Source: Spirogloea muscicola (taxonomy: Eukaryota > Streptophyta > Zygnematophyceae > Spirogloeales > Spirogloeaceae). From it: a stretch of DNA of 41,680 nt. Below, piece by piece: positions 1 through 41,680 of the stretch. Location of the stretch: NCBI GenBank assembly GCA_009602725.1, contig WELB01000023.1, positions 127,027 through 168,706 of the forward strand, written 5' to 3'. The notes below the pieces were generated by a model. It saw only the letters and a program-made list of their open reading frames with translations. It was not told where the DNA came from and did no database searches. How positions within the stretch are numbered: the first letter of the stretch is position 1; each line of letters begins with the position of its first letter. The translations under genes and the position numbers were made by a program.

Positions 1-1
1 C

Positions 2-202
2 CGCGCGCCGCCGGCGCTGGCGTCGCTGTCCGCGTCGGCCCTGCGGTGGCGGCCGTGGAGCCCCTCCCAGGAGCCCACCCCGCAGCACGGCGCCGGAGTG
101 GCGGGCCTCGATGGCGACGTCGACGCGGCGCCCAGGGCCGTCTTGGCGACGGCCGACCCCGACGGCGCGTGGGCGGCGCTGCTCATCATCGGCCGGGACT
201 AA
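2..202 (+). CDS. Possible C-terminal exon of an unidentified gene (5' end outside the window)
   Basis: An open frame runs from the window edge to a TAA at 200-202 and would encode about 66 residues ending in LLIIGRD. Its composition is Ala/Leu/Asp-rich with a short hydrophobic stretch near the end. The GC-rich codon use resembles the 3' parts of genes here, and base composition falls right after the stop. A TGTAA, the usual chlorophyte polyadenylation signal, lies about 55 nt downstream at 257-261. I recognise no family. It could also be chance opening of GC-rich sequence. The start and upstream exons are outside the window. Confidence 0.3.
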   Translation, partial: RAPPALASLSASALRWRPWSPSQEPTPQHGAGVAGLDGDVDAAPRAVLATADPDGAWAALLIIGRD

Positions 203-959
203 GCGCTGGCCCGGCCCCCAAGCCAGCAATGCATACGGCCGCCGACACCCAACTCTTGTAAAGCTGCACCGCGGCTACACCGCGACGTGTTCTGCCCCAT
301 GCGCCGACCAGCGTCCGCTCCTCGTTCCGGCCAGCGGGACTTGGATGTACATATTAGAGACCATGTACAGACGAGGAATAAGCGGCTGAGGTCCTTGGCA
401 TTGGAGGATAGTTCCAGCTCTGCACTTCTTGTTAGCTAGATACTGCCAACTGTACAGCCGGCCGAGTTGCCGTTGCAACTGCTAAAACATCAGCTCTCAG
501 TGCTGGGAATGTTTGTATTACTGCCTCACGCATTAGTGATGGAGCTACTTTCTAGCAACTTGAGCACATTGCCTTATCTCATGGACACAGATGATACTCT
601 ACAGGGCATGGCTGGAAGTTGAGCACCTGATAGGTTGACTTGCGTAATACCCTGTATGTCTTTCTTTTGGCAAAACTATGGCATGTTGGGCCAGCCTGCA
701 AGTGACGGGGCAATGTTGCCATACGGCATTGACCAAGAAACGGGGCAATGGCTGTGAGGTTGACCGAGCGCATTTGGCGGGACAGTAGAGTGGCACTAGG
801 TTAGGGTAACAATGTGGTGCACATCTGAAGGGGAACTTTAGTATCCCGAGTGAGCACATGCAAATCTGCCAGACATATCTGGAGCACCGTCCCGCAAGCC
901 AGTGGCCTGGCTTAGTGCGCACCCAGAGGGAGTGGAACAATGCTGCGCAAAGCGAGAGG
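203..959. other. Intergenic, no gene recognised
   Basis: The sequence is of lower GC than its flanks. It holds a TGTAA near 257 that may be the polyadenylation signal of the preceding exon. A 113-codon open frame on the minus strand (599-940) shows no family motif or splice context and was not accepted. I see no RNA gene. Confidence 0.4.
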
Positions 960-1453
960 CTGCAACGAGTGGAAGAGTAGAGGGAAGAAGAGCATGAAAT
1001 TGAAGGGAGGCCAAATCAAGCCAATGCCGAAGTCAAGCCAAGTGAGAATGAAGAAACTATTTCACTATTCAGGCAAAAGCCGTTACAGACGAATGGGGCT
1101 AAATATTGCGAAGCCTGTTGTCTGCCAAGGGAGTTCACGTATTGAAAGTGGCTCTCCTGAAGGGGGAAAGGGCTGTCACAGAGCCAGCCCGGAAAGATGA
1201 CAAGGTCCGAAGGGCCGAACAGCGCTGTCTCAGAGCTTGCCCGGTAGGATGAGTGACATATCAATCGCGAGTCAGGAAGACTAGCAGCCGGAAGGCAATC
1301 CCCCTGGCGAAGGCCAGTGGCTGCAGCTAGAGCAAGGCCAGCACGCAGGCGGGGCGCATGAATTGATAGGAGGCACACAGTGGTCAGGCAGAGCCTAGTG
1401 CAACTCGCTGCAGGGAAAGAGGCACTCCGCCGAGACCCAGAGGCAGCAGCCAT
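960..1453 (-). repeat. Decayed retroelement tails, minus orientation (at least two copies)
   Basis: Read on the minus strand, 1453-1376 encodes SGSRRSASFPAAS, almost the same as the tail peptide at 34200-34250 on the plus strand. Just beyond it, a second version with LRAGLALAAATGLRQGD matches the tail at 34770-34830. Further on, about 1215-1150 has the module with GGGCTGGCT...ACAGCC, and 1080-1000 carries a module shared with 4757-4832 (minus) and 11500-11548 (plus). The terminal TRGY-stop is lost in both copies. These are nested or tandem remnants of one dispersed element family. Confidence 0.6.
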
Positions 1454-1716
1454 AGCACAGCCCGCTCGCGTGTGAACGGCGTGGGCCAGGAATCGTCAAA
1501 CACGACTCCCGCTCCCCGCAGCTCCGCTGCGCCGCGGTGGCCGCAGGGCGAGGCGCAGGCGCGGGGCTCGCCGCTCGGGGCCCAGGCAGCTGAAGCGGGC
1601 CGCAGGCCGAGCCGGCGCCATCAAATTCCGCGCACAATGACGAGGCCCGACTCCAGCCGCTCCGCTCGCCCTTGACACATGCTGGAACGGCGGAGCGGCT
1701 AGCGGCCAGTGTTTGC

Positions 1717-3925
1717 ATGGGGAGGCCGATCTTCTACGACATCATCCAGCGGCCAGCCACCTCCGCGCTCATTGCCTTCTGCTCCGCCGTCTGGGTGTAC
1801 ATCCAGAAGCACAGCATCAGTGAGCCCCACGCCTTCCTGCGCCACTCGTGCACGAATACTCGCTGCAATTCGAGAGCTCCTCTTTGGCAATCACAGAGGG
1901 AGCACGGCACGGCTGTAGCGCCAACTAAAGGTTGGAAGCTCACAAGGACTTCGTAGGACCCCTCCGCCTTGCTTTTGACGTCCCTCCGCCTGTTTTCGAA
2001 GTCGTTTCTGCACCTTGATTGCGCCACGTTGGAGCTGCACCTTGAGACCGGTAGGTCCATGAATGTGCGATGCACGACCTGATTGTCTTTGTGCTCATGC
2101 AGGCTATGCTGACGTTGGCATCAACTACGAGGCGGTGGTTACGCAGTGCCAGTACTGGCGCCTCCTCACAGCAGCCTTCTCCCATATCAGCGTTGTGCAC
2201 CTGGTCCTCAACATGAGCGCGCTGTGGAGCATCGGCACAGTGGAGGCGCTCGGCAACCTCGGGCTTGGCATAAAATACTACCTGAAGCAGACGCTCCTTC
2301 TCCTCTTACTGTCAGGGCCCCTTGTCATTGCCATGTACCACCTCCTCATCCATCGGTTTCGCTTAGGTGAGTAAGTAAGACGTGAGCCAAGACATGAAAC
2401 ACCCCTCCATCCAGCCTCCCTTCAGTCGCTATTGTGGAATAGCAGCAGGATTGTGCGGTAGATGTCAAGCATTAGGAAAGGGGAAAATCTCGGTGAGCCA
2501 TCAGGCATGTGCATAGCAGCCGTCTGCCCTTTCCCCTTTTCCCATGCGTACTGAACAGTGTGGGTGTCATAATTGCTGTGGACCCCTTTGTACTTCCTGT
2601 GGCTACTGTATGTTCTCATGACAGAGACTACTGTTGGGACAGCCTACTAGAAGCCCAGTGGATTCATCTGATCCTCGTTTCCAAAATCTGAACCTTGCAA
2701 TGTACTTCCCTTCTCAGGGGATCACTTTGCTGCTTTCCTTCAGTTACGCACCTGTGGCTGATCATGTATCCTGCTGTCAGACCATTACAGAAGGGTTGTG
2801 GCGGTCGGGTACTCCTGCGTCGTCTTCGGCTGGATGACGGTGCTGGCGGTCAAGCAACCATCTTCCCGCCTGGACCTCTTTGGGCTCTTCTCCTTGCCCA
2901 TCAATCTGGCCCCCTTGGAGAGCCTGGTGTTAACGTCGATCGTCGTCCCTCAGGTGCAAGTGTTGAGACTGCTGGAAAATAGGATGAACAGGGATCATAT
3001 ATAGAGCTGCTGCTTTCTGGTCATGAGTCAGGAATGACATTGCAATATGGCCCACTCAGGAGACCCTGAAAGGGTAGATGAGCAGTAGCAAGCCTCAATT
3101 GCTTCATCTTGTCAGCGTGCCTGCTTGAGCAGATGAGATTTCCGATAGGCTTTGCAGGCAAGCTTTATGGGGCACCTTGCTGGCATCCTCGTGGGTTATG
3201 CAGTGGCATGGGAGTTATTACCTGCCCTGTCCGACTACTGGGCGGTCTCGCTCCTGCTCTGGCTCACTCTGGGGTTCACTGTGAGCCTCAAGCAAACGAG
3301 TGGGCTCGCAATGCCATTCATAAGCATCCACACCGTCCAGGACCCCACGCTACCAGGTATCTGTGCTCTACTGCATCCAGGCTATCAGATTGATGATGGT
3401 CGTTATTGGTGTTTCCAGAGACGATGAGAGAGCTTGTGTGCATGTTGCCTAGTCATATGCTTGCCTATATCACAAACGCCTCATACAGCAGGTGTGCACG
3501 GCATTTGCAGCTCTGAGACCAGTGAGTGCTGCCACAGCCCACAGAGCAGCCGTGCCCCTTGCTACAAGCCAATCTTCTGAAGGAGATAACAATGTTTGAC
3601 ATTTGACTGTCGACAGTGTAGCTGTCAAGCATGACTTGTCCACGATTGCCACAAATAAGTCTAACAGGCTCTTGTGCAAAGCATGGACATAGTGCACAGG
3701 CCCTCTGCATTCATCTTACCAGACTCAGTCAGAAGAAGCTATCCAGCATGGCGAGGCCTTACGACTGTACAGCAGCATACGAATGGCCTAGCATTCAATC
3801 ATTGACGCTGTGCAGATGCCACCCTCTTTGCAACGCCATGCTTGCCTTTCTGTTTTGTACTTGTAGCTCGGCATCATGTCAAATGCGAAGCGGAGGAGGA
3901 CCTGTGGAAGTGGTCTAATGTGTAG
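1717..3925 (+). CDS. Rhomboid-family intramembrane serine protease (5 exons, about 265 aa)
   Basis: Exons are 1717-1819, 2103-2366, 2781-2953, 3158-3356 and 3867-3925, with GT-AG introns and continuous phase. The protein opens [15 protein letters not shown], then a first membrane helix. Exon 2 has the rhomboid block [16 protein letters not shown], in which His and Asn stabilise the active site. Exon 3 carries GYSCVVFG, the GxS motif with the catalytic serine. Exon 4 has [14 protein letters not shown], the final helix with the catalytic histidine. Both catalytic residues are present, so it should be an active protease cleaving membrane proteins within the bilayer. It resembles plant rhomboid-like proteins of the RBL13 type by start, length and the downstream [13 protein letters not shown]. 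The last exon (short, acidic C-terminus ending WKWSNV) is chosen by phase only and is the least certain part. No organelle transit peptide is evident. Confidence 0.88.
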
Positions 3926-4349
3926 AGAATGTTTAGGCACTGCAAGAAGTGCAGAACAAGCAAACGGCTTTTTTGCGTGCAGAGCATAAGAGGAACAACT
4001 GTGAGACCCTTCGAGAAGGGCAATGGCGGTGTGTGGATACGAACAAGATTGTTCAAGTGATTGGAGCAGGATTGAGTAGCAACGGTGGTCTGGGTGTTCA
4101 TGGGGGGTGGGAAAATGTGTGTATTCATGGGGGGCTGGGGGGAAGGGAGCGCTGCTGGCGGTGGATACCAGTGCATAAAGCCAACTTGATCATGCATTCT
4201 TTTGGACAAGTCTCTGCGCCACCAAATGGCAGTGACACGTACTGGCAAGCCTGGAAAGAATGCAGAGAAACACTTGTCAGCGAGAGGATAAAACCAGCAC
4301 ATAAGTGAGGGCTGGGGCTGGCAGAGGGTGCGGAAGAGGTGAAAGAGAG
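3926..4349. other. Intergenic / 3' region of the rhomboid gene
   Basis: No coding exon or RNA gene is recognised. A G-rich direct repeat, GGTGTTCATGGGGGG then GTATTCATGGGGGG, lies at about 4092-4137. The segment probably holds the rhomboid 3' UTR and merges into decayed repeats. Confidence 0.35.
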
Positions 4350-5125
4350 GCAAGAATGTGGGAAGTCAAAAGACGCCGGAGCAGAGAATTTCACTGAGAA
4401 AATGCATGGGCAGGAGTTGGAAGAGAAGTAGACGATGCTCTTCCAAAATAGGAGATGGCTGTGAAAGGCCAGCCCATAGCAAATGGACAACCTTTTGAAA
4501 TGAGGAGTTGAGAAGTGATGAGTTGGGGACTAGTCCACCAGATGGGGCCAGCCAGCCCAGAAGACTGTTTCACGGGAGTGAAAGGACCGGAGGGGGTGAT
4601 CTGCGCTACCAGGAGAGGCAGTGCCGTGAGGAGCCAGCCGAAGAAGCCGAATGTGAAGTACGATGCTCTTGCTACAGAAGGCGATGGTTGTGAAAGGCCT
4701 GCCCAAGGCATGGTCGAGGTATAGCGAGATGAAGGAGGAGACGTGGCTCAATAAGGTGGGGCGAAAGGTGCGCGACTCGCATAAATCGAAAGGGAGACAG
4801 GTCAAGCCACAACACTGCTCAGGCAAAAGCTGGTACGAAGTTGATGCTACACAAAGCGAAGCCCAATGCTAAGGCGAAAGGCCAACAAGCCCACCTAGGA
4901 AACAGCTCATTCATAGTAAGGCAATGCTGTGTGGGGCCAGCAATCAGGCAATGACGAAAAAATTGGTGTGAGTCCACTCGATGCGTAGCTGCAGTGGCTG
5001 GGGAACAGAGAAAGGGCTCGCCCATTGAGGAGAGGGGCTGGACAAGCCAGCCCTAAAAAGAATGAAGTACGAGTAGGGGGCCTGGGGAAGCGCTAAGGAA
5101 AGCAAGCACAAAACGAAGCATTACT
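4350..5125 (-). repeat. Cluster of retroelement 3' modules, minus orientation
   Basis: Several modules of the dispersed family are stacked here on the minus strand. About 4432-4490 and 4660-4710 are two copies of one stretch (GATGCTCTT...GATGGCTGTGAAAGGCC...CCC). 4757-4832 matches 11500-11548 on the plus strand and 1000-1080 on the minus strand. 5015-5066 is the hairpin module, containing GCTCGCCCATTGAGGAGAGG followed by GGACAAGCCAGCCC, which recurs at 34048-34135. No intact reading frame remains. The repeated modules suggest successive 5'-truncated insertions into one another. Confidence 0.6.
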
Positions 5126-5129
5126 GCTG

Positions 5130-5583
5130 GGAACAGGGCCCTCTCAGTCCCTATCCCTATCCTCAATGGGCGAGCTCTTTCTTCTCAGTCGCCGCTCACT
5201 CGCGGGTACTGAGCTTACCTTAGCATCGTCGTGTGTTGTTTGCCGTTTGGAGTGTAGTCCCTTTCGGCACCTCTTTCTTTAGCTTTGGACATTGTCCATT
5301 CTGTTTCTTCTTCTTTTGGGCTGGCTTTGCCAGCCCCTCGTCTATATGGGCGAGCATTTATCTCTCAGTAGTTTGCCCATATTTTATGGGCTGGCTTTTC
5401 CTCCCCAAAACCCGCCGCTATTGCAAGAGTCTCTCTCTTCTTCTTGGGAAGAAGAAAGTGTGCGCCCATTGAGAAACCCAGCAAAGCCAGCCCAGAAAGA
5501 ATGGACAATGTCAAAAGCCGGAAAAAACAAATAACACACAGCTAGGCAGCTAGAGAATAAGACACGACGAAATCACAGGAAGC
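5130..5583 (+). repeat. Retroelement tail and 3' UTR, plus orientation
   Basis: The terminal peptide remnant LTRGY-stop lies at 5195-5212. It is followed by about 130-150 bases that closely track 34262-34402, including GGACATTGTCCATTC and GGGCTGGCTTTGCCAGCCCC, then the GGGCGAGC motif. The GGGCTGGC...GCCAGCCC part is a short perfect inverted repeat that could fold as a hairpin. Part of the module is then repeated (GCCCATATTTTATGGGCTGGC), and 5462-5515 carries an opposite-oriented copy ending in AGAATGGACAATGTC. This is noncoding and best read as the 3' end of a non-LTR element. Confidence 0.6.
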
Positions 5584-5645
5584 TCAGTACCCCCGGGTGA
5601 GCAACATCAGGTCGGAGTAGCTCGACGCAGGAAAAGAGAGCACCC
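5584..5645 (-). mobile_element. Inverted retroelement C-terminal fragment
   Basis: On the minus strand this encodes SFPASSYSDLMLLTRGY followed by a TGA at 5584-5586. It is the best preserved version of the family's protein tail, matching SFPASSYSDLLLLTRGY at 34230-34280. It faces away from the larger plus-strand fragment starting at 5646, and a perfect inverted repeat spans the junction. The reading frame stays open upstream only across the junction, so the fragment is 5'-truncated at the inversion point. Confidence 0.65.
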
Positions 5646-5662
5646 CTCTCTTTTCCTGCGTC
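5624..5662. repeat. Perfect 17-bp inverted repeat with 5-nt loop
   Basis: The left arm 5624-5640 (GACGCAGGAAAAGAGAG) is the exact reverse complement of the right arm 5646-5662, with CACCC between them. It lies exactly where two fragments of the same element family meet in opposite orientation. Such a structure is expected of a fold-back or twin-priming inversion, and could also be an assembly snap-back. Confidence 0.85.
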
Positions 5663-6653
5663 CCCTCTCTCCAACCCCTTCTCACGCCATTCTCCGCCCT
5701 CGCCCAAGCTTCCGATAGACGGGCACAATCCAGACTGGTTACGGCAGTGGAAGACGAATGTCGCAGAAGGTTGAGGAGGCTGCCAGAGATTGAGAATAAT
5801 CCAAGGAGCCTGGCAAGACTTACTTCTCTAGCCGCACCTGGTGCCACGGATTGGATCACCTCTCACGCCGTCGCCAACGCCTTCAGCATCAGCTCCGAGG
5901 CCTTTCGGACTTCGCTTCAACTCTTCCTCGGCCTCCCACCTAACTGCCTGATCGGGTTGCGGCAGTGCGAGTGCGGCTTCCGTGCAGAGGGTGCTGAGCT
6001 CGCCACTCACATGCTGAGATGCCCCACTGGGCCAGAAGTGGTGGGCATCCACAACCTCCTCCGCGATGCCCTGGCGGGTTTGATGCGCGACGCCGGCTAC
6101 CGTGCAGTCGTGGAAGTCAACGATATCATGCCTATCACCACGGACGCCCAGGGACGTCATCATCGCCGCACACTTGACATTGTGGGCGTGCAACCTGGTG
6201 GAGGACCACGGTCCTCCACGGGCCCTGGTCGACGTTGTGGTAACGGAGGCGTACAAGGGACCAGCATCCACACACATCGCTGGTCACGCAGTGGGCGTTG
6301 CAGAACAAAGAAAGCTGCAGCATTATTCCGACTACCCTCAATGCAATCAGCTCCTGCCAGCGGCAATCGACGTCTTTGATTGTCTGGGTCCTCGTTTCCA
6401 CACCCTCCTCCAAAACATTGCCAATCTAGGCTACACACGTCGTGCAGATGTGTTTCCGGTTGAGTTGGGCTTGCCAGCTGCATATCTGTCTTTCTTGCGA
6501 CGACGTGTTTCTGCCTGTTTGCAGCGTGCTCAGGCTAATGCCTTGCACCAGAAAGCTGGCCGAGCTCTAGTTGGTGGCAGAAGGGCTTCATATCTGACAT
6601 CTAGTATTCAGGCATCGAGTAGCGACCTTTATGTTTTGACCCGTGGTTACTGA
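5646..6653 (+). pseudogene. Frameshifted C-terminal part of a non-LTR-like retroelement protein
   Basis: One frame (from about 5747) has a zinc-finger-like patch, CECGFRAEGAELATHMLRC, then HNLLRDALAGLMRDAGYRAV and RRTLDIVGV. The frame then shifts near 6190-6210, and a second frame continues with VDVVVTEAY, AEQRKLQHY, a LPAAIDVFDCLGPRF block and the tail SSDLYVLTRGY, ending in a TGA at 6651-6653. The order Cys/His patch, 'H..LR.AL...AGY', 'DI...VDVVVT', 'A..K...Y' is what is seen at the C-terminus of reverse transcriptases of several LINE-like elements, downstream of the polymerase. It resembles a restriction-endonuclease-like fold, which is inference. No reverse transcriptase core is present, so the copy is 5'-truncated and dead. 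Confidence 0.6.
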
Positions 6654-7100
6654 GCGGGTCACTTTGCTGTAGATTATGTAGGTCTTTAGATGTGCTTGCC
6701 TTTGTACTTGGCCTTTAGCCTTCGTTTGTTTCAAATACACGAAATCTTATTTTCCTGGCCATTGCCTCACATTGGAAGAGCTGGTCCTCTATGGGCGAGG
6801 AGTCCTTCCTCGGCATCTCATTCTTCGGCTTTGGACATTGTCCATTCTTTTTGGACTGGCTTTGCCAGCCCCTCTTTCTCTATAGGCGAGCCTTCTTCTT
6901 CTCTATGGGCGAGCACATTCTTTTCTTCTCTGCAAAGTGCTCGCCCATAGAGAAGAGTGGCCCTCTCACATTCTACTGTTTTCATGTCATTTCTCTCTCT
7001 CTCTCACTCTCTCTCTCTCTCAGATGGTCTTAAGATGTGCTTCTTGCCTTCGTACTTGGCCATTTGGCCGTCGTTTGTTTCAAATACACGACACTACTCT
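6654..7100 (+). repeat. Retroelement 3' UTR with internal direct repeat and CT microsatellite
   Basis: After the dead ORF, 6689-6748 and 7033-7094 are two related copies of a segment containing GTACTTGGCC and CGTTTGTTTCAAATACACGA. Between them, 6826-6912 repeats the hairpin module (GGACATTGTCCATTC, CTGGCTTTGCCAG, GGCGAGC). A CT microsatellite interrupted by one CA lies at 6992-7021. The same GTACTTGGCC segment recurs at about 35170-35190. The region is noncoding. Confidence 0.6.
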
Positions 7101-7510
7101 CTCAGAGTACGGGGATTGCCGGGGGGCGCGGTAGGGCGTCGTCGGGAAGAACGGTCACTGGCGGCCCGTGCGGCGGGGCGAGGCGGGGTTGGGGTTTGAA
7201 CGGGGGCCCGCCGTGGGTGAGCCGGAAAAACGGGAAAAGGGGGCCAAGCGCTGTGGTCCAATGCTCCTGCCCATGCTATCACCGCAACCCCAGAGCGGCT
7301 GCTTCGCCCGCTCCCACCTTCGCCCCACGCCACCGGCGGCCGCTGTTGGAGCCCACACGGCCCGCCGGGGGCGGGGCAGTTGGCGGAGCCGCTTCCCCCC
7401 TCCTCGGGCCCATCCCTCGCCGCCCGACCCGCGTTCCCGCGCGCCGCACACCCGCGCTCCCGCCGCGCTCGCCGCCGCANCTCCTGGCCATGGCAGCCGC
7501 TCTTTGGGTC

Positions 7511-7551
<41 letters not shown>

Positions 7552-7609
7552 TGCCGGCAGGAGCTCGTCGCTTCCCTCCGGCCCCCGCACAGCGCTTCTC
7601 GCCGCCGAG
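7101..7609 (+). promoter_or_regulatory. 5' region of alpha-tubulin 1 with (GCC)11 run
   Basis: This very GC-rich leader precedes the tubulin start. (GCC)11 lies at 7514-7546, 63 nt before the ATG, and an N gap is at 7480. An ATG at 7490 is in frame with the tubulin ATG without a stop and would add 40 residues with a polyalanine run. Since alpha-tubulin N-termini are essentially invariant (MREIIS), this is read as untranslated leader. I see no clear TATA box. Confidence 0.45.
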
Positions 7610-10293
<2,684 letters not shown>

Positions 10294-10685
10294 TCTAAGA
10301 AGAGGATGGTGGACGTCTTTGTTATAGGCATTGAAGGACAAACTTCCTTACAACACCGTACCTTAGAACGTAGGGCCACAGAGGATGTCGCTTGAGCACC
10401 TATTGTACATTGAGTTCTGGACAGAGCTGAACGTGCTCTCAAGGGTGTGTCCCTTAATCTTCCATTAGGAACATTCTCAACTCGCTGTTCCAGCTCTTCT
10501 GGTACCTCTGCCTAGAATCTTTGTCTTGTGCTCCTAATGTGTCCTAAGCTGCTAAGAGGATGGGATTGGGAGCCTCCAGGCTGTGTGCTTGGCCTTGTGA
10601 GCTGGAGAACTCTGCGCTTCATATTTGCAAGCCCGCACGCTGGTAGCTACAATTGAGGTCGACTTTGTGACAGTGTTGTCTTATT
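10294..10685. other. 3' UTR / downstream region of alpha-tubulin 1
   Basis: Mixed-composition sequence with no exon or RNA gene recognised. It probably contains the tubulin 3' UTR. No TGTAA signal lies close to the stop; the nearest, about 670 nt downstream, is inside repeats. Confidence 0.35.
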
Positions 10686-11120
10686 AAGGAGTCTGCTTTT
10701 CCGTAGAGGGCGAGGGCTGCAAAACGCCAGCCCAGAAGAATATTTAATGGACAAGGTCCGAAGGGCATGCAGGCACAAGGTCATGGGGCAGTTCAATGGC
10801 TCTGAATTTGCTAAGGCGGACCACTTGTTCTTGAGGACCAGAAAAACCTCAGCGATTGTGCTATCGGAGGCCAGGGATGAAGGTGGATTTGGAGGCACAC
10901 AGCACGAGCCTCAACAGAACGATCAGTGAGGAATGCTGAATTACATCAAGTCGATGTAAAGCTGCTGCGCAAGTGCGTGAGGAAAGGCCCCGACCGCATC
11001 GTGCTTTGGGGTGTTCCAGAGGCCTAGAGCCTGGTTGGGTGTCGCCAGAAGACGAGCAAAAGCCAGAAGCCGTGAATGAGCCGTGGTGCGTCAAGGATGG
11101 AGCCTGGGGCTTCAGTCCTT
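10686..11120 (-). repeat. Retroelement hairpin module, minus orientation, and flanking decayed sequence
   Basis: 10700-10770 reads GGGCGAGGGCTGC...GCCAGCCCAGAAGAAT, then GGACAAGGTCCGAAGGGC, the reverse-oriented 3' module of the family. The GACAAGGTCCGAAGGGC part also occurs at 1199-1215, and a close form at 33909-33922. The following sequence to about 11120 has no recognisable gene. Confidence 0.5.
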
Positions 11121-11170
11121 TTGGGCTTTAGGGTTTAGGTTTTGGGAACTAGGGGTACAGGGTTTACCCT
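11121..11170. repeat. Interstitial telomere-like stretch
   Basis: The sequence contains CTTTAGGGTTTAGGTTTTGGG and ACAGGGTTTAC, degenerate units of the plant-type telomere repeat TTTAGGG. It abuts a decayed element copy. Similar stretches lie at 18850-18863, 21088-21132 and 38225-38300. Confidence 0.6.
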
Positions 11171-11189
11171 TGTCACTTAAACATTCGGG

Positions 11190-11600
11190 CCGGCTGTTCA
11201 CAGCCCGCGCCCCATTTGGGATGAAGCAGCTACGAAACACTCAGTACCCCCTGCTAAGCAGCCGCAGATCTGGGAAAGCCACTTTCGTTGTGCGCGTTTC
11301 ATGCGCACCACCGCTCGCCTTCTCTTCATCAACGTGCAGGGCGCGCTCTAAGTCAGGCCTCCGGCTTTCGTGGCGGCGCTCCAGCTCCCCAAGTTAGCTT
11401 GTCAGATTTGTTTGTGCTCACCCGTGGGTACTAATGTCATCTTAGGTACCTTAGATTAGGTCTCCGTATTATATAGCATTGTTTAGTCTGCACTCGACTC
11501 TGCCTGAACAATGTATTGGCTTGAATTGGCCTCCCTTTCAATTCATGCGCCCCGCGCGCCTTCTCTCTCTTTCGTTGTGGGTTGCCCACTCACAGCCACT
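11190..11600 (+). repeat. Decayed retroelement tail plus 3' module, plus orientation
   Basis: The frame ending at the TAA at 11432-11434 gives a tail with SLSDLFVLTRGY, preceded by a decayed version of the RAGRALAAASG block. Downstream, 11497-11548 has CTGCCTGAACAATGTATTGG and GGCCTCCCTTTCAATTCATG, the module found inverted at 4757-4832 and 1000-1080. About 11577-11612 has CCACTCACAGCCACTGCCTG, another family module. Confidence 0.6.
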
Positions 11601-11906
11601 GCCTGACGTTGGAGGGCGCCATTTCCGTCGCTCCTCCGCCGCGCAGCGAGGGGTCAGGAGGAGGCCGAACGAGGGCGCTCCTCACGGCTCGCCACGACGG
11701 CGCCCCACTGCTCGGCGCGAAATGTATGGGCGCGGGCGGCAACGAGGCATGCGTGTGTAATAAAGGATGGCGAGGCCATGTGTGGCCAAGTACAAAAGCA
11801 ACGGTGGGAGCCCCCCTTTTAGGAAAAAGGGCGCCAAGTGCCACCTGCGAACGGCACACCCGGCCCAACCGCCGCCGCCGCCGCCGCCGCAGGACGCGCG
11901 GCACGG

Positions 11907-12108
11907 ATGCTGCGCAGGAAGCCGACGCGGCTGGAGCTGCGGCCGGAGGACCGGCAGGAGCTGGAAGAGGCCCGCCAGGCGAGGGCGGCCGCCGCCAAGG
12001 CCGCGGCGGCTGCGANCCGCCGCCCCGCCGGGCGACATGGAGGCGGCGTACCTGGAGCAGCAGCGGAGCCGGGAGACCGTGGCGCAGCGCATCGGGCTGA
12101 GGAAGTGA
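11907..12108 (+). CDS. CDC26: CDC26, anaphase-promoting complex subunit (interrupted by an N at 12016)
   Basis: The frame opens MLRRKPTRLELRPEDRQELE, the diagnostic N-terminus of CDC26 in animals and plants, which inserts into the TPR superhelix of APC6/CDC16 and stabilises the APC/C ubiquitin ligase. An Ala-rich segment follows, then a single N at 12016. After the N the same protein continues in another frame with YLEQQRSRETVAQRIGLRK and a TGA at 12106-12108; the ending SRETVAQRIGL is typical of plant CDC26 (SR...RIGL). The frame change is therefore an assembly gap in a GC run, not a real mutation. The expected length is about 67 aa. The ETL1 start lies only 102 nt downstream on the same strand. 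Confidence 0.9.
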
Positions 12109-12210
12109 CGGCGCGGCTGGCGCTTCTGCTCGTCGGCTTCCCATGTCAGTAGAAGCGGCAGGCAGCACGGCCGGGGCCGGCTAGCGGTGACCACTGTGGG
12201 AAACACTGCC
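12109..12210 (+). promoter_or_regulatory. CDC26-ETL1 intercistronic spacer, 102 nt and stop-free
   Basis: Between the CDC26 TGA and the ETL1 ATG there are exactly 34 sense codons in the frame shared by the CDC26 C-terminus and ETL1. The stop context is TGA followed by CGG. There is no TGTAA signal and no obvious promoter. The arrangement suits a dicistronic mRNA; readthrough is also possible. Confidence 0.45.
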
Positions 12211-15200
12211 ATGCACGGCCATGTTCATGGCCTCGGCCGCGCTGCGCGGGAGCCGCCGGGGGGCCTGGCCGCAGGGCGCGCGAGGCTGGCGGCGCTGGCG
12301 GCCAGCCTCTCGGAGGACGACATAGAGGACCCCGAGTCCCCGCTGCCGAAGCTGCAGGGCTCCAGGGTGCTCGGCCCGCTGGCGACGCGCGGCGCGGCGG
12401 CGCCGAGCTACCGCGAGCTGCTAGGCGAGCCCAGACAAGCGGCTGCAGGGCGTGGGCCTGGACAGGCTGCGGGGCTGCCAGCGCTGCAGTCCTTTGCGTA
12501 CAGGCCCCCTTCGCAGGCAGGAGGGACAGGTGCCTCCCATGCCGACGGGAGGGCAGAGGCTTCCGTGTCGAGTGCAGACGGACCAGACGGCGTGCACAGT
12601 CCCGAGGACATGCTGCCGATGGCCAAGCGCAGGCGCAGTGTCATCGAATTGGAGGAGAGCACTGACGAGGCATCGCCTCTGCCAGTCATGAGGCGATCGT
12701 CTGCAGCTCTGGAGGTAAGAGTCGGGGCTTTGCCAGGGAAAAGAGCATGTTGTTTGAGCGATCACGAAGCAGGCTTCTCTTATTGTGGGGTCAGTGTACT
12801 GATTGTTGTTGTCCAGAATTCGTCGAAGATCGGATGAAGGAATGCAGAGCATTTGCAAGGGCATTGTAACAATGTCTAAACCCTTGACAACCCTAAGCAG
12901 CCCGAGGTTCTCATCCCGGTCTTGTTGGCAGGTACAAAGACCTCCTGAAGCAGAGCCACCAACTGAGAGGAGGCGGGTACTTTGGAAGAGCAAAGACAGT
13001 GTTAACAGTAAGACCAACTCACACTTAAACAAGTAGAGTGACATTGTGTTCTGCATGAGGTGGTCTCCTGGCGTGCAGGTTGAATGCAGATATTGGAAGC
13101 TGAGAGGTGCAGAGAGGAAGTGAATGCCCGCATCATCCCTAGTTCCAGTCAATCCACTAGCACTTTACCTTGTATTGATGTGCTAGCCTGGCCTCATTCA
13201 TTCTCATTCTCATTCACCAGAAGAGGTGTTCAGCTCTTCAGATTGGTATGCTAAGTTGTGCTGGCATCCTGATCTGGAGACTTGTTGCTGTCTCTCTGGG
13301 TCTTAGAAGAGCCAAAGGACAATGGAGTTGGTGACATCATCAACGCTGATTCGGACTGTTCAAAGCTCGAGTCTGACGAGCTTGCTCGTAGGCTGCAAGA
13401 GGAAGAGGATCTAGCATTGGCCAAGGCTATTGCCTTGGAGGCTGAAGAGAACGACAGAAATATGACAGAGCAGGTCAATCCTGGTGACGCCAAGCATGAA
13501 TTGAAAACGTATAATTGCATATTTAGCTCACAAAATAAGGAGATGTTGCGATTGATATATTCAAAGTACATTGCACCTTGAAGTTGTTGATGGAGATCAT
13601 CTCCTGTGATACAATCGCGTTGACCAGCTCTTCAATCTGGCACTGAGATAGTCTCTTAGCCTATCGCTTACGGGATATGCTTGGTCACGCAGGAGTATGC
13701 ACAACTGGCGACCAATTTTGGTGCTGCATCAGATGGTCGCGGTACAGGAAGCTTGGTGGCGGCAGACAGCGATCCAGTGCTCGTTGCATTGAGGAAGTGT
13801 GAAGCAATTGCTGCTACACTGAGGAGACAATTAACGGCTGCGAGTTCCAGCAGTAGTGGTTTTGCCAGGGATTGCTATGCTGAAACCGACACATCAGTTG
13901 CTAAGCTTGTGACACAGGTACTTGCATGGTGTGCTTGACCTCTTAAGTGGTCGGCTACTTTTTGCAAGCACTTTGCAAGCAGGCATTGAGCAGAAGCTCC
14001 TAGATTGTGATGACCTGGACTCAGCATCAACCATTGACAACACAGGCGGATGCATCAGCAGCTTGTGGGCGCCCAAAGAAGAGGAAGCAAGTGCCTCTCA
14101 AGCCATACCAATTAGTGGGTGTGAACTTTCTCCTCATGCTGTATCGTCAAAGAGTTGGTGGAGGTGAGCCTCAAGGGAAAACAAACTCAAATCTACCGAT
14201 TACCTATTGTGTCAAGGATTTTATTTTGCGTCACTGTGCTGCAGTTTCTGCAGTATCGTACGGCACGTATGGACCATGCCATAGAGCTCGGTTTGCACAT
14301 TACTGGCACTCATGATCCTTGGCTATTTGCCTTTTTGCAGCAATACTGGCAGATGAGATGGGGCTTGGAAAGACCGTCCAAGCCATCACTTTTCTTGCTG
14401 TCCTAGCCTCGTTGGAGAAGAACCCGGGGCCACATCTTGTGGTGGCCCCAGCATCTTTGCTTGAGAATTGGCAGCGCGAGCTCAAGATGTGGTGCCCTGC
14501 CTTCAGTGTCACTCTCTACCATGGCTCCAGCAGGACCGAGCTGAGGGAGGAGCTTGAGCAAGTGGCTACAGAGACGGACTCTGCCCCTTTCAATGTCCTG
14601 CTCACTTGTTACTCCCTGTTTGAGAGAGACAGGTATGATAATCATATCCTTCTGAATTTGTACTGCTTCTTGGTGCTTGCTATAAGGTGAGTTATGGCCA
14701 GCAACTATGGAGAGCAACTCAATCTACACCTATACAGCGGTCGTGTGACTGTGTTAATCATGTATCTTCAGTGTGCTACTTGCAGTACAGCACAGAAGGA
14801 GGACAGAAAGTTTCTCAGACGGTGGAAATTTGCTTGCGTGTTGATGGATGAGGCTCACCTCCTCAAGGATAGAACAAGTGGGAGGACACGCAGAGTCAGA
14901 GCAATAGCTCAAAGAGCACGCTTCAGGCTCATGCTGACAGGCACACCACTGCAGAATGATTTGCAGGTAAGTGTAGCTCCTAGTTCACCAATCTGAGTCT
15001 GAATTTCTTTACTTGACCTGCCCATATATTATCATAGACAAGTTCAGCATTAATGTCTATCTGCGGCCTTTCAGGAACTATGGTCCCTTCTTGAATTACT
15101 CATGCCCGACATATTCAACTCAAAAGAGTATGATCTCAACGTACTCCTGGGGAGCCGAGACAGTGCCATTGAAAGTGATGAGGACGACCTCATCCCACGC

Positions 15201-17189
15201 ATGAAAGCCATCCTGGGCCCTTTCGTGCTGCGGCGGATCAAGGCCGACGTCATGAAGCAACTCGCTCCCAAATTGCAAGAGGTAAACTGCAATGCAAAAC
15301 ATACGAGTCCCAAGTGGCATAGTTGAGGCTCTTACAGTGCTCAACAAATGGCAGATGCAGTCATGACCTTCATGGTCATAGCATGAGTATTTTCCGGCTA
15401 CATATGCGTTATAGCTGAAGGCAACCTCTGAGGTTGATATGCTGTGCAGGTTAGGGTGTTGGAGATGGAAGAGGAACAGGCCAAAGCCTATAACAAGGCT
15501 GTTGAGGATTATCGAGGAACAGTAGCCATGCGAAATAATGGCAACTCAGGAAAGGGTGGCACTCTTGACAAATTGCCAAAGAGGCAAATTGCTAACATAT
15601 TCACACATCTTCGGAAGGCAGGCACTCCTCTTAGTCTTCTGCAGAGTCTAGAGGCAAATTACTCAAAGATGCTCCATGCATAGCGCTTGCCACAACAGTC
15701 AGACACCAGCTGCTTTGATGCCAGTGCAGACTCTTCTTTTGCATGTATGAAACTGCAACCTTGTGAATCCTGTCTCATGTACTGGTTCAGTGCGAATGCA
15801 GCTGGCGAACCATCCCCTATTAGTACGACAACAGTACAGTAGCGCAACACTCCCGGCGCTGGCCAAGGTGCTGCATAGGGTTGGGGCTTTTGGTCACGGG
15901 TGCAGTGATGAGAAAGTACTTGAAGAGATAAGCACGTATAGTGACTTCCAAATTCACCAGGTAGAGGAAGGATTCCAATGAATTTCTATTCTTTATGTAT
16001 GTTGTCACTTTCTCACCTTACTGAAGAAATTGAAGCTGATTGATCCTGGTCGTTGGACCTTTCTTGATTATGTAGTACATGGATGTTACCCTCCAGGCAA
16101 TGATCTGCTCAAGCAGTGCGTTCTTTATCACCCTCGTTGATATGCTTTTCATCTGAACATGCGACCTTACCATCTGCAGCTATGTGTCACATACAGCCAC
16201 GACCTGGGGAGCTATGCACTTAAGCAATCAAGCTCCTTAGCTTCTGGCAAGTGCCAGGCAAGTTGTGGGTTGCCCTTTGTACCCCAAGCGCCTGCTACTG
16301 CAGATTCACTTACGCAAGCATACATCCTACAAATCTCTGAGCATTACCCTCCTCATTATTTATGACAGGCACTAGCAAAGCTTCTGCCTAAGCTGAAGAA
16401 GCAGAACAAGAGGCCTCTGATATTCAGCCAATGGACGTCAATGCTCGACATATTAGAGTGGTCCTTGGATACATTAGGACTCAGTTTTATCCGCCTTGAT
16501 GGCAGGTTCGTCAAAGACATCCTTACAGCCCATTGTCTGCTGAGCTTTTTCCAAGCAGGCTTGATGTGATTTCCTGCTTGTCAAGACAAGTGCTTACATT
16601 AAGCTCACTGCTTAGCTGTTGCTTCACCACCTACAGCACTCCAGTTGTCGAGCGACAACTGATGGTCGACGATTTCAACAACAGCACAGAAGTATTCGCG
16701 TTTCTATTGTCGACAAGGGCTGGAGGCCAGGGCCTTAACCTCACGGGTGCGGACGTTGTGGTGCTGCACGACGTGGATTTCAACCCCCAGATTGATCGTC
16801 AGGCTGAGGACCGATGCCATCGCATAGGCCAGACAAAGGCTGTCACAGTGTACAGGTACCCTCAAGGAGCACTAGATGCATGAGCACTGCATCAATACTA
16901 GGTGGTGTTGTCCTTTTGTCTGTGGCTAGCGTTCTGATGGAAGTGTGAAAGCACCACCGCTGCATTCACTTGAAAACTGATTGCATATGGCATCTGTGAA
17001 CCTCTATTTGCTTGCAGATTGATTTCAAAGGACACTGTAGATGAGAGCATCCTAAAGATAGCACAGAGGAAGTTGAGCTTGGATGCGGCAGTCCTTGAGC
17101 CCGCTGCGGAGGATAGCAAGCAGGCGGATGCAAGCGAAACAAAGGCCATGGGAGAAATTCTCTCAGACATCCTGCTTAAGAAGGAGTAG
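12211..17189 (+). CDS. ETL1: SNF2 chromatin remodeller of the ETL1/SMARCAD1/Fun30 type (14 exons, 900 aa)
   Basis: Exons are 12211-12714, 12932-13007, 13307-13473, 13693-13917, about 14046-14163, 14341-14632, 14786-14966, 15075-15281, 15450-15617, 15802-15960, 16180-16257, 16369-16505, 16637-16855 and 17018-17189; their sum is exactly divisible by three. The N-terminal third is low-complexity, with an acidic helix ([20 protein letters not shown], about residues 205-225) loosely like a ubiquitin-interacting motif. The ATPase follows: [12 protein letters not shown], Walker A DEMGLGKT (about 368-375), DEAH (about 482), [27 protein letters not shown], then the helicase C lobe with [21 protein letters not shown] (about 796) and [11 protein letters not shown] (about 826). 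This order and the insert between lobes fit Fun30/SMARCAD1/ETL1, which remodel nucleosomes at breaks and heterochromatin. Introns after exons 9 and 11 use GC donors (AAG|GCAGGC and CAG|GCAAGT). The start of exon 5 is approximate. Confidence 0.93.
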
Positions 17190-18698
17190 TTAATTACATT
17201 GCAGGCCAGCAAAAGGCAGACATATATTATGAGCATCCTTGTGGTGCTGTATAGTGCAGCCTTCTTGACTGCATTGGCTGTCAGCGACCGAAGACCCGTC
17301 ACTAATTCTGTCAAAAACAACTGACTTCAACTTACAGTTCCATCCATCCTGCCATTGCCTCGACTGTTCTCGGTCATAGTCGACTGCGTCCCCTATCCGG
17401 TATTGTAGGCCCGGCTCCCCTGATAAATCTACCAGACTGTTCTCGGTCATAGTCGACTGTGTCCCCTATCCGGTATTGTAGGCCCGGCTCCCCTGATAAA
17501 TCTACCAGACGTAGAAGAGAAACCCCTGCCAAGTTGACAAACCCCCGAAAACCCCTCACGCCCACCCCTCCCCCTCCCCCCCCTTTTCCTCCACCTCAAT
17601 ACCAGTCACTGTTCCGTGGAACAAGGCAAACCGTGTAGTGTATTGAGCTGCCAAGTGGATCTTAGACCTAGGCTGGTGAGGGTGAAATGGCGCTGCTTAA
17701 TGTGGTTCTGTAGCGCCAACAGCTTCACTTAGCCCTATCTGTCCTATCAGCAGAACCTGTGGTACGCTCGCTGCGGGGAAATTGCAGTGGGCTCTCTAAA
17801 GTGTCGAGAGATATTCTGAGAGCACGGCCAGCCACGGCAGGCTATGCACGAGGGAAGTACTACGCAGGGACAAAATACAGATTGCCTGTACAGGACAGCA
17901 CTGAAAACCAAACCCACATCTCTCCAATTGTCCTCCTTTTAGTCCCACCAAGTCTCAGATACACACTGGCAACAATGGAAAAAGTCTCCCGTAAATGCTT
18001 GATATCCAGCTTAGTCTGGGGCGGACGTTGTGTGGGGGTGTTACTTGTCCCGATTACTACGGTATTGCAGGGACACGGCACAGATTCAAAGCACCTGAAT
18101 TACCTCTACATGCAAGTGACTTACAAATCCCAGTCAATCTCAAAGCAAGGCGTAATGTACAGTTCCATTTCAGGGATAACGAAGGGCTTGCTGACGAACG
18201 CCAACGGCCCAAAGCAACGCCATGCGATCAGCCTTGGTAGGAGACATGCATGCCTCCACTCTGGCCCTTATCCTTGTGGAGGGATTGCAAAAAACCCTCT
18301 GGAAAGGCGACCTGCACACAGGCAGCAATCTTGACATTATTTAGATATCATGTGAGTCAAAATCCAAGCCCACTGCATGCCCCTGGACCAGGTCCTGATT
18401 CGCAATTGTCCATGTCAATTGGCCCGCACAGACCTTCTGCATGCCTGCGCCCTTCAAGCGAGGATGCCGTAGTGCCGACAGTGGAAATGGCTCCGCTGGA
18501 TTATAATGTTTTGAGGCCATTGCAACTTCCCAATCTCTGACACTTTTGCCCTGCATCCAGAACCGCCATACAGTTCATCTTGATTGTAAAATTCCAGACA
18601 GCAGGCAGAGTAGCTCATCAGCATGACAGAACAGCAAAGCAGACTCTGAGGCTTCCACTTTCAAGGCTAGAGAGTGAATAGCTGCAGGCCTCATGTGC
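17190..18698. other. Intergenic between convergent ETL1 and tRNA-dihydrouridine synthase
   Basis: It holds a 73-bp tandem duplication at 17362-17507 and a C-rich tract at 17561-17583. Open frames at 17759-18334 (plus) and 18341-18556 (minus) show no family motif or coherent splice context. No RNA gene was recognised. Confidence 0.4.
17362..17507. repeat. Tandem duplication, 2 x 73 bp
   Basis: Units 17362-17434 and 17435-17507 begin GACTGTTCTCGGTCATAGTC and differ at only one base (GACTGCGTCCC against GACTGTGTCCC). A partial third start follows. It lies about 170 nt after the ETL1 stop and contains no gene. Confidence 0.9.
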
Positions 18699-21087
18699 TC
18701 AGTTTGCCAGTACCTGCATCAGCTGCACCTCTAGCGCGGCTGCAGAGGAATAACCCAGCAGATATAGCGGCACCATCCTGCAAGAACGCTGCCAGTGGCC
18801 GAATGCCTTCTGGACCTCTGGTAATTTTCGAGGCTACCTGATTGCCAGCACCCTAACCCTAACACCTGAATATTGCAGCGCATAGCTTCTGCAACAGTAC
18901 AAGCCTGAGCGCCTGCTATCGAGCCTTCTAGCTGGCCCCCAACCTATCACCTAACTGTGAAGCGGGCGAGATTGAATTGGTCTCATGCAAATCATGACAA
19001 GCTGGAGATATCATCTAGCCAGACATCAGTACAACAGTCATTATTGGAGGCCGTTCTTGACAATAACAAGGGTAGCCAGGGTTAAAACAGTTCTCACTTC
19101 CTCATCTGGAGGACGGCTGAATGCTCATCACCCTCCCAAGTCACAAGAGCCTGTCACTTTGAAACAACCAGAAGTCTCATCAGGATGCTTGAAACTGTAA
19201 AGCAAGCAAAGAAGCAAGTATGACACTCTTGGAGAACTATGAATCTTGTGAACAAGCCACACAAAAAAGTGGAATGCTGCTTGTGTAGCAACAGAGAGAA
19301 GTCAAGTTCCGCACCTATGCAGACTTGCCTGTCATGTCTCATTCCCCACCTGGTTTCTCATGTCTAATCTGCAACCACTGGAGTTGCAATAAATGGGAGG
19401 CGAGAATGGAGACCTGAAGGTGGGAGAAGGCAACTCGCATTGTCTCGCCGAGGCACGGCGGTGGAGGAGGCTGTTGGCCCGCAAACACGCACTTCAACTC
19501 CTCAAAGAGCCATGGCCTGCATGACCTGCAGGAGCTTCAGAAGCTGCCTGACCTTGCAGGTCTTACTTGGCGCTTGCAATCTGAAGGCAGTGCACTTTGG
19601 TCCTGCGAGCAAGATGTCAGCCCCTAAGCAGCAGCATGATCCAACAGCAAGGAACCCATGCTAAGCGCGTCACAAACAACACTGCACTCCGTCATGGATG
19701 TCAGTGAGAGCCAGGAGTACTCGGCTCGTGCCCTGCCTGCCCAGGCAGCCGCGGCCGATGATGACGCCTGCTGCCCCAGTCTCTCGCATCATTCTCAGCG
19801 CGTCCCAGCACTCCAGTACCTGAGCATCTTGCCAGCGTACTTTCTTCAGCCTCGCTGCATAGCCTCGCTGCATTCATTCCTTCGGGACTCACTGGTGGTT
19901 TAGCGCGTTACTTATGAGCTGGACTGACACTGACATGAAATGTTCGTGCAACAGCTAGTAGAGTGCCTCACGTCTCCGTTCCCCAGAACAGGGATGCTCA
20001 GGTGCGCCGCAAGGGTGGCAATGGCCTCCCACCGCACGGGGGGCGAGTACAGCTGCTCTGCTGTGCGCGCGTGGAGCCCGACCCACGTTGCACCCTGCAT
20101 GTACACACAACTTGCATGCACAGATGACTGCCACCGCAGCTTCTCCAATCCGCAAGACTTGCTGTATAGATGACGTGAGACAGGTGCATGACAAGACTGC
20201 TAGAAATGACTCTCTGCTGCTCTAAGCAGCATATAAGCAAGTCTGACATTGGTCAACAAACCCCGTCCTGCGCTGCAATGCCCGCTGTCTTGTACGTGAG
20301 AAGCTCCTCGCTGATGCCCAGCCGCATCTTGACGGTCACTGGCACCTGCGCTGGCGGCTCTGCAGCGAGTCAGGGATCTGAGCAGCCGCCACAGCATCTT
20401 GCAAGCCGTCCAGAGAAGACACTGACCTCAAAGCGGAGCTTAGTGTGAACCTTGACCACCTACACCAAGATAGACCTGACCCCCCTAACCGCTAAGTCCC
20501 TTAACTCCTGCCAAGCACACTGCTAACTACTCTGGTAAGGGTGGAGATGCACACCGAAGGCCCTGCTGCTTTGACACAGGCCGCCACAAGCTGCGACACG
20601 AGTCGCGGCTGCAGCGGTATGGCAGCGCCCCCGCCCCGCACGGTCACCTTCCGGACCGGGCAGCCGAAGTTGAGGTCGACATGCTCGACCCTGATCGGGG
20701 CCACGCGCACCACAGGTCCGTCAGCAAGGCCTCGCTCGAGGCCTTCTGTCGCTTCTGCTGCACAACTGTGTGCAAGAAATGTTGCGCTGAGTGTCCACAC
20801 AGTGTGGAGCCCGATGTGGCGAAGGTGGCAGGCATGGGTGCCGGGTCTGACCCCTCGCGGTCGACGAGGATGCGCGCGGCCTCGGCCAGCACCGCGGGCT
20901 CCGTGCCGTACAGCTGGACGGACCGCGGCCGCTCGGCCGCGCCGAAGCCGGCGAGGCGCAGCGTGCGGGCGCAGCCGCTGACGACGAGGTGCGCGGCCAC
21001 CATCTCGCTGACGCACAGGCCGGCCCCGTAGTGCCGGCAGAGGTCCCGGAAGGGCCGGCTGCGCGGCCGCCGCCTCAGACGACTCAT
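18699..21087 (-). CDS. tRNA-dihydrouridine synthase (Dus family), N-terminus incomplete
   Basis: Minus-strand exons are 21087-20852, 20690-20555, 20345-20262, 20094-19972, 19819-19737, 19516-19414, 19132-19098, 18888-18866 and 18817-18699, summing to 313 aa in one phase. The enzyme uses FMN and NADPH to reduce uridine to dihydrouridine in the tRNA D-loop. Visible marks are RPFRDLCRHYGAG, VSEMV, SVQLYGTEP, NFGCPVRKVTVRGGGAAI with the catalytic Cys, VTVKMRLGIS (FMN-binding Lys), GLHARTAEQLY, IPVLGNGD, GAAGVIIGRGCLGRPWLF and a C-terminal MRK...Y helix. The intron after exon 5 has a GC donor (CAG|GCAGGG), supported because it restores GRPWLF in phase. The usual APMAGVTD start before RPFR is missing, so a first exon probably lies upstream near the 21305-21318 gap. 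The last two exons are chosen by phase and are tentative. Confidence 0.88.
18850..18863. repeat. Short telomere-like CCCTAACCCTAA
   Basis: CCCTAACCCTAAC lies inside the penultimate intron of the dihydrouridine synthase gene. It is two to three units of a telomere-type repeat and could be chance. Confidence 0.4.
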
Positions 21088-21132
21088 TAGGGTTTAAGGG
21101 TTTCAGGGTTTAGGAATCTTAGGGGTTTAAGC
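21088..21132. repeat. Interstitial telomere-like stretch beside the dihydrouridine synthase 5' end
   Basis: About 45 bases contain TTAGGGTTTAAGGGTTTCAGGG followed by TTTAGGAATC and TTAGGGGTTTAAG, degenerate TTTAGGG units. It sits where the missing first exon of the minus-strand gene would be expected to begin, or in its promoter. TTTAGGG-like (telo-box) motifs are common in promoters of plant translation-related genes, so a regulatory role is possible. Confidence 0.6.
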
Positions 21133-21857
21133 TTGTCCCAGAGATCCCGGGCTACTGCGGCAATGCCCGGTGGCGCTTCTTGCGCAGCCCTCGCTGCGAT
21201 GGCACAGCGACGTGGGGCGCCTCGTCGGCAGGGGCGGGCTCGGCGGCCCGCCCCGCTTGCCTTCGGAGGCCCCTCGGACGCGCGGCGCGGCCGGGCGGGC
21301 GCGGNNNNNNNNNNNNNNGCCGCCGCCGCCGCCATCGCCGGCAGCGAGCGGCGCGGCGGGGGCGGCGGCGCGACCGGAGCCGCCGGTGCTGGGATCCTGA
21401 CAACTGGCGGTGGTGGTCCTGAATCCGCTGTGGAGCCGGATTCTTTGGGCTCCCGCTGGGAGGGAGCCCGCGCGCGGGAAGTGGAGGGGGGGCCCGGCTG
21501 TTGGCCGGGGCTCGGGGGGAAGCGCCCGCCCTGCTGCGGTCGGCGCATGTTCCCGCACGCGCGCAGGTCGTTCGAGGCGGCCTCGGGCGAGAGCCGGGCC
21601 GCGCCGAGCCCATTCGATGCACCGCCCGAGGCGGCGGGGGTGACGTCTCACATGGGCCGCGCATTCGGCGCCAGAGGGGGGGTGCTGCTAGGCCCCTGAT
21701 CCACTCGGGGCGCGGGCGGGGGGCGGCGAGGCGAGGCGCCGGTCACAGCACTGAGGGCGGCGCGGGGAGGGGGGTGGGGGAGGAGGGAGGCGGCGGCCCC
21801 GCTAGCCGGCGGCCTCCCCCCCGGGCTTCGAGCTCACCACTCTCTCCGAGGGGCGTC

Positions 21858-21905
<48 letters not shown>
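21133..21905. promoter_or_regulatory. Shared GC-rich 5' region between Dus and alpha-tubulin 2, with a gap and (GCC)15
   Basis: This divergent intergenic region holds a 14-base N gap at 21305-21318. A perfect (GCC)15 run at 21861-21905 abuts the alpha-tubulin 2 ATG. The tubulin frame is open upstream to about 21501 without a stop, which I treat as leader. No TATA box is apparent. Confidence 0.45.
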
Positions 21906-24209
<2,304 letters not shown>

Positions 24210-24979
24210 GGAGCTTACTGCGAACATGGAAGGAGGTGCAAGGAGCACGTCACTGCTGGTGTCGCGAGCTCATTGCTGGCCACCTTGCCTTTTAGAAGCG
24301 TCTTAGTGAGACCACCATGTTTCAGCAAGCTTGGGACCAGCGCCTGAACATGGAAGTAGTGTATGACTGGCTGGCAATGTCAAGAACTTGCTCTCTTTGT
24401 GCGACATCTCTATTCAGATGCCCAGTGCTAGATCTCAACATCAGCATTCCAGTCAAGTCAATGTCTTAATAGATCAAGGGATTCAAAGGCAGCGGCACTA
24501 AGTTTCATTTCTCTTAGGCCCTGCCAATCATTTTGAGTCAATTCTAAGAACCCTTCATTGCGTTTTGGGCAAGTGGCACGCATGGCCATGGTGCTTTGCA
24601 AGCCCTTGGATTTTGAACACCAAAGTAGGGCAATATGGCCCACTGCATCTGCAGCTCCTCTGCAATGTCGGCTGGCTCCTCCATGTATGTTGATCATGTC
24701 CATAGTGGAGTCAGAGATCTTTGCTGGTGAGCTGCTTCTTGGGCTTCGCAGGAGAAGTCAGATAAGAGTAGGACACGCTGTCCGCACCACTGCAGGCTCA
24801 ACAAAGGGGGGCGTGGTCAAGTTCTAGAGGGCCGTGCCCCCACCACGCTCATATCACCTAAGCAGAATATGCCTTCTTTCTTGACTTGAACTTAGACCAT
24901 ATTACTACTTCAACAATCGTGTAGCTCACGATCTAACGGGCTTATAAGTCGGTCAGCAAAAGAAGCACATAATAGGAAG
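24210..24979. other. 3' region of alpha-tubulin 2, no further gene recognised
   Basis: Mixed composition. Open frames here are short and without motifs. No RNA gene or strong repeat was found before the element module that begins near 25064. Confidence 0.35.
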
Positions 24980-25063
24980 ACATCACGACACGTGCGGAAG
25001 AAAGCGCCGTTGCCACAGACCTCAGTAATTCTGCTCACTTGTGCCGGAAGAACAATTGGCTCA

Positions 25064-25200
25064 GTGCTGTTACTCCGACCTTGTCCATTCCTTTGGGCTG
25101 GCTTCTCACAGCCACCAGTCAGTTTGGACGCGCTTCTTTTGAAGCAGCCGCATTCATTTTTACTCCTCATATATCCGCGCTTGCCAGGCTGGGAATGAGT
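25064..25200 (+). repeat. Retroelement 3' module (CACAGCC variant)
   Basis: Contains TTGTCCATTCCTTTGGGCTG, then GGCTTCTCACAGCCACCAG and AGTTTGGACGCGC. It parallels 34957-35005 (GGGCTGGCTTCTCACAGCCC and ATTGGAAGAGC). It is a solitary, decayed 3' end of the dispersed family. Confidence 0.5.
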
Positions 25201-25907
25201 CCACTTGAATTGTGGCATGAAGCTACCTCCTCAGCCCCTCCTCACTGCTCTAAAATTGTTGCAAAGCTTCGCAGAAGCTTTGCTTTCCCACTCTGCCTTT
25301 TTGGGGGTTTGTGGTGGACTGACTGTTGGAGTAGGCAATCTTCAGGCAAGAAGCGAGGTTTCCTCAAAAGGTGGCTTCGCAGACCGAACTGTGTCTACGC
25401 AAGGCAACGAAAGGTAGTACATCGTAGGTGCTCACCATCCTTTGCCCTGACCTGAGTGTCACACGGAAGGGGCTGGCCTTTTCCGTCTTACTCGACCTTT
25501 GATGCAACCATACATAACCTTACCCACTTGCTGCAGTCTTTGCATGACCAGCCGGTGATCATTTGCCAGTATACGCTCTTCAGATAGACGGACTTCAGCT
25601 TTATGATGGTGATCCAACATGGTTGTTAGGTATTGCAGCTGACAATGTGTTGTGAGGAGCCAGAAACCCCCTGCCCAGCCTTTCTGAGAACATGGGCTGC
25701 CAGCTGGAAGCATGTGATGAGCTCCCCCCTCCCCCCCCCCCAGTCCCCCTGACACAGTCTGTAGTGTACTACGATTGCCCGACACAAGCAAGCTGTGTGC
25801 AGAGCTGCGGATGTACATTCTGACTGATAGCTTTAGGCTCCTCATAGGAATGGCATGAATGCATGCCAACTAGTGTTGCATTTAAATAAGAGTGTACAAT
25901 ACGACAT
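25201..25907. other. Convergent intergenic region before the ion-channel 3' end
   Basis: A C-rich tract lies at 25727-25742. No exon, RNA gene or clear polyadenylation signal was recognised. The distal part should contain the 3' UTR of the minus-strand channel gene. Confidence 0.35.
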
Positions 25908-28900
25908 TCAGTGTTTCTCTGAACGAATTATGATCCAAGAGCTAATGATATAGGCCACGGGCAAGACGAGAAGGAAGACCAGGTCAAGTCTGTAGGTGGC
26001 CCTTGAGGCCTCCTCCATGTTGCGCCAGCTGCGCCACCGCGACCAACTAAGTGACCTGCTGATCGCCCCCTGCACGATGCGCACTGGCGCCAAGGACGCC
26101 GTTTTTGCCAGCGTGTGCACCAGCGACCTTCGCCGGAGTGGAGGCTTGGCATGGCACTTGACTTTGCCATAAGGAGGATTGGGTTGTGCTCCTTCGCCGG
26201 CTGCCAACGAGTCAACTGCACCTTGCTCCTGCTTTGAATCGGTAAAATCATCTGTAGCCACTTCCTGACAGCTCTCCTTACTTGCTCTGCTTGAGCTGTC
26301 GGAGCCAAGCCCGTTGAGTGCTGCAAGGCTTGGGCCGCTGAGAACCGCCCGGTCTTCCTCGTCCACCTTATTTGCCCTCGCCCGGACATACTGTCATCAA
26401 AAGTAAAAGAAAGGGTAATACTTAAGCCGCAGGGGTTCAGATCCTGCCAGCTTGTGCAAAGACAGGTCAAATTGCCAAAGCAGATGCACTTTTGTGCCCT
26501 CATGAGATAATTCGCGACTTTCATGGGCACTTCGTCTTGGCTGGAGCAATGATCCAGACAAAGAAGATCAATACGTAGGGACAGTAAGTATCTTGTAGTA
26601 AATATGTGCTACGCATACCACATGTCTGCAAGTGAAAAGGGGGCATCACCTTGTTCCACAGGGCAAAGACGAGCACACTCTCGCAAGTCCCCACTGAGAT
26701 GGCAACATAACCTGCACACCAGCGAGCCACTGTGGCTCAAGCTTTGGCAGGCAGGCAATGGATGTAAGTGCTGGGCTTCTACTATGTAGCTCCAATACCG
26801 AAGTAATTTGGCAAACATCATCATTTGAGCCAAAGCAGGTCAATGGAGTTCTTTAGTGGCAGGGAATCAAAGTTCAAATGTAGAGTTGTTGAGTGAGCAA
26901 GTTGATAACAACAAATAGCACGAGGAGGTAGCACACTAGCCATACTTATCAAAATAAGAACATGCAAAGTCGTGAGATACGATGAGCTCGGCAGCTGCAA
27001 TTGGCAGAAGCAGTGAGGGTCAGGAACATGGGTTGCAATAGGACTGGCATGCAAATGCAAGGACCATAGCCACCTAGCAACGGAGCAGCTCAGCCAGGCG
27101 CAATCACAAACAATACTCTTCCCGGTGTCCTGGCTATGAAGCAAGGCATCAATTAAAGCTGGAGAGAAAAGGTGTACCTGCCCATCAATGACAAACTGGA
27201 GAGCAGTGAGGGCTAAGAAGAATGTAACCGAAGTCCCTAGGCGAGCTGCGAGCTCCTCGGGATGGATGCAAAAGGTGATCCACGATAGCATGGTGGTCAG
27301 AAAGAGGGGGAAGAGCATCTGCAGCACGGACACAGCCGTCGAACACAGTCGTTACGCAGCATATTCAAGGATTGTGGCTGTTGGTATGGCCATCACAAAG
27401 GCCAAAATATGACCATCTGCTAGCCATCCTCTGTCCCCCCCCCTTCCGAGCACCCTGCTAAGGCCACTTGCACCAGCGCTCGGTATGTATGGACGTAGCC
27501 TAAGCTTTTATTACTGCAACCATCACTGTGTCATCAGGGTCAGGAATATCTTACACTCCAGAAGTAGTATGTCGAAAGTCGCTCAACCTGCCATGTGTTC
27601 CAAGAAGTTGCATATCATTCAGCTTGGCAAAGTCTTCGAATCACTCCCGGATTGCAAGTCCGACAGAGTTTCTGCTGACAGCATCTCTACTCTCAGCATT
27701 GTAACTGGCCAGCGTTGTGAAGCATCCTCACTTGAATCTCAAGGATTAGAACATCGTGTGAAAATTGTACTCCTGGTTGACTTGCATTCCCGGGACCATA
27801 AGGGTATGGGTCAGCTGCAAGATAAGTGATTTTGCAATCAGAGCTAATGCTCATCACCATCCCCAAGCTTTTCACAGCTGAGACATATACGCTGGCCGTG
27901 AGTGAACATCGTGGTCTGCCAGCAGTAGCCCTGTGTGTCGTCGGTAACAAGGACCGCATAGCACAGTACTCAACAAAGCATCGCAAGGAGGCCACAATCT
28001 TCCTCAGAATGTAACTGTGAACTACCTGGATTGGGCTTGGTCGCAAACTTGGTGAATAATTGGTCGTCCAGACTTTCCAATGTAAATCTGAGCGCCTTGA
28101 CGGACCACCCGCTGAGCTCATCATAGTGTCGCGTCCACTCTGTGGCATTGCTGTGGGAAAGCCCAAACCTGGTGGCAGTGGAGCTCCCATGCAGCGACCC
28201 CACCGGCAGGACGTCCAGCGTCAAATATACAATGAGGCTCTGCAAAAACAATCGGCAGGTTGTAGATGGACAAAGCCTCCAAATTTACTTAAAGGTTGTC
28301 TGCCCGAATGACCTTGGGCTTCCATGTTGACTCTAGATCTTACAGACTGCAGCACATTAAGCTTGACAAGCAAGCATCCATTGTTGTAACACCAATGCTC
28401 CCACCTGCTTGTCAAAAGGAAAAGCTTTGAAAGAGTAATCCGTGTAGAAGACACCTGTCACAAAGCTCGACTCTGCTCATTGAGAACTGAAGCACAGGCC
28501 CTAACATGCCCATTATTCTAAGACAGCATTGAAGGCTCCACATGCCAGCAATAGCAGACTTTGCTAAAAACAGAAATCTAGCATCCATAGAATCGTGGCA
28601 CCTGCCAAATGCCAGCACTACAACACTTCTAGCTCCGAGCGCAAAGATAAGTACCATGAATCCTCTTCTCCCAGGACAAAGAATTATTGCTGCGACCACC
28701 AAGGCTGATCGCCTCTGCATGTCAATCACAAGAACATGACTTCATCACAGCATGTCATCTTGGACAAGAACGTAGTTAATCCAAGAATTTAAAGATTGAA
28801 GCCTGTAATGTTTGTGTCCTTCTGAGCAGGTAGGAATTGAGAATTTCGGCTTATATTGCGCTGAGATTGACAGCAAAGCATCGACCTGCCACCCCTGCCA

Positions 28901-30272
28901 CACCTGCCTACAAGTCCAAAGAAGGTGGAGCAGAGCAAAAGCAGAGCACTGTGAGGGTGCTCAGCCTGCCTAAGACAAAGTGAAGTAGTAACCTGTTTCC
29001 ACGCGGCCCTGTGGCAGCTCAATTATGTTGCGAATGCTCGCTCCAGGAAGCCACACGCTGTCGCAGCAAGGTGCAAAGTCCTGTGCACAGAGCCTTGCGC
29101 AAGCTTTCCCTCCAGCTTCCACTTCAGCAGTTCTGCGAGAAATCTCTGCTGGTGCTGGCAATGCTCAAACAATAAACAAAGTCAGCCCGTTATTGACCTG
29201 GCTGCCCTGCATTCGAAAGGTGGTGGACTGGGACTGTAAGTTGCTAAGCATATGCAGCAGCTCGACGGTCCACGGCAAACACCTACATACTGTGCTGCAC
29301 TGGCGACTCCTAGCAGACACGCCAGCCAAGCCGGCATCCAGCACAACAGAAGGGTACTAGTGCTGCACAGCAGCCCGAGCATCCAGGAGGACAGGCCAGA
29401 CAACTATGCATGTGCGACCTGGGGACTTCAAATATCAAGGCTTCCTAAGGGAGGCTACTGATGAACGGTACACCAACCTCGTGGATCGGACCACGAGAGC
29501 ACCATGAAGAAGATGGCCTCGAAGCTGTAGCTCACATCTGCCAGTCAGCAAGCAAGTGACCTCCTTGGAAGCGTGAGAAGAAGCATGAGATGAAGGGTTT
29601 CTCTGTCCACAAATTTTCACTCAATTGCCAGCTATTAGTGTCCTCCTCATGCAAGGTCTGCCACGACTCTCAGGAGAAGACGCACGTCCCGGCACAGCTG
29701 GAGTCTCGGGGCCGGCACAAAGGACCCCTGGCATCCGTCGATCGAGCTGCATTTGGCCGGCTGCTAGCAATCTTGACAAAAGGCTGTCCATTGGACTCGG
29801 GACCCTCTACTACCCCATACACGTCCAAGGCCCCCCCGCTAGAACAACGATGACCAGAATTGGCGCAGTGACGGGCTTGACTCCAAGCTCGCTGATACGC
29901 TCGGAAAGTGGGGACGATGCCAAGAGCGCACCGTTGACGTGGAGCAAGCGCTCGAGGAAGACGCTGACAAAGACGGGGTGCGACTGCGTGCCAGCCGGCG
30001 GCTTGCCCTGCCCCGCAAAGGGCTGCAGCATCTGCGCGTCGGCACGGCGTCCCAGCAGCAGCAGCAGCAAAGGCAGCAGCGCGGCCAGCAGCGACAGCCG
30101 CAGCAGCGGGGCGCCGCCCGCCGCCCGTCGTCGACGCCGCGGCGGCCCTGTGCGCTCCGGCGGCCAAGGCCTCAAGAGCTCCGGCTCGCCGAGGAGGACG
30201 CCGCCGCCCCGACCCNCTCGGCGCCGCCGCCGCCGCCGCCGACGCGCCCGCCGCCGGAGGCCGCGGCGGCAT
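25908..30272 (-). CDS. Pentameric ligand-gated ion channel subunit (Cys-loop superfamily, pro-loop type), 12 exons
   Basis: Minus-strand exons are about 30272-29932, 29537-29478, 29145-28993, 28714-28655, 28472-28405, 28239-28026, 27814-27732, 27587-27555, 27318-27178, 26994-26946, 26711-26650 and 26390-25908; every junction is GT-AG and in phase, giving about 580 aa. In order: signal peptide (PLLRLSLLAALLPLLLLLL, then ADAQ), first strand VFVSVFLERLLHVN, FEAIFFMVLSWSDPR, VWLPGASIRN, the pro-loop FKAFPFDKQ, a loop-C segment, then M1 (TYYFWS-MLFPLFLTTMLSW), M2 (RLGTSVTFFLALTALQF), the M2-M3 turn LPSSSYLT, M3, a basic cytoplasmic loop of about 110 residues and M4 (RLDLVFLLVLPVAYIISSW). This is the complete architecture of a subunit that forms a five-fold channel opened by an extracellular ligand. 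Both Cys-loop cysteines are replaced (Thr and Leu). NNS, NAT and NAS glycosylation sequons occur in the extracellular part. The N at 30216 leaves the start codon uncertain. Ligand and ion selectivity cannot be told. Confidence 0.93.
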
Positions 30273-30528
30273 TTGCGGCAACTCGCGTGCGGGGAGAAAG
30301 AGGCAGTCGGCGTCGTTGGCGTTCTGCTCGACGGAACGCATTCTTCGTCGTAACCGTTTGACGCAGCGTCTAACCGTCTGAGGACGTACCAATGCCCATC
30401 ATTCTTTTCCCGCTGGAGAGCGGCCCTTGATGAAGGCGTCGGAATCCTAAAACCCTCCCCGAGTTCTGAACCCCACTTTCACCAGCAGTCCACCAAGTGG
30501 TCCGCGTGCGCAGAGGGCGCCGGGCGCC
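30273..30528. promoter_or_regulatory. Divergent 5' region between ion-channel gene and DUF1764 gene
   Basis: About 256 bases separate the inferred channel ATG (minus strand) from the DUF1764 ATG (plus strand). The short spacing implies a shared or bidirectional promoter. I see no TATA box. An AACCCTCCCC stretch lies near 30452. Confidence 0.4.
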
Positions 30529-31254
30529 ATGGCGCCGGCAAGCCGGAAGCGGGTGGAGCGGCTCGGAGGCCCTGCGGCAGGTGATGCGCGGCGGGGCCTG
30601 GCAGAGGCGGCGAGCGGGGCGGGCAGAGGGACGGCGCGGCCGAGCCGAGGCGAGGAGGAGCCTGGGAAGGCTGCGGGCAGCGTGGGCAAGAAGCTGCGGC
30701 TGGCCGGCAAGAGAGGAGTGAACGGGAAGCGGGCCTCCAGAGATGGGGCGAGGAGGACGGCGGTGGTGGCGACGGCGACGACGACAGCGACGACGGCGGA
30801 GCCCGGTGCTGCCGGAGCGGCAGAGGCAGAGGGAGCCGTCCCCAGCACCGGACCGGCCGCCGGCGTGGCTGCTTCTGGCGGACGTGGTGGCGGCGGCGGC
30901 GACATCGACAGCATCTTCGAGCTCGCGAAGAGGAGACGCAGCAGCAACGGCACAACGGCGAGTACGTCGGGGCCGCCCCCAACTGCAAGCGAGGGACGAG
31001 AGAGCCCACTAGGGAGGCTGGGCGAGAAGGCGAAGCCGTCAAGCGGCAAATCACCGACCGCCAGCAGAAGGGCGGCGTCCAAACGCGCGCATGAGCAGGG
31101 GCCGCCGTCTGGAGATGGTGCTGGTAACGCCGGGCGGCGGCGGACTGCCGACGGCCTGCCTATATATTGGGAGGAGGAGCTCCAGTTGGGCAGCCGAGCG
31201 GCGGACGCTGGCGGGACTGAGCTCTGCCCCTTCGACTGCAAGTGCTGCTACTGA
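30529..31254 (+). CDS. DUF1764 protein (single exon, 241 aa)
   Basis: An intronless frame opens MAPASRKRVERLGG. Most of it is low-complexity, rich in Ala, Gly, Arg, Ser and Lys. The conserved part is at the end: DIDSIFELAKRRR (about residues 125-137), then RRRTADGLPIYWEEELQLG and the terminal CPFDCKCCY. This pairing of a short 'DIDDIF..K' patch with 'RR.TeDGl.IY..EEL' and 'CPFDCxCCF' is the DUF1764 family, widespread in eukaryotes and of unknown function. The clustered cysteines could bind metal, which is inference. Residue 241 is Tyr rather than the usual Phe. The basic composition suggests a nuclear protein. It is divergent from the ion-channel gene. Confidence 0.88.
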   Translation: MAPASRKRVERLGGPAAGDARRGLAEAASGAGRGTARPSRGEEEPGKAAGSVGKKLRLAGKRGVNGKRASRDGARRTAVVATATTTATTAEPGAAGAAEAEGAVPSTGPAAGVAASGGRGGGGGDIDSIFELAKRRRSSNGTTASTSGPPPTASEGRESPLGRLGEKAKPSSGKSPTASRRAASKRAHEQGPPSGDGAGNAGRRRTADGLPIYWEEELQLGSRAADAGGTELCPFDCKCCY

Positions 31255-32743
31255 GCTGCTACTGACGGACCGGCCGTCGCCGCCGTTCCAGTTGGAAGGA
31301 GAACGTGCCACTCAGTGGCAGGCCCTACCTCTTGGTGCGTACCAGTAACACACCACTTGGTGTTGGGCCGAATGTTGCTCCAGTATCTTTGTCTCTCTCT
31401 TGACCTGTTGGCCACCACTGCAAGCCCATGCGCTAGCTGAAGCTCTAGCCAGATCTGCCCCTTCCCTGGTTGATCAAACAGGCACACAGGCCAGAGCACT
31501 CAAAGAGGAAGTTTTCAACCCCATCATTTGGCGGCGTTGTTTTGGAGGCTGTGTTAGCGACTTCATCATGCACATCGGTGGAGCGAGGAGAAGGGCGTCC
31601 AGCGATTTACACTGTGAGCTGATTATGACGTTTCAGCATGAGATTGCTTGTCCGGTGTCCTCAACTTGGCGAAGCTCTGCTGCCAAAAGCAATGGCCTCT
31701 AGAGTCTGGCACCCGTTGGCTTTTGCCATGAGGTGGCATCATAAGTTCCTATAGCATGCAAAGGCAAAACAATGTCTCTTCTGCACCTTGTGGAGCACAA
31801 TGTTGAGAAGTGGATAAGCGAGCCACCAGCTGCTGCTGTGAACTGGACCTCACAGACTCCATCTTGAGTGCAGGTCGCCGGTACGCAGAGGGCTGGAGTG
31901 CGTGGTCAGCCAGCATACTTAGACAATTTCAGATTAAAAAGCTGCGCATGATCCTTGGTTGGGCTAGTCTTTCTGATCTGATGTTACTTGTCTGCATGAT
32001 GCCCCCTCCAGCAGATTGTCCAGCATGTTTAGGCAGAACCTAGCGGCCAAGATTCAGCCTTCCCTGCCTTGATTGCACTGAGGTACTAGAGAAGGGCCCA
32101 GGCTTGCAGCTTCTGCTGCAGCTCAGATGTCGAGCAGCTGTATGGGACAGGCTGTTTTTGCAGCGCATGTACTGGGAAAACTTTTTTCCGAGTGTCTTCA
32201 CTCGATATGAAATGACACTCTGATTTGGCAGTATGTTGTTGCACACTGTACCTCAATGCTCTCCAGCTGTCGCCTTTAGCCTTTAGCTGCGAGTGCTATT
32301 TGAGGTGATTTCTTTGGCAAATTGCAAATCAGCAAAGACAGGCAAATCTCTGTGAAGTGAGGTTCACTTGACTGCAAGAACACGAGATGAAGTACACAAC
32401 TGGACCATGTTCCTTTTGGTGCAGCCTTTGAGCAACATTGTACTCCTGGAGGCTCATCATCTTCCTTGCTTGCAGGTATTCCGTACGCTGAGGTGGCTGC
32501 TATAATATTCAGAGTGGCCATTGGTAGCCCGTGATTGGCCATCGGTGAAAAACGCATGCGTGGTAGCATGCAAGTCAACATATCAATTGGGAATGTCAAA
32601 ATTTTCTGTGAGAGTAGCAAGCTTGTAACAGTGACAGTCGTAAGACAGACTGCTTGCTGGAACCACCCAGCAGCAGGGGCAGCCAGAGCAAGGGCGGTCG
32701 CCTTGCTTGGCATGCAGCTACAGTGAAGGAGTCGGGAGGCACT
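31255..32743. other. Convergent region between DUF1764 and SEP-like genes, no gene recognised
   Basis: It should contain both 3' UTRs. A 145-codon minus-strand frame (32713-32276) starts with ATG 30 nt beyond the SEP-like stop but has no family motif, so it is probably untranslated. Nothing else coding, no RNA gene and no element module was recognised. Confidence 0.4.
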
Positions 32744-33301
32744 TCAATCCGTCGATGCTGAGCGGAAAATCCCAAAGGCTGTGAATGCCCCTGCTGCACC
32801 GACCAGGGCAAGCGCCAGGGGCGGGAGGGGCGTAGGCACTCCCAGGCTCTGCAATGCGCGCGATAGTCCCAAGATGCTTTACCAGTCAGCTGTGGAAGCT
32901 AGATAGCTGGTATCAGATTTTGGGTGGCTACATTGCAGAGCCTAATGCCCAACTAGCTTTGACACAGAGGCAGAACCAAGCGGAAGTGCTGGAGTGTGAG
33001 TGTGCAGCCCGCTTACCTCCAGGACGCCCTTGCCGGAGACGATCTCAACGCCAAGTGCACCCACGAAACCAAGCATGGCAGCCCGGCCAAGCCAGACATT
33101 GAGGCCGCCACCGCCACCACCATCAGCAGCGACCTCGCCCGCCTGCTCGTCCACCATGGCTCTGACGCCAGCTGTATGCCTCAGGGGCGCGGCTTTGTTG
33201 GACGATGATCGGCGCAATGGCCTCAGGGTGCCTGCGCCTGGCAGCCCGCTCCCGCACCAGTCAGAGCCTGGCTGCCGCTCACCCGATCCAGCACAACCCA
33301 T
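32744..33301 (-). CDS. LHC-like two-helix protein (SEP/LIL type), about 129 aa
   Basis: Two minus-strand exons, 33301-33017 and 32848-32744, join in phase (CTGGAG|GTAAGC ... GCAG|AGC). The N-terminus is Arg/Ser-rich (TLRPLRRSSSNKAAPLRH), suggesting a plastid transit peptide. A Gly-rich linker leads to the first helix NVWLGRAAMLGFVGALGVE, the chlorophyll-binding-motif helix of the LHC superfamily with the Glu/Asn and Arg positions, followed by IVSGKGVLE. Exon 2 gives LGVPTPLPPLALALVGAAGA, a second membrane helix, and a short tail. Two helices with this loop fit stress-enhanced proteins (SEP/LIL) rather than one-helix OHPs. Such proteins act in thylakoids in photoprotection or chlorophyll handling. 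The ATG at 33301 is the first in frame, but an upstream transit-peptide exon in 33302-33420 is possible. Confidence 0.8.
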
Positions 33302-33880
33302 CTAAATGCATCGTCGCAAGAAGCCCGCATTCCTCCGGCCGCCGCCGTCGCCACCGCTGCCGCGCGCCGCCGCCGCACGGCCTGCAGAGCACGCCGGCAG
33401 GCCTTGCATTGCAAGGTCCTGCCGACTAGGCGACATCCAGTCGGCGACCACAGGCGGCAGCCCAGTGGTGGACGGCCCTATCGCTGTGCACCTAACGGAG
33501 GAGCATAGCAGGGGTTTTGCATTGGACCTCCAAGCGTGACGCGCCGTCCGCAGCCACCGCCGCCGCCGCCGCTCCGGCAGCGCGCGCCGAGCTGCGCTGC
33601 TGGCGAGACACGGCAGCAGCTGCACGTCAGGGGGGCCCCGCCGACTAGAGGAGGGCGCGCGGGAAGCTCGCGCAAGGGCGCGACGGTGGTCGACGCTGAC
33701 CCTGTCCGCAGGAGGCCGGCGCCGCAGTGGCGGCGGCGGCGGCGGCGGCTGCGGCCATGGCGGCGACTGGCCGGGGTGAGTTGCGGGGGAAAGCGGCTCC
33801 TGATATGAAAGAAAGATGCGGGGACAGCGCGGGCGCGACAGACGGGCGAGAAGTAGCACTCGTTGCCGCCGCTAAATGAA
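33302..33880. other. GC-rich 5' region of the SEP-like gene
   Basis: Very GC-rich, with GCC/GGC triplet clusters near 33345, 33555 and 33730. Long overlapping open frames on both strands are compositional. A first transit-peptide exon of the SEP-like gene could lie here (a frame MQCKACRRALQAVRRRR starts at 33414 on the minus strand) but I could not place its splice site. Confidence 0.35.
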
Positions 33881-34140
33881 GCCAAGCCAGCCCGTATCAA
33901 GTATGGCCAAGGTCCGAAGGGCCGAAAGGCGCTAAACCCACACCCCCATGCAAGTGGCTACAACAAAGAGGCGCTTACCAACTAACCCCTTGTCAGCAGC
34001 CGCTCCTTCTGTACATACCCCCCGCCGGGGCGCGGCAGGAAGGAGGAGGGCTCGCCCATTGAGGATAGGGGCTGGAAGAAGAAGGGCTCTCCCATTGAGG
34101 ATAGGGGCTGGAAAAGCCAGCCCAAAAAAGAATGAACAGG
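33881..34140 (-). repeat. Retroelement 3' modules, minus orientation, with direct duplication
   Basis: 33909-33935 reads GGTCCGAAGGGCCGAAAGGCGC, like 1204-1222. At 34048-34110, two direct copies of a unit starting with GGGCTCGCCCATTGAGGATA or its variant and ending GGGGCTGG occur back to back, followed by AAAAGCCAGCCC and AAAAAGAATGAACA. This is the reverse-oriented hairpin module, facing the plus-strand copy at 34180-34402. Confidence 0.6.
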
Positions 34141-34179
34141 AAGTGTCGCCGCTCCGTCGACCCCCACCAGTCCACACGC

Positions 34180-34535
34180 GCGCAGGACGCGCTCTGGCCG
34201 CCGCCTCCGGGTCTCGGCGGAGCGCCTCCTTCCCCGCATCGAGCTATTCTGACCTGCTGTTGCTCACTCGTGGGTATTGAGCTTCCCTAGTGTGATGTTG
34301 TGTTTGGTAGAGTAGTCCTTCTTTGGCATCTCTTTCTTTGGCTTTGGACATTGTCCATTCTTTTTGGGCTGGCTTGCCAGCCCCTCTTCTCTATGGGCGA
34401 GCCCTTTCTTTCTTCCCACCAGCGCTCAGTGGCGCCTCCCTTGAACCTTGACCATTGTTTCTGGGTTGGCCCCCGCCCCCTTTGGCAGCCCCTCTTTTCT
34501 ATGGCGCTTCTTTATGGGCGAGCAATTTGTCTTTG
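34180..34535 (+). mobile_element. Best-preserved retroelement tail with 3' UTR
   Basis: The frame ending at a TGA at 34278-34280 encodes the tail LAAASGSRRSASFPASSYSD followed by LLLLTRGY. The 3' UTR then runs through GGCTTTGGACATTGTCCATT, the hairpin GGGCTGGCTTGCCAGCCC and CTATGGGCGAGCCC, matching 5195-5360 almost base for base. A second weaker hairpin module follows (34470-34525). It is 5'-truncated like all copies here. Confidence 0.65.
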
Positions 34536-34739
34536 GGCTCACTTCTCATTTTACCTTGTGAGCTGGCCACAGCCACTGCCACTGCCACCCTGGCCGTGGA
34601 TGTGCACGGGGCCCTCGGGATCCAGTTGCTCGACCTGCTGGCCAGGCTTGCACGACGCTGTGTCCCGCAGGCGAGGTGAGCCGGCTGACTAATACGCCGC
34701 TGGCTCGTGGGCCCAGGTTTATCGCATGCCGCTTTCAAT

Positions 34740-35290
34740 GTCCCTCCAGCGGTCCATGGCCCACGCCTTGCATCTGCGTGCTGGCCGTGCTCTCGCTGCA
34801 GCCTCTGGCTTTCGTCAGGGGGATAGTTTTCCGGCAGCTAGTCAGTCGGATTTGAGGCTCCTCACTCGTAGCTACTGAGTGGTCCATCCTCCACCCGTTC
34901 TGACATAGCATCTTCAGGCCCCTCCGTCATTGTGGCCCCTTCGACCCTTTTGTCCATTCTTTTCGGGCTGGCTTCTCACAGCCCTTGCCCCCATTGGAAG
35001 AGCCACTTCTTCACTGCCACTGCCTCGTATTGAAAAAGCTGCATCTTTTGCAGGCAGCAGGGCCTGGCCCCCTCGCGACCGCCACGTGGCGCGTGCGGCC
35101 CCTGCCGCCCCTGCTGACTCGTGGTTACTTAGCAGGGTCAGCTTAGCAGCAGGCGATGTACATCTGTCAATGCGCTTGCCTTCGTACTTGGCCACTCAGG
35201 CCACTTGGCCTCTTGAGTCGCTGTGTGCTCTAACGCTTTCATGGCCCCTTCGGACTCAACTCGTTCTTATTACTGGGGTTGGCCAACCAC
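34740..35290 (+). repeat. Two further retroelement tails, plus orientation
   Basis: The first copy encodes LHLRAGRALAAASGFRQGDS, then SQSDLRLLTRSY with a TGA at 34876-34878, and is followed by the CACAGCCC module at 34957-35005. The second (35085-35135) retains only CTGCTGACTCGTGGTTACTT, the remains of LLTRGY without its stop, then the GTACTTGGCC segment at 35170-35195. The order shows serial insertion of truncated copies in the same orientation. Confidence 0.6.
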
Positions 35291-35423
35291 AGCTTATCGC
35301 CCTCTACTGGGAAGAGTCCTTCTATCACTCAGGCCCTCCATCATCAATACACACCGTTTGCCGCCCCCTCTCCCAGCCGCTGGGCCGCCAAGGCCGCGGC
35401 GCCGCTGCTGCCCGCCGCTCGCC

Positions 35424-38400
35424 ATGACCCGCGCCGGCGCCGCCGCCNCGCCGCGCCTCCAGCCGGTACTGCCCGCGATCGCGCCGGCCCGTCGTGCCGG
35501 CCGCTCCAAATCGCAGGCCTTTGCGGCGCCGCCCGCTTGAGCCTAGCGTGGCGATCGAGCCAGCTGACGTCCGGATCGCTCGCCGCCGCAGGTGGCGCCG
35601 GGGCAAGCTCGCGCGGGACCAGGCTCGCGGCCGGGCGCGAGCTTCGGCGGGGACCGCCACGGCCGCTCCTGGCAGCACTACGCCGCTGCGCCGATCGCAC
35701 TCGGCCTCGCTGCCAGGCGCGGCCCCGCTCGATAGTGGCTTTCGCCGCAGCAGCTTGCTGCGGGCAGCTCCAGCCGAGCACGCGCAGCAGTGGCCTGCGC
35801 CTGACAATGCTGCATGACGGCCATTCTGAGCAAGCTCACCTTCATCTTCTCCTGCAGTGGCTATGGGAGCCTCTCCGTGGCGCTCGCCGACGCGCCGCCG
35901 AAGCTGCCGCCTCCCCCTGGTATCGTCGACCCGGAGGACTCGTCTGAGTTCGAGCAGGTCCGCAAAGAGGCGGATCCCGCCGCTGCAGCAGCTGCCGCTC
36001 CCCGCAAGAAGCGCATGATCATCCTGGGCTCTGGATGGGGCGCCATTTCGGTCCTCAAGACCATCAATTCCGACCTGTACGACATCACCATTATCTCGCC
36101 CAGGAACTACTTCGTCTTCACGCCCCTTCTTCCCAGTGTGACCAACGGCACAGTGGAAGCTCGGAGCATCGCGGAGCCAGTGCGCCGCATGCTCTGGAGT
36201 GTAAGCAAGAACGTTTGACCTGTAGCTCCGAGCAGCATGTTGCCTGCACAGCTCAGCCGCTGCTGTCAAAGCGCATTGGCTTATTGAAGTATCTGCCTGG
36301 TGCTCACAACAATGAGACAGATGCAAGGTGCTGCCAAGAAGCTCTCTTGGGTGACGTGTTTGTACAGGAAATCGGCATTTCTGAGCAAGTTATACCAAGC
36401 TTGCCATTACAAGGGGTGCTGTCCCTGTCAGGGTCCAGCCCTTGGCCAGCCCTTGGCAGTCACAGGCTCGTCATGGAGTTCTGGGGAAAACACTCACCTG
36501 ACTGGCATCTGACTGCCCATGACGTACATTTACATCCCATGTGCATCCCATGTGCAGAGGAGAAAGAGAGCACTGTACCTTGAGACGGAATGCTGCGATA
36601 TTGATCCTCACAGCAAGATTGTCCGAGTGAAGGACGTCTCTCTGACCAAGGTCCCAGGGATGGAGGAGTTTGACCTGGAGTACGACTACCTGGTTGTTGC
36701 AGTTGGTGCTCAAGTCAACACATTCAATACACCTGGCGTCAAAGAGTACTGTCACTTTCTGAAGGTACAGACAGGCAAGACGGTATCTCAGACTCATCAT
36801 TATTGTCAGAGCGGCTTGTTATGGATATTGGTAAGTGCTTTACAGTGACTATATGCAGCATTTCTGACTCTGCAGGAAGTGGAAGATGCTACTGAGATTA
36901 GGGAACATGTGATAGATTTGTTCGAGTCTGCCAGCAAGCCAATGCTGAGCATAGAGGAGAAAAGAAAGATGCTGCATTTTGTGGTTGTGGGTGGAGGCCC
37001 TACTGGCGTGGAGTTTGCAGCTGAGCTTCATGACTTTGTCAAAGAGGATGTTGTGAAGCTGTACCCAGGCTTGACCGAACTGGCCAGCATCACACTGGTT
37101 CAGTCTGGGGACCATATTCTGAACATGTAAGGCTGCAACCAGAACAGTCTATTGATGTACTCACAAGCTACTGCTTCTTTTGCTTTGTGCTTGCTAGGCT
37201 TAGCATGCAGTGGTATCTGAGTTTCTGAGCATGTTATGACAAGGAACCGCAGTATGTCTACACATGGCTACAGCTATACCTCTATTGTGATTTACACGAA
37301 CATCACTTCACCTGCATTAATGGACGCAGTGTTCTTGGGACATCTCTCTGTATGGCCACAGGTTTGACAAGAAAATTACAGAGTTTGCTGAGAAAAAGTT
37401 CAATCGTGACAAGGTTGACGTGAAAACAAATGCGCGTGTCATCGCTGTTACTGATAAGGACATTACAATCAAATCCAAGGATGGAGGCAAAGTGTACAGC
37501 ATGGACTATGGGTTGATTGTCTGGTCAACGGGCATTGGCACTCGACCAGTTGTGGCGCACTTTATGGAGAAGATTGGCCAGGTGCAGTCGATTCTGATAT
37601 TAGCTGCAGATGCTGCTTCACTTATGCAGAAAAAGCCCAATGTATGTTTGCTTCTCCATCAGTACTGGATCTGTCAGCAGATTGCAAGCCCCTCTTAGTC
37701 CTCAATCATACTGCCACTGCAGAAGGACAGGCGTGCCCTGGCAACAGACGAGTGGCTGAGAGTGAAGGGCACTTGGGATATCTGGGCACTCGGGGATTGT
37801 GCAACTATAGAGCACAGAAAAATGCAGGTATGCAACTGTCTCCATTCTGCTCTCGACTCCTCAGTTTTCGTGCTGCAGCTTACTGACTAACACTTGCCAA
37901 AGCTTCGTAAGGGGTCAAGGATACATATGTTCCTTCATATTTATATGTATGATATCATAGATCCATTGCTTTTCAGTGATATTGAAAGAGGAGAATGTAT
38001 ACCAGCTGCCTGACATGTGCTGTGTCTACTGTACAGGAAGATATAAATGTCCTCTTCAAACGAGCAGACAAGAATGGCGATGGCAAGCTTACCCGTGATG
38101 AGCTGAAGACAATTCTGGAGGAAGTCAAGGGCCGTTACCCACAGATTGCAATCCACTTGAAACGAAGACAGATTCGCAATCTCATTGGGGTAAGTTGGTC
38201 ATTGTCAAATTATGGTGTGAAGTTCAGGTCTAGGGTTTGGGGCTAGCGTTTAGGATTAGGAGTTAGGGTTAAATTAAAGGGTTTAAGGTTTAGGGTTCAC
38301 ATTCTTTTGATGTCATTAGGTCACTCACTCAGAGTACTTGCTCAAGCATGGCAGGACATGGAAGACGGAGACAAGGGTCTTGGGCAGGACAAGCAAGTTG

Positions 38401-39472
38401 ACATTGCCAAGTTCAAAGAGGCTATTTGTAAAGTAGACGCACAAATGAAGACTCTGCCTGCAACTGCTCAGGTACTGTAGCAGGGCTTCTCATTGGTGCT
38501 TTGCTCTAAACAACTGTGCATCTACAGAGTCAGCAGAGGTCACACGTTGCCTTCAAGAAAGACATAGCTTTTCTTTGGTCACCAAGGGTTTGAGCAATTT
38601 GACTTCTGACTTGCTCTCCTTCTCTGCATCATCACCTCTGTAGGTTGCCGCCCAGCAGGGAGAATATTTGGGAAAGTGCTTTAACAAGCTTGCGCTACAG
38701 CCCCCTGGCACTGAGGAGGGCCCCCTTCGAATCCGGGGGGAGGGGCGTCACAGATTTCAGCCATTCATGTGTGCAGCTTGCCAACAAAACCGCAATGTCT
38801 TTATTCGTTACCATCCCTCCATTTGTGAGCTGTATTGAGTTAGCAGATAGCAGCAGCATTCAGCTTACTATGAGTCATGTTATGAGACTGAAGCATATCA
38901 TTGAGGAACTGCAAGCGCAGGTATAAACATCTAGGACAATTTGCTCCGCTGGGAGGTGGCGTATCAGGCTTGGAGACTGCAGGAGAGTGGGTCACAGCAG
39001 GTAGATCGGCTCAGTGGTTGTGGTACTCCGTGTACTTCAGGTATGAATGGCCTGACTCTTACTTTTCCTAGTGGGTCAAAGCTGGAAGCTGTGGGCCTTT
39101 ATATCTGACAAGCTGGTCACAAAGCAGAGGTGGCTATCACTTTGTCAGCTGTGGTGTTGCAATGGAGCACAAGTGCTATGGAACACAATATGCACCTGTC
39201 CACCCCTATAGCGACTTGATTCGATTGCAGCTCATAAGGAGTCATGTCTGGCTGCCCCGTGTGTAGGTGCTATAAATTGAGAACAGAGTAGCACACAAGG
39301 CAGGCATGTCATGTGCAGGCCTGTCAGGATGCTAGTCATACCTCACAACCCTATCTTACATTATCTCATGCAAATGTGGTGCAGCAAGCAGGTTAGCTGG
39401 CGGACACGCTGCCTAGTGCTGTTTGATTGGACCAAGACTACCATTTTTGGGAGGGATTCCAGTCGAATGTGA
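35424..39472 (+). CDS. NDB: Type II NAD(P)H dehydrogenase with EF-hand (NDB/NDE type), at least 11 exons
   Basis: Secure exons are 35858-36200, 36558-36764, 36876-37126, 37362-37581, 37723-37827, 38037-38189, 38355-38471, 38644-38768, 38921-39040 and 39385-39472 (576 codons, all in phase). The enzyme oxidises NADH or NADPH with FAD and reduces quinone without pumping protons, on a mitochondrial membrane. Visible marks are the FAD site MIILGSGWGAISVL, NYFVFTPLLPSV, the NAD(P)H site HFVVVGGGPTGVEFA, LIVWSTGIGTRP, IWALGDCATIE, an EF-hand DKNGDGKLTRDE, LPATAQVAAQQGEYL, YKHLGQFAPLG and the membrane-anchoring tail SWRTR...DW...FGRDSSR. The EF-hand inserted near the C-terminus marks the external, Ca2+-responsive NDB/NDE group. 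The first exon is uncertain: an Arg/Ala/Pro-rich targeting peptide could begin at the ATG at 35424, but the N at 35448 hides the phase. Confidence 0.93.
38225..38300. repeat. Interstitial telomere-like stretch in an NDB intron
   Basis: About 75 bases contain TCTAGGGTTTGGGG, TTTAGGATTAGGAGTTAGGG, then GGGTTTAAGGTTTAGGGTTC. These are degenerate TTTAGGG units within the intron between 38189 and 38355. It is the longest of the telomere-like stretches in the window. Confidence 0.65.
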
Positions 39473-40101
39473 TGATAGCAATCACTGAACAAGCACCGAG
39501 CTGACAAATGCAGCAACTAAGCTGCATGTACTGGACAGCATGTATTATTGGTGTAGTGCATGGAGGTTGCACCGAGTAATTGCAATCTCGATAACCACTG
39601 CCGTACCTACAACTAGAAGTGAAGTGGTAAGGGTGTGAAATAGCAAGAATGACCTGTACAGATTCTTGTCATGGCCATTGCTGTCCTGCTGCAGGGTTGT
39701 GCCCCCACTTGGCCACTAGATGGCATGTAAAGTCACATTCAACTGAGCACTAACAAAGAGCTCCGTTCAAATATTCACTCTGGCAAGTGGTTGGTTGAGC
39801 ACTGAGATAAGTGTTGTTTCTTAGTAGCTGGTTGAGTGTGCAATTGACAGCCTCCCCTTGCAACACACCAGCCACCTTGGGACGTCGTGAGCTGCATTTG
39901 CCATGCAAATTGATGTGTCAGGGGTTTAGGTCTATAAAGAAGCCACATAACAATTGAAGGGTTATGTGCATAATTGGCAACTCTGCGTGCTGCGGACCAT
40001 GTGAGTGTAGTCCCTCAGCTATGGCAGAACAAAGAAGAAAGTAGAGCTCCAAGACTGGTAATAGCAGGCCCACAGAATTATAAACAGCAGAATTCTGTAA
40101 T
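39473..40101. other. 3' region of the NDB gene
   Basis: Contains a TGTAA at 39726-39730, about 255 nt past the stop, a plausible polyadenylation signal. No coding exon or RNA gene was recognised. Confidence 0.4.
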
Positions 40102-40251
40102 TCATGTAGCACAACCTTTGGTGTACTTGGTGATGATGTCTGGACCCCATTTGATGTGAAGGGACTTGTACTCAAACTCCAGGCAGGCTCCGTTCAGTAT
40201 CGTTAAAATGTTGATTGTTGGGTGTTTGGCCTTGTGCTCGTTTGGTTCCAT
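40102..40251 (-). CDS. Small unidentified ORF (49 aa), possible exon
   Basis: A minus-strand frame starts MEPNEHKAKHPTINILTIL and ends IKWGPDIITKYTKGCAT before a TGA at 40102-40104. Its composition looks like a soluble protein, and upstream the frame stays open back to about 40290. I recognise no family. It lies 109 nt beyond the BORCS6-like stop, so it could be 3' UTR of that gene, a separate small gene or the last exon of an alternative transcript. The other minus-strand frame is also open here, which lowers confidence. Confidence 0.25.
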   Translation of the reverse strand: MEPNEHKAKHPTINILTILNGACLEFEYKSLHIKWGPDIITKYTKGCAT

Positions 40252-40359
40252 GTGGCGACCGGCGAGTGCACGTCTGGAAGTTGCTGCTCAGTACCTGTCA
40301 GAGCAGACGTGCAGGATCCAGGGCTTTGGCAGGACCATGCTCAGAGCCTGGGCGAACGC

Positions 40360-41557
40360 TCAAGCTCGGGGCAAATAACGGTTGGCTTGTGTCTCCAATT
40401 GGTCGAGAGCAAGTCGTAACGCCTTTCTGCGGGAAGAGAGTCGCCATTACCACCAGCGTTCCCCAGTGCCTAGTCAAGTGCATCTTGCCAGTGACGTAGT
40501 CATGGGGAGTGAGCAAGCTCAAAAGCACGGGCATCCTGATATATGAGGAGAACAGCTCGAGCGCAAGAACAGGGCAGGCATAGAGTGAGGGTTAGGGGAG
40601 GGTTGCACAAAGAAGAATTGGGTGGACGCACATGCGGCTTGCAAGATCTGGGATGCCACGCATCTCCTCGTTCAGCCTGGCCATGTCCATACAAACACTC
40701 AGAGGCAGTCATACCGTTGCTCGTTCTTAAGAGGCTCAGCTGCCCAGATGAACGTGAATAGATATGACATCTGCCAGATAACTTTTGTCAAAGGTTGTTG
40801 TGCCTTCCGTCAAAGAATCACAAGAGGCTACTACTCAGCTTTGTCACCTGAGGCACTCGTTGACGAAGCGACTGCCTTTGTATGCTGCATCCACGGCTGC
40901 AAACGGATGGTGGCGGCTCAGACCCACACCCAGCGGCAGTAGTCGAACTCCAGTGCGGAGCACTCATAGTGGTAAGGACTTTGTGAACATGGTCGGGCTA
41001 GGACTGTAGGACTGAGGATCCAGGTGCACGAGTTGGCCACGTTGCAGGTGAGCTGCAGCGGCAGCACAGGCCCTCATGGTGCGGCGACGCCTCACCAGCG
41101 TCCTGCAGGGCGCCGACAGCGTCACTGTGGCACCGCAGGTGGGCTGACACGCTGCCCAGGACCTGCATGCCAGACAGCCGACAGTGCATGACTCGTGCGG
41201 GGCGCGTCGGACCCCGTCGCCTGTACGAGGCTGGCAGCTGAGCTCCTCCGCGAATGCGGCAGCGGCAGCGGCTGCGGCGGGGTGGGCCGGCGCGGGGGCG
41301 GAGGCCGCAGCGCCCGCTGCTGCGGCGGCAGCGGCGACGACGGCAGCGGCTGCTGCAGCGGCGGCAGCGTTGACGACGGCAGCGGCGGCGCTGCTCGCGG
41401 AGCTGCATCGTGGGCTCATTGCGCGAGGGACGGGGGCCCACCTCCTCCAGCGCCGCGCGCAGGGCGTCGGCGAGCCGCGCGAGGCCCTGCGCCACCGCCA
41501 CGGCGTCCTTCTCCACCGCCGCCAGCACGTCCAGCGCCGCCGGCGGCCCCGCCACGG
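40360..41557 (-). CDS. BORCS6: BORCS6-like protein (5 exons), N-terminus cut by poly(A)
   Basis: Minus-strand exons are 41557-41442, 41162-41096, 40896-40848, 40676-40632 and 40426-40360, all GT-AG and in phase. They give about 113 residues with VLAAVEKDAVAVAQGLARLA, VLGSVSAHLRCHSDAVGALQ, AVDAAYKGSRFVNEC, LNEEMRGIPDLAS and IKALRLALDQLETQANRYL. The all-helical pattern, DAV...AVD..YKG and the ending 'LA..I..LR..LD.LE' match the conserved C-terminal domain of BORCS6 (lyspersin), a subunit of the BORC complex that positions lysosomes in animals; other BLOC-type subunits are similar, so the exact identity is less sure than the superfamily. The frame is open to the end of unique sequence at 41557, where the window turns into a homopolymer. 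The true start codon is therefore missing; the first GTG is not a convincing start. Confidence 0.7.
41265..41400. repeat. Imperfect GCA/GCG-type triplet repeat in intron
   Basis: A run of GCGGCAGCGG-type triplets lies within the first intron of the BORCS6-like gene. It opens long alanine and arginine frames on the minus strand that are compositional, not coding. Confidence 0.55.

Positions 41558-41680
<123 letters not shown>

Follow-up and report, generated by a model that had tools for sequence, protein, structure and literature searches.

A probable Cys-less pentameric ligand-gated ion channel subunit gene native to the zygnematophyte alga Spirogloea muscicola

Introduction

Pentameric ligand-gated ion channels (pLGICs) of green algae, namely Chlamydomonas and Chlorella of the Chlorophyta, were described in 2016 by Jaiteh, Taly and Henin (PMC4795631), and the excerpts of that survey used here report none in multicellular plants. 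Land plants are also stated to be without several channel families, pLGICs included, in the portion of a second source cited here (PMC11085791), where many channel types present in chlorophytes are inferred to have been widely lost in the streptophyte lineage. In the open-licence literature that we searched, no report of a pLGIC in a streptophyte alga was found, though such a report may exist elsewhere. The channel type itself is already known, and the new part of the present work is its occurrence in a streptophyte (Zygnematophyceae).

The gene analysed here lies in a window of 41,680 nucleotides (the whole stretch of DNA that was analysed) from Spirogloea muscicola. The original prediction, made from the letters of the window, placed a pLGIC in a green-alga-like genome and suggested that it may represent a kind of signalling not described in this lineage. 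The alga is a streptophyte (Zygnematophyceae) and not a chlorophyte, and for a green alga in the generic sense the claim of novelty falls, given the Chlamydomonas and Chlorella channels published in 2016 and cited above. With a probability that we put at about 85%, the gene product is a subunit of a Cys-less pLGIC that is native to this zygnematophyte. A ligand-gated channel of the type used at animal synapses, absent in land plants, would then be present in intact-looking form in an alga from what seems to be their nearest sister group, and if it is a working channel, fast ligand-gated signalling in a close relative of plants becomes directly testable.

Gene model and 5′ end

Twelve open exons on the minus strand (30215..25908) are spliced in phase to give 557 residues followed by a TGA stop (25910-25908), the count starting at the first complete codon used, directly after the N at 30216. 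All 11 introns are GT..AG with the phase kept at each junction, and the sites are kept in two homeologs as well, which bears out the twelve in-phase exons that had been proposed; the motifs quoted at that time are also all present in the joined protein. From the N-terminus, the order is a hydrophobic leader, RADA/Q, the extracellular domain with three N-glycosylation sequons (NNS, NAT and NAS), the pre-M1 Arg, M1-M3 and, after a loop about 130 residues long, M4. All exons being on the minus strand, the visible part of exon 1 (29932..30215) encodes the hydrophobic leader LSLLAALLPLLLLLLGRRADA and the first strand of the ligand-binding domain (LBD), VFVSVFLERLLHVN, and exon 2 (29478..29537) encodes the LBD stretch YSFEAIFFMVLSWSDPR. 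Exon 3 (28993..29154) carries a four-cysteine motif (C131-x3-C135-x6-C142C143D-x2-W) together with WLPGASIRN of loop A. LBD sequence with the sequon NNS is present in exon 4 (28655..28714), the Cys-less Pro-loop FPFDKQ in exon 5 (28405..28454), LBD sequence with the conserved Trp (LSGW248) and the sequon NAT in exon 6 (28026..28239), and the loop C region, the last LBD strand and the sequon NAS in exon 7 (27732..27814). Exon 8 (27555..27587) is a micro-exon of 33 bases, VERLSTYYFWS, that carries the pre-M1 Arg305. The membrane part begins in exon 9 (27178..27318) with M1 (Pro317) and the M2 pore helix (R0', G2', T6', L9', D19'), followed by the M2-M3 loop (Pro362) and the beginning of M3 in exon 10 (26946..26994), the remainder of M3 in exon 11 (26650..26711), and the M3-M4 cytoplasmic loop, M4 and the TGA stop in exon 12 (25908..26390).

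The single N (30216..30216) represents a gap that was collapsed in the assembly, and the start codon lies hidden in it. At this one-N site of the window's contig (C23), 212 bases are found in the homeolog on contig 62 (C62) and 170 in that on contig 154 (C154), each with its own N and an ATG, and therefore the start of the window's gene is placed in the gap. The gene had been drawn up to 30272; that limit is rejected since, in the present assembly, the ATG there does not share the frame of exon 1. The visible coding part is 30215..25908. Of the claim of a complete gene with a signal peptide, the hydrophobic leader stands, but the start codon is hidden. It may be noted that the public C154 protein (P0002) begins upstream of the leader, at the first base of the span s154:154214, and that the public gene models of both homeologs omit exon 8 and insert intronic residues. 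Rfam and tRNA scans of the window gave no hits. Among the family searches of the alga's own genome, XET_C had no matches (0 of 14 controls positive) and NB-ARC had 3 weak matches; neither was used as evidence.

Homeologous copies and constraint

Two homeologs of the gene are listed in EukProt, SM000062S19953 (s62:671636-675758) and SM000154S01389 (s154:154214-158558). The genome search agrees with these spans, the match on C154 starting at 154214 and the last matches ending at 158555 and 675755, which together with the stop codon are the listed ends. The gene is within three homeologous blocks. Contigs 62 and 154 match the greater part of the window, in main pieces that are 80-91% identical, where window positions 1-3400 are uncovered on contig 154 (the stretch compared ended there) and the first 10.6 kb on contig 62 aligned in the orientation opposite to the remainder. 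The upstream neighbour is a DUF1764 gene in head-to-head arrangement (66.7 bits), and the downstream neighbours are a dihydrouridine synthase gene (41.3 bits) and a tubulin gene, presumably of alpha-tubulin (51.5 bits for one exon, with two first exons scoring narrowly below the cut-off). Matches to the light-harvesting family PF00504 were found in 68 stretches of the genome. The three blocks agree with the recent genome triplication reported for S. muscicola (PMC10487979, cited in part).

Across the three copies, hereafter class 1, all donors (33/33) and all acceptors (33/33) are kept and exons 2-12 are gap-free; the only difference in exon length is of six bases in the exon 1 leader of one copy. 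The dN/dS values of the three pairs were 0.31-0.44 (557 codons used after dropping 2 gap codons and the stop codon, the ratios being given without a significance test). For M1-M3, dN was 0.005-0.017 vs a dS of 0.045-0.208, and elsewhere the ratios were about 0.34-0.64 in the extracellular domain, 0.48-0.75 in M4, 0.56-0.87 in the leader and 0.28-1.1 in the M3-M4 loop. M1-M3 is strongly constrained and constraint outside it is modest. The kept splice sites, the frame and the constraint rule out a chance join of exons.

Family membership, domains and fold

Two family searches had been suggested along with the original prediction, and their results were divided. The four-helix transmembrane domain PF02932 was passed with 45.7 bits vs a cut-off of 28.1, in agreement with M1-M4 and the long M3-M4 loop that had been claimed and that are read in the joined protein, whereas the ligand-binding family PF02931 gave 17.2 bits vs a cut-off of 26 and is below threshold. 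The PF02932 cut-off is also passed by both homeologs, by a paralogous class 2 protein (see below) and by the protist protein P0003, which we take to be from Creolimax fragrantissima on the basis of its CFRG prefix. Creolimax is an opisthokont protist. A search of the alga's own genome by PF02931 gave no matches, the same search being positive in 0 of 14 controls. As PF02931 is below its cut-off, the claim of a full LBD rests on the alignment with ELIC and on a fold match. Among solved structures, the protein alone brought up ELIC-type chains first (5hew_A as the best row with 7.9e-13, and 2yn6, which is named ELIC, with 7.4e-12), the depositor labels of such chains being mixed. For the LBD stretch vs ELIC, values of 0.032-0.29 with the protein alone became 1.7e-6 with a profile of three sequences (the class 1 protein, the class 2 paralog and the Creolimax protein). 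The same profile gave 1.2e-21 for 5hew_A and 7.0e-21 for 2yn6, with 1.8e-12 for the transmembrane stretch of the best row. Structure prediction from 3 sequences was useless (pLDDT 33), and from 30 sequences, with 27 of 48 prokaryotic loci in the alignment, a fair model was obtained; its predicted fold covers residues 79-558 and both domains. The extracellular ligand-binding beta-sandwich is present as judged by the predicted fold and the profile rather than by Pfam, so that this part of the claim stands in a modified form.

The marks of the Pro-loop are found, with FPFD (198-201) at the beta6-beta7 tip and the pre-M1 Arg305, whose exon 8 is kept in all three copies. The Cys-loop positions that flank the beta6-beta7 loop have Thr and Leu and no cysteines, where we assumed the usual cysteine spacing for placing them. 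Since the two flanking cysteines are absent, the class 1 protein is, by its sequence, a Cys-less member of the wider Pro-loop superfamily and not a Cys-loop receptor in the strict sense; the channel of the Cys-loop superfamily that had been announced is a genuine nuclear pLGIC under a label that was too narrow. W248 (beta9), P317 (M1), P362 (M2-M3), R339 (0') and L348 (9'), all placed by alignment, are also present on comparison with Table 1 and the text of the 2016 survey (PMC4795631, cited from excerpts). No ligand site was recognised.

The four-cysteine motif

The motif C-x3-C-x6/7-C-C-D-x2-W-[LV]-P-G, just before loop A, is common to class 1, class 2 and Creolimax, and its four cysteines are invariant in these three sequences. 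The prokaryote collection was scanned with two patterns, one of which was this motif, and 111 stretches matched, 48 of them encoding a relative. All 48 prokaryotic relatives have the Pro-loop pattern and none of the 48 has CC[DEN]xxW. The motif was also not found in the excerpted text of the Jaiteh survey of 2016 (PMC4795631). Within the data examined, it sets these Cys-less channels of eukaryotes apart at the sequence level, and it may supply a disulfide that replaces the missing Cys-loop bridge. How such channels of eukaryotes stabilise their fold is left open in the available part of the same survey (PMC4795631), and the motif is a possible answer.

A second subunit class

A paralogous set, class 2, is present as three more homeologs on contigs C42, C171 and C8. 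The hand-drawn model on C42 has 562 residues, the architecture of class 1, 50 bits for PF02932 and 35% identity to class 1, and is intact as modelled with canonical splice sites. On C171 the same exons are open. In both C171 and C8 the exon 12 acceptor as drawn is not AG, and therefore this junction is either wrong or damaged in the two copies; C8 has in addition frame-breaking length changes in exons 1 and 12. With 528 of 563 codons used, dN/dS was 0.80 for C42-C171 and 0.98 and 1.01 for the pairs with C8 (dS 0.044-0.059). Class 2 is under weak constraint, or its constraint is difficult to see at such low divergence.

Introns are at an identical place and phase in the two classes in 9 of 11 cases, compared with a mean of 0.34 and a maximum of 4 shared in 20,000 random placements with one column allowed; the count is somewhat favoured because class 1 served as a guide when the class 2 model was drawn manually, and one of the nine is the intron ahead of exon 12 of class 2, for which two copies have a questionable acceptor. 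On these shared positions, both classes most likely descend from a single intron-bearing gene. Downstream of class 2, truncated pieces of M1-M2 and of M4 are found in each of the three blocks; M4 is interrupted by a stop on C42 and C8, and on C171 a stop precedes M2. These are a decayed third copy that predates the triplication. A weak genome hit (G000:C64:331704) was rejected. Its locus (L024) showed no further exon of a channel, and the matched sequence contains a stop and overlaps a partly intronic portion of P0002.

Relatives in other organisms

The protein searches (3, 2 and 2 hits) gave as relatives the two homeologs and the protist P0003 (30% identity). These searches reach only proteins that share 5-residue words, so that they also failed to reach the chlorophyte members described in the literature, and two of the searches scored only the about 8,000 candidates with the most words in common. 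Trees were made from 54 sequences, with the damaged class 2 copy on C8 omitted and with no chlorophyte, diatom or animal sequences. Classes 1 and 2 form a clade with a support of 100, and of 97 after two sequences were replaced; in the rebuilt tree the prokaryotic loci L031 and L070 are represented by their best-overlapping reading frames. In both trees Creolimax joins the Spirogloea clade with a support of 100, apart from the 48 prokaryotic sequences. Of the phylogeny that had been proposed earlier, these trees cover the prokaryotic members and one protist. A bacterial origin is unsupported in these trees, since the Spirogloea classes are not within any group of the 48 prokaryotic relatives, and a viral origin was rejected because none of the 27 pattern matches in viral contigs encodes a relative.

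Predicted channel and its selectivity

The most likely product of class 1, as predicted from the above, is a homopentameric or heteropentameric channel. Its five subunits (class 1 alone or mixed with class 2) would come together in the plasma membrane or in an endomembrane, and a small ligand would bind between neighbouring extracellular domains. M2 would receive the movement by way of FPFD in the Pro-loop, with Asp201, and of the pre-M1 Arg305, and its Leu9' ring would open. An acidic residue at -1' or -2' is absent in class 1, while class 2 has Glu at -2' and both ELIC and Creolimax have Glu at -1'. Because of this absence, the sequence of the class 1 homomer leans, at slightly better than even odds, towards an anion-passing or weakly selective pore; cations might pass through a heteromer of classes 1 and 2. 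The omission of the pre-M1 exon from the public models of the two homeologs, with the intronic residues inserted there, counts against the channel model, as do the PF02931 score below its threshold, the modest constraint outside M1-M3, the state of the class 2 copies with their weak purifying selection, and the lack of a recognised ligand site.

Alternative explanations

Contamination of the scaffold by animal or bacterial DNA has a negligible probability, and no point was found in its favour. The intron-rich class 1 gene is in three homeologous blocks at the 80-91% identity given above, it adjoins DUF1764, dihydrouridine-synthase and tubulin genes, and its genome has the 68 stretches matching PF00504. 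The triplicated blocks, the conserved splice sites and frames and the M1-M3 constraint rule out a contaminant, and the earlier judgement that contamination was unlikely among ordinary nuclear neighbours is upheld. A much more serious possibility, to which we give somewhat less than an even chance, is that the class 1 gene was acquired laterally, from a different eukaryote or, long ago, from a bacterium, and is still a working pLGIC. That the protein searches gave no other streptophyte or chlorophyte would fit such a transfer, but the same searches, limited to shared words, missed the chlorophyte members too. The distribution in protists is patchy and lateral transfers were suggested by Jaiteh in 2016 (PMC4795631, in the part cited), yet the grouping of the two classes with each other (100/97) and with Creolimax (100) is outside the bacterial groups, and the 27 viral candidates are all negative. 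The 11 introns, 9 of them matching class 2 in place and phase, also speak against it and would make any transfer an old one. As for the joint reading in which embryophytes lost the channel only afterwards, we consider it rather doubtful, and it is made less probable by only 1 of 3 class 2 copies being intact as modelled.

It is also conceivable, at a low probability, that the fold has been kept without a ligand-gated channel today, the gene being in decay or encoding a non-conducting receptor. The overall class 1 dN/dS is only moderate, that of class 2 is at least 0.8 with copies that are damaged or doubtful, and stop-bearing truncated channel relics adjoin class 2 in all three blocks. Yet all three class 1 copies are open with M1-M3 nearly unchanged, as the dN values above indicate, and the conserved residues related to gating are retained. 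A native, Cys-less channel subunit remains our preferred reading.

Comparison with known systems

The animal Cys-loop receptors (nicotinic, GABA-A, glycine) have the Cys-loop disulfide, whereas class 1 has T and L at these positions. ELIC of Erwinia and GLIC of Gloeobacter are Cys-less like class 1, but their chains have about 320 residues as opposed to 557. ELIC, which comes first among solved structures by sequence, aligns with class 1 in both domains and differs from it in having Glu at -1' and no four-cysteine motif in the alignment. With the Cys-less Pro-loop receptors of protists and green algae, as given in the excerpts of the 2016 survey (PMC4795631), the Spirogloea channel shares F/YPxD without the flanking cysteines, the pre-M1 Arg, the Pro of M1, the Pro of M2-M3, the Trp of beta9, the cationic 0' and the Leu 9'. 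The members in that part of the survey include Chlorophyta, and the Spirogloea channel is that of a streptophyte and has the four-cysteine extracellular motif. At -1' of M2 the Creolimax protein CFRG7252T1 (P0003) carries Glu (GER), unlike class 1; this protein is 30-32% identical over most of the length, and both its C-x3-C..CCD-x2-WLPG motif and its pore-helix FLALTALQFVI are as in Spirogloea.

Paralogous channel genes and adjoining relics

A second class of pLGIC gene was found in the S. muscicola assembly, with 35% identity to class 1 (the window gene and its homeologs on contigs C62 and C154) and with three homeologs of its own: L021 on C171, L022 on C42 and L023 on C8. The class 2 ligand-binding domain has an additional loop with the sequons NYS, NST and NTT. 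As modelled by hand, the C42 copy is intact and the C171 copy is open with a doubtful exon 12 acceptor, while the C8 copy has frame lesions. Also, a shortened channel relic with only M1-M2 and M4 and with stops inside lies 3′ of every class 2 gene (C171, about 24,250-24,750, minus strand; C8, about 358,360-358,845, minus strand; C42, about 749,550-750,195, plus strand). These relics are a decayed duplicate, which predates the triplication because it is found in all three class 2 blocks.

Public models of the class 1 homeologs

The 33-base exon 8, which carries the pre-M1 Arg, is missing from the public gene models of two class 1 homeologs, P0001 and P0002 (the latter being the C154 copy), and intronic residues are included in both. 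Neither public protein gave a match to PF02931. Given these model errors and the absent match, strict domain surveys would overlook both genes.

Arrangement of the window

The channel gene lies head-to-head with a DUF1764 gene, whose start codon is likely the ATG at 30529; the short 5′ region common to both (30216-30529) could be a two-way promoter. Single Ns occur at 7480, 12016, 30216 and 35448, all of which may be collapsed scaffold gaps. Opposite the N at 30216 the homeologs carry 170-212 bases, and therefore N counts do not equal gap sizes. Two tubulin genes in the same orientation (7500-10290 and 21895-24174), about 14 kb apart, both recur in the two homeologous blocks. On aligning the window to C62, positions 1-10652 match 649,414-659,331 in inverted orientation relative to the remaining window, so that this first 10.6 kb reflects either a homeolog rearrangement or a scaffolding difference.

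Prokaryotic relatives

In Sutcliffiella (L070), an additional channel reading frame (2675-3625) adjoins the matched one, and the Pelagibacteraceae locus L031 has two side by side (1161-2723 and 2737-4275). Pelagibacteraceae pLGICs at L027-L032 and L041-L045 are about 480-525 residues long (308 at L039), with a longer N-terminus than in the other prokaryotic pLGICs.
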